A stretch of 64,000 nucleotides of DNA from an alpha proteobacterium HIMB59 (GCA_004321805.1 SGZV01000003.1:1-64000); one strand, 5' to 3'; positions 1-64,000 are shown, counted from the stretch's first letter. Program-made: numbers and translations. Notes: generated by a model from the sequence alone, not told the origin.

Positions 1-467
1 TAAATTTTTATTTCTTCATTTTCAAATTTGTTGTATGTATTTTTATTTTCTATTTTTTCAACTTCAGCATAATACACGTGTACTATCTCATCTGCATATC
101 CAGGAACAGGACAGTAAGTAGTAAGTTTTTTTAATTTTTTTGTTTTAACACCTATTTCCTCTTTTATTTCTCTTTTAATAGCTTGAATAAGTGTTTCTCC
201 TTTATCCACTAATCCACCAACGATCTCATATTTAAGAGGTTTCTTTCTTACAAAATAAAAAGGTCTAAATTGTTTGATTAAGTAAAATTTTTTTTCTTCA
301 GGTGAATAACAAAGAGCAAATACAACATCACCAATATTCAAAATTTCTCTAAAAATTTTATATGGTTTAATTGCTTTATTTTTGCTTTTAATCAAAAATT
401 GATATTTCCAGAAAGGAAAAAAACCTTTTGAAAGCTGAGCCTTTTTTATTAATTTTATAATTTGCAT
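1..467 (-). CDS. NUDIX hydrolase (ADP-ribose pyrophosphatase-like), truncated by the left window edge
   Basis: My translation of the minus strand from ATG at 467 gives MQIIKLIKKAQLSKGFFPFWKYQF...; it contains GLVDKGETLIQAIKREIKEEIGV, a full match to the Nudix box GX5EX7REUXEEXGU. Not in the supplied ORF track because it runs off the edge. Confidence 0.88.
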   Translation of the reverse strand, partial: MQIIKLIKKAQLSKGFFPFWKYQFLIKSKNKAIKPYKIFREILNIGDVVFALCYSPEEKKFYLIKQFRPFYFVRKKPLKYEIVGGLVDKGETLIQAIKREIKEEIGVKTKKLKKLTTYCPVPGYADEIVHVYYAEVEKIENKNTYNKFENEEIKI

Positions 468-521
468 ATATGATTTTACCGTTTGACTATTTATAAGACA
501 AAAGTATATATATTCAATACT

Positions 522-598
<77 letters not shown>

Positions 599-607
599 CT
601 TGTTTAA

Positions 608-916
608 ATGAAAAAAGCTATTATCAAAAGACCTTGTAAGACGAACATGCAATCTGGCCTCAAAAAGACTAAAGATTGGATAGTTGAGTTTGAATTCGAC
701 TCTACTCTTAAAAAAGACGTCTTGATGGGATGGAACAGCTCTGCAAATACTGAAAAACAAGTCAAATTATCATTTGCCAATCTTGATGATGCCATTAACT
801 GGTGTAATAACAATAACTTCACTTATAGAGTTGTTGAACAGTCCTTAAAAAAGATTAAACCAAAGAGTTATGCTAGTAATTTCTTCAGTAATAGAAGAAC
901 ATCTTGGACGCATTAG
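608..916 (+). CDS. ETC complex I subunit, NDUFS4-like (NADH dehydrogenase accessory subunit)
   Basis: 102 aa; motifs KTNMQSGLKKTKDWIVEFE, DVLMGWNSSANTEKQVKLSFANLDDAINWC and C-terminal NRRTSWTH fit the alphaproteobacterial NDUFS4 family. Confidence 0.88.
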   Translation: MKKAIIKRPCKTNMQSGLKKTKDWIVEFEFDSTLKKDVLMGWNSSANTEKQVKLSFANLDDAINWCNNNNFTYRVVEQSLKKIKPKSYASNFFSNRRTSWTH

Positions 917-993
917 CCTAAATTAATAAATTTTTACTGTCTTATTAATTTCAAATTCTGTAAAATCCACACTTTAATTAGTGGAGGTTTTCT

Positions 994-2199
994 ATGAAAA
1001 ATCAAAGAGTATTAATAATTGGTGCTTTGGTTGTTTTGGCAGTTGCTGCCTTTTTCTTTTCTCAAAAACAAACTAAAGTTTCTGATATTAAAGTTGGAAT
1101 TATTCTTGGCTTTACCGGTCCTATTGAATCATTAACTCCTGATATGGCATCTGGTGCTGAATTAGCTTTTAAAGAAGCTACAGACTCGGGTGAACTTTTA
1201 GGTGGTGCGAATATAATTCCTGTAAGAGCAGACTCAACTTGTGTTGACTCAGCTGCTGCTTCTACTGCAGCTGAAGACCTAATTGCTCAGGGTATTGTTG
1301 CGATAATGGGTGCAGACTGTTCTGGTGTTACTGGAGCTATCGCATCTAATGTAGCAGTTCCAAATGGTGTTGTAATGGTATCACCATCTGCTACTTCTCC
1401 TGCATTAACTGATTTAGATGATAATGGTTTATTTTTTAGAACCGCTCCATCAGATGCTAGAGGTGGTGAAGTATTAGCTGATATTACTAAAGATAACGGC
1501 GTATCAAGCGTAGCTATCACATATGTAAATACTGACTATGGTGTTGGTCTAGCTGATGTATATAAAGCTGCACTTGAGGCTCATGGTATTACTGTAACAA
1601 CCACAACTGCTCATGAAGGTGATAAGGCCGATTATAGTGCTGAAGTAGGTGTTCTTTCATCAGCTGGTGGAGACGCTTTAGCTGTTTTAGGATATCTTGA
1701 TCAAGGTGGAAATCAGATCATTCAAGGCTCACTAGATAGTGGTGCTTTTGATACTTTTGTATTATCTGATGGTATGATTGGTGACTCGTTAACAGATACC
1801 TTTGGAAGTGATCTGGATAAATCATTTGGCTCAATGCCTGGTTCTTTAGGTGAGGGTGCTCAGATGTTTGCGAAGTACGCTGAAGAAAATGGTGTTAACC
1901 CATCTGTCTACGTTGGTGAGTCTTATGATGCAGCCGCTCTGATTGTTCTTGCAATGCAAGCAGGTGAGTCAACTGATAAGTCATCTATTGCTTCAAACAT
2001 TATGGATGTTGCTAATGGTCCTGGTGAAAAAATCATGGCTGGTGAACTTTCTAAAGGTTTGAAATTATTAGCAGATGGTAAATCTATTGATTATCAGGGT
2101 GCAACTGACGTAAGTTTTACTGATGTCGGTGAAGCATTTGGTTTATTTATTGAAAAGGGAATTGAAAACGGTAAGTTTGTAAACGTTTCCCAAAGATAA
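994..2199 (+). CDS. ABC transporter substrate-binding protein (branched-chain amino acid type, LivK-like)
   Basis: 401 aa; N-terminal membrane/signal segment; KVGIILGFTGPIESLTPDMASGAELAF and VSPSATSPALTD typical of peripla_BP_6 proteins; GGAGG upstream of ATG. Confidence 0.88.
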   Translation: MKNQRVLIIGALVVLAVAAFFFSQKQTKVSDIKVGIILGFTGPIESLTPDMASGAELAFKEATDSGELLGGANIIPVRADSTCVDSAAASTAAEDLIAQGIVAIMGADCSGVTGAIASNVAVPNGVVMVSPSATSPALTDLDDNGLFFRTAPSDARGGEVLADITKDNGVSSVAITYVNTDYGVGLADVYKAALEAHGITVTTTTAHEGDKADYSAEVGVLSSAGGDALAVLGYLDQGGNQIIQGSLDSGAFDTFVLSDGMIGDSLTDTFGSDLDKSFGSMPGSLGEGAQMFAKYAEENGVNPSVYVGESYDAAALIVLAMQAGESTDKSSIASNIMDVANGPGEKIMAGELSKGLKLLADGKSIDYQGATDVSFTDVGEAFGLFIEKGIENGKFVNVSQR

Positions 2200-2220
2200 A
2201 TTAATTCAATTTAAATCTAA

Positions 2221-2244
2221 TCTGGGACAATAAATTGTCCCAGA
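2221..2244. terminator. Perfect inverted repeat, probable shared bidirectional terminator between convergent genes
   Basis: TCTGGGACAAT-AA-ATTGTCCCAGA: 11-bp perfect arms, located between the ends of the + strand binding protein (2199) and the - strand permease (2253). Confidence 0.65.
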
Positions 2245-2252
2245 TGTCAAAA

Positions 2253-3587
2253 TTAAAAGCTAATTTTCTTCTCAGGTAGTAGGCCCTCTGGCTTATATCT
2301 CATTACCAATAAAAGCCCAACTCCCATCATTAAATATCTAAAATAAGGAACACTCTCAATTAGATGAAGTTTTATAGGGTTATTATATTCTAAAAAAAAC
2401 GTGCAAAAATTTATTATAAATAAGGCTATTGGAGCGGACTCTATCCATATAAACCAGACCACAAATCCCCCGAGAATTGATCCGTAATTATTTCCACTAC
2501 CTCCAAGTAAGACCATTACCCATATTAAGAAAGTATATCTCAAAGGTTGATAGCTTGATGGCGTAAATAGACCATCATAAGTCACCAGCATCGCCCCAGC
2601 GAAGCCAATGATAGCTGATCCAATCATAAAGATATTTAATTGCTGTTTAACTATATTTTTTCCCATCGCTTTTGCTGCTGTTTCATTGTCTCTAATAGCC
2701 CTCATCATTCTACCCCAAGGAGAATTCACTGCTCTCTCTGATAAATATAGGAGTATTAATAAAGTTATTGAGAAAATGACTGTAAAACAAAGTTTGACGA
2801 AAATTCCTGAACTAGAAATTATAATATCTTTTGTTGTAGGTCCCCAAAAACGAATTGTTTCTATCATTTTGATGAACCATTCAGAATTTTGAAGATTGAC
2901 CTCATACGGTGCTGGTCTTTTTAAACCTATAACATTTTTAACTCCTCTAGATAGCCATTCCTCGTGTTTTATTACTGAAACAATAATTCCTGAAATTAAT
3001 AATGTTGAAATAGCTAGGTAATCGGATCTTAATCCCAAACATATTTTACCGATAACATAAGCAATAGCAGCAGACATAATACCACCAACAAACCATGAAA
3101 GAATTATAGGCAGTCCCAGACCACCTAAATAACCTTGAGCTGCAGGATTTATAGACTCAATAAGCTTTATCGAAGGTCCTGAAATTAGTTTTACAGCTGG
3201 TATTGTCAATACGACTATCAAAAATATTATTTGATATTTATATTTGGCGTTTGAAAATCTCTTGTTAATAAACAGGCATAAAAAAATAATAAAAATTAAG
3301 AATAGAAGTGAAAATATAATTCCTAAACCTCCCACATTCCAAGACTCAATTACTGGTGGCACTGACACTAAAATTGTAGCTAGTCCTCCAATAGCTAAAA
3401 AACCCATAACACCAAAATTAATTAAACCAGCAAATCCCCATTGAATATTTACACCCATGGACATAACTGCAGAAATTAGACATAAATTTAAAATTGAGAA
3501 AGCTACACCCCATGATTGAAGAATACCCACAATCAAAAGCAAAAATCCCATAATTGTAAAAGATGTTTTAGTGTCAATATTATGCAT
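2253..3587 (-). CDS. Branched-chain amino acid-type ABC transporter permease (LivM-like)
   Basis: 444 aa polytopic; NIQWGFAGLINFGVMGFLAIGG, LRSDYLAISTLLISGII, MMRAIRDNETAAKAMGKN, LLGGSGNNYGSILGG. Confidence 0.9.
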   Translation of the reverse strand: MHNIDTKTSFTIMGFLLLIVGILQSWGVAFSILNLCLISAVMSMGVNIQWGFAGLINFGVMGFLAIGGLATILVSVPPVIESWNVGGLGIIFSLLFLIFIIFLCLFINKRFSNAKYKYQIIFLIVVLTIPAVKLISGPSIKLIESINPAAQGYLGGLGLPIILSWFVGGIMSAAIAYVIGKICLGLRSDYLAISTLLISGIIVSVIKHEEWLSRGVKNVIGLKRPAPYEVNLQNSEWFIKMIETIRFWGPTTKDIIISSSGIFVKLCFTVIFSITLLILLYLSERAVNSPWGRMMRAIRDNETAAKAMGKNIVKQQLNIFMIGSAIIGFAGAMLVTYDGLFTPSSYQPLRYTFLIWVMVLLGGSGNNYGSILGGFVVWFIWIESAPIALFIINFCTFFLEYNNPIKLHLIESVPYFRYLMMGVGLLLVMRYKPEGLLPEKKISF

Positions 3588-4597
3588 TAAATAACCTTAC
3601 CTTTAAAAATTCCTTGAGGTCGAAAAATTAAAACTACAACCAGTATCGCAAAAGATATTGCAAATTTATAATCGGTGGAAATGTATTGAATTAAATTTGT
3701 TGAGTCTGATGAAAAAGGTAACAGGTAAAAAATAAATTTCTTGTATGCATAAGTTAAGGCAATTTCAGAAAAGGCAATAACAAAACCCCCATAAAATGCC
3801 CCTAACGGATTTCCAATACCTCCAACTATTGTAGCCGCAAATATAGGAAGGAGATTGTTAAAGTAGGTGAAAGGCTTAAAGCTTTTGTCTAAGCCGTATA
3901 AAGTACCACCTATTGTTGCTAATATTGATACTATAATCCAAGTTATCAATATAATTTTATTAGGATCAATGCCTGATAATAAGGCTAAATCTTCATTATT
4001 AGAGTAGGCTCTCATGGATTTTCCTGTTTTTGTTTTATTTAAAAAATTAAATAGGACAAAACAGGTTATGGATGTTGTTATAAGAGTTATAACCTGTGTA
4101 GATTTGATAGTTAGGCCTTCTAACAAGCCTGTAGTTTCTTTAAAATCAACAGCACTAATTATAAATCTTGATCCATCCATAAATACAATATCATTTGGGC
4201 CAATGATTATTCTTACTACTGCATTCAGAACAAACATAATCCCTAAACTCACAACTATGAAAGTAACTGGACTGCTTTTTTTATTTCTATAATACTTAAA
4301 GACTGTTCTATCAAAAAACAAACTCACACCTATTGTCAAAATTATACCTAATGGAAGTGCTAGTAGAGCTGTTGGTAATATTCCCAAGCTTATCCCCAAT
4401 GATTTAAAAAGCCATGTAAACAAAATTACACACATAGTTCCAAAAGCCATTAAATCTCCGTAAGCAAAATTTGCAAATCGCAAGACGCCATAAATTAATG
4501 TAACGCCAATAGCACCGAGAGCTAATTGAGAACCATATGTTATCGAGGGAACTATAACGAAATTTGATAACAAAATTATTGCATTTATAAAATCCAT
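3587..4597 (-). CDS. Branched-chain amino acid-type ABC transporter permease (LivH-like)
   Basis: 336 aa; ALGAIGVTLIYGVLRFANFAYGDLMAFG, GKSMRAYSNNEDLALLSGID, TIVGGIGNPLGAFYGG. Confidence 0.92.
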   Translation of the reverse strand: MDFINAIILLSNFVIVPSITYGSQLALGAIGVTLIYGVLRFANFAYGDLMAFGTMCVILFTWLFKSLGISLGILPTALLALPLGIILTIGVSLFFDRTVFKYYRNKKSSPVTFIVVSLGIMFVLNAVVRIIIGPNDIVFMDGSRFIISAVDFKETTGLLEGLTIKSTQVITLITTSITCFVLFNFLNKTKTGKSMRAYSNNEDLALLSGIDPNKIILITWIIVSILATIGGTLYGLDKSFKPFTYFNNLLPIFAATIVGGIGNPLGAFYGGFVIAFSEIALTYAYKKFIFYLLPFSSDSTNLIQYISTDYKFAISFAILVVVLIFRPQGIFKGKVI

Positions 4598-5298
4598 TAT
4601 CCTCCTAAAAAAGTCTTTCTAATTTCTTGATCATTTAATAGATCGTCACCTGTGCCTTGATAAGTATTTTGTCCTGTTACAAGGATATAACCTCTGTCAG
4701 AAATTTTTAAGGCCTGACTAGCATTTTGTTCTACCATTAAAATAGCAATATTTTTTTCTTTTATTCGTATTATATGTTCAAAAATTTCCTGCATAACAAC
4801 TGGTGACACACCAGCAGTTGGTTCATCTAACATTAAAATAGATGGGTTATTCATCAAAGCTCTTGCAATTGCCACTTGTTGTCTTTGACCACCTGATAGC
4901 TCTCCAGCAAATTGCTGATTTTTCTCTTTGATAGCAGGAAATAGATCATACATTTCCTCAATCTTGTCCTCAATGTTATCAGATGATGTGAAAGCACCCA
5001 TTTCAAGGTTTTCTTTCACTGTCAATTCTGAAAAAATATTATTAACCTGTGGAACAAAAGAAATACCAAGTTTAATTCTATCTTGCGTATTAAAATTAGA
5101 TATATCGGTGCCATCTAATATTACTTTACCACTATCTAATTTTAACATTCCTAAAATAGCTTTCATTGCAGATGATTTTCCCGCACCATTAGGTCCTAAA
5201 ATAGATACAATTTCACCTCTGTTAACATTAAAATTGCAGTCTTCTATTACTTTTACCTCTCCATAGCCACCTGTTAAATTTTTTGCATTAAAATACAT
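4597..5298 (-). CDS. ABC transporter ATP-binding protein (LivF-like)
   Basis: Walker A GPNGAGKSS, signature LSGGQRQQVAIARALM, Walker B ILMLDEPTAG; operon position. Confidence 0.95.
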   Translation of the reverse strand: MYFNAKNLTGGYGEVKVIEDCNFNVNRGEIVSILGPNGAGKSSAMKAILGMLKLDSGKVILDGTDISNFNTQDRIKLGISFVPQVNNIFSELTVKENLEMGAFTSSDNIEDKIEEMYDLFPAIKEKNQQFAGELSGGQRQQVAIARALMNNPSILMLDEPTAGVSPVVMQEIFEHIIRIKEKNIAILMVEQNASQALKISDRGYILVTGQNTYQGTGDDLLNDQEIRKTFLGG

Positions 5299-6068
5299 CA
5301 GCTACTTTTACCTAAGTATGAGTCTATAACTTCATTATTATCTTTTACTTCTTTCGCAGTGCCTTGAAAAAGAACTTTTCCTTCAGCAAGAACAATTACT
5401 GGATCGCAAAGTTTCGTAATAAAATCAATATCATGCTCTATAATACAAAAAGTATAGTTTCGTTCTTCATTAAGTTTTAATATTGAATCACTTATTTCTT
5501 TAAGTAGGGATTTGTTTACACCAGCACCAACTTCATCTAGAAAAACTATTTTAGCATCAACCATCATAGTCCTAGCTAATTCTAATAATTTTTTTTGACC
5601 TCCAGAGAGGTTTCCAGCTTTTTCATTAATGAGATGATCAATCTTTAAGAATTTTAATACCTCAAAAGCTTTTTCTTTGATTTCATTTTCTTGTTTTTTA
5701 AATTTCTCTCTTGAAAAAATAGATGTAATTAAATTTTCACCTAATTGATTACCAGGAACCATCATTAGATTTTCTACAACAGTTAAATTAGAAAATTCAT
5801 GAGCTATTTGAAAAGTTCTTAGAATTCCTAATTTAAAAAGCTCATATGGTTCTTTGCCAGTTACATCTAATCCATTATAAAAGACACTTCCTTGATCTGG
5901 TTTTAAATTCCCTGTTATAAGATTAAACAAGGTACTTTTTCCAGATCCATTTGGGCCTATTATTCCTGTTATTGAGTTTTCTTTAATTTCAATAGAACAG
6001 TCATTTATAGCTTTTAAACCACCAAAGGATTTATTCATATTTTGGACTTTTACTAAGCTAGTTTTCAT
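5298..6068 (-). CDS. ABC transporter ATP-binding protein (LivG-like)
   Basis: Walker A GPNGSGKSTLFNLITG, signature LSGGQKKLLELARTMM, Walker B IVFLDEVGAG. Confidence 0.95.
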   Translation of the reverse strand: MKTSLVKVQNMNKSFGGLKAINDCSIEIKENSITGIIGPNGSGKSTLFNLITGNLKPDQGSVFYNGLDVTGKEPYELFKLGILRTFQIAHEFSNLTVVENLMMVPGNQLGENLITSIFSREKFKKQENEIKEKAFEVLKFLKIDHLINEKAGNLSGGQKKLLELARTMMVDAKIVFLDEVGAGVNKSLLKEISDSILKLNEERNYTFCIIEHDIDFITKLCDPVIVLAEGKVLFQGTAKEVKDNNEVIDSYLGKSS

Positions 6069-6126
6069 AAAAAAAAATATATTAGAGTAGAATTATCAAA
6101 CATGTAATGATAAAAATCTGAATTGT

Positions 6127-6203
6127 GCGCTCTTAGCTCAGCTGGATAGAGCATCTGCCTTCTAAGCAGAGGGTCGCAGGTTCGAATCCTGCAGAGCGCG
6201 CCA
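6127..6203 (+). tRNA. tRNA-Arg (anticodon TCT)
   Basis: Acceptor GCGCTCT/AGAGCGC, anticodon arm TCTGC-CTTCTAA-GCAGA, T-arm GCAGGTTCGAATCCTGC, encoded CCA. Confidence 0.97.
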
Positions 6204-6271
6204 TTTATAGCTTTTATGCTAAATATTCATTTATAATTATTTTATAACTAATTTAAATTCTTCTCTTAAAT

Positions 6272-7996
6272 ATGAATGAATCTCTTAAGACTAATTTAAA
6301 CATCCACTTTCAAACTATCTACGGTGAAATATTAGATCAAAATGAAATTTTAAATCTAATTAACGATGTCTTAAATTTATATGACATGAAAGATTATGAT
6401 CAATCTGACCCTTATTGGAGTCAAGAAGATATATTTCTAATTTCATATGGTGATACGTTTTTTGAAAATGAAATAAAAAAACTAAAAACTTTAAATAAAT
6501 TCATGGATAAATATGCATATCCTAATTTTAATAATCTTCATATTTTACCTTTTTTTCCCTATAGCTCTGATGATGGTTTTTCAATTAAAGATTATGAAAA
6601 AGTAAGACATGATTTGGGAGATTGGAATGATGTTCAATCATTATCAAAAAAATACCAATTAATGTCAGATATTGTGATAAATCACGCATCAAAAAAAAGT
6701 CAATATTTTGAAGAGTTTATTAAGGGCAATGAAGAGTTTAAAGATTATTTCATAACTCTTAATGATACAAATGGTTATGAGAGTGTAATTAGACCAAGAA
6801 GCTCTGATCTATTTCAAGAAGTAGAAATTAATCAAGAAACTTTAAAGCTTTGGTGTACATTTAGCCATGATCAAATTGATCTTAACTTTAAAAACCCAAA
6901 AGTATTATTTTTTTTTATTAAATTAATTCACTTTTATTTAAAGAATGGAATTAAAGTTTTTAGATTAGATGCAATAGCATTTTTATGGAAAGAAAAAAAT
7001 ACGTCTTGCCTTAATCTTTTACAAACTCATGAAATTGTCAAATTAATAAGAACATTATTAAACGCTTACAGCAAAGATACTTTGTTAATTACTGAGACTA
7101 ATTTACCAAATTTAGAAAACCTTAGTTATTTTGGTAATAGTGATGAAGCAAATTCAATCTATAATTTTGCATTACCACCTTTGCTTTTATGGACATTTCT
7201 AATGGGAGATAGTACAGCTATTCGTAAATGGTCTATGGGTATGCCACCTGCTAAGGATCATACAACATATTTCAATTTTATAGCATCTCACGATGGTATT
7301 GGTATAAGACCCACTGAGGGAATATTAACTGACAATGAAAGATCAACTTTGGTGAATATTATCAAAGATTTTGGTGGTGAAATTTCTTATAGAAGAAAAT
7401 CTGATAATTCTGAGTCGGTTTATGAATTAAATATTGCTTTAATCGATGCTATGAAAGGAACTTTTAAGGGCATTGATCATATGCAAACAGAAAGATTTAT
7501 CGCTGCGCATGCAATAATGTTAAGTCTTGAAGGAATCCCAGCCTTTTATGTTCACAGTGTTATTGGTACTTCAAATGATTACGAATTAGTTAAAAAAACT
7601 AAAAATAAAAGATCAATAAATAGAAAATCATGGAACTATGAGGATATTGATAAACTTTTATCTGACTCAAAATCTCAAAATTTTGTTATTTATAATAATT
7701 TAAAAAAATTAATTGAAATCAGAAAAAAACAATCTGCATTTCATCCAAATGCAACTCAATTTACTTTTAATTTAGGGCCAAATTTCTTTGGTATTTGGAG
7801 GCAAAGTTTAGATAAAAAACAGTCTATTTTTAGCGTAACTAATGTCTCAAATGTGTTTCAATATTTAGATCTCTCAGAACTTAATTTAATTGAGTCTAAT
7901 GAATGGTGGGACTTGATTTCAAATGAAATCATAATAGATATTAAGGCAATAATTTCATTAAAAGCCTATCAGACTGTTTGGATAACAAACTATTAA
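6272..7996 (+). CDS. GH13 subfamily 18-like glycoside phosphorylase (sucrose or glucosylglycerate phosphorylase-like)
   Basis: 574 aa; ILPFFPYSSDDGFSIKDY, SDIVINHAS, VFRLDAIAFLWKE, LLITETN, FNFIASHDGIGIRPTEGIL match the layout of GH13_18 phosphorylases. Confidence 0.85.
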   Translation: MNESLKTNLNIHFQTIYGEILDQNEILNLINDVLNLYDMKDYDQSDPYWSQEDIFLISYGDTFFENEIKKLKTLNKFMDKYAYPNFNNLHILPFFPYSSDDGFSIKDYEKVRHDLGDWNDVQSLSKKYQLMSDIVINHASKKSQYFEEFIKGNEEFKDYFITLNDTNGYESVIRPRSSDLFQEVEINQETLKLWCTFSHDQIDLNFKNPKVLFFFIKLIHFYLKNGIKVFRLDAIAFLWKEKNTSCLNLLQTHEIVKLIRTLLNAYSKDTLLITETNLPNLENLSYFGNSDEANSIYNFALPPLLLWTFLMGDSTAIRKWSMGMPPAKDHTTYFNFIASHDGIGIRPTEGILTDNERSTLVNIIKDFGGEISYRRKSDNSESVYELNIALIDAMKGTFKGIDHMQTERFIAAHAIMLSLEGIPAFYVHSVIGTSNDYELVKKTKNKRSINRKSWNYEDIDKLLSDSKSQNFVIYNNLKKLIEIRKKQSAFHPNATQFTFNLGPNFFGIWRQSLDKKQSIFSVTNVSNVFQYLDLSELNLIESNEWWDLISNEIIIDIKAIISLKAYQTVWITNY

Positions 7997-8008
7997 AATA
8001 ATAAATTA

Positions 8009-9127
8009 ATGTTCAAATTTTTAAAATTTATTAAATTTTTAATTCTATTTGTAATTATTTTAATTTTTTCAGTTTATTTTTTTTTAAATTATTATTATCA
8101 ATTTGGTGGTAGTCCTGACAAATATTCACAAGAAATAATTACTAATTCTAAAAATTTTAATGAGGACGGTTTTGTTAATATCTATGATATTCCAAAATTT
8201 AAATTAGACAAAAATCAAAAAAAACAAATAGATCCATCATTGAAAGATTGGTTCTTTCCTCCAGAAGATAAAAACCCCTCTAATCCCCTTCCTTCTATTC
8301 AATTTAAGAAAGATTTATTAACAGAGTCTAAATTTTCCTGGTTAGGGCATTCAACAGTGCTAATTAATACTGATAGTACCATAATCATGACAGATCCTGT
8401 GTTTAATAGAGCATCGCCAATACCTATTATTGGAAAACCATTTCTTTATAATAATGTAACATCATATAAAGATTTACCTGAAATCGATGTTGTTTTGATT
8501 TCTCATGATCACTATGACCATCTAGATGCTAAAGCTATGGTAGAACTTTCAAATAAAGTTGGTTTTTTTATTGTTCCTCTAGGAGTAAAAGGTCACCTAG
8601 TTCGATGGGGCATAGATCCTGATCAAATAAAAGAATTAGATTGGTACGAAAAATATTTTCATAAAGATATTAATTTCGTTCTTACTCCAGCACATCATTT
8701 TAGTGGTCGAGGACTATCTGATCATAACAAGACATTATGGGGTTCATGGGTAATACAATCAAAAAATCTAAATTTATTTTTTAGTGGTGATAGTGGATAT
8801 ACAGATTTATTCAAAAAAATTGGCAATGACTATGGACCTTTTGATTTAGCTTTTATAGAATGTGGGGGTTATAATTCTCATTGGGCTGATGTGCACATGT
8901 TTCCATACGAGGTAGTCCAAGCAAATATAGATCTGAGGTCTGAAGTATTTGTGCCTATTAGTTGGGCAAAATTTGATCTTTCTCTTCATTCATGGGATGA
9001 ACCCATAATTAGAGTAACCAATGAGGCCAAAAATAGAGATCAAACAATCGGCTCACCAATGATAGGAGAGATTTTTGATTTGATGACAATTCCTACTAAT
9101 CATTGGTGGAAAAATTATCAACCTTAA
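8009..9127 (+). CDS. Membrane-anchored MBL-fold metallohydrolase (NAPE-PLD/UlaG-like)
   Basis: N-terminal TM; WLGHSTVLINTDSTIIMTDPVF, VVLISHDHYDHLD, LTPAHHFSGRGL, LWGSWVI, FFSGDSGY. Confidence 0.85.
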   Translation: MFKFLKFIKFLILFVIILIFSVYFFLNYYYQFGGSPDKYSQEIITNSKNFNEDGFVNIYDIPKFKLDKNQKKQIDPSLKDWFFPPEDKNPSNPLPSIQFKKDLLTESKFSWLGHSTVLINTDSTIIMTDPVFNRASPIPIIGKPFLYNNVTSYKDLPEIDVVLISHDHYDHLDAKAMVELSNKVGFFIVPLGVKGHLVRWGIDPDQIKELDWYEKYFHKDINFVLTPAHHFSGRGLSDHNKTLWGSWVIQSKNLNLFFSGDSGYTDLFKKIGNDYGPFDLAFIECGGYNSHWADVHMFPYEVVQANIDLRSEVFVPISWAKFDLSLHSWDEPIIRVTNEAKNRDQTIGSPMIGEIFDLMTIPTNHWWKNYQP

Positions 9128-9177
9128 TGCACTGATAAGAGCTTTAAACAAAATTCATATTTTGCTATATTTTGAAT

Positions 9178-10491
9178 ATGACCGATCCAAAAACATATAA
9201 ATTTAATACAAAAACTCTTCATAGTGGACACCAACCAGATAAAAATTTTGGCTCTAGAGCTGTTCCTATTTATCAATCTACATCCTATTTATTTCAAGAT
9301 GCAGACCATGCTGCTGCTCTTTTTAATCTAGAAGAGGGTGGTCATATTTATTCAAGAATTTCAAATCCTACCGTTGCTGTGCTGGAAGAAAGAGTTGCAG
9401 CATTAGAGGGTGGTTCAGCTACATTGGCTACCGCATCAGGGATGAGTGCTATGATGCTATCTCTTCTAACTATATGCAGTGCAGGTGATCATATAGTCGC
9501 TTCATCGCAATTGTATGGTGGTAGTTTTAATTTGTTGAGGCTAACACTTCCAAGATTTGGTATTGAAACTACATTTGTAAAACCTAGAGACATTGATGGT
9601 TTTAAAAATGCAATTAAGCCTAATACTAAATGTATCTTTGGTGAATTAATTGGAAACCCTGGCATTGAAATAATGAATTTACCTGAAGTTTCTAAGATTG
9701 CTAAGGATGCTGGGATCCCAGTTATTATTGATGGAACATTTAATACCCCTTATTTATGTAATTTATTTGACTTAGGAGCTGACATCATTGTTCATTCGCT
9801 TACCAAATGGATGGCAGGTCATGGAACTTCTATGGGTGGAGCAATAGTTGAAAAGGGAGAGTTTGATTGGACACAAGGTAATAAGTTCCCCACAATGACT
9901 GAACCATATATTGGTTATCATGGTTTATCTTTTGCGGAGGAATTCGGGCCAGCTGCTTTTACAATGAGGGCAAGAGCAGAGGGAATGAGAGATTTTGGAC
10001 CTTGTATGAGCCCAACAAACGCTTTCAATATTTTAACTGGAATAGAGACTTTATCTATTAGAATGGAAAAACATATTTCAAATACAAAAATTATGTTGGA
10101 TTATCTCACTAATAATGAAAATGTGACTTGGGTTAATCACCCTAGCTTATCTGATCATCCAGACCATGAAATAGCAATGAAATTAATGCCTAAAGGACCG
10201 GGTTCGATGATAGCTTTTGGTATCAAAGGGGGTAGGGAAGCTGGTCAATCTTTCATCAATGCTATGAAACTAACTTCACACTTGGCAAATGTAGGAGATG
10301 CAAAGTCTTTAGTAATTCATCCCGCATCTACAACACATTCCCAAATGGACAAACAATCTCTAGAACTTGCTGGCCTTACTGAGGATATGATTAGATTTTC
10401 AGTAGGTCTTGAAGACATGGAAGACATTATGAATGATTTTGATAATGGTTTCAGAGCTTCACAAAAACCCCGTCTTGTAGCTTCTAAATGA
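9178..10491 (+). CDS. Cys/Met metabolism PLP enzyme (O-acetylhomoserine aminocarboxypropyltransferase / cystathionine gamma-synthase family)
   Basis: KTLHSGHQPDKNFGSRAVPIYQSTSY, SRISNPTVAVLEERVAALEGG, IVHSLTKWMAGHG; ATG at 9178 preferred over the TTG at 9172. Confidence 0.88.
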   Translation: MTDPKTYKFNTKTLHSGHQPDKNFGSRAVPIYQSTSYLFQDADHAAALFNLEEGGHIYSRISNPTVAVLEERVAALEGGSATLATASGMSAMMLSLLTICSAGDHIVASSQLYGGSFNLLRLTLPRFGIETTFVKPRDIDGFKNAIKPNTKCIFGELIGNPGIEIMNLPEVSKIAKDAGIPVIIDGTFNTPYLCNLFDLGADIIVHSLTKWMAGHGTSMGGAIVEKGEFDWTQGNKFPTMTEPYIGYHGLSFAEEFGPAAFTMRARAEGMRDFGPCMSPTNAFNILTGIETLSIRMEKHISNTKIMLDYLTNNENVTWVNHPSLSDHPDHEIAMKLMPKGPGSMIAFGIKGGREAGQSFINAMKLTSHLANVGDAKSLVIHPASTTHSQMDKQSLELAGLTEDMIRFSVGLEDMEDIMNDFDNGFRASQKPRLVASK

Positions 10492-11288
10492 AGCAAAAAG
10501 TAAATGGTAAAGAAGCTTATTTCACAACTAGTGGAAGAGATATTGATAAAAATCAACCAACTATTGTTTTTGTTCATGGTAGTGGACTGACTCATGTTTC
10601 TTGGGTTCTTCAAACACGTTATTTTGCCTTTCATGGTTTTAATACTATAGCTGTAGATTTGCCAGGTCATGGCGACTCTGAGGGTCCTCCTCTAGAAACA
10701 ATAGAAGAGATGGCTGATTGGATATCTGATTTACTTGACACTTTAGAAATTAAAAAAACCTCATTTGTTGGTCATTCACAAGGATGTCTGATAGGTTTAG
10801 AATTTGCCCATCGTCATTCTGATAAATTAGAACTTTTAGCTCTTATTAATGGAAGTCTTTCTATGAAAATGAATCCTGAATTATTAAATCTTGCATTAAA
10901 CAAAGATAGTAAAGCTGTAGATTTAATGATTGATTGGGTTCACGGACCTTTAGGTCAAGTCGGAGGTCATCCTGTTCCTGGTCTTAGTCATATTGGTATG
11001 GGGAATCAATTGGTTTCTTCTAACAATAATGGTGCACTGGGTGCTGATTTTAATGCATGTGATAAATATAATAATGGTGAGAATGCTGCTAAAAGTATTA
11101 ACAAACCAACTCTCTGTATTATTGGACGTTTTGACAGAATGACGCCTAAAAAAGTTGGTTTAGAATTAGCTAGTAAAATAAATAATTCTAAAAGTGTAAT
11201 TATTGAAGACTCTGGTCATATGTCTATTCTTGAAACGGCAAGTGAAACAAAAAATCTATTGAAAGATTTTTTTAAAACTAACTATTGA
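10488..11288 (+). CDS. Alpha/beta hydrolase
   Basis: VFVHGSGLTHVSW, VDLPGHGDSEGP, nucleophile elbow GHSQG, C-terminal EDSGHMSILE; ATGA overlap with the preceding gene. Confidence 0.88.
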   Translation: MKQKVNGKEAYFTTSGRDIDKNQPTIVFVHGSGLTHVSWVLQTRYFAFHGFNTIAVDLPGHGDSEGPPLETIEEMADWISDLLDTLEIKKTSFVGHSQGCLIGLEFAHRHSDKLELLALINGSLSMKMNPELLNLALNKDSKAVDLMIDWVHGPLGQVGGHPVPGLSHIGMGNQLVSSNNNGALGADFNACDKYNNGENAAKSINKPTLCIIGRFDRMTPKKVGLELASKINNSKSVIIEDSGHMSILETASETKNLLKDFFKTNY

Positions 11289-11326
11289 TTCTTATCTTAT
11301 AAAGAATAAAGTTCTTTATATAAAAC

Positions 11327-11379
11327 AAATCGTGATTTGAACTGATTGCTGCGATTTTAAAAAAAACGCTAAAAAGTTT
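11327..11379 (+). ncRNA. Putative SAM-II-type riboswitch aptamer upstream of homocysteine S-methyltransferase
   Basis: AAATCG-TGATTTGAACTGATTGCTG-CGATTT-...-ACGCTAAAAAGTTT: P1 AAATCG(11327-11332)/CGATTT(11352-11357), GATTTG and ATTGC in the loop, GCTAAA(11368-11373) downstream, AACT(11340-11343) able to pair with AGTT(11375-11378) as the pseudoknot. Resembles the SAM-II consensus as I recall it. Confidence 0.72.
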
Positions 11380-11407
11380 TTATTTCAGTCACCATAGGAG
11401 AAGTTAA

Positions 11408-12292
11408 TTGACGAAAAATATAAATATTTTAGATGGTGGTTTTGGACAAGCCATTATAAATAAAGGCTTAAATCAAATTGGAACACTATGGGGTTGCTCA
11501 GCGTACTTAGATCAAAAAGATCATCAAAAAGTTATAGAAACTCACTTGGAATTTATAAATGCAGGAAGTAAGATAATAACTACCTCAAATTTTACGATTA
11601 GAAAACGTCGCTTAGCACAAAACAAATTAGAAAATAAATTAAAAGAATTTTTAGAAATCTCAGGTAAATTAGCTCAAGAGGCGGTTAAACTATCCAATAA
11701 GAATATCAAAATAGCAGGATCCCTTCCAACCAGAGGTGAGACTTATAAATCAGATGTTTTTTTATCAGACGAAGAACTTTTAAAAGAATTTCATGAAAGT
11801 GCTTCGATCATAAACCCTTTTGTAGATTTATTTTACCTAGATGTATTGTGTTCCTCTAAAGAAATTAAATTAGCTTTAGAGTCAATAAAGTTTTTTAATA
11901 AACAAGCTATAGTTGGAATACATCTTAAAAATAATGGTAAATTACCTTCAGGTGAGTCTATTGCTGATTTAAAAAAATTATTATCTGCATATAATATTAG
12001 AGCAGTAATTGGTGGGTGTATAAGTCCAGAAATTTATCAAAAAGTATCAAATGAATTTAAGAGCTTAGATTATGAATATGGTTTTAAAGTAAATGCTTTT
12101 GAAAATATTCCCGATAATTGGTCAATTACCCCTAATGCCAACCCCAATCTTTCTTTAGGAAAACGAAAAGATTTAGATTCAAATAAATTTGTTGAATTTT
12201 GTAAATCTGCAATAAAAGATGGAGCTTCTTTTGTGGGTGGCTGTTGTGAAATCAATCATAATCATATCAAAGCATTATCAAACGAGTTGTAA
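11408..12292 (+). CDS. Homocysteine S-methyltransferase family protein
   Basis: ILDGGFGQAIINKG, C-terminal zinc motif VGGCCEINHNHIKAL; TTG start with AGGAG 7 nt upstream. Confidence 0.88.
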   Translation: MTKNINILDGGFGQAIINKGLNQIGTLWGCSAYLDQKDHQKVIETHLEFINAGSKIITTSNFTIRKRRLAQNKLENKLKEFLEISGKLAQEAVKLSNKNIKIAGSLPTRGETYKSDVFLSDEELLKEFHESASIINPFVDLFYLDVLCSSKEIKLALESIKFFNKQAIVGIHLKNNGKLPSGESIADLKKLLSAYNIRAVIGGCISPEIYQKVSNEFKSLDYEYGFKVNAFENIPDNWSITPNANPNLSLGKRKDLDSNKFVEFCKSAIKDGASFVGGCCEINHNHIKALSNEL

Positions 12293-12321
12293 TTGTAGTT
12301 TATTCATGCTCTTATTAAGAC

Positions 12322-12663
12322 ATGAAGCATCAAGGTTCTTGTCACTGTCATTCAGTAAAATTTGAGATTGAGTCAAATTTAGAAAAAATAGTTCAATGTA
12401 ATTGTTCTATTTGCATTAGAAGAAATGCTAAAATGATTATGATTCCAAAAGAAAACTTTAAGCTCTTAGAGGGATCAAAAGATTTATCCCTGTATCAATT
12501 CAATACAGATATAGCTAAACATTTTTTTTGTAAAAAATGCGGTATCTATACCCATCACAATAGAAAATCTGATCCTAATGGAATGGGTGTTAATTTGGGT
12601 TGTATCGAAGATATAGATCCCATGGAATTTAAAGCGATAAAATTTGACGGCAAAAAGCTTTAA
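12322..12663 (+). CDS. GFA family protein (CENP-V/GFA, Zn-binding)
   Basis: GSCHCHSVKFEIE, VQCNCSICIRRNA, HFFCKKCGIYTHH. Confidence 0.9.
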   Translation: MKHQGSCHCHSVKFEIESNLEKIVQCNCSICIRRNAKMIMIPKENFKLLEGSKDLSLYQFNTDIAKHFFCKKCGIYTHHNRKSDPNGMGVNLGCIEDIDPMEFKAIKFDGKKL

Positions 12664-12709
12664 TATTTATCAATCCTTGATTTTAATATGAAAAAAACTA
12701 ATATTGGCC

Positions 12710-14179
12710 ATGGCTCAAGTTAAAGAATTTTTAACATTTGACGATGTTCTTTTAAAACCAAGAATTTCAAACGTTCTACCCAATGATGTTGAAATATCTA
12801 CCAACATTACAAAAGACATTAAATTAAATATACCGATTATATCTGCTGCTATGGATACTGTAACAGAGTCCAAAATGGCAATTTCCATGTCTCAAAATGG
12901 CGGGTTAGGAGTTATTCATAAAAACTTCGATATAGAAACACAGGCATCAGAGGTAAAGCGTGTCAAAAGATTTGAAGCGGGTATTGTCTACAATCCAATA
13001 ACTATGAAACCAGACAATACAATAGAAGATGTCTTAACTGTAATGGAGCAGCATAATATATCTGGTTTTCCTGTCGTCGATAATAATAATAAATTAAAAG
13101 GGATAATTACCAATCGTGATGTTCGTTTTGTAATTAATAAAAAAACTAAAGTCAAAGATTTGATGACTAAAAAAGTCATTACAATTACTAAAAATCAATC
13201 AACAGCTATGTCTTCATTTGGATTAGCAAAAAAATTATTACAAGAAAATAGAATTGAGAAATTAGTAGTAACTGACAAAAATCAAAAATGTATAGGTTTA
13301 ATCACTGTTAAAGATATTCAACGAGGTGAAAAGTTTCCTAATTCTGTAAGAGATAAAAATGGTCAATTATTAGTAGGGGCTGCTATTGGCAGTAAACCCA
13401 ATGATTTACTTAGAGCAATTGAATTAGAAAAAGCTGGAGTTGATATAATTTTTATCGATACAGCTCATGGTCATTCTAAAACCGTGTTAGATGCTTTTAA
13501 AAATATAAGAAAAAAATTACATCTTCCGATTGTAGTTGGTAATATAGCCACGCCTGAAGCAGCTAAAGATTTAATTAAGTTTGGTGCTGATGCTATTAAG
13601 GTTGGAATTGGTCCAGGATCAATTTGTACTACACGTATTGTAGCAGGAGTAGGAGTGCCTCAATTTACTGCTATACAAGAAATTTCAAAAATATCATCAA
13701 AATCAAAAGTTCCAATGATTTCGGATGGTGGTATTCGATATTCTGGGGACATCGTAAAAGCATTAGCTGTTGGCGCTAACAGCATTATGGCTGGTTCTTT
13801 GTTTGCAGGAACTGATGAGTCACCAGGTGAGGTTTTCCTTTTCCAGGGAAGGTCATATAAATCGTATAGAGGTATGGGTTCATTGGGAGCTATGGCAAGA
13901 GGCTCTGCTGACAGATATTTCCAAGATGAAATTAATGAAGCCATCAAACTAGTTCCTGAGGGAATTGAGGGCAGAATTCCTTATAAGGGACCTGTATCAA
14001 ATGTCTTATTTCAATTAACTGGTGGTTTGAGATCTGGTATGGGTTACACAGGATCAAAAAATTTAACTCAACTGAAAAAAAATGCTGAATTTGTAAGACT
14101 AACCAATTCAGGTATTAATGAGAGCCACGTTCATGGCGTTCAAGTTACTAAAGAAGCTCCAAATTATCGCTCCAATTGA
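12710..14179 (+). CDS. guaB: IMP dehydrogenase
   Basis: [16 protein letters not shown], two CBS domains, catalytic loop [36 protein letters not shown]. Confidence 0.98.
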
Positions 14180-15714
14180 CAAAATCTGTTTTAATTATTG
14201 ATTTCGGTTCGCAGTATACGCACTTAATTGGAAGAAAAATTCGTGAACTTGGTATTTATGCTGAGATCTATCCACCTAAATACTTAAATAATGTTACTAA
14301 TATTCTTAATCACTCTGTTCTAATTTTATCTGGTGGTCCTGACTCGGTTTTAAATAAAAATTCACCAAAAATAGATATTCCTTTAGCTCAAATTCCTATT
14401 CCTATTTTAGGTATATGTTATGGATTTCAGTATATCGCAAATGAATTTGGTGGTGAAATAGAAAAAAGTAATCATCGTGAATACGGCAAAACAATTATTA
14501 AAATTGGAAAATCAGATTTTTTTAAAGATACCCAAACAGAACAACAAGTATGGATGTCTCATGGTGATAGTTTAAAGACAATTCCAAAGGGTTTTAAAGT
14601 TTTAGCTAAAACTAGAAATAAAGTCCCAACTGTAATATCCAAAAAAAATATATTTGCTATTCAATTCCATTGTGAAGTTACTCACACTGAATATGGTACT
14701 CAAATTTTAAAAAATTATTTATTTGACTTGTGTCAATTAAAGCCCAATTGGAGAAATAATGATTTACATCAAACAATTGGTAGATATTTCAAAATTAATG
14801 TGAAAGAAAAAAAACCACATATAATTTGTGCAGTTTCTGGCGGTGTCGACTCTACTGTTTTAGCATTTGCAATATCTAAATATATAAAACTTGAAAATGT
14901 TCACTTCATATTTGTTAATAATGGTTTACTTAGAAAATATGATGTTAAAAATATTAAAGCGGTCTTTAAGTCTTTTAATCTTAAATTAAATATTATCAAC
15001 GCTGAACATATGTTCTTAAAGAAATTAAAAAATATTACTGACCCAGAGCATAAAAGAAAAGTTATAGGTGGTTTATTTATTGAAGTCTTTTCTAAATATA
15101 TTCGAAAATTAGACCAAAAAGATTTTTATTTAGCTCAAGGAACTTTGTACACTGATATTATTGAAAGTCGCTCCTATCATGGGGGAAAAAGTGTAACAAT
15201 AAAATCACATCATAATGTTGGGGGCCTTCCAAAAGACCTCAAATTTGATGTAATTGAGCCCTTTAGAGAGTTATTTAAGGATGAAGTTAGGAGATTGGGT
15301 CTTTTTTACAAGCTTGATGAGAGGTTTATTAATCGTCATCCTTTTCCAGGTCCAGGATTAGGTATTAGGTGTATTGGTAAAGTTAACAAACAGCGATTAG
15401 ACACCTTAAGAGATATTGATGAGATATTTATCAATTTCTTAATTGAGAAAGACTTATACAACAAATCCTGGCAGGCATTTGCAGTCTTATTGCCAGTAAA
15501 GTCTGTTGGTGTAATGGGGGATGAAAGAACCTATGAAGAAACTTGTGTTTTAAGGTGCATTAATTCTGTTGATGGAATGACTGCAGATGTAACCAATATT
15601 GACATTTCAATTTTATCCGAAGTAGCAACTTTGATTGTTAACAAAGTCCCAAGAGTGAATAAAGTTTTATATGATATAACGAGTAAACCACCATCTACTA
15701 TTGAGTGGGAATGA
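14176..15714 (+). CDS. guaA: GMP synthase (glutamine-hydrolysing)
   Basis: Class I amidotransferase (GICYGFQYIA) plus PP-loop (AVSGGVDSTV) and C-terminal NRHPFPGPGLGIRC; TTG start overlapping the guaB stop (TTGA). Confidence 0.98.
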   Translation: MTKSVLIIDFGSQYTHLIGRKIRELGIYAEIYPPKYLNNVTNILNHSVLILSGGPDSVLNKNSPKIDIPLAQIPIPILGICYGFQYIANEFGGEIEKSNHREYGKTIIKIGKSDFFKDTQTEQQVWMSHGDSLKTIPKGFKVLAKTRNKVPTVISKKNIFAIQFHCEVTHTEYGTQILKNYLFDLCQLKPNWRNNDLHQTIGRYFKINVKEKKPHIICAVSGGVDSTVLAFAISKYIKLENVHFIFVNNGLLRKYDVKNIKAVFKSFNLKLNIINAEHMFLKKLKNITDPEHKRKVIGGLFIEVFSKYIRKLDQKDFYLAQGTLYTDIIESRSYHGGKSVTIKSHHNVGGLPKDLKFDVIEPFRELFKDEVRRLGLFYKLDERFINRHPFPGPGLGIRCIGKVNKQRLDTLRDIDEIFINFLIEKDLYNKSWQAFAVLLPVKSVGVMGDERTYEETCVLRCINSVDGMTADVTNIDISILSEVATLIVNKVPRVNKVLYDITSKPPSTIEWE

Positions 15715-15848
15715 ATTTAGATATTTCGAAAAAGCTAAAATCTAATTTTTTAATTTTTGATAAAATTCTCTATCTAATTTTTTAAAAATTTTAATTATTT
15801 TCTTTTGTTGTTTTTTTTTAGATATATAGTTTTAATGATTATAAGCAG

Positions 15849-17213
15849 ATGAGTAATATTAAAAAATTTTTTTTATTTTTTATCTTTTTTTTTATTCTAA
15901 ATAATCTCAATGGTCAGGAAATACCAAAAACAAAATCATATTATGTCGTAGATAGCTATTGTTGTGGAGGAGAGGACTCCGATCCTCATGCTGTTTTTGG
16001 GGTTGAGTCTCCAAATGGGTATATATTATTGGGTAAATCTCTTGATGATACATATACAGAAAATGGATTTGCTGTAAAAATTTCTAAAAACCTTCCTGAT
16101 GAAAAATTGTTTCTTCATCCTGATGAAGAAGAAACATTTGATTGGTCATTAGTTGATGGCGAAAATGGAATGAGAGAGGGTTTTAATTCTGCTGTTGTTT
16201 TTAATGAGCATATTTTTATCGCAGGATATAAAGAAACCAAAAAGAATGTTATTGATAGATACTTGATAAAAGTTGGTTTAAGCGATGGTAAAGTAGTTTG
16301 GTCTAAGACCTTTCCAAGCAAATCAAATAAAAAATCGAGTGCTTTTGAATCTGTTATACTTACCAATGAGAATGGCATTCTCCTAACAGGCGTTACTAAT
16401 TCATCATATGATGAACTTGAGGGTTTTAAGTCTTATGGCAATCCTACTTCTGGTAATGCTTTTTCAATGTATCTATCAAGTGAAAATTTAATCTCTAATG
16501 ATCCACCTTTGAACCCAAACTGGGAAAAACAATATAAAAATTCTTTAACTGGAAAAAGTATAAAAAATATTAATGGTTCAAATGATTTTCTAATTGCTAG
16601 CTCTTCTCATGAGCCAACAGTAGCTAAAGTTTTAAAGATAGATAAAGATGGAAATTTAATTTGGGATAAAAAATACCCAAATCATGGAGAAATAACAGAT
16701 ATTGTCTCATTTCAGGATAGTTTTTATCTCTCTGGACATAATGGGAGTCATAGAACAGGTATAGATGGAAGCATTACAAAAATTTCTAGTGATGGTAAAA
16801 AAATTTGGAATAAGTCCTATGGAAATACTAAAGAGGTGAATCATGATTTTTTTGAAGAATCTTTAGTTGAAAATAATCTAATATTTGATGAATGCTGGTC
16901 AATTACAAGTATATTGAATGAAGGAATTGTTATGGCTTGTGGAACGGGCATAGAAGAATGTGAGAGTGTGCCTGAAAATACTCAGGCTAAATGTGAAGAA
17001 GATCCTAGAACTACTTGGAGGAGTTATTTAGTAAAAATTGATTCTAGTGGTGACATTATATGGGAAAAAACAGGTTCATTTACTTTTCCAGGTGAGGAGG
17101 ATACTGATGATTTACCTTCTACTGCCTCAGAGTGGATATTTATTACTCAAGAGGGTTATGTTGCATCTATAATTGATTTAGCATTTGGAATTGGTTTAGA
17201 AATTTTAGAATAA
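15849..17213 (+). CDS. Secreted beta-propeller-like protein of unknown function
   Basis: N-terminal signal peptide; repeated blades of the form KI(D/S)xxGxxIWxK (KIDKDGNLIWDKKYP, KISSDGKKIWNKSYG, KIDSSGDIIWEKTG). Confidence 0.65.
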   Translation: MSNIKKFFLFFIFFFILNNLNGQEIPKTKSYYVVDSYCCGGEDSDPHAVFGVESPNGYILLGKSLDDTYTENGFAVKISKNLPDEKLFLHPDEEETFDWSLVDGENGMREGFNSAVVFNEHIFIAGYKETKKNVIDRYLIKVGLSDGKVVWSKTFPSKSNKKSSAFESVILTNENGILLTGVTNSSYDELEGFKSYGNPTSGNAFSMYLSSENLISNDPPLNPNWEKQYKNSLTGKSIKNINGSNDFLIASSSHEPTVAKVLKIDKDGNLIWDKKYPNHGEITDIVSFQDSFYLSGHNGSHRTGIDGSITKISSDGKKIWNKSYGNTKEVNHDFFEESLVENNLIFDECWSITSILNEGIVMACGTGIEECESVPENTQAKCEEDPRTTWRSYLVKIDSSGDIIWEKTGSFTFPGEEDTDDLPSTASEWIFITQEGYVASIIDLAFGIGLEILE

Positions 17214-17275
17214 GATTAATTTAAATTTTTATAATTAAAATTTCTCTAAACAATTTAAATTTGTATTTATAAATA

Positions 17276-18463
17276 ATGGAAACATTAAAACATTTTGATG
17301 TTATAATTATTGGCGCTGGAGCAGCAGGTATGATGTGTGCAATAGAGTCAGGTAAAAGGGGAAGGTCTGTTCTTTTATTAGATCATGCCAAAAAAATTGG
17401 TGAAAAAATTAGAATATCTGGAGGAGGAAGATGTAATTTTACTAATTTAAATACACATCCCTCGAAATTTATATCATCTAACAAAAAATTTATGGTTTCA
17501 GCTTTAAATCAGTACACCCACAATGATTTTATTAAATTAGTTGAATCTCATAATATTAAATTTCATGAAAAAAAACTTGGTCAGCTTTTCTGTGATAATA
17601 GTTCTCAGCAAATTATTGATATGCTTCTTGATGAGTGTAAAAAAGCAAATGTAAATCTTTTAACTGATGTAATTATTCAAAATATTTCAAAAAATGAAAC
17701 AAATTATTCTGTTGAGCTAATAGATTATATTTATTCATCATCTTCAATAGTTGTTGCTACAGGAGGATTATCAATACCTAAAATAGGAGCAACAAAATTT
17801 GGTTATGACATAGCTAAAAAATTTGATTTAGATGTAATATCTCCCTCAGCTGCTTTAGTTCCTTTAACATTTAGTAATAATATCTTAGATATGTGCAAAA
17901 ATTTAACAGGTATATCTCAGGATGCTATTGTCTCATATGGTAAAACTTTTTTTAAAGAAGGAATGCTTTTCACTCATCGTGGATTAAGTGGTCCATCTAT
18001 CTTACAAATATCTTCCTATTGGAAATTGACTAATGAAATTAATATAAACCTATGTCCTGATTTAGATGTGGTGAGTTATTTAGGTAATAAAAAAAAATTA
18101 AATTCCAAACAAGATATAAGTTCAGTTATATCTGAGATAGTGCCTAAAAGATTAGCTTTATCTATCTGCAATTATTTGAATATTAATGGAAAAATTTCTG
18201 AAATTCCCAATAAAATTTTAATAGTTTTGGCTAATTTTTTAAATTCATGGAGTCTTAAACCCACTGGAACTGAGGGTTATCGCACAGCTGAGGTTACATT
18301 AGGTGGAGTTAATACCAATGAACTTTCATCAAAAACAATGATGTCAAAAAAACATGAAGGGTTATTTTTCATTGGAGAGGTAGTTGATGTAACTGGACAT
18401 TTGGGTGGTTATAATTTTCAGTGGGCATGGTCTTCTGGTTATGTTGCTGGTCAATATACCTAA
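17276..18463 (+). CDS. HI0933/YhiN-type NAD(P)/FAD-dependent flavoprotein
   Basis: DVIIIGAGAAGMMCAIESGKRGRSVLLLDHAKKIGEKIRISGGGRCNFTN and C-terminal GLFFIGEVVDVTGHLGGYNFQWAWSSG. Confidence 0.95.
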   Translation: METLKHFDVIIIGAGAAGMMCAIESGKRGRSVLLLDHAKKIGEKIRISGGGRCNFTNLNTHPSKFISSNKKFMVSALNQYTHNDFIKLVESHNIKFHEKKLGQLFCDNSSQQIIDMLLDECKKANVNLLTDVIIQNISKNETNYSVELIDYIYSSSSIVVATGGLSIPKIGATKFGYDIAKKFDLDVISPSAALVPLTFSNNILDMCKNLTGISQDAIVSYGKTFFKEGMLFTHRGLSGPSILQISSYWKLTNEININLCPDLDVVSYLGNKKKLNSKQDISSVISEIVPKRLALSICNYLNINGKISEIPNKILIVLANFLNSWSLKPTGTEGYRTAEVTLGGVNTNELSSKTMMSKKHEGLFFIGEVVDVTGHLGGYNFQWAWSSGYVAGQYT

Positions 18464-18520
18464 TTTGCATATAATTTCTTTTATACTTCAGATATTTAAA
18501 AAAAAATCTATCTTATAGCT

Positions 18521-19708
18521 GTGAAAAACGAATTTAATAGAATTGAACGATTGCCTCCATATATATTTGGAGAAATCAATAAACTTAAAGCTAAACTAAG
18601 AAAAGATGGTAAAGACATTATTGATTTCGGTATGGGTAACCCAGATATGCCAACACCTAAGCATATAAGAGAGAAATTAAAAGAAGTAACTGATAAACCT
18701 GGTACGGGTAGGTACTCTATGAGTAGGGGTGTACCTGGATTAAGAAAGGCTCAAGCTAAATATTATGAAAGAAGATTTGGTGTAAAATTAAATCCTGAAA
18801 ATGAAATAGTTGTTACACTTGGATCTAAGGAAGGTTTGGCAAATTTAGCACAGGCGATATCTTCTCCAGGAGATATTATTATTTCTCCTAATCCATCATA
18901 CCCAATTCACCCTTATGGTTTTATTATAGCTGGAGCATCCTTAAGACATTTACGAACAATGAGTGATGGTGTGTTTGATATTGAAAAGTATCTAAAAAGA
19001 TTGGACCGTTCTATAAGACATAGCTCACCTTCACCTGTTGCTATGATTGTGTCTTTTCCTTCTAATCCTACTGCTCAAGTAGTTGATTTAGATTTTTACA
19101 AAGAAATTATTAAGATAGCTTTAAAGTATAATATTTATGTACTATCTGATTTGGCTTATGCAGAAATATATTTCGATAAGAACCCTCCGCCTTCCATATT
19201 ACAAGTTAATAGAGCTAAACAAATAGCAGTTGAATTTACGTCAATGTCTAAAACTTATGCTATGGCTGGATGGAGAATTGGTTTTGCCGTAGGTAATAAA
19301 AAATTAATTGAGGCATTAACCAAAATTAAATCTTATCTTGATTATGGCGCATTTACTCCTGTACAAGTGGCGGCTGCAACTGCTTTGAACGGTCCACAGT
19401 CATGTGTATCAGAAATAAGAGCTACATATCAGAGCAGAAGAGATGTTTTAGTAGAATCTATGAGTCGTTCAGGTTGGGAGATACCTAAGCCTGAAGCTAG
19501 TATGTTTGCTTGGGCACCTATCCCTGAAAAATACAAGGACAAAGGCTCTCTTAAGTTTGCTAAAGATTTAATGACCAAAGCAGATGTAGCTGTCTCACCA
19601 GGAATAGCATTTGGAGAGTATGGAGAGGGATTTGTAAGAATAGGTTTAGTTGAAAATGAACAAAGAATTAGGCAGGCAGCTAAAAATATAAGGAATTTAA
19701 AACTATAA
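18521..19708 (+). CDS. Class I/II aminotransferase (AlaC / LL-diaminopimelate aminotransferase-like)
   Basis: FGMGNPDMPTP, YSMSRGVPGLRKA, SMSKTYAMAGWRIGFAVG; GTG start. Confidence 0.9.
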   Translation: MKNEFNRIERLPPYIFGEINKLKAKLRKDGKDIIDFGMGNPDMPTPKHIREKLKEVTDKPGTGRYSMSRGVPGLRKAQAKYYERRFGVKLNPENEIVVTLGSKEGLANLAQAISSPGDIIISPNPSYPIHPYGFIIAGASLRHLRTMSDGVFDIEKYLKRLDRSIRHSSPSPVAMIVSFPSNPTAQVVDLDFYKEIIKIALKYNIYVLSDLAYAEIYFDKNPPPSILQVNRAKQIAVEFTSMSKTYAMAGWRIGFAVGNKKLIEALTKIKSYLDYGAFTPVQVAAATALNGPQSCVSEIRATYQSRRDVLVESMSRSGWEIPKPEASMFAWAPIPEKYKDKGSLKFAKDLMTKADVAVSPGIAFGEYGEGFVRIGLVENEQRIRQAAKNIRNLKL

Positions 19709-19778
19709 TTCCCTAAATAACTAAAAAATAAAATATTGCTTATATCCTCGATAATTATATAAAAACAAACTTTAAACT

Positions 19779-20825
19779 ATGTTAAACACAAAAAAAATAG
19801 GATCTGTACTTAAAAATATTGAAAACATTGATGTTTTAAGTATCTCTGATGAAATCAATTGTCAGCAAGGTCAGTTAATTGCTGTAAAAGTGATTTCAGT
19901 AAATCCTAACTATAATAAATTAGAGCTAGTGTCAGGAAGAATTACTGAATTAACAGAGGGTGACATTATCATAGGTGCGTTGGGAAATAGAATTGCATCA
20001 TCAGGAATGACCGGATCAGTCCCAGAAGAACTAAATAAACACGATAAAATTCACATATTAAATCTTGGGGGTGTTATAGGATTATGCAAAGATTTTAATA
20101 TTCTTTTAGGGCCTGCAACAGAATGTGAAGTGCTTGGATCAATTATAGATAATTCTAACAAACAATTGAATCTTCAAGATTTTTCAAAAATTAAAAATAA
20201 TAAAAATATCAGTCAAGTACCAGCCATTGCTGTAATTGGCACTGGAATTGACTCAGGAAAAACTACCGTTACATCATTTATTATAAAAACACTCAGCAAA
20301 TATTTTGAAAAGATTAATGCATGCAAACTGGCTGGAACCGCATCGCAAAAAGACCTTTACTCTTATGAGGATAATGGAGCGTTTAAAACATCTGATTTTG
20401 TAGATTATGGCCTTCCAAGTACATGCATGACGGATAAGTCTGTTATTCAAGAGTGTTCATCTTCTATCATTAATCATATATCAGGAGACGCAGATATTTT
20501 GCTAATGGAGCTAGGAGATGGATATCATGGTGATTATGGAACTAAAGAGATAATTCAAAATAAAGATATTACCAATTCAATTGAAGTTATCATTATATGC
20601 GCATACGATATTTCAGGAGCAGTTAATATCATTGAAAATTTAAAATCTAATAACTTAGAAAATAAACTCCTTATTATTAGTGGCCCTGTCACTAATAATG
20701 TTTCTGCTTTCAAACAATCTTTTGAAAAATTTACTTTAGATAATTCAGATTATTTAAATATTTATAATTCTTCTAACCATGTAAATGTTTTTGCAAAGAT
20801 TATTAATAGGATTAATAATGATTAG
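19779..20825 (+). CDS. P-loop NTPase-fold protein of unknown function (DUF1611/DgcN- or MobB/BioD-like C-terminal domain)
   Basis: N-terminal beta-rich domain then VIGTGIDSGKTTVTSFIIKTL (Walker A-like), ACKLAGTASQKDLYSYEDNGAFKTSDFVDYGLPSTCM, DILLMELGDGYHGDYGT. Confidence 0.55.
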   Translation: MLNTKKIGSVLKNIENIDVLSISDEINCQQGQLIAVKVISVNPNYNKLELVSGRITELTEGDIIIGALGNRIASSGMTGSVPEELNKHDKIHILNLGGVIGLCKDFNILLGPATECEVLGSIIDNSNKQLNLQDFSKIKNNKNISQVPAIAVIGTGIDSGKTTVTSFIIKTLSKYFEKINACKLAGTASQKDLYSYEDNGAFKTSDFVDYGLPSTCMTDKSVIQECSSSIINHISGDADILLMELGDGYHGDYGTKEIIQNKDITNSIEVIIICAYDISGAVNIIENLKSNNLENKLLIISGPVTNNVSAFKQSFEKFTLDNSDYLNIYNSSNHVNVFAKIINRINND

Positions 20826-21810
20826 AACTGGAATTATAGGCGCAAACGGCTTTTTAGGGTTAGAACTACTTAGAATTTTATCAATTCATCCTAAAGTTGA
20901 AATTTCAAAAATTTTAAAAAGAGAAAATGAGATAGAAGATGAGTTTACTCATCTCTCTTCACTAAATTTTAATGAAATTCAAACCTCAAATTTAGATGAT
21001 TTTAAAGAACTAGATTGTGTTTTTTTATCTTTACCACATGGTTCAGCTCATGAATATGTAAAAGAATTATTAAACAAAGTAAAAATTATTGATTTAAGTT
21101 CTGATTTTAGAATTAGAGATGCTAATTCATATGAATCCTATTACAAAACTTCTTTTGATCCTAGTATTCAATCAAGTTTTACATATGGATTTATTGAGCC
21201 CTCCTTAAATGAAATTAAAAAATCATCTAATGTTGCAAATCCAGGGTGTTTTGCACTGGCTAGTCAATTAGCTATTCTTCCTTTCCATTCGCTTATCGAC
21301 AAGATTTCTATAACTGCAATTACAGGCTCTAGTGGTGGTGGTAAATTACCATCTTTAAAAAATCATCATTCCACTCGTTCAAAAGATATTTTCTCTTACA
21401 ATATCAATAAGCACAGACACTTAGCTGAAATTTTTCAATCCTTTCCAAATCTCAGTGACAAATTATCCTTTGTTCCTTTATCTGGACCATTTACTAGAGG
21501 CATTTATCTAACTGCTCACATACAGACATCTGAACAAATTAATTCCAATTCAATTAATAGTTTAATTAAAAAAACCTTTATAAATATGCCTTTTGTTAGA
21601 TTTCAACAACAGGCAAAGCTTTCTAATGTTGTTGGCTCTAACTATTGTGATCTCTCAGTGTCTATTAAGGATGAGAATAGTTTTGTAGTTGAGACTTGCT
21701 TAGATAATTTAATTAAAGGAGCATCCGGTAATGCAGTTGAGTGTATGAACTTAATGTTTTCAGAAGATCAATCACTTGGTCTAAAAGAAATGTTACCTCT
21801 ATATCTATGA
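20818..21810 (+). CDS. N-acetyl-gamma-glutamyl-phosphate reductase-like (ArgC/LysY family)
   Basis: GIIGANGFLGLELLRIL, catalytic-Cys motif ANPGCFALASQLAI, TGSSGGGKLPSLKNHHSTRS...HRHLAEI; 8-nt overlap with the preceding gene. Confidence 0.85.
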   Translation: MIRTGIIGANGFLGLELLRILSIHPKVEISKILKRENEIEDEFTHLSSLNFNEIQTSNLDDFKELDCVFLSLPHGSAHEYVKELLNKVKIIDLSSDFRIRDANSYESYYKTSFDPSIQSSFTYGFIEPSLNEIKKSSNVANPGCFALASQLAILPFHSLIDKISITAITGSSGGGKLPSLKNHHSTRSKDIFSYNINKHRHLAEIFQSFPNLSDKLSFVPLSGPFTRGIYLTAHIQTSEQINSNSINSLIKKTFINMPFVRFQQQAKLSNVVGSNYCDLSVSIKDENSFVVETCLDNLIKGASGNAVECMNLMFSEDQSLGLKEMLPLYL

Positions 21811-22658
21811 GCAAAACTCAATCTTTTTATCAGTCAATCCTTCAAAATTCGACATTAGTCGTCAAAGTTAGCGGTAAAATATGTGATAACCAAGAAAATA
21901 TAGAAAATGTTATCAGTGATATAAAAGAACTTTTATCAACTATTTCAAAATTAAAAGTCGTTTTAGTTTTTGGTTTTGGCAGACAATTAGATAATTACAT
22001 GAAAAATGTTCATAATCTTGAACCTAAAAAGATTAATGGAAGAAGAATTACTTCAGGCAATGATATTGAAGCAGCTAAAAAAATTTCAGGTCAAATATTA
22101 ATTGATATTTTTAGTTTAAGTTCAAGATATAACATAAGAAATTTTCCAATACCAATATCCAAAAAAGACTTTATATCAGCCAAAAGAAGAGAAGTTATTG
22201 ATGGAGTAGACTATGGTCAAGTGGGTGATGTTGTTTCTGTAGATGCACTTGAAATCCAAAAGTTATTTAAAGAACATGATATGATTATAATGCCAAGTTT
22301 AGTTTTAGATAAAAACACAGCTGAAGTATTAAATGTTAATGCAGATACTATTGCTACAGAATTAGCTATCAACTTGTCAGCAAGTAAATTAATTTTTATT
22401 TCTGATGTCCCATATATTAAAGATCTACAAGGTGAGAGAATATCTGCCGTTGATGAAAATGTAGCAAAAAAATTATTTGATGAAAAAATAATCACAAATG
22501 GAATGGTAGTAAAAGTTGAAAATTCTCTAAAAGCTCTTAATCAAGGGGTACAAAAAATTCATATTATAAGTGGTGAAATTAAAAATGCCTTACTCACAGA
22601 GTTGGAAACAGAAGAGGGCATTGGTACTGTGTTTCAAAAACAATCCTTAGATTATTAA
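21807..22658 (+). CDS. Amino acid kinase family protein, acetylglutamate kinase-like (ArgB-like)
   Basis: LVVKVSGKI, VLVFGFGRQLDNYM, INGRRITSGNDIEA, VDYGQVGDVVSVDA, NVNADTIATELAINLSASKLIFISDV; ATGA overlap with the ArgC-like gene. Confidence 0.78.
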   Translation: MSKTQSFYQSILQNSTLVVKVSGKICDNQENIENVISDIKELLSTISKLKVVLVFGFGRQLDNYMKNVHNLEPKKINGRRITSGNDIEAAKKISGQILIDIFSLSSRYNIRNFPIPISKKDFISAKRREVIDGVDYGQVGDVVSVDALEIQKLFKEHDMIIMPSLVLDKNTAEVLNVNADTIATELAINLSASKLIFISDVPYIKDLQGERISAVDENVAKKLFDEKIITNGMVVKVENSLKALNQGVQKIHIISGEIKNALLTELETEEGIGTVFQKQSLDY

Positions 22659-22730
22659 TTTATTAAAATATCATCTAAATTTGATATTATAACTTAATGG
22701 CTCTGGATCCACTGTTTATATAAAAAACGA

Positions 22731-23897
22731 TTAAATCTTAATAGTATTTAAGCAGTCTGAAATAATTTTTGCACCTTTTTTAAGCTCTTCAGCTTGTATA
22801 ATCAGTGGTGGAGTAATTCTTATGATATTTCCTTTAACAAGCGTAGTAACTAGACCATTTTTGGATGTTTCTTTATAGACTTTTAATGCTGTTATATCAT
22901 TTTTAAACTCAATACCTGCCATAAGACCTTTTATCCTAACTTCTTTTATAACTTCGTTGTCAGCATTAAGTTTTTTTAAAAGTTTTTCTAATAATAGACC
23001 TTTTGATTTAACGTTATTTAAAAAACCAACTTTATTAATAGTTTTGAGTACATTAAAGGCAACCCTTGTTTGTAACATTCCCCCACCAAATGTTGAGCCA
23101 TGAAAGCCTATAGAAATGTTCTTTGCTATTTTTTTTTTCACAATTGTAGCTCCAATGGGTATACCTGAACCTAATCCTTTGGCAGATGTAATAATATCTG
23201 GAGATACACCATAATGTTTATAAGCAAAAACTTTCCCTGTTCTTCCTATACCACCTTGTATTTCATCAGCTATTAATAAAATTTTTCTTTTTTTGCAAAT
23301 ATCTTTTATTGTTTTAGCAAAATCTCTACTGCAAATATTTATTCCTCCATCACCTTGAATAAATTCAATAATAATTGCCAGTGTTTTTTTATTGATTAAT
23401 TGTTTTAAATTTTTACTGTCATTAAATTTACAAAACTTCACTTTGCCTGGTACTGGACCAATATCAGTTTTATAAGCTTTATTACTTCCCACAGATAAAG
23501 CACCGATTGTTCTCCCATGAAAAGAAGAAGTCATTGCAATAATTTCATCTCTTCCTTTACTACTTCCAAAATTACGAGCAATTTTTAATGCAGCTTCTAT
23601 GCTCTCTGCACCAGAATTTGAAAAAAAAACATCACCTTTGTTACTTTCTTTTGAGAGCAATTGAGATAATTTGTTTTTATATAAATGTATTTGCGATCCT
23701 GAGAGGTGAGTGATACCTGTTTTTAATTGCTCTTGAATTGTTTTTTTAACAACAGCGTGGTTATAACCTAATGAATTGACAGCCACACCAGCAGAAAAAT
23801 CTAATAATTTTTTATTGTCTGCAGTGTATAAATAAGATCCATTTCCTTTGACTATTTCAAAGTTACTAAAGTTATAGGTTTTTAATAAATTATTCAT
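22731..23897 (-). CDS. Class III aminotransferase, acetylornithine aminotransferase-like (ArgD-like)
   Basis: FFSNSGAESIEAALKIAR, SSFHGRTIGALS, LIADEIQGGIGRTG, TSAKGLGSGIPIGA, HGSTFGGG. Confidence 0.88.
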   Translation of the reverse strand: MNNLLKTYNFSNFEIVKGNGSYLYTADNKKLLDFSAGVAVNSLGYNHAVVKKTIQEQLKTGITHLSGSQIHLYKNKLSQLLSKESNKGDVFFSNSGAESIEAALKIARNFGSSKGRDEIIAMTSSFHGRTIGALSVGSNKAYKTDIGPVPGKVKFCKFNDSKNLKQLINKKTLAIIIEFIQGDGGINICSRDFAKTIKDICKKRKILLIADEIQGGIGRTGKVFAYKHYGVSPDIITSAKGLGSGIPIGATIVKKKIAKNISIGFHGSTFGGGMLQTRVAFNVLKTINKVGFLNNVKSKGLLLEKLLKKLNADNEVIKEVRIKGLMAGIEFKNDITALKVYKETSKNGLVTTLVKGNIIRITPPLIIQAEELKKGAKIISDCLNTIKI

Positions 23898-23940
23898 ATG
23901 TGTGTTATATTTAATTTTTTTTGGAAAAATTACTAGAGAT

Positions 23941-24834
23941 TTAAAATCTCCATTGTTTAATCTTACTCATAAGAAAATCTCTAAAGGCTATTATTTTTAA
24001 GCTTCCTTTTAAATTTTCATGGTAAACCATATGAACTTCGTAACTTGGACCTTCAATCTCAGGTAAGACCTTTACAAGGTGTGCTTTATGTTGAACCATA
24101 TAATCGGGCAGGGCAGCAATACCGGCTCCTGTTTCAACAGCCACAAGCAGTCCATAAAGATTATTGATAGTTATATGAGGTTTTCTTGGCTTCGAGTTTT
24201 TATTGAGACCAGTCTTTAAAATCCAATTTGTATCAGATAGAGGAGATGGTTTACCAGTTCCATAGGTAATCAGCCTATGCTTAGAGAGTTCTGATCTTCT
24301 AATAGGCATTCCCATTTCGTTGATATAGTGCGCAGATCCATAAATGTGATATTTAATTGTAGCTATATGTTTTGAGACTAAATCTAAGTGTTTAGGTCTT
24401 CTCATCCAAATTCCAATATCATAATCTTGACGTAACATATCTTGCTCGTCTTCTGAGTAATTAAGTTTCAAATTTATTTCAGGATATTCTTCGATAAATT
24501 CATTAATTCTTGGGCTAAGCCACATTGAGCCAAAGCCTACAGTGGTATTAATTGATAAATTACCGCTTGGAATAGATTTAAATTCGATGATTTTTTTTTC
24601 AATAGAGTTTAAATCAGCAAAAATTTTTTCAGTTTCTTCAAATAAATAAGTTCCTTGTTCAGTAAGAGTAATTCCTTTGGTATGTCTTTTAAAAAGTTTT
24701 GTTTTTAGACTATGTTCTAAAGATTGAATTTGTCTTGTAATAGCTGATTGACTTAAATGAATAGTATCCATTGCTCTTGAGATGCTTCCAGCAGTGGCTA
24801 CATGATAAAAAGTTTTAAGTCTATCCCAATCCAT
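23941..24834 (-). CDS. LysR family transcriptional regulator
   Basis: N-terminal HTH MDWDRLKTFYHVATAGSISRAMDTIHLSQSAITRQIQSLEHSLKTKLFKR; LysR effector domain. Confidence 0.95.
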   Translation of the reverse strand: MDWDRLKTFYHVATAGSISRAMDTIHLSQSAITRQIQSLEHSLKTKLFKRHTKGITLTEQGTYLFEETEKIFADLNSIEKKIIEFKSIPSGNLSINTTVGFGSMWLSPRINEFIEEYPEINLKLNYSEDEQDMLRQDYDIGIWMRRPKHLDLVSKHIATIKYHIYGSAHYINEMGMPIRRSELSKHRLITYGTGKPSPLSDTNWILKTGLNKNSKPRKPHITINNLYGLLVAVETGAGIAALPDYMVQHKAHLVKVLPEIEGPSYEVHMVYHENLKGSLKIIAFRDFLMSKIKQWRF

Positions 24835-26095
24835 TTATAATTTTTTTGAGTTCTCCGTTAAGAATAAGTATATCCATCAAATAGTATTTTTTTTGTGTAT
24901 TTAAGTCTAATAAAATATTATTTGCATCGTTAAGATCGTTATTTGTTTCAATGAGCCTTGTAACGCTAATTTTTTGTGATTTATAAAGAATTTCATCTCC
25001 TTGAAGCTTTAATTTTAAAGTATCAATTATTTGTTTTTGATTTGATATTTTTTGTTGATAGAAGTCATAATTGTTCCATGACTCTAAATATATATTGAGC
25101 ATATCTTTCTTTAAATCTTTATGCTCAAGTAGTTTTTTTTCATACTCATATTTATCAATATCAAATTCATTTTCATCTTTTTTTCCATCATATAATGGAA
25201 CTGAAAGGGCAAGGGAAATACTTGAGTTTCTTCTATGATTAACAGTGGATGAAAATTTATCTGTATCAGACAGAGTGTAGGAAAGATCAACAGATGGTTT
25301 TAGATCTTTTTTACCCATCTCTAATTCTGGTTGATATGTTTTCTCAATATATTTCAAATAGTTTCCATAAGTTGAATTCATTAAATCAGAGAATTTTTTC
25401 TTCTTTACGGAATTTTCTGGAATACTAATACTAAATGTAAAGTTTACATCTTCATCTTGAAGTTCCATATCCAATAACTTATTTACTTGAAGCATTAAAT
25501 TATCAATTTGACGATCATAATCTAACAATAATGATTCAGCTTCAATTAGTTCATTTTGAAAATCTAAAAGGTCGGTTTTAGTAATTCTACTCGCTTTAAA
25601 TAGAATTTCTGCCTCTTGAACTTTTTTTTCAAAAAATTTTATATTATTTTTTTGATTTGTTTTTTTTAATACCAAACCTTGAAGGTTGTTGTATCCATTA
25701 ATTAATTCCTTAATTAACAGCTCTTTTTGATAAGTTCTTAGATAGTCATAGGCTTGATTTCTTGTTTGAGTGGCAAGAAGATTTAATTGACTAAATCCAC
25801 CATTGTATAGATTCATAGTTGCACTTATTGTATTTGTATTTGAATTAATTGTTGAGGTTGTATCAGCTGATGTAGAGTTATTCGTAAGACTATAAGAATA
25901 ATCTATTTGTGGAATATAGATATTAGTAGCATTCTCTAAATCAATATCATCTATTAAGTCGTCATATTTAAATGAAGAGCTATTTTCATTCTTATCAATT
26001 AAAATTTTAATTAAATCAGAAATTTCATATGCGTTAGTTAAGTTAAAATTTAATAGAAGAAATAGAGATATTATTGTTACTTTGATTTTTGCCAT
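24821..26095 (-). CDS. TolC-like outer membrane efflux protein
   Basis: Signal peptide; long coiled-coil/heptad-rich sequence with two similar halves, IPQIDYSYSLTNNS and LKPSVDLSYTLSDTD. Confidence 0.78.
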   Translation of the reverse strand: MAKIKVTIISLFLLLNFNLTNAYEISDLIKILIDKNENSSSFKYDDLIDDIDLENATNIYIPQIDYSYSLTNNSTSADTTSTINSNTNTISATMNLYNGGFSQLNLLATQTRNQAYDYLRTYQKELLIKELINGYNNLQGLVLKKTNQKNNIKFFEKKVQEAEILFKASRITKTDLLDFQNELIEAESLLLDYDRQIDNLMLQVNKLLDMELQDEDVNFTFSISIPENSVKKKKFSDLMNSTYGNYLKYIEKTYQPELEMGKKDLKPSVDLSYTLSDTDKFSSTVNHRRNSSISLALSVPLYDGKKDENEFDIDKYEYEKKLLEHKDLKKDMLNIYLESWNNYDFYQQKISNQKQIIDTLKLKLQGDEILYKSQKISVTRLIETNNDLNDANNILLDLNTQKKYYLMDILILNGELKKIINGLG

Positions 26096-26853
26096 TCTTT
26101 TTCCAAATTTTTTAAATTCCATTCTATTTTATTCTTATTCATTTTTTTTTCCATTTTTTTAAATCTTTTTTCAAACTTTCTATTTGAGTCTCTTATAACT
26201 GACTCTACATCAAGACCTAGTTTTCTAGATAAATTTATACAAGAAAAGAATAGATCACCTAATTCTTCTTTTATATTTTTTTTATTATTTTTTTTAATCT
26301 CCATTGACAGTTCATTGACTTCTTCTTTAACTTTTTTCATAGTATCTATGGAATTTTTCCAATCAAATCCCTCTTTAGCAGCTCTTTTTTGTAGTTTTAA
26401 TGCTCTTGTAACAGCAGGTAAGCTAATACTTACACCATCTAAAACTGATTTTGCTCCTTTACTTTTTCTTTCAAGTTTTTTTTTGTACTCCCAATACTCG
26501 TTAACATCGGCAATAGATTTTATATTTTCATTCTTTAAAAAAATATGCGGATGACGAGACTTCATTTTTTGTACACTTTTACTTATTACATTTTTAATAT
26601 TAAATTTCTTTTTTTCTTCAGCTATGACGGAGTGATAAATTACTTGTAAAAGAAGATCTCCTAATTCATCCTCTAGTTCACTGTAATTTCCTGTTTCTAT
26701 AGCCTCAACAACTTCATAGGCTTCTTCTAAGGTATATTTAGCTAATGTTTTTGCACTTTGCTGTATATCCCAGGGACATCCTTTTTTTGGATCTCGTAGT
26801 TTTTTTACGACGTCAATAATTTCATCTAAATTATTCAAATTTTTTTTTACCAT
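26077..26853 (-). CDS. mazG: Nucleoside triphosphate pyrophosphohydrolase
   Basis: LRDPKKGCPWDIQQSAKTLAKYTLEEAYEVVEAIE..ELEDELGDLLLQVIYHSVIAEE, second domain EELGDLFFSCINLSRKLG. Confidence 0.96.
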   Translation of the reverse strand: MVKKNLNNLDEIIDVVKKLRDPKKGCPWDIQQSAKTLAKYTLEEAYEVVEAIETGNYSELEDELGDLLLQVIYHSVIAEEKKKFNIKNVISKSVQKMKSRHPHIFLKNENIKSIADVNEYWEYKKKLERKSKGAKSVLDGVSISLPAVTRALKLQKRAAKEGFDWKNSIDTMKKVKEEVNELSMEIKKNNKKNIKEELGDLFFSCINLSRKLGLDVESVIRDSNRKFEKRFKKMEKKMNKNKIEWNLKNLEKEWQKSK

Positions 26854-28601
26854 GATAGTGCTTGTGCCTGGAATATCTGACTTTTATAACTTCTAATATC
26901 AGCGTATGCATCATAAATATTATTTCTTTTTCGAGTACAAAGTATAAACCCTTCGCTCCAATCAGTAACCGATATTGCCTTATGTCCTCTTTTATTAAGC
27001 TTAGATATAAAGGGCGATAATCTATCCTCTAATAGTAATTGTTTGTTGTTTGGGTCGTGCGGATGAAAGAAAGCAGGTAAATGTTCTGAAGACACTCTCG
27101 GTTCATTTAAAGCTAAATCCATAGGTTTATTCGCAAATATATAATTCATTAAAAATTGAGCCTGCCATTGATCTTGAGCATCACCGCCCATAGTTCCACA
27201 AGATAGTATCTCTTTTTGACTTTTATTAATCACAAGAGTGGGGCTTAATGTGGTTCTTGGTTGCTGCTCAGAAGCAATAAAGTTAACGTGACCGGGTTTT
27301 GATAAATAAAATGTCATGAGCCTATTACCTAGAGGAAATCCTAAATCATTGATTACTTCATTAGATCTAATCCATCCCCCACTAGGTGTGCAAGATATGG
27401 CATTATTATCTTTATCAATGATACTTATATGAACTGTACCAGCGCCCCAAGGTTTAATTTCACTATCAAGAGGTAATAAAGATTTTTTTGTTATCGGGTC
27501 TCCAGGAATTATTGAGTCAATTGCTCTATTACTTACCAATTTTAATCTTTTGCTTAAATATTTATCATCTAGAAGATTTTTAGCTTTTACTAATGGTTGT
27601 TCTTGACCCGTGAAATACATCTCTCTATCTGCAAAACATAACTTTAAAATTTCAATGAAATTATGAATATTTTCATCACTATCTAAAGATTTTATTTTTA
27701 GTTTATTTGATAATTTCATCATTGATAATGATGTTAGTCCTTGTCCCCATATGTTTGTTTTATGAATTTCATAATTTCCAAACTTCTCAGATATTGTTTT
27801 TTCAAATTTGACATTAAAATTATCAAAATCTTTTTTCACAAAAAGACCATTATTCTTTTCAGAGAATTTGATAATGGTATTGGCTATATCTCCTTTATAA
27901 AAAGCATCATGTAATTTATCAAATTTAACTTTCCTTGATCCTGATAACCTTTTTTCATAATTGCAAAGGTAGTCTAATAAATCACCATAAGCTTTGTTTT
28001 TAAATAATGATCCTAGATTAGGAACCTTTTTATTCTTTAAATAAAGTTTAGCAGAATGCTGCCATTCATTTAAAAATTTTTCTTTTAAATCATTTAGACC
28101 AAATTTTTTCTGATTGATAATTCCACTATGAATAGGGAACCCTTCTTTTGCATAAACTTTTGCATATTGAGCAATTGTTTGGAAATTTAACTTTCCATAA
28201 TGTTGTAATAATCGAAAAATAGAAGAAAAGGCTGAAGGAACTCCAGCAGCCATTATCCCATTATCCGGAACTTCACGATATCCTCTTGTTACTAAGTTTA
28301 AAAAATTAAACTTCTCTGGTGATTTGGTATTTCCATTTAGAACAACTGGAGATGAGGATGATGGTTTCAATATCATCACACCTTCACCTCCCATTCCAAA
28401 CATCTGGGGATTTACAAGCCCCTCAACTAACATAGCACCCGCCGCTGCATCAAAAGCATTGCCTCCATCTATATTCAGTATGGAAAAAGCAGTTGTTGCA
28501 GAAAGGTTAGAGTGAGTTGCTATTGAACCTTTAGTCCCTGAATAAGAAGGTATAAAACTATTCGCTTCATTATTATCTGCTCTAAATGATCGATTTACCA
28601 T
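26847..28601 (-). CDS. Gamma-glutamyltransferase-family Ntn hydrolase (no visible signal peptide)
   Basis: GGNAFDAAAGAMLVEGLVNPQMFGMGGEG, GTVHISIIDKDNNAISCTPSGGWI, RTTLSPTLVI. Confidence 0.88.
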   Translation of the reverse strand: MVNRSFRADNNEANSFIPSYSGTKGSIATHSNLSATTAFSILNIDGGNAFDAAAGAMLVEGLVNPQMFGMGGEGVMILKPSSSSPVVLNGNTKSPEKFNFLNLVTRGYREVPDNGIMAAGVPSAFSSIFRLLQHYGKLNFQTIAQYAKVYAKEGFPIHSGIINQKKFGLNDLKEKFLNEWQHSAKLYLKNKKVPNLGSLFKNKAYGDLLDYLCNYEKRLSGSRKVKFDKLHDAFYKGDIANTIIKFSEKNNGLFVKKDFDNFNVKFEKTISEKFGNYEIHKTNIWGQGLTSLSMMKLSNKLKIKSLDSDENIHNFIEILKLCFADREMYFTGQEQPLVKAKNLLDDKYLSKRLKLVSNRAIDSIIPGDPITKKSLLPLDSEIKPWGAGTVHISIIDKDNNAISCTPSGGWIRSNEVINDLGFPLGNRLMTFYLSKPGHVNFIASEQQPRTTLSPTLVINKSQKEILSCGTMGGDAQDQWQAQFLMNYIFANKPMDLALNEPRVSSEHLPAFFHPHDPNNKQLLLEDRLSPFISKLNKRGHKAISVTDWSEGFILCTRKRNNIYDAYADIRSYKSQIFQAQALSW

Positions 28602-29935
28602 TATATAGTTATGATCTCCTCTGAAGATGTTGGATGTACAGCAACAGTTCTTTTAAAATCATCAAGAGTATTTCCTGCAACAACATTAACAGCTAAAAGT
28701 TGAATTAATTCTGCAGCATCATCTGAAATAATATGAATTCCTAGAATAGTCTTATCTTTTTTACTTATAACCAACTTGTAAAAAGTATCCTTATCTTTAG
28801 AAGAAAAAGTTTTTTTCATAGATTTAAAACTTGTTGTTAGTTCATAGGCATCAATCTTATTTTTTTTTGCCATTTCTAAGGTCAGCCCAACTGTTCCTAT
28901 TTGTGGTGATGTAAAAACAGCAGTGGGAATATTTGTGAAGTCATATTCTATCATTTTTTTATTATTGAATAATTTGTCTGCAAGAAAATGACCTTGTCTT
29001 ATTGCTACAGGTGTTAAATTTACATAATCAATAACATCACCTACGGCATAAATATTTTTTTCATGAGTTTGAAAGTGTCGATTAACTTTAATTGAATGAC
29101 TTTGGTTTATTTGAACTTTTGTATGATCTAATCCAAGATTTTGAGTATTTGCTATTCTACCAGTAGCAGAAAGCACATAGTCTGTTTTAATTATTTTATT
29201 ATCACTAAGTTTTACTAAAAATTCATTTTTCTTTTTATCTACTTTTAAAATCGTCTTTTCTAAATGAAATTTAATTTTGTTTTTAGGATTTTTCTTTATG
29301 AGGAAATTTACAAGATCTTCATCAAATGCTTTAAGTATTCTTTTTCCTCTATAAATAAGATTAACTGAAGCGCCTAAGTTAGCGAAGATATAAGCAAATT
29401 CTATAGCTATATATCCACCACCTTCAATGATCATTCTTTTTGGTAACTTTTTTAATCTAAAGATATCATCACTGGTATTAATATATTTATTATTTTCTAA
29501 TGCTTCTGTTTTGAAAGGTTTCCCCCCTGTGGCAATAATAAAGTTTTTAGCTTGATAGGTTTTTTTACCAACAATTACTCTTCGTGGGTCTAGAAATTTG
29601 GCTGAACCTTTAATAATCTTAATTTTATTCTTATTTAATATATTTTCATAAACACTGTTTAAACGATTTATTTCTTTATCTTTTTTTTTAATAAATTGTA
29701 TCCAATTTATTTTTGTGACGTCAATGTTAGTGCCAAAAGACTTATAAATTTCAACATCTTTATAAATTTGAGAGAGATAAAAGAAAAATTTTTTTGGTAC
29801 ACATCCTACGTTGACACAAGTACCACCAAATTTATTATTTTCAATCATCGCTACTTTAGCTCCATGCACGCTTGCAATACGTGCAGCACGAACTCCGCCT
29901 GATCCGGCTCCAATTACAATAAGGTCATAAATCAT
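28601..29935 (-). CDS. gor: Glutathione-disulfide reductase-type pyridine nucleotide-disulfide oxidoreductase
   Basis: VIGAGSGGVRAARIASVHGAKVAMIENNKFGGTCVNVGCVPKKFFFY, NIYAVGDVI, C-terminal AVHPTSSEEIITI. Confidence 0.92.
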   Translation of the reverse strand: MIYDLIVIGAGSGGVRAARIASVHGAKVAMIENNKFGGTCVNVGCVPKKFFFYLSQIYKDVEIYKSFGTNIDVTKINWIQFIKKKDKEINRLNSVYENILNKNKIKIIKGSAKFLDPRRVIVGKKTYQAKNFIIATGGKPFKTEALENNKYINTSDDIFRLKKLPKRMIIEGGGYIAIEFAYIFANLGASVNLIYRGKRILKAFDEDLVNFLIKKNPKNKIKFHLEKTILKVDKKKNEFLVKLSDNKIIKTDYVLSATGRIANTQNLGLDHTKVQINQSHSIKVNRHFQTHEKNIYAVGDVIDYVNLTPVAIRQGHFLADKLFNNKKMIEYDFTNIPTAVFTSPQIGTVGLTLEMAKKNKIDAYELTTSFKSMKKTFSSKDKDTFYKLVISKKDKTILGIHIISDDAAELIQLLAVNVVAGNTLDDFKRTVAVHPTSSEEIITI

Positions 29936-29969
29936 TTATTTTTTGCAAGATTGCTCTATAAAGTCATAT

Positions 29970-30407
29970 ATGAACTGGAAGGCAATTTCAAACTCCCAAT
30001 ACTCTAAATTATTAGGGCAACTTGAGACTAAACAAGACGATGGAAAGGATATTTACAGAATGTTTGTAGAAAATACTCATTTAAATTCTGGAAATTTTGC
30101 ACACGGAGGTTTCTTAATGTCTTTTTTAGATAATGTCATGGGTAACGCAGCTTTTAAAAGTTTTAACAACATTCCTTGTGTTACTATTTCTATGACAACT
30201 CATTTCACACATTCTGCTTCATGTGGTGATGAGTTGATAGGTCACCCAATTATTGAAAAGAGAACTAAAACGCTGTCTTTCGTTAAATGTCAGGTTTTTT
30301 CAAAAGATAATCTAATAGTATCAGGAACTGGTATTTGGAAAATTGTTAATTTTAAAAAAGAAATGAACGTCTCTGATAAAATTGAATCAGATGATGGCGG
30401 TTGGTAA
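29970..30407 (+). CDS. Hotdog-fold PaaI-like thioesterase
   Basis: NFAHGGFLMSFLDNVMGNAA, VTISMTTHFTHSASCGDEL; ATG at 29970 preferred over TTG at 29943. Confidence 0.85.
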   Translation: MNWKAISNSQYSKLLGQLETKQDDGKDIYRMFVENTHLNSGNFAHGGFLMSFLDNVMGNAAFKSFNNIPCVTISMTTHFTHSASCGDELIGHPIIEKRTKTLSFVKCQVFSKDNLIVSGTGIWKIVNFKKEMNVSDKIESDDGGW

Positions 30408-30426
30408 TTACTTTTAAATAAATAAA

Positions 30427-31563
30427 TTGAGATTAAACATAAACGAAATTCATGCCTGTAAGGCATTATTTTTTTCTATTTCTTTTTTTGTTGGGTTATG
30501 GACTATTCGAATTCCTGATATTAAAGATCGAATATCAACTGATTATTCAGGAATGAGTTACCTCTTTGTCATATTTTCCATTGGCTCTATTATAACCATG
30601 ATAGTAGCACCAAAAATTATAGAAAATTTTTCATCTAAAATTATTGTTTTGATCTCTGGGAGTATTATCTCTTTTCTTTGGTTGTTTGTTCCTTTTGTCT
30701 CTACCTTTATCCAAATGGCATTTTTAAGTTTTTTATTTGGTTGTGCGTATGGAATTTTCGAGGTTGTTTTAAACTTACAAGCTACAAATCTTGAAAAAAA
30801 ATATAATAAACCAATGATGTCAGGTTTTCATGCCTTTTGGAGCATAGGTTTATTAAGTGGATCTTTTCTAACAAGTATTTTCTTAGAATTTGAAATTAGT
30901 TTTTTAATTAATTCAATTGCTTATATTTTTATTTTATTTCCAATTATCTTTTTAAGCAGCTTGACTCTAAAAAACAACGATGCAGAAAAACAATCATTTG
31001 CTGGAATATTTTTCAAATGGCCTGCGGTTTTATTGGTTTTGGTTTTATTATCAATCACCGCAGTTTTCCTTGAAGGAGGTACAGACTCTTGGGGCGCTTT
31101 GTATATGAGAGATTATCTTCAAGCAGAAGGTTTTAATGTAGGCTTAGCTGCTATTGCTTTTAATGGTGCCATGGTAGTAGGGCGTCTAACAGGTGATCAA
31201 CTAAAAGCTCTTTTTGGACTTCAACAATTTTTGTTTTTATCGGTAGTCTGCTCCTTATTTGGAGTTTTTATCATTTTATTTAGTGAAATTGTGCTTTTCT
31301 CAATCATTGGATTTATAATTGCAGGTTTGGGTGTATCTTCTGTTATTCCCATTTGTTATACACTAGCTTCTTCAATCAAAAATATTAACCCTACAGTGGG
31401 TATCACAGTTATAACAATTGCTGTATATGGTGACTTTATGATTGCTCCTCCAGTTTTAGGATACACTGCCAATATAATTGGAATACAATATGTTTATCTT
31501 CCAATAGTCATACTATTTATTATTTCAACTTTAATTTTGATATTTAAAAAGCGTGAACTATAA
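30427..31563 (+). CDS. MFS transporter
   Basis: 378 aa, about 12 TM segments, WTIRIPDIKDRI..YSGMSYLFVIFSIG, VVGRLTGDQLKALFG; TTG start. Confidence 0.85.
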   Translation: MRLNINEIHACKALFFSISFFVGLWTIRIPDIKDRISTDYSGMSYLFVIFSIGSIITMIVAPKIIENFSSKIIVLISGSIISFLWLFVPFVSTFIQMAFLSFLFGCAYGIFEVVLNLQATNLEKKYNKPMMSGFHAFWSIGLLSGSFLTSIFLEFEISFLINSIAYIFILFPIIFLSSLTLKNNDAEKQSFAGIFFKWPAVLLVLVLLSITAVFLEGGTDSWGALYMRDYLQAEGFNVGLAAIAFNGAMVVGRLTGDQLKALFGLQQFLFLSVVCSLFGVFIILFSEIVLFSIIGFIIAGLGVSSVIPICYTLASSIKNINPTVGITVITIAVYGDFMIAPPVLGYTANIIGIQYVYLPIVILFIISTLILIFKKREL

Positions 31564-31574
31564 AAAAATTATAA

Positions 31575-32444
31575 TTACCTTTTTAAGATAAGAATATTTC
31601 CAAAAATTATTAGAAGGGCTCCTATGAATAAGCTCCAATTCCAGATTAAGTTTTCAAAAATAGTTGAAACAAGTAAGGCTATCAAAGGCATAATTATTGC
31701 AACATAGGCCGCATCATTTGAGCCAATTTTTTTTATTAATGTTAGATACAAGCTAAACCCAAATACACTTCCAAATATTGATAAATATATTAATGATAAA
31801 TTATAACTTAGTGATAAATCAAATTGAAAAGGAGTATCCTTTACTAATAAGTATATAAATAAACTAAGTGATCCATATAACATTCCATATCCAGTTACAG
31901 GCACTACTGGTAGTTTTATTTTTGACGTGTGAGCTGAGACTAAATTGCCTAAAGATGCAAAATAAGTCGCTATAATTCCTAAAAATATTCCAAAGCTTGT
32001 AGTGCTAGAGAGTGTAAAATTGCTTATTTCTTCATAAAAGATAAAAATCAATCCAAATGTACCAATTGCACCACCTAAGATTGTCATGGTGCTGGGGAAA
32101 TTTCGATGAAAGATAATATTATTAATAACATTCATGAATAATATTGAAGAGAAACATAAAGCAACAAATCCGCTAATTAAATACTGTGTTGATAGATAAA
32201 AAATTACATAGTTTATGTTAAATAAAAGTACTCCTAAAACAGCTATAAGAAAATGTTCTTTCAAAGAAAATTTAATTTTAAAATTTTTAAGTTTACAAAA
32301 ACATAAAATTATTATTGAAGCTAAAAAAAATCTATAGAATACGGACACCATTGGATCTACTATTCCTAATTGAAACTTAATGACATACCAAGTGGGGCCC
32401 CAACATAATAGTGTCGCAATAAATAAAAATATTGTAGAATTCAT
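31575..32444 (-). CDS. EamA/DMT family transporter
   Basis: 289 aa, about 10 TM; LCWGPTWYVIKFQLGIVDPMVSVFYRFFLASIIIL. Confidence 0.88.
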   Translation of the reverse strand: MNSTIFLFIATLLCWGPTWYVIKFQLGIVDPMVSVFYRFFLASIIILCFCKLKNFKIKFSLKEHFLIAVLGVLLFNINYVIFYLSTQYLISGFVALCFSSILFMNVINNIIFHRNFPSTMTILGGAIGTFGLIFIFYEEISNFTLSSTTSFGIFLGIIATYFASLGNLVSAHTSKIKLPVVPVTGYGMLYGSLSLFIYLLVKDTPFQFDLSLSYNLSLIYLSIFGSVFGFSLYLTLIKKIGSNDAAYVAIIMPLIALLVSTIFENLIWNWSLFIGALLIIFGNILILKR

Positions 32445-32446
32445 CT

Positions 32447-32932
32447 ATGCCTTCTTTTGACGTTGTATCTTCTCCAGACTTACAAGAGATCGATAATGCC
32501 ATCAATAATACTAAAAGAGAAGTTGATAATCGTTTTGATTTTAAAAATACTAATTCAACAATAGATAGATCTGATTACTCAATAACTATTGAAACAACTG
32601 ACAATACAAAGCTTAATCAATTTAATGATATTTTAAAAAATAATATAGTTAGAAGAAAAGTTGATCCTAAGTTTATTCATGTTAAATCTACCGAAACTGC
32701 CTCTGGAAATAGAGTAAGACAACTTGTAGATATATTAAATGGAATTTCCAAAGATGATGCTAAAAAAATAACAACTTTAGTAAAATCATCAAAAATGAAA
32801 GTTCAAGCTTCTATTAATGGAGATGAGGTTCGTATCACAGGTAAAAAGAGAGATGATCTCCAGTCTATGATAGATCTTCTAAAACAAAGTGATATTGGTA
32901 TTCCATTGCAATACCAAAACTTCAGAGATTAA
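32447..32932 (+). CDS. YajQ family nucleotide-binding protein
   Basis: MPSFDVVSSPDLQEIDNAINNTKREVDNRFDFKN and VRITGKKRDDLQSMIDLLKQ...PLQYQNFRD. Confidence 0.97.
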   Translation: MPSFDVVSSPDLQEIDNAINNTKREVDNRFDFKNTNSTIDRSDYSITIETTDNTKLNQFNDILKNNIVRRKVDPKFIHVKSTETASGNRVRQLVDILNGISKDDAKKITTLVKSSKMKVQASINGDEVRITGKKRDDLQSMIDLLKQSDIGIPLQYQNFRD

Positions 32933-33447
32933 GCGATACTAACTTCTTTTGTTTTAAGATTTATTAATTTTACTTCACATAATGATTTTAAAAACTCTAA
33001 GCAATCATCTGTTTTAACTTGAATTGTTTTTGTATTATCTAATGGATGAAAATTACACAACTCGAATTCTAAAATTGATATATCTAAATAAAAAGATACA
33101 TCTTTATCATTATTATTTACCAAAGCATATGGACTAACAGATCCTGGCTTTACTCCTAATTTTTCATATAGATATTCTGGACTTCCAAAAGATAGATTTC
33201 CTTGACATTGAAGTGCATTCTTAATTTCCTTTAAATCTATTTCTTGATTATCAAGACATGATAAAAGATAAAAATTCCTTTTTTTATCTCTAAGAAATAA
33301 ATTTTTAGTATGTGCGCCATGCATATCCAAATCATTCTTTAATCTGCTTGATTCCTCTACCGTGTAGAAAGCCTCATGTTCAAATAGCTTATAATTTATT
33401 CCTTTTTCACTAAGTGCGTCTAAAAGATTTTTGGCTTCTAATTTCAT
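32929..33447 (-). CDS. Prolyl-tRNA editing domain protein (ProXp-ala/PrdX-like)
   Basis: YKLFEHEAFYTVEES, GAHTKNLFLRDKKRNFYLLSCL, LGVKPGSVSPYALVN. Confidence 0.9.
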   Translation of the reverse strand: MKLEAKNLLDALSEKGINYKLFEHEAFYTVEESSRLKNDLDMHGAHTKNLFLRDKKRNFYLLSCLDNQEIDLKEIKNALQCQGNLSFGSPEYLYEKLGVKPGSVSPYALVNNNDKDVSFYLDISILEFELCNFHPLDNTKTIQVKTDDCLEFLKSLCEVKLINLKTKEVSIA

Positions 33448-33475
33448 TTATGATAGTTAATAGTATTAAGTTATT

Positions 33476-34555
33476 ATGAAAAAAATTAATAGAAGAAGTT
33501 TTATCAAAAAAGCCTCTATTCCTATTATAGGTGCTGCTTCAATTTCAAGTTTTAAAGTGCATGCTAGCACCACAACGGAATTGAATATGGTTACTTCTTG
33601 GCCTGAAAATTTTCCAGGCATTGGACTAGGAGCTAATAGATTAGCTAAAAGAATAGAGAGTCTTTCAAATAACAAAATTAAAGTGAATGTATATTCAGCA
33701 GGTGAATTGGTTCCTCCATTTGGTGTATTTGATGCTGTTTCTTCTGGTACTGCCGATTTATATCATTCCGCTGAATTTTATTGGGGTGGTAAAAACAAAG
33801 CCTATCCTTTTTTTGCTGCCGTTCCTTTTGGAATGACTGCTGAAGAGTTTAATTCATGGATATATCTCGGTGAAGGACAAGCTCTTTGGGATGAATTGGG
33901 TTCTGGATTTAATTTAAAACATTTCGTAGTAGGTAATACTGGTTCAACTTTATTTGGTTGGTTTAAAGATGAAATTAATAATGTTGATGATATCTCAAAA
34001 ATTAAAATAAGAAGTCCTGGAATGGGAGGCGATTTACTTAAAACTATGGGTGCTACACCAGTTAATATTCCTGGTGGAGAAATACTTCAATCTTTATCAA
34101 GTGGGGCTATTGATGCTGCTGACTGGTCTAATCCTGTAATGGATCTTGCTTTTGGTTTTTATAAAGTAGCTAAATATTGTTATTACCCTGATTTCAAGAA
34201 ACCCACAGTTTCTATTTCTCTTGGTATGAATTTAGATAAATGGAATTCTTTTGATAATGGCACTAAAAGTATCATTGAATATGCATGTCAGTCTGAAAAT
34301 CAAGAAATGCTCTCTGACTTCATGTTTAAAGAAGTGGCCTCAATTGAAAAATTAAAATCACTAAATGTTAACTTTAGAAGCTTACCTCAAGATATAGTGA
34401 TTGAAGCTAAAAAAAATGTTTCAGGTGTTTTAGATAACTATGCTGATACGTCTATTGGTATAAAAATCAGAGATAGTTATTTTAATTTTCTTAATTCAAG
34501 AACCAGTTATAAAGATTTTGATATCTCCAATTATTTAAATTTTAGAAAAATTTAA
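33476..34555 (+). CDS. TRAP transporter substrate-binding protein (DctP-like) with Tat-type signal
   Basis: NRRSFIKKASIPIIGAASISSF Tat-like signal; KIKIRSPGMGGDLLKTMGATPVNIPGGEILQSLSSGAIDAADW. Confidence 0.9.
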   Translation: MKKINRRSFIKKASIPIIGAASISSFKVHASTTTELNMVTSWPENFPGIGLGANRLAKRIESLSNNKIKVNVYSAGELVPPFGVFDAVSSGTADLYHSAEFYWGGKNKAYPFFAAVPFGMTAEEFNSWIYLGEGQALWDELGSGFNLKHFVVGNTGSTLFGWFKDEINNVDDISKIKIRSPGMGGDLLKTMGATPVNIPGGEILQSLSSGAIDAADWSNPVMDLAFGFYKVAKYCYYPDFKKPTVSISLGMNLDKWNSFDNGTKSIIEYACQSENQEMLSDFMFKEVASIEKLKSLNVNFRSLPQDIVIEAKKNVSGVLDNYADTSIGIKIRDSYFNFLNSRTSYKDFDISNYLNFRKI

Positions 34556-34557
34556 TT

Positions 34558-35163
34558 TTGTGTGGAAGATACTCTCTAGATTTAAATAATAGTAAGTCAA
34601 ACTTTAAACCAGAAACTATTAAAAAATATTCAAAAGTTTTTGAATATAGCAATGATAATATTTCACCTTCCCTAGAGGCTCCAATCATAATAAATAAAAA
34701 TAATGATTATGATTTTACTATAGCTAAATGGGGACTAATTTTTGACTGGTTGCCTAAGGGCAAAACACTATTTAATATTAGATCTGAAACTATTAAAGAA
34801 AAGAAATTTTCTAGAGATATTGTTGAGACACAGAAATGCTTGATACCTTTCAACCATTATTTTGAGTGGAAGAAAGAAAACAACAAAAACCAAAAATATA
34901 AATTTTATTTTAAGGAAAGACCCATTGCCTATTTTTTAGGGGTTTTTCAAAAATTAAATAATAATATTTTCTTTTCAATCCTTACCAGACAGGCGTCAAT
35001 ATCAGGTCAAAAAATTCATATAAGATGTCCTCAAATGATACCAATCAAAAGCCAAGTGAAAGATTGGTTTAACGGCGGTGGGGATTGGCTTAAAGAAAGT
35101 TATAATGACATCAATAATGAAGATTTATTCAATCTAGGACTTAAATATGAAAAAACTCAGTGA
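34558..35163 (+). CDS. SOS response-associated peptidase (YedK/HMCES, SRAP)
   Basis: Starts MCGRYSL (catalytic Cys2) from a TTG codon; FNIRSET, CLIPFNHYFEWKKE, HIRCPQMIP. Confidence 0.92.
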   Translation: MCGRYSLDLNNSKSNFKPETIKKYSKVFEYSNDNISPSLEAPIIINKNNDYDFTIAKWGLIFDWLPKGKTLFNIRSETIKEKKFSRDIVETQKCLIPFNHYFEWKKENNKNQKYKFYFKERPIAYFLGVFQKLNNNIFFSILTRQASISGQKIHIRCPQMIPIKSQVKDWFNGGGDWLKESYNDINNEDLFNLGLKYEKTQ

Positions 35164-35379
35164 TTATTTTTTGAACTTGAAGAATGATAAAAGTTTTTCA
35201 ATACCTGAGAAATGTTCTTCTAAACGTACGTAAACCTTATCAATTTTAACAATATGACCATCAAGCCTTTCATAAAGATTATCTATTTTCTTTTCAATTC
35301 TATTAAGTTTCGAGTTTAACTGCTTGATTTCACTATCTTTATTATTTGTATCTTTTTTAAGTTTTACAACTTTATTCAT
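35164..35379 (-). CDS. Small coiled-coil protein of unknown function
   Basis: 71-aa heptad-rich ORF in the gap between two genes. Confidence 0.5.
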   Translation of the reverse strand: MNKVVKLKKDTNNKDSEIKQLNSKLNRIEKKIDNLYERLDGHIVKIDKVYVRLEEHFSGIEKLLSFFKFKK

Positions 35380-35438
35380 AACTAAAAGTTAGTAATTTTT
35401 TACAAAAAAGAAATATGACAAAACATCTCTCTTTAAAA

Positions 35439-36236
35439 TTAACCAAACCTTGCATTTACTTCAGGTATCCAGTTTTTAATTTTTTGAATTCTATTTTTAG
35501 GGGATGGGTGAGTTGAAAGAAACTCAGGAGGATTGCTTTTTTGCGCTTTTTGCATCCTTTCCCAAATTTTAAAAGACTCAGTATTGTCATAATTTGCCAT
35601 AGTCATAAATGCCAAACCTAAATAGTCAGCTTCAGACTCTTGTAAGCGGTTGAAGGGTAGGGAAATACCTAAATTTACAAGATAATCATCAGCTGAGCTG
35701 CTTGAGAGTGCCCCTTCTAAGGCAATATCAAGTATTGTAGCCCCAATATTTATAGCTATCGATTGACTGGCTCTCTCTAAACTATGCCTAGCAACAGCAT
35801 GAGCAATTTCATGACCCATTACAGATGCTATCCCATCTTTATTTGATGTAATATCTAATATCCCTGTGTAAAAAGCAATTTTACCTCCTGGCATGCACCA
35901 TGCGTTAAGCGTTTCTTTATCATCAATCAATATATACTCCCAATTATAGCCATTTAATCTATCCGACTGCCCCATATCAGAAAAATATTTTTCAACTGAT
36001 TCTGTAACTCTTTTACCAACTTCATTTAAAGCATTGTAATTGTTACCTGAACTAATAATTTTTTCTTCTTGTTTAATTTTTTCATATGCTTGCACAGCTT
36101 GATTGTTGATTTTTTCTTCTGATACAAATGACAGCTGCTTTCTATTTGTGATAGCTACCTCAGCGCATGAGGGGAGAAGTAACGGTGCACAACAACATGA
36201 GAATTTTTTAATAAAATCTCGTCTTTTAAGATTCAT
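35439..36236 (-). CDS. M48 family metallopeptidase, exported (Tat/lipoprotein-like N-terminus)
   Basis: GHEIAHAVARHSLERAS, ESEADYLGLAFM, STHPSPKNRI; start at internal ATG 36236 gives MNLKRRDFIKKFSCCCAPLLLPSC. Confidence 0.93.
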   Translation of the reverse strand: MNLKRRDFIKKFSCCCAPLLLPSCAEVAITNRKQLSFVSEEKINNQAVQAYEKIKQEEKIISSGNNYNALNEVGKRVTESVEKYFSDMGQSDRLNGYNWEYILIDDKETLNAWCMPGGKIAFYTGILDITSNKDGIASVMGHEIAHAVARHSLERASQSIAINIGATILDIALEGALSSSSADDYLVNLGISLPFNRLQESEADYLGLAFMTMANYDNTESFKIWERMQKAQKSNPPEFLSTHPSPKNRIQKIKNWIPEVNARFG

Positions 36237-36265
36237 AATATTAGTATAATCAAAAAGGTTATTAG

Positions 36266-37108
36266 ATGACAACTTGTTATATTAATGGAAAATATAAACC
36301 AATAAGCAAGTCCTCAGTAAATATTACAGATAGAGGTCTTCAATTTGGAGATGGCGTTTATGAGGTAATAGCTATCTATAAAGATAAATTAGTCGATCTT
36401 AACCTTCATTTAAAAAGACTAAAATTATCTTTAAAAAAAATTGACTTAAAAATAAATCTTTCAGAAAAACAAATTGAAAATATTTCTTTAAAAATAAAAA
36501 AAATTAATAACCTAAAGATGGGTATCATTTATATACAAATCACAAGAGGAAATCAGTCAACTAGAGACCACAAGTACCCTAAAGATTTAAAACCAAATAT
36601 AATAATTTATTCAATAAACAAAAATCTAGATAAAATGGAATTGCTCGCATCAAAAGGAGTTAAGGCATCACTGTATCCTGATATAAGATGGCTAAGATCC
36701 GATATTAAAAGTACTTCTTTGCTAGGAAATGTAATGGCTGCTAATTTTGCAAAAAAGAATAAATCCCATGAGTCAATTTTATTTGATTATGATGACAATA
36801 TAACGGAAGGAAATTCTTCTAGTATATGGATTATCAAAAATAATATCTGCTATACACATCCTGTAAGTTACAGAATTTTAAAAGGATGCACTCGTGATAA
36901 ATTAATTAAAATTCTTAGAACTAACAATTTACAATTTAAAGAAAAAACTTTTTCTACTAAGTCTCTTTTAAGTGCAGATGAAGTTTTTATGACAAGTGCT
37001 ACTAATTTCATTATGCCAATTGTTAAAATTGATAAAAAGAAAATTTCTAAAGGTAAACCTGGTCCCATAAGCCTAGCTCTTAGAAAAAAATATATAAGCG
37101 CGATATGA
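36266..37108 (+). CDS. Class IV aminotransferase (D-amino acid transaminase-like)
   Basis: ITDRGLQFGDGVYEVI, YIQITRG, DIRWLRSDIKSTSLLGNVMA, ITEGNSSSIWII. Confidence 0.9.
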   Translation: MTTCYINGKYKPISKSSVNITDRGLQFGDGVYEVIAIYKDKLVDLNLHLKRLKLSLKKIDLKINLSEKQIENISLKIKKINNLKMGIIYIQITRGNQSTRDHKYPKDLKPNIIIYSINKNLDKMELLASKGVKASLYPDIRWLRSDIKSTSLLGNVMAANFAKKNKSHESILFDYDDNITEGNSSSIWIIKNNICYTHPVSYRILKGCTRDKLIKILRTNNLQFKEKTFSTKSLLSADEVFMTSATNFIMPIVKIDKKKISKGKPGPISLALRKKYISAI

Positions 37109-37683
37109 GAATATTTTTTTATTTATTTCTATTTATTTCCCTGCATCCTAAAGCTTATAGTAACATTCAGTCAGTTTATTTTGCAGGAGGTTGTTTCTGG
37201 TGCGTTGAAGAGGTTTTTGAAAAAACTACAGGTGTAGTCAATGTTGAATCTGGATATTCAGGAGGAGATAAAAAAAATCCTACGTATATGGAGGTTGTTA
37301 CAGGCAATACAGGTCACATAGAGGCAACAAAAATTGATTTCGATCCAGAGATCATAGATACCAATCAACTGGTTAAAACATTATTTTTGAATATAGATCC
37401 TTTTGATAACGAAGGTCAATTTTGTGATAAGGGATATTCATATAGGAGTGCCATCTTTTCTAATGACCAAGAATTAATTAATCAAGCTAAAGAATTAATA
37501 CAAAAAATTGAAAAAAATCATAATGAAAAGGTTCAACTCATGATTTTACCATTTAAAAATTTCTATTTAGCTGAGGACTATCATCAAGATTATTATAAAA
37601 AAAATCCCATTAGATATAATTATTATAAGTACAGTTGTGGAAGAGAAAAAAGAATAAATCAAATTAAATTAAATTTAAAATGA
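37105..37683 (+). CDS. msrA: Peptide-methionine (S)-S-oxide reductase with N-terminal signal peptide
   Basis: AGGCFWCVEEVFEKTTGVVNVESGYSGG, TGHIEA, AEDYHQDYY. Confidence 0.96.
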   Translation: MRIFFYLFLFISLHPKAYSNIQSVYFAGGCFWCVEEVFEKTTGVVNVESGYSGGDKKNPTYMEVVTGNTGHIEATKIDFDPEIIDTNQLVKTLFLNIDPFDNEGQFCDKGYSYRSAIFSNDQELINQAKELIQKIEKNHNEKVQLMILPFKNFYLAEDYHQDYYKKNPIRYNYYKYSCGREKRINQIKLNLK

Positions 37684-38339
37684 TAAAATTATTAGTTTTA
37701 TTATTTTTAGTTTCAATATGCATATATATTTTTTTTGGTAATAAAATATCTAATAAACTAAAAAAATATTTAATTATTTTTTTTATTACAATAATCGCAT
37801 TAGTTTTAATATTTTCTGGAAAATTGAATTTTCTTCCTGTCGCCCTTGCACCAGCATTATTATTTTTTAGAAGAATTTCATCATTACTTAGTATTTTAAA
37901 TTTTTTTTCAAGGTCATCATTTGGAAGTAAATTCAAACCCACTATCAATACTAAATATTTAAAAATTCAAATAATACTGCAGACAAAACAAGCAATTATT
38001 GAAATTAAAGAGGGAGAATTTAAAGGAAGAGGACTCTCATCATTGTCTAAACCAGAGGTCGATAAATTATTATCTGAGTTAAAAGTTAACGACCCTAAAG
38101 GTTTTGGCATTTTAAATGTTGTAATAAATCAATCATATCAACATTCGCAAAATACATCATCATCACAAATGAGCGAGGAAGAGGCACTTTCTATTTTAGG
38201 ATTACAAAAAGGTGCCAGTTCAGATGAAATTAAAAAGTCTTATTATGATTTAATGAAGAAATTTCACCCTGATAAAGATGGAAATAATTACCTTTCTAAC
38301 CTCATTTCTGAAGCAAAGAATAAGCTTTTAAATAAATAA
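37680..38339 (+). CDS. Membrane-anchored J-domain protein
   Basis: N-terminal TM segments; C-terminal EEALSILGLQKGASSDEIKKSYYDLMKKFHPDKDGNNYLSN with HPD. Confidence 0.88.
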   Translation: MIKLLVLLFLVSICIYIFFGNKISNKLKKYLIIFFITIIALVLIFSGKLNFLPVALAPALLFFRRISSLLSILNFFSRSSFGSKFKPTINTKYLKIQIILQTKQAIIEIKEGEFKGRGLSSLSKPEVDKLLSELKVNDPKGFGILNVVINQSYQHSQNTSSSQMSEEEALSILGLQKGASSDEIKKSYYDLMKKFHPDKDGNNYLSNLISEAKNKLLNK

Positions 38340-38365
38340 TTTTCATCTATAAGACTGTTATCCCA

Positions 38366-40183
38366 ATGAACACTATTAAGAATCTTGCAATTATCGCTCA
38401 CGTTGATCATGGAAAAACTACTTTAATTGATAATTTGTTAAAACAATGTGGGATATTTAGAGAAAACCAAGAAGTATCAGAGAGAATAATGGACTCTAAT
38501 GACTTGGAAAAAGAACGAGGGATTACTATTTTAGCAAAACCCACTTCTATAATATTTAACGATACTCGAATTAACATCATAGATACACCTGGTCACGCTG
38601 ATTTTGGGGGTGAGGTAGAGAGGGTTCTGTCTATGGTTGATGGTGTTATTTTGTTGATTGACTCATCTGAAGGGCCAATGCCTCAAACAAAGTTCGTACT
38701 AGGTAAAGCTTTAAAACAGGGATTACGACCGATGGTTGTTATTAATAAAATTGATAAATCAGATGCAAGACCTGATGATGTATTAAATGAAGTTTTTGAT
38801 CTTTTTGTATCCTTAGATGCAAGTTCTGAACAATTAGATTTTCCAGTATTGTATGCTTCTGGAAGAAGTGGCTGGTGTGTAAATGAATTATCTGAAGAAA
38901 GAGTTAACCTTACTCCGCTCTTAAATAAGGTTATATCTCATGTTCCTTCTCCAAGCGTTGATAATTCTAAGCCTTTCGCTATGTTAACGACACTTTTAGA
39001 TTCTGATCCTTATTTAGGAAGATGTCTAATAGGCAGAGTAGAGCAGGGTTCTGCAAAAATAAATGATAGTGTTCACGCACTAAATTTGTCAGGAAAAGTC
39101 GTTGAGTCTGGTCGTTTAACAAAACTACTTAAATTCGAGGGCATGAAAAAAATTACTGTGGATGAGGTTAATACAGGAGATATTGTCTGTATTGCTGGTT
39201 TATCTATTTCTTCTGTATCAGATACTATTTGCTCAACAGAAGTTTCTGAGCCAATAAAATCAACTCCAATAGACCCCCCAACTATGTCAATTAATATAAT
39301 GGTAAATGACTCGCCATTAGCGGGCACTGAGGGCAAAAAAGTGACTTCAACTTTAATCAGAAATAGGTTGATTGCTGAAGCAGAGACCAATGTTGCAATA
39401 ACTTTTTCTGAAAACGAGAACAAAGATTCTTTTGAAATTGGTGGAAGGGGGGAACTTCAGTTAGGTGTTCTTATAGAGACAATGAGAAGAGAGGGTTTTG
39501 AGTTAACACTTTCAAGACCTAGGGTAGTTTACAAAAACATTGATGGCGTAAAGTGCGAACCTTATGAAGAAGTTACTATCGATGTTGATGAAGAATTTTC
39601 TAGTATTGTAATTGATGGCATGAATCAAAGAAAAGCAGAAATGATGGACATGAGGCAGTCAGGGACAGATAAGAGCAGATTGCTTTTTGTAGCTCCTTCA
39701 AGAGGCCTTATAGGCTATCAGAGTAAATTTTTAACAGATACTCGGGGAACTGGAGTGATTAACAGAGTTTTCCACTCTTATAAGCCTTTTAAAGGTGAAA
39801 TTACTGAAAGAAGAGCGGGTGCACTGATTTCTACAGGAGATGGAAAGGCAGTAGCCTATGCAATATGGAAGCTTCAAGATAGAGGTATTATGTTTGTAAA
39901 GCATCAGACACCAGTATACCAAGGAATGGTAGTAGGCGAACATAGCAGAGATAATGATCTTGAGATAAATGTCTTAAAAGGTAAACAATTAACAAATGTC
40001 AGAGCATCAGGTTCAGATGAAGCTGTGAATCTAGTTACACCTAAAATTATGTCTCTTGAAGAGATGATGACATATATTAATTCTGATGAGTTACTAGAAG
40101 TTACCCCAATTAATCTTAGGTTACGCAAAAAGTACTTAGATCCTAATGAAAGAAAAAAATACGCTAAAGCCAGTAATTTTTAA
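38366..40183 (+). CDS. typA: Ribosome-associated GTPase TypA/BipA
   Basis: NLAIIAHVDHGKTTLIDNLLKQ, ERGITILAKPTSI, DTPGHADFGGEVERVLSMVDG, BipA-specific C-terminus (TNVRASGSDEAVNLV). Confidence 0.97.
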   Translation: MNTIKNLAIIAHVDHGKTTLIDNLLKQCGIFRENQEVSERIMDSNDLEKERGITILAKPTSIIFNDTRINIIDTPGHADFGGEVERVLSMVDGVILLIDSSEGPMPQTKFVLGKALKQGLRPMVVINKIDKSDARPDDVLNEVFDLFVSLDASSEQLDFPVLYASGRSGWCVNELSEERVNLTPLLNKVISHVPSPSVDNSKPFAMLTTLLDSDPYLGRCLIGRVEQGSAKINDSVHALNLSGKVVESGRLTKLLKFEGMKKITVDEVNTGDIVCIAGLSISSVSDTICSTEVSEPIKSTPIDPPTMSINIMVNDSPLAGTEGKKVTSTLIRNRLIAEAETNVAITFSENENKDSFEIGGRGELQLGVLIETMRREGFELTLSRPRVVYKNIDGVKCEPYEEVTIDVDEEFSSIVIDGMNQRKAEMMDMRQSGTDKSRLLFVAPSRGLIGYQSKFLTDTRGTGVINRVFHSYKPFKGEITERRAGALISTGDGKAVAYAIWKLQDRGIMFVKHQTPVYQGMVVGEHSRDNDLEINVLKGKQLTNVRASGSDEAVNLVTPKIMSLEEMMTYINSDELLEVTPINLRLRKKYLDPNERKKYAKASNF

Positions 40184-40693
40184 ATTATAAATATAATTAA
40201 ATATATAAAATATATTACTGTTTTTACTATAAATTATTTATAAAATATTGTGCAATTTTGATAACTACTCAGTATACTAAAAATCCATCAAAACATCAGA
40301 CTAATTAGAAAAATTCCAAAAAGGATTTAATAGTCTTTAAAAGTCATTACTTTTTTAATCTATTTATATATTTAATAAATATCACAGCTTAAATTTTCAA
40401 TTTATTTTTAAAAAATTAAATTTTTACAGTTTTGATTACCATAAATACTTTTTTTAGATGAATATGATTTATAAAGCTTTTTTATTAAAGATTTTTATAT
40501 TTAAGTCAGTCAAATATTGAAGAAAAAGGCGTATTTGAATAAAAAAAGGAGGAAAAAGTCTAATTTTTAGTAAAAAAGGAAAAATATTATCTAAATTTTT
40601 GTATTAAAATCAATACTAAAATCAGTATTTTTAACAAGCCAATTACACGTATTATAAATTAGATACCCCTTAAAACGTAAAAAAATGGAAATT

Positions 40694-41293
40694 TCAACTA
40701 TTTTTAAATAACCATTTTATTGAGTCTTCACATCTATCATCGCCCCAAAAAACTTCTTTATTTACAATAAAGCTAGGACTTCCAAAAATTCCTTTATTTT
40801 TAGCCATTTTTGTGTTTTTTTCATATTCGTTCACAATATCTGATAATTTTGCTAATTTTATGATCTCTTCTGGGTCAAGACCGATTTCAATTAGAGTCTT
40901 TGAAAGGTTAGGCTCTGAGCCTGGTTCTTGATGTTCCAAAAACCATTTTTTATAGGTCAGTATAGTATAATCTTTGATCCATCCTTCTTTTTTACCTAAA
41001 ATAGCGACCTGATTGGCTAAATCAAATTCTTTAAGTGGGTAGGGAGCAGGGACGTTAGCATCAAATCCATAGAAATTTGCTCTTCTCTTGACGTCTCTCC
41101 ACATATAATCGATTTTTTGTTTTTTCTTTTCAGCCATAAATGGAATATTCTCCATTTCAACCATTCTTGCTCTGACACTGAAGGGGAACCATTCAAATTC
41201 AACACTTTTTTCTTTTTCAAGCGCTTCTAATCTTTGGGTAGAAAGGTATGTATATGTACTACCAATCGAGAACCAAAATTCAATTTTACTCAT
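40694..41293 (-). CDS. DsbA-family / 2-hydroxychromene-2-carboxylate isomerase-like protein
   Basis: FWFSIGSTYTYLSTQRLEALE, FPFSVRARM, NKGIFGSPSFIVNKEVFWGDDR. Confidence 0.88.
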   Translation of the reverse strand: MSKIEFWFSIGSTYTYLSTQRLEALEKEKSVEFEWFPFSVRARMVEMENIPFMAEKKKQKIDYMWRDVKRRANFYGFDANVPAPYPLKEFDLANQVAILGKKEGWIKDYTILTYKKWFLEHQEPGSEPNLSKTLIEIGLDPEEIIKLAKLSDIVNEYEKNTKMAKNKGIFGSPSFIVNKEVFWGDDRCEDSIKWLFKNS

Positions 41294-41371
41294 TAATAAA
41301 TAATATTTTAAGCTAAAAATTTTTTAAAGAAATATATGATCTGGTCACTTCTGTCGCATGTATAATAACAT

Positions 41372-41644
41372 ATGAAAAACCTTTTTTTACAGCTTTATAA
41401 CGGAGTTATGGATGCTGATTGGAACCCTCTTAGGGCTATTCCAAGTCTAGCATTAAGGCATTTAATCATGCAACTATTATCATGGATGTGGTGCATAATT
41501 TTTTCCTTATATTTCGGCTCTTTTTTTATTTTTGGAGTAACTGCAGCAGCTCATTTCTTGCTTATTTTTGGAACTTTTATGACTGCAGCAACTTTTGCCA
41601 CTGCACCAAAAATAGCGAAATCAAAATTTAAAAGCTTAGATTAA
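41372..41644 (+). CDS. Small membrane protein of unknown function
   Basis: 90-aa ORF with two hydrophobic segments. Confidence 0.6.
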   Translation: MKNLFLQLYNGVMDADWNPLRAIPSLALRHLIMQLLSWMWCIIFSLYFGSFFIFGVTAAAHFLLIFGTFMTAATFATAPKIAKSKFKSLD

Positions 41645-41654
41645 AACATTATAT

Positions 41655-42122
41655 TTACTGTATAATTTTTTTGGTAACATCTACTATAATAGCTGAAACC
41701 ATATTAATTAGCCTTTTTCTGCTTATAATTACAGAACTATTGGCTGACCCAGCTGCAGGTATGACAAATTCATAATTCTCCAGAGATTTGTCCGCATATA
41801 TAACTAAATTTGATGGCAGCCCAAATGGACAAACACCTCCAATAGGGTGTGAAGTATATAATTCTGTATCGCTCGCTGAGAGCATTTTTGCCTTTTTTTT
41901 GAATATATTTTTGTATTTTTTGTTGTCTATTTTGGTATTGCCAGCAACCATAATCAATATTGGTTCTTCAAGTATCAATGCAATAGTTTTTACTATTTGA
42001 CCTGGATCTACATTGTGAGCGAGTGCGGCCTCATTTACAGATGCTGTAGATATATCATGTTCTATAATTTCTAGGTCAGGGGCTATTTTTATTAGATTTT
42101 CTTTTACTGATTTTATTGACAT
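41655..42122 (-). CDS. YbaK/EbsC-type aminoacyl-tRNA deacylase
   Basis: NVDPGQIVKTIALILEEPILIMVAGNTKID, HPIGGVCPFGLP. Confidence 0.92.
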   Translation of the reverse strand: MSIKSVKENLIKIAPDLEIIEHDISTASVNEAALAHNVDPGQIVKTIALILEEPILIMVAGNTKIDNKKYKNIFKKKAKMLSASDTELYTSHPIGGVCPFGLPSNLVIYADKSLENYEFVIPAAGSANSSVIISRKRLINMVSAIIVDVTKKIIQ

Positions 42123-42180
42123 TTATATATATATTTGTTGCATAATATATATTATAGGAATTTCATACATATAGTATTTA

Positions 42181-42960
42181 TCATAATTCTAATATTTGGC
42201 CATCATATGCTGGCATATAATTCTTATTATCAAGATAATTGATTGTATCTTTGTAGTCTAGATGAGCTGTCATGTGACTTAAATAAGCTTTTTTTGGCTT
42301 AACTATATCAAGCCATTCTTTTACCTCAGATAAAGAAGCATGTGAAATATGAGGATCAATTCTTAAACATCCAACAATCCAATGGTCAATATTTTCAATT
42401 TTTTTAAAAAATTCTTTATCATAGAAATATTTAACATCTAAGTTATATGCAACTTTATCGTCAAAAATAAAGCCAATTGAGTCTATATCTCCATGATTTT
42501 GGCTTATAAGCTTTATATTTATGCCAAAAATTTCAAATTCCTTTGAAGAGTAAAGATTTTTTGAGAGTATTGCTGGATAATAACTTTTTTCAGTATTTTC
42601 AAAGAGATAATTAAAACTGTTAGTTATTTTTTCCATAGTTTGCTCATTTCCGTAGCAAGGAATAATCTTGCCTTGAATAAGATTTATAGATCTTAGTTCA
42701 TTAATGCCATGGGTGTGATCTGCATGCTCATGGGTGTAAAAAACAGTATCTATATTGTCTATTTTATTGCTTAAAAACTGCTGTTTTAGATCTGGACTAG
42801 TGTCTATAAGCAAATTTTTATTATTTTTTTGAACTAAAATAGATGGCCTAGTTCTTTTATTTTTTGGCTCTTTCGGGTCACATTTACCCCAAATATTATG
42901 AAACAAAGGAACTCCAAAACTAGAACCACATCCCAATATTGTTATTTTCAAGTCTGACAT
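42181..42960 (-). CDS. MBL-fold metallohydrolase (PhnP-like)
   Basis: ILGCGSSFGVP, DTSPDLKQQFL, FYTHEHADHTHGINELR, SHMTAHLDY. Confidence 0.93.
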   Translation of the reverse strand: MSDLKITILGCGSSFGVPLFHNIWGKCDPKEPKNKRTRPSILVQKNNKNLLIDTSPDLKQQFLSNKIDNIDTVFYTHEHADHTHGINELRSINLIQGKIIPCYGNEQTMEKITNSFNYLFENTEKSYYPAILSKNLYSSKEFEIFGINIKLISQNHGDIDSIGFIFDDKVAYNLDVKYFYDKEFFKKIENIDHWIVGCLRIDPHISHASLSEVKEWLDIVKPKKAYLSHMTAHLDYKDTINYLDNKNYMPAYDGQILEL

Positions 42961-43724
42961 GAAATAAATCTCTCATAATTTTTTGAGGCAATATTAGCAA
43001 TATTGTCAAAATCTTTTTCAGTGAGTTTACAATAATATTCGATTATATGTCTTAATAATGAGGGTTTGTTGATTTCTCCCCTCATTGGTACTGGGGCCAG
43101 ATAAGGGGCATCTGTTTCAAAAAAAATCTTATTTTTAGGTAGTTTTCTAATAGTCCTCCTCAATTTTTCAGCATTTTTAAAAGTTATTATTCCAGTAATT
43201 GAAAAATAACAATCAAGATTAATGAATTTCTCTGCATAATTATCATCCCCTGTAAAACAATGAATTAATACTGTTTTAAGTTCTGATTTGTATTCATTAA
43301 TAATTTTATAAGTTTCTTCAAAAGCATCACGTACATGAATTAATAAAGGAAGTTCATTTTTTATTGCTGTTTCAATATGTAATTTAAAAGACTTAATTTG
43401 ATTTATAGGTTTTACATCATAACTAAAGTCAAGGCCAGTTTCTCCGATAATCTTTATCTTATCTTTGTAACCGTTTATATGTTTCTCAAATAATGCTTTA
43501 AAGCTATCTTCATCTACTTCATTACATAAATATGGGTGATGACCAATAGTAAGGTCGACAAAATCATAGTTTTTCACAAGATTATAGTCAGTTTCAATAT
43601 CGTATAAATTTGAATTAACTGCTAAAAATTTCGATATTCCCTCTTCCCTACCTTCTTTTATTATTTGATCAACAGAATTGATAAGATCTTTATGGGAAAA
43701 ATTAACATGTGCATCAGTTAACAC
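42948..43724 (-). CDS. TatD family hydrolase
   Basis: LTDAHVNF, IGETGLDFSYD, PLLIHVRDAFEET, FFETDAPYLAPVPMRGEINKP. Confidence 0.94.
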   Translation of the reverse strand: MLTDAHVNFSHKDLINSVDQIIKEGREEGISKFLAVNSNLYDIETDYNLVKNYDFVDLTIGHHPYLCNEVDEDSFKALFEKHINGYKDKIKIIGETGLDFSYDVKPINQIKSFKLHIETAIKNELPLLIHVRDAFEETYKIINEYKSELKTVLIHCFTGDDNYAEKFINLDCYFSITGIITFKNAEKLRRTIRKLPKNKIFFETDAPYLAPVPMRGEINKPSLLRHIIEYYCKLTEKDFDNIANIASKNYERFISCQT

Positions 43725-43729
43725 GGTTT

Positions 43730-45247
43730 TTATCCATCTATTCTCATAAATACCGGTTCTGGTTTGGATATTTTAAGATATTTTTTTTCTAAAATTTTAT
43801 TAAATTTTTCAAAGCTAAGATATGATTTATCTAGTCCAAATATCGAATAAACTTTTTCTGCCCCATTTGGAATGAATGGTGCCAAAAACTGCGTAATTTT
43901 TAAAATACATAGTGAAATTTGGTCTAAAACTTCTTTCATTTTGGCTTGATCGGTCTTACGTAGTTCCCAGGGGGCTGACTTATCAACAAAAGTATTTAAA
44001 TCATTTAAATGGCCAAATATTACTTTTAAATATCCATCAAAACTATACCTATCCATTAAGTTATATAGTTCATTTTGAGAAGAAATGATATTTTTATAGA
44101 TTTTAAAATTTAAAATATTATCAGTAAAATCAATAGTTTGATTTGAATTTTTAAATATAAAACTTAATACTCTTTGAATTAAGTTTCCAAAATTATTTGA
44201 TAAATCTCCGTTTATTCTGTTAATCATTGAAACTTTTGAAAAATCTCCATCATTACCAAAAGGAACTTCCCTCATAAGAAAATAACGTAATTGATCTAGG
44301 CCATATAATTTTATTAATTCAAGAGGATCAATAACATTTCCAAGGCTTTTACTGATTTTCTCCCCTTCATTTGTCCACCATCCATGAGCTACTATCTGTT
44401 TTGGAGGTAAAAGATCTGCTGCCATTAAGAAGGCAGGCCAATAAACAGCATGAAATCTTAGTATATCTTTACCGACTACGTGAATTCCTGGCCAAAAAGA
44501 CTTATATTTATCATTATCTTGATTTGGGAAACCTAGAGCAGATATATAGTTAGTGAGAGCATCTAACCAAACATACATTATGTGATTATCGTCATTTGGC
44601 ACATCTATGCCCCAATTAAAAGTTGTTCGAGAGACTGATAGATCTCTTAATCCACCCGACACAAAACTTTTTACTTCATTTAATCTAGATTTGGGGTGAA
44701 CAAAGTCAGGTACAGAGTCATAAAGTTCTAAGAGTTTATTTTGCCATTTAGATAGTCTGAAAAAATAGCTCTCCTCTTCTACCCAACTTAATTCAGAGCC
44801 AAAAGAATTAAATTTAATTCCATTTACTTCAGTTATTTCGTTTTCCGCTACAAAAGCCTCATCTCTTACAGAGTACCAACCAGCATATTTTGATAAATAT
44901 ATTGCATCTTTATCTAGTAACCTCTGCCATAAATTTTGAACTGAAACTTTGTGTCTTTCCTCTGTAGTTCTAATGAAATCATCATTGTCTAAATTTAAAA
45001 CATCGGATAATGCTCTAAAATTTTCAGAGACTTGGTCTGTAAATTTTTTAGGATCAATATTCTTATCTTGGGCTGCTTTTTCAACTTTTTGACCATGTTC
45101 ATCAGTTCCTGTTAAAAAATAAGTTTCAAAGCCTTTTAGCTTATAAAATCTTTTTAAAACATCTACTGATATTGAAGTATATGCATGCCCAATATGTGGC
45201 TTATCATTTACGTAATAAATGGGAGTTGTAAAATATTTATTTTCCAT
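43730..45247 (-). CDS. metG: Methionyl-tRNA synthetase
   Basis: TTPIYYVNDKPHIGHAYTSI, FLTGTDEHGQKVEKAA, GEKISKSLGNVIDP (KMSKS-like). Confidence 0.97.
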   Translation of the reverse strand: MENKYFTTPIYYVNDKPHIGHAYTSISVDVLKRFYKLKGFETYFLTGTDEHGQKVEKAAQDKNIDPKKFTDQVSENFRALSDVLNLDNDDFIRTTEERHKVSVQNLWQRLLDKDAIYLSKYAGWYSVRDEAFVAENEITEVNGIKFNSFGSELSWVEEESYFFRLSKWQNKLLELYDSVPDFVHPKSRLNEVKSFVSGGLRDLSVSRTTFNWGIDVPNDDNHIMYVWLDALTNYISALGFPNQDNDKYKSFWPGIHVVGKDILRFHAVYWPAFLMAADLLPPKQIVAHGWWTNEGEKISKSLGNVIDPLELIKLYGLDQLRYFLMREVPFGNDGDFSKVSMINRINGDLSNNFGNLIQRVLSFIFKNSNQTIDFTDNILNFKIYKNIISSQNELYNLMDRYSFDGYLKVIFGHLNDLNTFVDKSAPWELRKTDQAKMKEVLDQISLCILKITQFLAPFIPNGAEKVYSIFGLDKSYLSFEKFNKILEKKYLKISKPEPVFMRIDG

Positions 45248-46025
45248 ATTTAATTATATTTGAATGTAATCTTGTGAAATAAATAGCAATTAGATCATTA
45301 GTCAATGTATTATATTGAAGACTTTCGTTGACATCGTAAAGATAGTTAGAATGAAGATCGAATAAATATTTATATAATTTTCTGTTATCAGAATATTTTC
45401 TTAAATTAAAATTAAGAACTTTTAAAAAAATTATTGAACAAATATCTATTTGATTTTTGGTAAAAAGTTTTACATTTTCAAAAAAATCAATTTTTTCTAA
45501 AGATATAAATGAATAAATCAAATTTTGAATTATTTCCTCTGATATGTTTTGATTTTGATTAATTAAATCTTGAGCAAAAATATTTAATCTAACATCTGAA
45601 TTAAAATCATTTAATCTGAGAATTCTAGATCTAGATAGAACTGTTTTGGGAATTCTTAGAAGATTAGAGGTACAAAAAATAAAGAATGTTTTTTGAGGAA
45701 CCTCTTCTATTAATTTTAATAGTCCATTAATAGAATTATTGTTCAATTCTGTAATTTCTTTTATAAAAATAATTTTATTTAAATTCAAAACATTAGTGTG
45801 AAGAAATTCTTTTTTTAATTTTCTTATTTGATCTATAGATATAAATTTACTTACTGTTTCTGGTTTCAATTCTAAGAAACACGTATCAATTTCATACTGT
45901 TTCTCAAAAAAACAACTCTTTATCTCTTTTTCTATGTGTTCTAGTTTTTCAGAATTATTTATTTCAATTAAGAATAATCCCTGATTTTCAAAATTAATTT
46001 TTTTTATTATTTGATTAATTTCCAT
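45237..46025 (-). CDS. DNA polymerase III delta-prime-like subunit (divergent, short)
   Basis: IRKLKKEF, NNNSINGLLKLIEEVPQKTFFIFCTSNLLRIPKTVLSRSRI; synteny between tmk and metG. Confidence 0.75.
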   Translation of the reverse strand: MEINQIIKKINFENQGLFLIEINNSEKLEHIEKEIKSCFFEKQYEIDTCFLELKPETVSKFISIDQIRKLKKEFLHTNVLNLNKIIFIKEITELNNNSINGLLKLIEEVPQKTFFIFCTSNLLRIPKTVLSRSRILRLNDFNSDVRLNIFAQDLINQNQNISEEIIQNLIYSFISLEKIDFFENVKLFTKNQIDICSIIFLKVLNFNLRKYSDNRKLYKYLFDLHSNYLYDVNESLQYNTLTNDLIAIYFTRLHSNIIKYGK

Positions 46026-46612
46026 TTTTTTAAATTTAATAAGATTTCATTATGAATTAATTCTTTATCTCTATTAGCATCAATAGTTATAAATTTTCTA
46101 TTATCAAAATTTATTTTTCCAATGTCTTCGTAATTTTTTTGGATTCTTGAAAATTGGCTATAGTACTTTTTGTCAAAATTATTTCTTTCACCTACTATTT
46201 TTTTTCTTTGTACAAGAGTTTTCTTATTAATTTTAAAATAGAATGTAATTTTGGGAATAAATTTTTTATCAATTTGATTAATTAAACTTAAAATAAGTTT
46301 TTTATCTTTTAATGTGTATTTTTGATATGCGTAAGTAGAGTCAAAATAACGATCAAAAACAATTAAGTTATTTAATTTCAATTTAGAAAGAAGAGCAAAT
46401 CGACATGCAAAAAAAAATAAAATCAATGTCAAATTATCGTAATTTGAATTAAGTATTATTTTTCTTATTTTTTCTAATTGCTTATGCCCACCAGGCTCAC
46501 GAGTAAATGTTGATTTTATCTTATTTTTATTTAAATAATTTTTTAATAATTTAATTTGAGTAGATTTTCCTGAATATTCAAAACCTTCAAAACTTACTAT
46601 TTTCTTATTCAT
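46007..46612 (-). CDS. tmk: Thymidylate kinase
   Basis: FEGFEYSGKSTQIKLLKNYL, TREPGG, DRYFDSTYAYQ. Confidence 0.94.
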   Translation of the reverse strand: MNKKIVSFEGFEYSGKSTQIKLLKNYLNKNKIKSTFTREPGGHKQLEKIRKIILNSNYDNLTLILFFFACRFALLSKLKLNNLIVFDRYFDSTYAYQKYTLKDKKLILSLINQIDKKFIPKITFYFKINKKTLVQRKKIVGERNNFDKKYYSQFSRIQKNYEDIGKINFDNRKFITIDANRDKELIHNEILLNLKKWKLIK

Positions 46613-46627
46613 TTATAATTAATTTTA

Positions 46628-47755
46628 TTAATTAGAACCTAAAACTATATAATACAGTGCAGAGGTAATTCTAGAGAAAAAGCCCTTCTGTTCAATGTTT
46701 TCACCAGCTGCTAATGGAAAACTGACTTTTTTATCAGCATATGAAATTTGAAGATTAGCAATTATATCACCTTTGTTAATTGGTGTTTGAATTGGTTCTT
46801 CTATTAAAACATCTACATTAGCAGAAGATAATTGCGCTTTGGGTATACTGACCTTGATATCTTCGATAGCAACTAAATCTACTTTTTCTTTTTTTCCAAG
46901 CCATGTATTTGCTTGAAAAACTATTTCATTTTTTTTAAAAAAATTTACCAATTCAAAATTATTGAAGCCCCAGTCCATTAATCTAAGAGACTCTTGAGCT
47001 CTTGATCTTGAGGATTCTAAACCATTCATCACGATAATAAGCCTCCTACCCCCCCTTTCAGCAGAGCCAACAATTCCATATCCAGCTGCTTCTGTATATC
47101 CAGTCTTAAAGCCATCAGCTCCATCAAAGGTTAGAAGTAAAGGATTTCGATTATCCTGTTTAATGCCATTGTATGTAAATTCGTTTAATTCATACATTTG
47201 ATATAATTCAGGATGTTTTTCCACCGTATATTTAGCAAGTAAGGCAAGATCTTTAGCGGTTGTATAATGACTATCATTTGGCCAGCCGCTACTATTTACA
47301 AAATTAGTATCTGCTAATCCTATCTTTTTTGCTAAGTTATTCATTTCTATTGCAAATGTCTCTTCTGTACCCGAGATACCTTCTGCTAAGGCTATTGAAG
47401 CATCATTTCCACTTTGAACAACAATTCCTAGGAGAAGATCAAACACCTTTACTCTTTTATCCACCTCAATGAACATCTTTGAACCTCCCATTTTCCATGC
47501 TTTTTTACTGACAAGGAACTCTTGATCCAAGGAAAGTGAGCCATTCTTGATTTTTTCAAAAGCGACTAAAACAGTCATTATTTTAGTCATACTCGAAGGA
47601 AAAGTTCTCATGTTTGAGTTTTTTTCAAGTAGGATTTCTCCAGTAGAGATATCCATCACTAAGGCAGTTTCTGCAATACTATCAATTGCAAATAAGGGCT
47701 TTGATAAAAAGAAAAATAAGAGAAATAGTATTGGTTTAAGGGTATATTTTGGCAT
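46628..47755 (-). CDS. D-alanyl-D-alanine carboxypeptidase (S11)
   Basis: Signal peptide; SxxK FPSSMTKIMT, SGN motif VQSGNDASIALAE, KTG motif DGFKTGYTEAAGYG. Confidence 0.95.
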   Translation of the reverse strand: MPKYTLKPILFLLFFFLSKPLFAIDSIAETALVMDISTGEILLEKNSNMRTFPSSMTKIMTVLVAFEKIKNGSLSLDQEFLVSKKAWKMGGSKMFIEVDKRVKVFDLLLGIVVQSGNDASIALAEGISGTEETFAIEMNNLAKKIGLADTNFVNSSGWPNDSHYTTAKDLALLAKYTVEKHPELYQMYELNEFTYNGIKQDNRNPLLLTFDGADGFKTGYTEAAGYGIVGSAERGGRRLIIVMNGLESSRSRAQESLRLMDWGFNNFELVNFFKKNEIVFQANTWLGKKEKVDLVAIEDIKVSIPKAQLSSANVDVLIEEPIQTPINKGDIIANLQISYADKKVSFPLAAGENIEQKGFFSRITSALYYIVLGSN

Positions 47756-48506
47756 CAAGGTATCCATTTCTTATAAGAAAATCTAATTTAAGATTTATAT
47801 CATTGTTTTTAAATGGGCCAGAAAAAACAGCTATCTTTTCATCCATATCCTCAAAAAATAATCCTAAATTCTTAATTTTATTTGTTTCTAACTTTGCAGA
47901 TACTAAACTATCATATTTATTGATAAGAATTAGACCTTCATATTTTCGCTTCTTACGTTCTAGCTCTTCTATTTTCTCATAATTTAACTCTGAGCTTAAG
48001 CCATCCTGCTCATCGTCTAAGGTTTCAAAAGATATTGAACTAGAATCTAATTTAATTCTACTTAACTCTTTAGATTCATCGACTTTTCTCAAGTTCAAAG
48101 ACTCTTCTTTTAGAAATTCTAAATAAATATTTGAATTAAGATCCAATAAGTCAACAATTTCAGAGCTAACCATTAAACGCTTATTTTTTTCAGTAGAAAT
48201 ATTTCTAACTATAACAAAGGATTTAAGGTTATTGGGGTTAGCTACTTTAACAACACTTGGTATGGGAAGTGAAATGTGGGATATGGACATTCCAGAGAGA
48301 TCATTACTCACATAGAATTTTTCAGATACTTTAAAATCAATATCATATTCATCTATAGATGATATTTGGATATCTCTTTTTTTAAAATAGCCGGTATCTT
48401 TTTCTATACTTTTTTCGACAAGTATTTTTTTTGAATTATCTGCAACAGTACAAGAAAAAAAAAATAGTAAAAACAATAATTTAATAAGATTATTTAAACT
48501 TATCAC
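47736..48506 (-). CDS. Lipoprotein, degenerate RlpA-like with weak C-terminal SPOR-like region
   Basis: Lipobox-like LFFFSC; SHISLPIPSVVKVANPNNLKSFVIVRN...SSEIVDLLDL parallels RlpA ([27 protein letters not shown]...IIDLS); syntenic position between mltB and dac. Confidence 0.6.
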   Translation of the reverse strand: MISLNNLIKLLFLLFFFSCTVADNSKKILVEKSIEKDTGYFKKRDIQISSIDEYDIDFKVSEKFYVSNDLSGMSISHISLPIPSVVKVANPNNLKSFVIVRNISTEKNKRLMVSSEIVDLLDLNSNIYLEFLKEESLNLRKVDESKELSRIKLDSSSISFETLDDEQDGLSSELNYEKIEELERKKRKYEGLILINKYDSLVSAKLETNKIKNLGLFFEDMDEKIAVFSGPFKNNDINLKLDFLIRNGYLDAKIYP

Positions 48507-49533
48507 TTAATAAACCCACTGATAATCCATAATAATTAGAACAGTTATAGGATAAAATATTGAGGTAGTTTTTGTAGACAATAAAATATCGGAAATCTCC
48601 CTCTTCTCTACCCATTTTTAATAAATAACTATCTAAATTTATATTGTCTAATTTCGAACCATCCATTTTTTTAAAACCTATTGATCTAAATTCAGATAAA
48701 GGAAGCTTTTTTGATAATTTCTTTACTGCTAAGCAACCTTTTTCCCTTTTAATGAAAAGATCACTCTCTATTTGCTTAATATCCAAAGGAGGGATTACTT
48801 CCCTTCCCCATGTATAATTTGAATCCCATTTATTAGAGCCTACTCCTTGCAAATATCTCGCAATTGAGGCCAATGAGTCTTCTGTATCAGTCCAAATATT
48901 TTTTTTACCATCATTGTTAAAGTCTTGAGCATAATTTAAAAAACTAGATGGCATAAATTGATTTTGGCCCATAGCGCCAGCCCATGATCCTTTAAAGTCT
49001 TCAATCTTAATATGACCTTCTTTTATAATTTTCATTGAATTATAGAGCTCCTTTGTAAAATATTTTCTTCTTCTTTCGTCATATGACATGGTTAATAAGC
49101 TTTCAATCACAGGATAATTACCTGTTATTTCTCCGTAAGCCGTTTCTAATCCCCAAATCGATAAAATAAATCGGGACTGTACACCATATTTTTTATTAAT
49201 ATTTTGTAATAAATTTTTGTATTTGCTTTTTTTATTAAGGCCATTTTTGACTCTTAATTTAGATATTCTTTTTTCAATATACTCAGAAAAGGTGAGAGTA
49301 AACTCTGGCTGACATTTATCATTCTCAATAACTCTTTTATTTACTGAATAAGGGATTACAAGTTTTGAAACAAAATTACTATCTAAATCATATTGTGAGG
49401 CATTTTTTATTACCTCAATTTTCCAATTATCAAATTGAGAGAAATCGTAGTTCTCTAAAACATCACAATTTTTGGCATCATGAGCGTACAGACCAAATGG
49501 AATTAATAAAAAAGTAAATATAAGTTTAAACAA
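48490..49533 (-). CDS. Lytic murein transglycosylase (MltB-like)
   Basis: VQSRFILSIWGLETAYGEITGNYPVIESLLTMSYDERRRKYF, GSWAGAMGQNQFMPSSFLNYAQDFNNDGKKNIW. Confidence 0.95.
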   Translation of the reverse strand: MFKLIFTFLLIPFGLYAHDAKNCDVLENYDFSQFDNWKIEVIKNASQYDLDSNFVSKLVIPYSVNKRVIENDKCQPEFTLTFSEYIEKRISKLRVKNGLNKKSKYKNLLQNINKKYGVQSRFILSIWGLETAYGEITGNYPVIESLLTMSYDERRRKYFTKELYNSMKIIKEGHIKIEDFKGSWAGAMGQNQFMPSSFLNYAQDFNNDGKKNIWTDTEDSLASIARYLQGVGSNKWDSNYTWGREVIPPLDIKQIESDLFIKREKGCLAVKKLSKKLPLSEFRSIGFKKMDGSKLDNINLDSYLLKMGREEGDFRYFIVYKNYLNILSYNCSNYYGLSVGLLSDKFK

Positions 49534-49652
49534 TGTTGATTCCTTAAATGTAAGTCGATTATATATTGATTTATCCTCTTTTTCTTAAAATCAATTCTTT
49601 TGATATTCAGAATATTGCTATGAAAATTTTATTAAATTGGTATATTGTATAC

Positions 49653-50036
49653 ATGGAACTTAACAATACTGGTAAAAAATTCGTATACGTTTCAATAATT
49701 TTCATGGCCTTATCGATGGGTCTTCCCTGGGAATCCCTAGAGGATTACACTTATGGAGAGGTAGTAGGGCTAGCTCTTAATGTTATCCCTGCCGTTCTAT
49801 TTATTTGCTCCTCCTTTATTGTTGTAATTCCACCAATTGCTTCCTTACTCAGTCGAATTGGAACAAATTATGTTTTCTTACTGCTGTGTTTAATTAATGC
49901 AATTGCACTTTATTTTGGAATGCAGTACTACCCCGACACTTATACTATCGGATATCTCTTATTCCCAAGTTCTATCATTGCTTTTATGCTAGGATGTATA
50001 TTTAGTGTTAATAGAATAACTGGATTAAGTAACTAA
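49653..50036 (+). CDS. Membrane protein of unknown function
   Basis: About 4 TM segments; start ambiguous (ORF 49566; ATG at 49620 or 49653). Confidence 0.55.
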   Translation: MELNNTGKKFVYVSIIFMALSMGLPWESLEDYTYGEVVGLALNVIPAVLFICSSFIVVIPPIASLLSRIGTNYVFLLLCLINAIALYFGMQYYPDTYTIGYLLFPSSIIAFMLGCIFSVNRITGLSN

Positions 50037-50108
50037 ATTATTTCATAAAAAAATATTTGCTTTAAAAGTATTGTAATATATACATTTTAGACGCTTACAT
50101 CACTGAAT

Positions 50109-50198
50109 GGAAGGATGGCTGAGCGGTTGAAAGCACCGGTCTTGAAAACCGGCAAAGGGGCAACTCTTTCCTGGGTTCGAATCCCAGTCCTTCCGCCA
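50109..50198 (+). tRNA. tRNA-Ser (anticodon TGA)
   Basis: GGAAGGATGGCTGAGCGG..., anticodon loop CTTGAAA, long variable arm, T-arm TGGGTTCGAATCCCA, CTTCC acceptor end, encoded CCA. Confidence 0.97.
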
Positions 50199-50262
50199 TT
50201 TGATCTATTTTCAATCTCCAAAATGTATAATTATTACTATTTTTTATTTAAAAGGAGAAAAA

Positions 50263-50625
50263 ATGACTGATCGTGTATGTATAAATCTTTCTTATGCTGT
50301 ACCAAATGATAAAGCTGCTGAAGTTGAAAATATTTTTAGCACCCATGGAAAATGGATGACTGAATTTTATTCCGATGGAACAGATCATTTATTAAATGCT
50401 TACTTTACTAAAGCACCAGAGTTTAAAGACCCTACCGATCCTAGTAAGGGCGAAACTGGAAACACATTATTTACAATAAATGAACAATTTGCATCTATGG
50501 AGAGTGTTCAAAGACATGTCGAAAATGCCAGTAAAAATGATTATTTTCCAGATTTTGCAAAGTTGCTAGATGACTACGGAAAAGTTTTAAGTATAGGTGG
50601 TAATGTATATGTTTCTATAAGATAA
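50263..50625 (+). CDS. Uncharacterised about 120-aa protein
   Basis: ATG at 50263 preceded by AAAAGGAGAAAAA; MTDRVCINLSYAVPNDKAAEVENIFSTHGKWMTEFYSDG. Confidence 0.7.
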   Translation: MTDRVCINLSYAVPNDKAAEVENIFSTHGKWMTEFYSDGTDHLLNAYFTKAPEFKDPTDPSKGETGNTLFTINEQFASMESVQRHVENASKNDYFPDFAKLLDDYGKVLSIGGNVYVSIR

Positions 50626-50749
50626 AAAGGTATTTTTTATTTTTCATAATTTTTTGAATTTATTGCAATTAATGATATTACGTGAAGTTATTTTCAAAAA
50701 CGTTATTAAAATAATGAGGTTTTAAAAGAATTTGAAATGAATTACAGAA

Positions 50750-51202
50750 TTACTCTGTAATTATAACTCTAGTATTAGTACCTATTGAGACAGTTACTTT
50801 AGAACCGATTGGTATTTGCTCATTACCTGACTGAACAATAGATATGTCATCTTCACTATCATCGACATCAATTACATATTGAAAACCATTATGGTCACCA
50901 AGTCGTGATGCAACTGCATTACCTAAAATAGCACCACCTATTGCACCTACTACAGCAACAGTATCTCGACATTCATCGTCAAAAATACCTTCACCACAAC
51001 CAATCACAGCACCGAGAAGGCCTCCTGTAATAGCTCCAAGCCCATCATCTTCACCTTTAATTTTTACCGGCTCTGCGGCTACTAATGTGCCGTATTTTAC
51101 GGTATTTATTCTTTGAGTGTCAGATTTATTAACACCATCAACCATATTATTACAAGAAAGAAAAAATACTGATAGTAAAATAATAAGTTTATTTAAATTC
51201 AT
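50750..51202 (-). CDS. Glycine-zipper lipoprotein
   Basis: Lipobox-like VFFLSC; GLGAITGGLLGAVIGCGEG...VVGAIGGAILGNAVASRLGDHNG. Confidence 0.85.
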   Translation of the reverse strand: MNLNKLIILLSVFFLSCNNMVDGVNKSDTQRINTVKYGTLVAAEPVKIKGEDDGLGAITGGLLGAVIGCGEGIFDDECRDTVAVVGAIGGAILGNAVASRLGDHNGFQYVIDVDDSEDDISIVQSGNEQIPIGSKVTVSIGTNTRVIITE

Positions 51203-51205
51203 GAT

Positions 51206-51403
51206 TTATTCCTCATCACCAATCTTAATATACAACTTTTTAATATATTTTTGTTTTCTTTTTATTGGAAGCTCAGAAAATTCACTTACAGATATTGGTT
51301 TTCCGGCAGCTTTTTGATTATCTGTAAGCTCTTGAAGTATCGCCTGGTAATAAGATGACCATTCTGCGTTAGTTTTAGGTAACTGTTGATCCATATTTTC
51401 CAT
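51206..51403 (-). CDS. Small protein of unknown function
   Basis: 65-aa ORF, co-directional with and 4 nt from mfd. Confidence 0.5.
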   Translation of the reverse strand: MENMDQQLPKTNAEWSSYYQAILQELTDNQKAAGKPISVSEFSELPIKRKQKYIKKLYIKIGDEE

Positions 51404-51406
51404 TAT

Positions 51407-54400
51407 CTATAATCCTAACTTTTTATAGAATAAATTAATACTATAAAAAAGATCCTCATTTGATGAATTTTTAATTTGAATAGTATTTGGACTTTTCATT
51501 TTAATAAATTTTTCTTGGACCATATCTAATAAGGTCAGAGATAATTTTTCCGAGACATTAAGAAATGTCAAATCTATAATATTTTTTTGAATATTAATTT
51601 TAATTATACCTAAATTAATAGATTTGATTTTAATCTGAAGTAAATTGATTAAATTTGTGACTTCATAAGAATATTCTCCATATCGATCACACATTTCATA
51701 AATAATATCTTTTATTTCAGACGGATCTTTGGCGTTAGTCAATTTACGATAAATTATAAGCCGAGATATATCATCTGATATATAGCTTTTTGGGATATAG
51801 TATTCAAAGTAAGCATTAAATTCAAAATCAGCAAAATCATGTTCTTCATTTGTTTGATTATTCTTTTGTTTTTCAACTTCCTCTTTCAGCATACTTTGAT
51901 AAAGCTCTATTCCTATATCTTTGACATGACCACTTTGTTCATCTCCCAATAAATTACCTGCACCTCTTATTTCTAAATCCTCATTGGCCAATTGGAAGTT
52001 AGATCCTAAATTTTCATAGTTAGCTAATACTTGAAGCTTTTTAAGAGCAGTTTTATTTATTAATTTTTCACTATCATGAAATAAATATGCATATGCTCTT
52101 TTATCTGATCTTCCTACCCTTCCTCTTAATTGATAGAGTTGAGAAAGACCAAACAAATTAGAATTAAATATAATTAAAGTATTTGCATTTTTAATATCAA
52201 TTCCAGATTCAATAATATTCGTAGAAATTAAGCATTGTATGTCTCCATTAGTAAAAGATAAAAATACATCCTCTATATCTTTTTCTTTCATTTTGCTGTG
52301 ACCTACCGCATAGCTAATTTCTAAATTTAGTTTTTTTATTTCCCCCTCAACAAAAGGTATATGACTGATTCTTGGAACAACTATAAATATTTGACCATTG
52401 CGAGCTATTTCATTTTTAATTGCTGATAAAAAAGATACAGGTTCGTATTTTTGAACATATGTTCTGATACTAATTCTGTTAGATGGCGGTGTTCCAATTA
52501 CACTTAAATCCTTTAATCCTAATAATGACATCTGAAGAGTTCTTGGTATTGGGGTTGCCGATAATGAGAATAAATGAATATGAGGATATTTATTTATTAG
52601 GTATTCTTTTTGATCTACACCAAATTTTTGCTCTTCATCGATAACTAATGTACCCAAATTATTAAATTCTATATCTTTTTTAAATAAACTATGGGTAGCA
52701 ATAAGTATTTGAGTTTCTCCTGTATTTAAATTTTTTAGAATTTGATTTTTTTCTTTTTGAGTAGAAAAACGAGAAAGAGTTTCAACTTTTAGATTAAAGA
52801 TACTAAACCTATCAGAAAATGTTCTAGTATGCTGCAATGCTAATAATGTCGTTGGAACAACTATTACAAATTGAAAACCTGCAAGATAAGTCGCACAAGC
52901 AATTCTTAAAGCTACTTCTGTTTTTCCAAAACCCACATCTCCACATATAAGACGATTTGCGGGTTTATCAGACTGTATGTCATCTAAAGAAGTATTAATT
53001 GCATTTAATTGATCTTCAGTTTCAATGAAACCAAATTGATTATTAAATTTTTCAAGTTCAGAATTTAAGAATTCAAAGGGCTTTATATGAATTGATTGCC
53101 TCTTAGCTGCATTTTTTAATAATTTGTTAGCTAAAAAGCGAATTTTTTTCTTAACAGAATTTTTTCTTAATCCCCAATCATTGCTTCCAAGTTTATCTAA
53201 TAGTAATCCATTGTCATCAAAGCCATAACGAGAAATTAGATTTAAATTTTCTATAGGAAGTAAAAGTTTATCATTTCCTCTATAAATTAATCTTACAAAT
53301 TCTTTGGCCTGATAGTTGATAGTAATCCTATCTATTGACAGAAATCTTCCTATTCCATGTTTGTGATGAACTACAGCATCACCTAAAGATAAATCATTAA
53401 AATTAACGACCTGCTCAGTGAATGATCCTTTGGGTGTTGGTTTATATGAGTTTATATGGAGGTTATTGAATAGAGATATATTTCGTGAGATTACACTGCT
53501 TTTGAAGCTAAAATTACTTCCATATGATGGTGACTCTTTTGATTTTTGAATATATTTTTTTTGGTAATCTGACTCCGTGTTTCCTTGATGAAAGTAAACT
53601 TTCAAATTTTTATTTGATAGTGAGTCAATTGAAAATTTTGGATCTAATAAGTTATATTCAGAATTGTCACTCTGAATATTTTCAAATTTGATTCTTCTTA
53701 AATCAGTTTCATTGATATAAAAATTATCATAAGGAAGTTCTATATTACTTTGTTCATGAACTGATTTGAAAAAGTTTATCCTGTCGAAAAGTACAACATC
53801 ACTTCGATTATAAGAATAAAATGTAAAATTTTTAAAAAAGGATAAAAAATTGGAGCTATTATGACTTGTGATTGTATTTTCAATGAGAGAGTTGACCAAT
53901 AATATCTCCTCCAATTCATCTTTATATGTTAACTGTGTTTGGGGGTTAAACTCTCTAATAGACTCTATTACATTATCAAATAGAGAAATTCTAAAGGGAT
54001 TATTATTATGGTTATAAATGTCTAGAATGTCTCCCCTCAAAGAAAACTCTAATTTATTATAGACATTAGCATTGTTTGAGTGACCAAAATTAACTAATTT
54101 TTTGATGATCTCATTAACATCTATTTTTTGATTTGTTTTAATCGTAAAAAAATGATCAACATCTTTTTTAAAATCAAATAATTTAAGAAAACAGTTACAT
54201 GTAAGAATAACTATGTCAAATTTGTTCAAATTAATAAATTTAAGTGAACGTTCTAATAATATATCTGAAGATGATGACTCAAAACTAAATGGAAGAGAGT
54301 CATGCGCAGGCAAATAAACAATTTTTTGATTTTGAAATTGAGCACTGTAGATATTATAAAAATCAATAGCTACTTTGTCATCTTCACATAATATTACTGA

Positions 54401-54415
54401 TTGATTTTTTATCAT
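51407..54415 (-). CDS. mfd: Transcription-repair coupling factor
   Basis: GDAVVHHKHGIGRFLSIDRI, RLICGDVGFGKTEVALRIA, LSATPIPRTLQMSLLGLKDLSVIGTPP, QLRGRVGRSDKRAYAYL. Confidence 0.97.
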   Translation of the reverse strand: MIKNQSVILCEDDKVAIDFYNIYSAQFQNQKIVYLPAHDSLPFSFESSSSDILLERSLKFINLNKFDIVILTCNCFLKLFDFKKDVDHFFTIKTNQKIDVNEIIKKLVNFGHSNNANVYNKLEFSLRGDILDIYNHNNNPFRISLFDNVIESIREFNPQTQLTYKDELEEILLVNSLIENTITSHNSSNFLSFFKNFTFYSYNRSDVVLFDRINFFKSVHEQSNIELPYDNFYINETDLRRIKFENIQSDNSEYNLLDPKFSIDSLSNKNLKVYFHQGNTESDYQKKYIQKSKESPSYGSNFSFKSSVISRNISLFNNLHINSYKPTPKGSFTEQVVNFNDLSLGDAVVHHKHGIGRFLSIDRITINYQAKEFVRLIYRGNDKLLLPIENLNLISRYGFDDNGLLLDKLGSNDWGLRKNSVKKKIRFLANKLLKNAAKRQSIHIKPFEFLNSELEKFNNQFGFIETEDQLNAINTSLDDIQSDKPANRLICGDVGFGKTEVALRIACATYLAGFQFVIVVPTTLLALQHTRTFSDRFSIFNLKVETLSRFSTQKEKNQILKNLNTGETQILIATHSLFKKDIEFNNLGTLVIDEEQKFGVDQKEYLINKYPHIHLFSLSATPIPRTLQMSLLGLKDLSVIGTPPSNRISIRTYVQKYEPVSFLSAIKNEIARNGQIFIVVPRISHIPFVEGEIKKLNLEISYAVGHSKMKEKDIEDVFLSFTNGDIQCLISTNIIESGIDIKNANTLIIFNSNLFGLSQLYQLRGRVGRSDKRAYAYLFHDSEKLINKTALKKLQVLANYENLGSNFQLANEDLEIRGAGNLLGDEQSGHVKDIGIELYQSMLKEEVEKQKNNQTNEEHDFADFEFNAYFEYYIPKSYISDDISRLIIYRKLTNAKDPSEIKDIIYEMCDRYGEYSYEVTNLINLLQIKIKSINLGIIKINIQKNIIDLTFLNVSEKLSLTLLDMVQEKFIKMKSPNTIQIKNSSNEDLFYSINLFYKKLGL

Positions 54416-54427
54416 CTATATCTTGTG

Positions 54428-54673
54428 TTATTTTGAAAGATCAATGATTTTTTGATATTTTTCTTTTTCAAATTGAGAAATTTCATTAAAAAAAATATCA
54501 AAAATATATTGTGTTTCCTTTTTTAGTAAATCCTCTAAAAGAGATAGGGTTTCTATATCATGAGTATTACTTAACTTTTGGTATATTTTTGAAAAAATGA
54601 CATCTAATTCTTTAATTCCCAATGTTTGACATCGATATTTTATTTTTTTTAATCTATCTTGAATTAAAGCCAT
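54428..54673 (-). CDS. Succinate dehydrogenase assembly factor 2 family (SdhE-like)
   Basis: 81 aa; RLKKIKYRCQTLGIKELDVIFSKI...LEDLLKKETQYIFDIFF, SdhE-like size and pattern. Confidence 0.75.
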   Translation of the reverse strand: MALIQDRLKKIKYRCQTLGIKELDVIFSKIYQKLSNTHDIETLSLLEDLLKKETQYIFDIFFNEISQFEKEKYQKIIDLSK

Positions 54674-56741
54674 GATTTCTAATGATTTGATCTCCTTATA
54701 TCAGAAAGTAGACAAACTTAAAGGAATTGGTCCAAAAAAAGTATCTTATTTAAAAAATCTCGGAATTAATACAATACTTGATGCTTTTTATATATTGCCC
54801 TCTCGAGCAATTGATAGGACCCAGGATATTGATTTTAAAAAACTAGAAAAGGGCCAAGTGATTACAACACTAGTTAAGGTAAAAAAGCACCACTACCCTT
54901 TTAACCCTAGACTACCTTATGTTATCGAATGCATTAAAGATAAATTGATTATTAATATTATTTATTTTTCTGTTAAAGGAAATTTTCTTCGATCAAAATA
55001 TCCTGAAAATAAGGAGCTAATAATAAGCGGGAAGATATCTTTTTATAAAAGTAATTTAAGCATAGCTCATCCTGACTATATTGAGGAAATAGAAAATGAA
55101 AAAAACTTAAGAAAAATAGAAAATATATACCCATTAACTAGAGGCATTCAATTAAGAGATATTAAAAACATTTTAAATACAGGCAAAAATCATATTAAAG
55201 ATATTGATGAATGGTTAGATGATTATTTGTTAAAAAAATACCAATTTAACAGCTTTGTATATTCATTAAATAAGATACATTTTCCAGAAAGTTTATTAGA
55301 CGTCGAGAACAAAGAAAAATTTAGACAAAGACTCTCTATAGATGAACTTATATCTAATTATTTTGCAATAAGGTACTTAAAGGAAAAGACTAAAAAAAAA
55401 GAATTGCCACTTAATTTAGATAATAATGAACAATTATTAGCTATTCAAAAATTACCTTTTCAATTAACTGAAAAGCAATCACAAGCAATTAATCTGATAA
55501 ATCAGTTAAATAAATCTAATTATCGAGAAAATATGCTTCTTCAAGGAGATGTGGGATCTGGAAAAACTATTATAGCTTTATTGACGGCTTTGCCATTTAT
55601 AACTAGTGGATATCAAGTAGCATATATGGCACCTACAGAAATACTAGCTCAACAAATATTTGATAATTTAAAAACATTAATTACATCTCCTAATATTTTT
55701 TCAACATTGTTAACAGGAAGTACAAAAAATAAACCTGAAATTTATGATAAAATTAAAAAGAATGAGATTAATTTTGTTATTGGAACACATGCAATATTCC
55801 AAGAGAAGCTAATATTTTATAATCTATCTTATGTAATAATTGATGAACAACATCGTTTTGGTGTTCAACAAAGATTATTACTAGCTGAAAAAGGAATTAA
55901 TACAAATATTTTACTAATGTCGGCTACACCTATACCTAGAACATTAGCATTGGCTCAGTATGGAGAAATAGAACAAATAATAGTTAATGAAAGACCTGCT
56001 TTTCAAAAACCAATCATAACTAAAGTTTCTAGTAATGAAAAAATTAAGGATTTAATTTTATTTTTAAAAAATAATGTAAATAAGCATCAACAAGCTTACT
56101 GGATTTGCCCCCTTGTTGAAGCATCAGAAGGTCAACAATATAAAGATGTAGAGACAAGATATAAATCACTTAAAAAAGTGTTCGGTAATGAGGTGCAATT
56201 TCTTCATGGGAAAATGAAGTCAGAGGAAAAAGAAAGTATTATTCAAAGTTTTAAAAAGGGAAATATTAAGTTATTAGTTGCCACAACAGTCATTGAGGTA
56301 GGAATTGATAATAAAAATGCAAATTTCATTATAATTGAAAATTCTGAAAAATTTGGTCTGTCTCAACTACATCAATTAAGAGGTCGAGTTGGTCGCGGAT
56401 CATCTCAGGGATATTGTTTTGTTCTATATGGTGAAGAAATTACAGATAATTCTACAGAGAGGTTAAAAGTTTTCAAAAAAACACTAGATGGCTTTAAATT
56501 AGCAGAAAAAGACTTAGAAATAAGAGGTACTGGAGATATCCTTGGATATCGTCAAAGTGGAGACTCTCTATTTAAATTTGTGGATGTTCAAAGGGACCAA
56601 CAAATAATTTTAGACGCACTTCAATATGTTAAAAAAATCATTTTAGATAAAACCTATGAGGATGAAAAATTCAAAAAAAATATTTATAAATTATTAGTTT
56701 TTTTCAAACAACAAGAAGCAATAAAATTACTTTTTAGCTAA
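54672..56741 (+). CDS. recG: ATP-dependent DNA helicase RecG
   Basis: LKGIGPKKVSYLKNLGI, LLQGDVGSGKTIIALL, MSATPIPRTLALAQYGE, QLRGRVGRGSSQGYC. Confidence 0.97.
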   Translation: MISNDLISLYQKVDKLKGIGPKKVSYLKNLGINTILDAFYILPSRAIDRTQDIDFKKLEKGQVITTLVKVKKHHYPFNPRLPYVIECIKDKLIINIIYFSVKGNFLRSKYPENKELIISGKISFYKSNLSIAHPDYIEEIENEKNLRKIENIYPLTRGIQLRDIKNILNTGKNHIKDIDEWLDDYLLKKYQFNSFVYSLNKIHFPESLLDVENKEKFRQRLSIDELISNYFAIRYLKEKTKKKELPLNLDNNEQLLAIQKLPFQLTEKQSQAINLINQLNKSNYRENMLLQGDVGSGKTIIALLTALPFITSGYQVAYMAPTEILAQQIFDNLKTLITSPNIFSTLLTGSTKNKPEIYDKIKKNEINFVIGTHAIFQEKLIFYNLSYVIIDEQHRFGVQQRLLLAEKGINTNILLMSATPIPRTLALAQYGEIEQIIVNERPAFQKPIITKVSSNEKIKDLILFLKNNVNKHQQAYWICPLVEASEGQQYKDVETRYKSLKKVFGNEVQFLHGKMKSEEKESIIQSFKKGNIKLLVATTVIEVGIDNKNANFIIIENSEKFGLSQLHQLRGRVGRGSSQGYCFVLYGEEITDNSTERLKVFKKTLDGFKLAEKDLEIRGTGDILGYRQSGDSLFKFVDVQRDQQIILDALQYVKKIILDKTYEDEKFKKNIYKLLVFFKQQEAIKLLFS

Positions 56742-57371
56742 TTTTTTCTTTTTTTTTGGTAGTGCTTTTTTAATGTTAGGTGCGCTCGGAGTTACCAATC
56801 CTGCTGAGATAATATATTTAATCGCCTGATCAACTGACATTGATAGTTTTGTACATTTTGTTAAAGGAACAAACATTAAAAAACCCGTAGTGGGATTTGG
56901 TGTGGAAGGCATAAAAACATTAATCATTTTTTTATTTTTTCTTACAGCTATCTCCCCTTTTGTCTCACTCGTAAGAAAACCAATCGCATACATGTCTTTT
57001 TGTGGATACTCAATTAAAACGACTTCTTTAAAAGCATTTGATTGAGTTGTCGCAAAAGTATCAATTATCTGTTTCACTGTATTATAAATAGAATTTAATC
57101 CTGGTATTTTTGATAAAATTCCATCAACTACTTTATGATAAAATCTTCCAAAGAAGCTACCTGCAACTGCACCTAGGATTGTAAAAAATACAAAGGCAAC
57201 TATTAATCCAACACCAGGTATCTCTGCAGGAATTCCTAATTGACTTAAGGGGATGAATGGACGAAATATTTTATCTGCTAAGCCAACAACTACCCATGCA
57301 ACGTATACAGATAGTCCTAAAGGAGCAACAATGAGTATCCCGCTAAAAAAGTAATTTTGAATTTTTTTCAT
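56727..57371 (-). CDS. DUF502 family membrane protein
   Basis: YFFSGILIVAPLGLSVYVAWVVVGLAD, IPGLNSIYNTVKQIIDTF, VFMPSTPNPTTGFLMFVP. Confidence 0.93.
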   Translation of the reverse strand: MKKIQNYFFSGILIVAPLGLSVYVAWVVVGLADKIFRPFIPLSQLGIPAEIPGVGLIVAFVFFTILGAVAGSFFGRFYHKVVDGILSKIPGLNSIYNTVKQIIDTFATTQSNAFKEVVLIEYPQKDMYAIGFLTSETKGEIAVRKNKKMINVFMPSTPNPTTGFLMFVPLTKCTKLSMSVDQAIKYIISAGLVTPSAPNIKKALPKKKKKLAKK

Positions 57372-57374
57372 TAA

Positions 57375-57554
57375 TTAAATTTTAAGCTTATCTTCAAAGA
57401 TAAAGTCTTGTTTACCATCTATTTCGAAAGAAACTTTAATAGGAATATCCTTAATATTTGGGTTATCCTGAATAAATTTATGTAATTTTTCTTGCGAATT
57501 TATACCTAGTCTCTTAAGAAATTTTCTAACTTCTAATTGTGTTTTTTCATCCAT
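57375..57554 (-). CDS. Small protein, DUF6494-like
   Basis: My minus-strand translation: MDEKTQLEVRKFLKRLGINSQEKLHKFIQDNPNIKDIPIKVSFEIDGKQDFIFEDKLKI (59 aa, below the ORF-track cutoff); RKFLKRLGINSQ and a beta-rich C-terminus fit DUF6494. Confidence 0.7.
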   Translation of the reverse strand: MDEKTQLEVRKFLKRLGINSQEKLHKFIQDNPNIKDIPIKVSFEIDGKQDFIFEDKLKI

Positions 57555-57603
57555 AGAAATAATATAAGTATTTTTTTAGTTAATTGAAGATAATTTGGGT
57601 TAA

Positions 57604-57951
57604 TTAAATATTATAAATTATTGAGATAATTGTTTTTAATTCTAAAAGAGTTGTTGAAATACCAATCACAACAACTAAACGTGCTAAAAATGATAATATT
57701 TTATTGCCTTTATAAGATTGAGAGCTTCTCCAAACTCCAAGACAAGAGGTAAAATAATAAATCAAATTAATTACAAGATATAAAGAAAAAGAATAAATGA
57801 ATTTTTGTATTTGTATTTTTGTAACTAAAAGCAATGGCGCTGAAATCAAAAAATTTCCTAAAACATAGTAAATCCAGTAACTTTTATATAGTGGCAAGTC
57901 TCCCTTAAACAATTTTATTAGATTCTGTTCTAAGCTATTCAAGTTAATCAT
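57604..57951 (-). CDS. Membrane protein of unknown function
   Basis: 115 aa, about 3-4 hydrophobic segments; overlaps the next upstream gene by 8 nt. Confidence 0.6.
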   Translation of the reverse strand: MINLNSLEQNLIKLFKGDLPLYKSYWIYYVLGNFLISAPLLLVTKIQIQKFIYSFSLYLVINLIYYFTSCLGVWRSSQSYKGNKILSFLARLVVVIGISTTLLELKTIISIIYNI

Positions 57952-58381
57952 TTGATTTAATTCTTCCCCAATTCACTCTATTCCATATCCTCTCATGAAA
58001 ATAATAAATAATAGATTTAGTGATTATCTCAAAAATAGCAATACTTGTTGCCCAATCAAATCTTCCAGTAACAACAAAACTTACTAGAAAAGTATCTAAA
58101 GATGCTGTTATACGCCAAGTTATAGCCTTGTAAAAAGACCTAGATCTTTTAACGCCATTTTCAAATCGACCAATTTTGTAATTATTCCATATCCTCTCAT
58201 GAAAATAATATAAAAAGGTTTTAGTAATTATTTCAAGTCCTGCTATGTAAAAAGCCAAATTAAATGAATAATTTTGTGTAGAATAGTTAATAATGATTGA
58301 GCTTAAAAGAAAAGTGTCAAGTGAGCCTAAAAATCTCCAAGTAATTGATTTTGTTATAGATCGTTTTTTAGTTACTATCAT
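57944..58381 (-). CDS. Tandem DUF2061 membrane protein
   Basis: Two homologous halves: KSITWRFLGSLDTFLLSSIII...LEIITKTFLYYFHERIWN and KAITWRITASLDTFLVSFVVTG...FEIITKSIIYYFHERIWN. Confidence 0.9.
   Translation of the reverse strand: MIVTKKRSITKSITWRFLGSLDTFLLSSIIINYSTQNYSFNLAFYIAGLEIITKTFLYYFHERIWNNYKIGRFENGVKRSRSFYKAITWRITASLDTFLVSFVVTGRFDWATSIAIFEIITKSIIYYFHERIWNRVNWGRIKSND
57979..58006. repeat. 28-bp exact intragenic direct repeat, copy 1
   Basis: TATTCCATATCCTCTCATGAAAATAATA, identical to 58183-58210; encodes YYFHERIWN on the minus strand. Confidence 0.95.
58183..58210. repeat. 28-bp exact intragenic direct repeat, copy 2
   Basis: Identical to 57979-58006. Confidence 0.95.
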
Positions 58382-59130
58382 TAATTCGTGATACTATATT
58401 TTTTAAGGTAAAGTTTAGCGTTAAATTTTTTTGAAAAAATATTATATTGCACGGGCAGTAACAGATCGCCTAAATCTGTAAATATCATGTGTATTTCCTT
58501 TAAATTATTTTTTTTATTAATTTTATGGAGACCTTCAAATAAGGGGAAAGTCAAAATTAATTTTTCAGCTTGGCCGCTGTAAATTGTGGGATTGTTATCA
58601 TTTAAAACTAGAGAGCTAATATCTCCTTTTGTTAGTTTGTAAAAATTTAAACCGTCTATAATTAGTCGATCTGAATTGTTATTGTATAGAAGATATTGAG
58701 TTAGTTGCGATACAGGGTCAGTAAAAAACAAAAATTTATCTAAAAGTTGGTTTTGAAGTTTAATTTGATCTTCAGATATATCTTTAGATATGTCAAATTT
58801 ATTTATAGTTCCATTTTTATTAAATAAGATATTTGTATAAACATCTTGCCGAGTGCTTTTAGTTTTGCTCTTATAAGATATTGGCCTTAAGTGATTATCA
58901 TCTATATATCCCTCTACTAAAGTAAGAGATTCATAATTGAATATTTGATCAGTTATTCCATAACTCTTAATAAAATATTTTATTTTGTATTGATTTTGAT
59001 CAATAGAGATATCCCAAAATAAATCTGCTAAATGGGCAGATTTCCAATCTATTTCAAAATGGAGATTAATTTCTTTTGAGAATAGAGAATTCGAATATAT
59101 TAATAATGAAATTATGAAAAATATGCGCAT
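58381..59130 (-). CDS. DUF3108 family exported protein
   Basis: Signal peptide; DISIDQNQYKIKYFIKSYGITDQIFNYESLTLVEGYIDDNHLRPISYKSKTK pattern of DUF3108. Confidence 0.75.
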   Translation of the reverse strand: MRIFFIISLLIYSNSLFSKEINLHFEIDWKSAHLADLFWDISIDQNQYKIKYFIKSYGITDQIFNYESLTLVEGYIDDNHLRPISYKSKTKSTRQDVYTNILFNKNGTINKFDISKDISEDQIKLQNQLLDKFLFFTDPVSQLTQYLLYNNNSDRLIIDGLNFYKLTKGDISSLVLNDNNPTIYSGQAEKLILTFPLFEGLHKINKKNNLKEIHMIFTDLGDLLLPVQYNIFSKKFNAKLYLKKYSITN

Positions 59131-60154
59131 TAATAAAGTTACCTTTACAGATAAAACTATAGATCAATATAGCGTAATTATAGATGTCCGCACACCGTTA
59201 GAATTCAAAGAAGATCATATCCCTGGATCTTTAAACTATCCAGTTCTAACAAATAAACAAAGGCATGAAATAGGTATAAAATATAAAGAAAACTCTTTTT
59301 TAGCTAAAAAAATAGGGGCTCAATTAATTAGTAACAATATTGCAAAAATATTGGGCAAAATAAAATTTGATAAAAATAGCAACATATTAATTTATTGTTG
59401 GCGCGGAGGTCTTCGATCACTGAGCTTATATCTAGTGCTCAAACAAATTGGATATGACTCTCATTTACTAGACGGGGGTTATAAATCTTACAGAAAAAAT
59501 GTAGTTAAATACTTAGAGGAAACTGCTCCAAAATTTAAATTTAACCAGATAATGGGTATTACTGGAGTTGGAAAAACACTTTTTTTAAAAGAACTTGCTA
59601 AAAAGTATCAAATAATTGATTTTGAAGGTTTGGCTCAACATAAGGGCTCTATTCTAGGTAATATACCTCACAAAATTCAACCATCTCAAAAATATTTTGA
59701 AACTTTAATATGGGAAAAGCTCAAAAGCTTTAATCCCAAAAAAAGGATATGGGTAGAGGCTGAAAGTATAAAGGTTGGAAAGTTAAACATACCAAGTCTT
59801 ATTTGGAAATCTATGCCGTTAGGAAGAAATATAAAAATTAATGCGAGCTTAGATGAAAGAATTAAATATATTTTAAAAGATTACAAATATTTTACATCAG
59901 ATCCTAAATTAATGAGAGAAGCATTAAGAGTTTTAAAACAAATCATACCAAAAGAAGATTTTATGAATATTGAGATATCTTTAAAGAAAAAGAATTATTA
60001 TGAATTTGTAAGAGCTTTAATTATTTATCATTATGACAAAGCATATAAAAAAACTAGAGCTGAGAGTTCTAGCTCAATTTTTGATCAAATTTATTTAGAG
60101 AAAATTAACCTAAGCCATATAAGAAAAGCAATTAATTTGAATAAGAATTTTTAA
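59114..60154 (+). CDS. selU: tRNA 2-selenouridine synthase (MnmH/SelU)
   Basis: Rhodanese IDVRTPLEFKEDHIPGSLNYPVLTNKQRHEIGIKYKE, catalytic YCWRGGLRSLSL, P-loop GITGVGKT, WVEAESIKVG; alternative start at 59123. Confidence 0.95.
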   Translation: MKNMRINKVTFTDKTIDQYSVIIDVRTPLEFKEDHIPGSLNYPVLTNKQRHEIGIKYKENSFLAKKIGAQLISNNIAKILGKIKFDKNSNILIYCWRGGLRSLSLYLVLKQIGYDSHLLDGGYKSYRKNVVKYLEETAPKFKFNQIMGITGVGKTLFLKELAKKYQIIDFEGLAQHKGSILGNIPHKIQPSQKYFETLIWEKLKSFNPKKRIWVEAESIKVGKLNIPSLIWKSMPLGRNIKINASLDERIKYILKDYKYFTSDPKLMREALRVLKQIIPKEDFMNIEISLKKKNYYEFVRALIIYHYDKAYKKTRAESSSSIFDQIYLEKINLSHIRKAINLNKNF

Positions 60155-61115
60155 AATGATCAAATGTACTAAATGATTTCAAATCAATTTGATTGCATTC
60201 TATACCCCTACCCTTTGTTACTTCTCCTATCTCTATAATATTTATTTTCTTTCTTTTGAATAAAGTAAGTAGTTTCGATGTTAGAAATTTTTTATTCATT
60301 GTAAAAACAGGTGTGTATTCCTCACCTGAGGTCAATATCAATTTAAAATATAAAGAAATATTTTTTTGAAATAGCTTATAAATTTTAGGGTTTACTAAAT
60401 CTAAATTTTTTATGATCAATTTTTTTTTAGATTGATTAGCAATTATATTTAAACAATCGATCAGACTGTCTGAAATATCCATAGAACTATTAATCTTTAA
60501 TTTTTGAAAAACATCATGATATTTATGAAATTTAGGCTCAAGAAATTGCTTATGAGATTTATCTTTTATTTGATTTGGTAATTTAATCTTTTTATTTATA
60601 GATAAATATCCAAGTTTAGAAAAACCTAAATTTTGAAAAATAAATATACTATCTCCAATTTTAGCAGATGATCGACGTATAATATCTTTCTGATCTATTT
60701 TATCGCTAATTAGAGTTAAAGATGCTACAAAATTTTCAGATGAACTAGTATCACCACCAATAATTTCAATATTAAGTTTTTTTGATAATAAATTAATTTG
60801 ATTACAAATTGATAAAGTCACTTTCTTTTTATTTTTAGGAAAACTAATATTTAGAAGTCCAAATCTTGGTATACCACCACTGGACTGGATATCACTATAA
60901 TTAGAAACTATTAATCTATGAGCAATTTGTTTGTCATTAAAATATCTAAAACTAAAGTGAATATTTTCAACAATTGTATCTGTGGAAATTAATTGTTTTG
61001 TTTTTCTAAGATAGGCGCAATCATCACCAATAATTGAACTATTTTTTGAAAATACTTTAATAACATCGCTTTCTATTCCCATAAATAAATTAAAAATTTC
61101 CTTTTTCCAATTCAT
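60132..61115 (-). CDS. thiL: Thiamine-monophosphate kinase
   Basis: IGDDCAYLRKTKQLISTDTIVENIHFSFRY, IVSNYSDIQSSGGIPRFGLL, DISDSLI; start among several ATGs (61115-61133). Confidence 0.9.
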   Translation of the reverse strand: MNWKKEIFNLFMGIESDVIKVFSKNSSIIGDDCAYLRKTKQLISTDTIVENIHFSFRYFNDKQIAHRLIVSNYSDIQSSGGIPRFGLLNISFPKNKKKVTLSICNQINLLSKKLNIEIIGGDTSSSENFVASLTLISDKIDQKDIIRRSSAKIGDSIFIFQNLGFSKLGYLSINKKIKLPNQIKDKSHKQFLEPKFHKYHDVFQKLKINSSMDISDSLIDCLNIIANQSKKKLIIKNLDLVNPKIYKLFQKNISLYFKLILTSGEEYTPVFTMNKKFLTSKLLTLFKRKKINIIEIGEVTKGRGIECNQIDLKSFSTFDHFKNSYSN

Positions 61116-61305
61116 CCTCATATTCAGATGCACTGAGTGAAGGTGTTTGTTTTTGTTTTTTTGTGAGAATTTTAAGAGTAGTTTGTATTGCTATTCTATA
61201 AGTAGTTAATTCATCCATAATTTGTCGTTCACTGGTATTTCTCATCATTTGACTTAAAGCCTGTTGCAGACTAACTAAACGTTGTTCTATTGTATTTTTT
61301 GACAT
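61090..61305 (-). CDS. Small conserved-looking protein of unknown function
   Basis: 71 aa, just upstream of and overlapping thiL. Confidence 0.55.
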   Translation of the reverse strand: MSKNTIEQRLVSLQQALSQMMRNTSERQIMDELTTYRIAIQTTLKILTKKQKQTPSLSASEYEDELEKGNF

Positions 61306-61347
61306 GAAAATAATATAATTAATGGACGAAATAAGAAAATAGCTAAT

Positions 61348-62538
61348 TTAAGTATTAATCTTTTTTCTTACAAGTGGAAATGCATCTTTTTTTTTAGTTA
61401 AAACCATCTGAAAAACAACATTATCTCCTTTAGTAAAAGATAATTCACTTAGATTTAAATAAGCAACCCACATTCGAATAAAACGATCATCATAAATCTT
61501 TAAAACTTTTTTTTCAGCTTTTATAAAGTTTTGATGCCAATGAGATAAAGTTTTCGCATAGTGAAGCCTTAAAACTTCAATATCAGAAATTATTAAACCA
61601 GATTTTTCTATAGCAGGCATTATTTCTGAAAGTGAAGGAATGTATCCACCAGGGAAAATATACTTTCTAATAAAAGCCGCAGTAATTTTAGGAGTTCGGA
61701 GATTACCTATAGTATGAATGATTGCAATACCATCTTGTTCTAACATTTCATAAATTTTTTTGAAATATGTAGTGAAAAAAGGCTTTCCAACGTGCTCAAA
61801 CATTCCGACTGAAACGATTTTATTATAAGTATTATTCTCATGTCGGTAATCTTGGAGAGAATATTCTAAATTATTTTTAGATTTTGATTTTTTTTTCTTA
61901 TTCTCACAAAATTTAATTTGTTCTTCAGAGAGAGAGATACCCTTTATTGAACAACCAAAATTTTCAGTCATATAGCGACTCAAAGATCCCCAACCGCATC
62001 CAATATCTAAAACTCTATCATTCTTTTTTAACGATAATTTATCGGATAAGCGATCCATTTTATTTAATTGGGCTTGATGTAATGTATTATTTTTATTTTC
62101 AAAATATGCACATGAGTATTGCCTAGTTTCATCAAGGAATAAGCCATAAAGCTCATCTGATAAGTCATAATGAGATGCAACATTATTTTTTGATTTTTTA
62201 GAGAAATTTAACTGCAGAAATGGGTTAATTAATAAAAAAAACTTGAATAATAAGCTATTAGATACCCTCTCGAGATAAAAATTATAGTTATCAAGTATAA
62301 GTTCAGAAAATTCATAAAAATTAGAATTTGGTAATTCATAATCTTTATCCATGTATCCTTCAGTTAAAACCAAAGAAGGAGCGTAAAATAATTTTCTTAA
62401 AAATTTATCATTATTTATTTTTATAATAATAGAGTCGGTTTTATTATCAATAAGGTATTCTTTGTTATTGAAAATCAAATTAATTGACCTAGTAGTAATG
62501 AACTTAGAAAGTAAAAATGTTAATATCTTAATAAGCAT
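61348..62538 (-). CDS. Cyclopropane-fatty-acyl-phospholipid synthase family methyltransferase
   Basis: VASHYDLSDELYGLFLDETRQYSCAYF, VLDIGCGWGSLSRYM, KIVSVGMFEHVGKPFF, FPGGYIPSLSE. Confidence 0.95.
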   Translation of the reverse strand: MLIKILTFLLSKFITTRSINLIFNNKEYLIDNKTDSIIIKINNDKFLRKLFYAPSLVLTEGYMDKDYELPNSNFYEFSELILDNYNFYLERVSNSLLFKFFLLINPFLQLNFSKKSKNNVASHYDLSDELYGLFLDETRQYSCAYFENKNNTLHQAQLNKMDRLSDKLSLKKNDRVLDIGCGWGSLSRYMTENFGCSIKGISLSEEQIKFCENKKKKSKSKNNLEYSLQDYRHENNTYNKIVSVGMFEHVGKPFFTTYFKKIYEMLEQDGIAIIHTIGNLRTPKITAAFIRKYIFPGGYIPSLSEIMPAIEKSGLIISDIEVLRLHYAKTLSHWHQNFIKAEKKVLKIYDDRFIRMWVAYLNLSELSFTKGDNVVFQMVLTKKKDAFPLVRKKINT

Positions 62539-62653
62539 TTATAATAATGATTATGAATAATATATTTTTAACATAAATTGATCAAATTTTTGAATATATA
62601 TTTTATTTGATAACATAAATCTTATGGTTAATTATATTCGTATACCTTAAATA

Positions 62654-63385
62654 ATGAATAATGCTGAAAAGATAAATTTTATTTCTAAATGGATTGAAAA
62701 TTATAGCTCAAAAAACGATATATCCACATTAGTTATTGGAATTTCTGGGGGGATAGACTCTGCTGTAACTAGCACTCTTTCTGCTAAAACAGGCTTAAAA
62801 ACAATTGTTGTTTCTATGCCAATCCTAGATCATCAAATTTTAAATCTAAGAGGTACAAATCATATCACGTGGTTAAAGGATAACTTTTCAAACGTAGAAA
62901 GCATAGATGTGAATTTATCTGATGTTTTTTCATCTTTTAAATCAGCTCTTGATAAAAATAATTCAGAACACGGATATGCAAATTCACAAGCCAGATTAAG
63001 AATGACGACTTTATATCAAATAGCTGCTTCAAATAATGGTATTGTTGTTGGAACTGGTAATAAAGTTGAAGATTTTGGAATAGGTTTTTATACAAAATAT
63101 GGCGATGGTGGTGTGGATATATCACCTATTGCCGATTGTTTAAAAACAGAAGTCTGGGATATGGCTAAGGAGCTAGGAATTAATCAAGAAATTATAGATG
63201 CCCCTCCAACTGATGGGTTGTGGAATGATGGAAGATCAGATGAAGACCAAGTAGGACTTTCATATGAAGAAATTGAAGAGGCTATGTTAAATGAAAATTC
63301 TATAAATAGAAAAAAGTATTTAGAAATTAGGTCAAAAAATATTCATAAAATGGAACCTATCCCTGTCTGTATAATTCCAAAGTAA
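62654..63385 (+). CDS. nadE: NH3-dependent NAD+ synthetase
   Basis: ISGGIDSAVTSTLSAKTGL, ARLRMTTLYQIA, GTGNKVEDFGIGFYTKYGDGGVDISPIADCLKTEVW. Confidence 0.95.
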   Translation: MNNAEKINFISKWIENYSSKNDISTLVIGISGGIDSAVTSTLSAKTGLKTIVVSMPILDHQILNLRGTNHITWLKDNFSNVESIDVNLSDVFSSFKSALDKNNSEHGYANSQARLRMTTLYQIAASNNGIVVGTGNKVEDFGIGFYTKYGDGGVDISPIADCLKTEVWDMAKELGINQEIIDAPPTDGLWNDGRSDEDQVGLSYEEIEEAMLNENSINRKKYLEIRSKNIHKMEPIPVCIIPK

Positions 63386-63393
63386 AAATTAAA

Positions 63394-64000
63394 TTAAACT
63401 TTTTTATTCGTATTGTTATCGAATACATGGATTGATGAAGGTGTGATATCAAATTTAAAATTATCACCTGCTTTAACATCAATTTTTGAAGATAATTTAC
63501 AACTAAAATCCTGACCACCTATGCTTGAATATATAATCATATCTGATCCTAGATATTCTACTAAATTTGCTTTTGATTCAAATTTACCGCTATCAGTAAT
63601 TTGAATATCATCGGGTCGTATCCCTATTGATGCATCATTAATATTTATTAAATTATCTAAATTAACTTGCGCCTCTCCTATCTTAGCAATTCCATTTTTA
63701 ATTGAACAATCAAATAGGTTCATTTGAGGTGATCCTATAAATTCAGCAACAAATTTTGTATTAGGATTTGAATAAATCTCTTTAGGAGTTCCTACTTGTT
63801 CAACAATTCCATCATTTATAACTACTATTCTATCACCAAGGGTCATTGCTTCTGTTTGATCATGAGTAACAAAAATACTTGTTACATCCATTTGCCTTTG
63901 TAATTTCTTTATTTCTAAACGCATTTGATTACGTAACTTTGCATCTAAGTTAGATAGAGGTTCATCAAATAAAAAAATTTTAGGATTTCTAACTATTGCC
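63394..64000 (-). CDS. ABC transporter ATP-binding protein (MalK/UgpC-like), truncated by the right window edge
   Basis: Walker B readable to the edge (AIVRNPKIFLFDEPLSNLDAKLRNQM), RLEIKKLQRQMDVTSIFVTHDQTEAMTLGDRIVVINDG, C-terminal TOBE-like domain. Confidence 0.93.
   Translation of the reverse strand, partial: AIVRNPKIFLFDEPLSNLDAKLRNQMRLEIKKLQRQMDVTSIFVTHDQTEAMTLGDRIVVINDGIVEQVGTPKEIYSNPNTKFVAEFIGSPQMNLFDCSIKNGIAKIGEAQVNLDNLININDASIGIRPDDIQITDSGKFESKANLVEYLGSDMIIYSSIGGQDFSCKLSSKIDVKAGDNFKFDITPSSIHVFDNNTNKKV

Follow-up and report, generated by a model that had tools for sequence, protein, structure and literature searches.

A predicted BioD-like P-loop protein encoded with argC and argB is a candidate first enzyme of arginine biosynthesis in Alphaproteobacteria

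The first step of arginine biosynthesis, a textbook reaction, has arisen anew on several occasions. The enzyme types named for it in the part of a review on which we draw are ArgA, NAGS/K, ArgJ, S-NAGS, O-NAGS, H-NAGS and C-NAGS; that part also records short GNAT-type NAGSs, and no P-loop type is listed in it (PMC4490483). Glutamate is also acetylated by D-glutamate N-acetyltransferase, which has been assigned EC 2.3.1.312 (PMC11747546). Here we analyse an alphaproteobacterial gene cluster in which a P-loop protein, unrelated to ArgA and ArgJ, probably stands in for them as the first arginine enzyme.

The cluster lies in a stretch of 64,000 nucleotides, which we call the window; it belongs to contig C22 of a 1.07 Mb genome assembly (80% complete). 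The close relatives are single-cell genomes and MAGs of marine Alphaproteobacteria. The features are as follows.

18521-19708, upstream of the P-loop gene: LL-DAP/AlaC-type aminotransferase (NF006604, 677 bits, over cut-off)
19779..20825, + strand: P-loop protein gene, an ORF of 348 aa; proposed N-acyl-glutamate synthase
20818..21810, + strand: argC, N-acetyl-gamma-glutamyl-phosphate reductase (TIGR01850, over the equivalog cut-off); sole copy in the genome
21807..22658, + strand: argB-type N-acetylglutamate kinase, short and without a GNAT domain (AA_kinase, 93.7 bits; residues kept)
22731..23897, - strand: argD-type aminotransferase, convergent with the triplet (TIGR00707, 395.6 bits; Aminotran_3, 342 bits)

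The original prediction had described exactly this arrangement, and the ORFs are found where it placed them: the P-loop gene and argC overlap by 8 nt, argC and argB by 4 nt (ATGA), and argD converges on them. It was also right in placing an AlaC/DapL-like aminotransferase upstream and in seeing no argA, argJ or LysW gene adjoining the cluster. The P-loop gene and argC are neighbours in the whole genus and also in a second family, so the gene arrangement is not due to chance.

ArgC is an ordinary member of its family, with 285 bits on TIGR01850 against an equivalog cut-off of 233.6 bits, and no other argC in the window's genome passes. ArgB stays under the TIGR00761 cut-off (125.4 versus 151.3 bits), on which the ArgB of a relative from the second family (L177) reaches 154.4 bits, and ArgD falls narrowly short both of TIGR00707, which is its best-scoring family (395.6 versus 410.05 bits), and of NF002325 (370.4 versus 372 bits). 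The earlier view that all four proteins are diverged therefore holds for ArgB, ArgD and the P-loop protein, but not for ArgC, which passes its equivalog cut-off. The model that scores highest on the cluster ArgB is a NAGS model. The protein keeps K8, G11, G45, R66, N158, D162 and K217 of the E. coli N-acetylglutamate kinase (NAGK), with G44 replaced by F; these are catalytic residues, R66 and N158 being those that bind N-acetylglutamate (NAG). Of these residues, K8, D162 and K217 are absent from the corresponding kinase-like domain in E. coli NAGS. Because the catalytic and NAG-binding residues are kept, while several are lost in the NAGS domain, the cluster ArgB is predicted to be an active-type N-acetylglutamate kinase; the kept catalytic residues rule out a disabled NAGS kinase domain. 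Three amino-acid kinases are encoded in the window's genome, the cluster kinase alone being ArgB-like, and neither a second argC nor a second argB was found there.

The original prediction had allowed for a different diamino-acid product, lysine or diaminobutyrate, and for a LysW-like carrier. Such a cluster would fit the shortfall of ArgB on TIGR00761 and the slight one of ArgD on TIGR00707, but we regard it as highly improbable. The argC/argB set is the only one, the NAG-binding R66 and N158 are in place, and the operons of relatives extend into argF, argG and argH; in a third lineage (G782) argR adjoins the triplet, in the order argR, P-loop gene, argC, argB. On LysW-kinase models the kinase scores at most 66 bits against 194. 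The complete genome of the genus, described below, has a separate dapD-dapE lysine route, and a LysW-type EDWGE tail, searched for as E[DE]WGE, occurs in none of its ORFs of at least 50 aa. Both proposals are therefore dropped: the cluster is the genome's sole ornithine/arginine module, and its product is ornithine/arginine.

What, then, would provide the N-acyl-glutamate? The complete genome, G029, comes from the same genus as the window (one contig of 1,410,127 bases, 99% complete) and was examined whole. Its argD has the same position and orientation as in the window, and it encodes an OTC-type ArgF, ArgG, ArgH and CarAB. A route via N-acetylornithine carbamoyltransferase (AOTCase) was considered and ruled out, since the G029 transcarbamylase scores 276 bits as OTC and 102 bits as AOTCase. 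No ArgJ was found in G029, no ArgA-type protein apart from the cluster's own kinase, and no ArgE; the sole M20 protein detected is DapE (420 bits, over cut-off), whose gene adjoins dapD. With neither ArgA/ArgJ nor ArgE found, both acylation and deacylation in G029 appear to proceed without the textbook enzyme. For deacylation, this leaves DapE doubling as a deacetylase, a bifunctional P-loop protein, or an overlooked deacylase.

The distribution of the P-loop gene points to its product as the likely enzyme of the acylation step. It is present in 29 of the 37 genomes of the genus and in none of the 23 of the sister family, while ArgJ is found in 0 of 37 and in 21 of 23, respectively. Across the order the two are mutually exclusive (Fisher p 6e-9, to be taken only as a guide, as the genomes are related). 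Within the genus, loss of the P-loop gene goes hand in hand with loss of argB: all eight genomes without it also lack ArgB, including one that is 94% complete (G017), and 27 of the 29 carriers have ArgB, with the P-loop gene lying near a contig end in the other two. An argJ or argA elsewhere, which would have spoken against the original prediction, was detected neither in the 37 genus genomes (ArgJ) nor in G029 (ArgA).

The same association recurs in f137, an unrelated family of Alphaproteobacteria (104 genomes), where 34 genomes carry an arg-type P-loop gene. All 34 have argC (p 5e-15) and none has ArgJ. In the f137 loci that were fetched the operon order is P-loop gene, argC, argB, argD, argF, often followed by argG. 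In a scripted scan of 54 P-loop loci, argC lies directly downstream in 49; among the five misses, two loci end in or right after the P-loop gene (L025, L210) and three have argC (L007, L002, L003). Lack of conservation beside argC and argB would have told against a role for the P-loop gene; instead, the adjacency is kept both in the genus and in f137. In the ArgC and ArgB trees the genus joins f137 (support 82/83 and 93/86), apart from the ArgJ-using sister family, so that neither protein branches inside canonical arg clades, both lying outside the sister-family clade and the sampled canonical alphaproteobacterial sequences. As this support is moderate, we take the triplet to be a shared module and leave aside the direction of transfer.

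In f137, the P-loop gene or argC is often directly preceded by the gene of an M20 amidohydrolase (TIGR01891, with a fair DoeB2 score). Outside arg operons, P-loop homologues are likewise found near M20 deacylase genes, in two alphaproteobacterial loci (L188, L350) and on a Priestia megaterium plasmid, in a cluster with a PEP-mutase-family gene, subunits of a thiamine-pyrophosphate enzyme and ATP-grasp genes. Circumstantially, these M20 neighbours fit a P-loop family that adds N-acyl protecting groups to amines. They also bear on the idea that the P-loop protein replaces ArgJ in full, returning the acyl group of N-acylornithine to glutamate and so catalysing steps one and five. Such an exchange would account for G029 having neither ArgJ nor ArgE and its one M20 protein, DapE, being encoded beside dapD, as well as for the presence of ArgJ in the sister family, which is devoid of the P-loop gene. 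However, an M20 enzyme beside the P-loop or argC gene in many f137 loci is what would be expected if deacylation were a separate step, and DapE may accept acetylornithine, so we consider a full replacement of ArgJ quite unlikely.

There are also 17 f137 genomes that have argC but neither the P-loop gene nor ArgJ, and so f137 must have at least one other solution. This may be the GNAT-like gene found beside or near argC in two of 13 inspected f137 loci, L287 and L292, both of which are without the P-loop gene. A small GNAT encoded elsewhere could be the NAGS of our genus as well (S-NAGS/O-NAGS-like), the P-loop protein then being an accessory ATPase that regulates or assembles an ArgB/ArgC complex. 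GNATs are available, as the Pfam model finds two in G029 and two in the window's genome. One of those in G029 is RimI-like; the other, a small unassigned protein at 113996-114484 with no model over cut-off, could be a short NAGS, a type already on record (PMC4490483). On the other hand, its gene is distant from the arg genes and adjoins a cysE-like gene, its resemblance is to RimI and AAC(6') models, and an accessory role for the P-loop protein would leave unexplained why, across the order, ArgJ is missing from precisely those genomes that carry the P-loop gene. We therefore consider it unlikely that a GNAT is the synthase here. Acylation by the P-loop protein itself, which the original prediction had put forward, is left as the best candidate for the first step, given that ArgJ and ArgA were not found and the gene is conserved beside argC and argB.

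The P-loop protein scores below threshold for every Pfam and NCBIfam family, with AAA_26 and CbiA as the strongest of its weak matches, and no GNAT (NAT) or ArgJ domain was matched in these libraries. An AlphaFold2 model built from 48 relatives (pLDDT 91.3), which replaces one from 13 close sequences (pLDDT 65.8), has a beta-rich N-terminal domain (residues ~1-135) followed by a SIMIBI P-loop domain (~148-348), and according to this model the protein is BioD-like. Invariant in the 48 relatives are G160-K161-T162, K183, D192 and E244. Among solved structures, Foldseek places HypB and dethiobiotin synthetase nearest in fold, and neither BioD nor HypB is known to carry out N-acetylation; a search of a viral fold library gave no useful match.

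Taken together, it seems likely that the P-loop protein makes the N-acyl-glutamate that ArgB uses, with the acyl group probably being N-acetyl. In the proposed pathway, glutamate and an acyl donor would be converted by the P-loop protein into N-acyl-glutamate, on which ArgB, ArgC and ArgD would act in turn; the acyl group would then be removed, and ArgF, ArgG and ArgH would complete the route to arginine. With its Walker A, K183, D192 and E244, the active site is of the BioD type and suggests an amide made at the expense of ATP, through an acyl phosphate or from an acid and an amine, although the reaction may instead depend on acetyl-CoA. Tentatively, the protein could represent a new, BioD-type class of N-acyl-glutamate synthase, in which ATP drives the attachment of acetate, formate or CO2 to glutamate at its amino group and acetyl-CoA takes no part; this is a real possibility, though less likely than not. 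If the group were CO2, the resulting carbamate would be lost without a deacylase, and that would account for G029 having yielded none.

The route of this cluster to the starting compound of arginine has probably not been described before: no earlier report of this enzyme or of another P-loop NAGS was found in the literature searched, most subscription journals lying outside that search. If the assignment is correct, the P-loop protein would add another enzyme type to those of the first arginine step and, as far as that search shows, would be the first enzyme of this step with a P-loop fold resembling that of BioD. The gap left by the missing ArgA and ArgJ would be closed in a genus of marine bacteria with tiny, streamlined genomes, and genome-based calls of arginine auxotrophy would need to be corrected. 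A role would also be assigned to a P-loop family that is widespread but uncharacterised, and whose members occur as well beside deacylases and in a biosynthetic cluster of the phosphonate type.

How does the P-loop protein compare with proteins of known function? Membership of DgcN, which the plasmid annotation links to DUF1611, was suggested by weak Pfam matches and by 'DUF1611' labels on the plasmid relatives, and was then rejected. DgcN, too, is ~340 aa long with a C-terminal P-loop domain, and it N-acetylates glutamate, but its partner gene dgcA is absent from the window cluster. A profile comparison with six DgcN/DUF1611 proteins aligned only 34 columns, at Walker A (probability 0.8%); these proteins had been found with a 127-residue DUF1611 consensus, and only the real proteins retrieved entered the comparison. 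PF07755 does not match the window protein and gives its relatives at most 21 bits against a gathering score of 25 bits, and the solved DUF1611 structures 7xrj, 2g0t and 2obn are absent from the top 50 folds. Since the profile match is limited to Walker A, DgcN serves as a precedent for glutamate acetylation by a P-loop protein and not as a family assignment.

BioD is closer in fold (Foldseek E ~4e-6, TM 0.58 on target), and its Walker A K15, K37, D54 region and E115 align with K161, K183, D192 and E244 of the window protein (hhalign E = 8e-4, probability 25%); K15, K37 and E115 are catalytic in BioD. The window protein differs in its additional beta-rich N-terminal domain of ~135 residues, in remaining under the AAA_26 cut-off with no match to TIGR00347 (26 versus 83 bits for the Priestia relative), and in the arg rather than bio context of its gene. 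The LysW cluster (LysX, LysZ, LysY, LysJ) follows the same kinase-reductase-transaminase logic on an N-protected substrate, but the window cluster has no LysX-type gene, its kinase stays well below the LysW-kinase cut-off, and G029 lacks the LysW tail. From the known NAGSs the P-loop protein is set apart by having neither a GNAT (NAT) domain nor the ArgJ fold, while the step that it is proposed to catalyse and its place in an arg operon are those of a NAGS.

The gene that lies upstream of the arginine cluster keeps this position across the genus:
window 18521-19708, LL-diaminopimelate-aminotransferase-type gene (NF006604)
The arginine route does not require it. Eight genomes of the same genus (G017, G001, G002, G019, G026, G032, G035 and G036) are missing both the P-loop gene and ArgB; they are possibly arginine auxotrophs, although several of them are quite incomplete; G017 is 94% complete.

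In two genomes of the unrelated family f137 that are devoid of the P-loop gene, small GNAT-like genes are found near argC and are candidates for alternative NAG synthases:
L287:7956-8612, directly upstream of argC
L292:9491-10012, upstream of argC with a divergent kinase gene between them

Relatives of the P-loop protein also occur in other settings. Two of them adjoin an isoaspartyl-peptidase/asparaginase-like gene:
L186:3043-5018
L187:7328-9316
Another sits on a plasmid of Priestia megaterium KF18:
L354, NZ_CP085446.1, 84738-93625, cluster with the P-loop relative
Its neighbours are ornithine carbamoyltransferase, two ATP-grasp proteins and an M20 peptidase, together with thiamine-pyrophosphate enzyme subunits, an LLM oxidoreductase and a PEP-mutase-family gene, and the whole is probably a phosphonate natural-product cluster. 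In many alphaproteobacteria an ABC transporter gene directly follows a relative of 25-30% identity (loci L181, L182, L190, L191, L352, L353 and others), and an alpha/beta hydrolase is often present too, as is a sensor kinase; this arrangement is a conserved, uncharacterised cassette.
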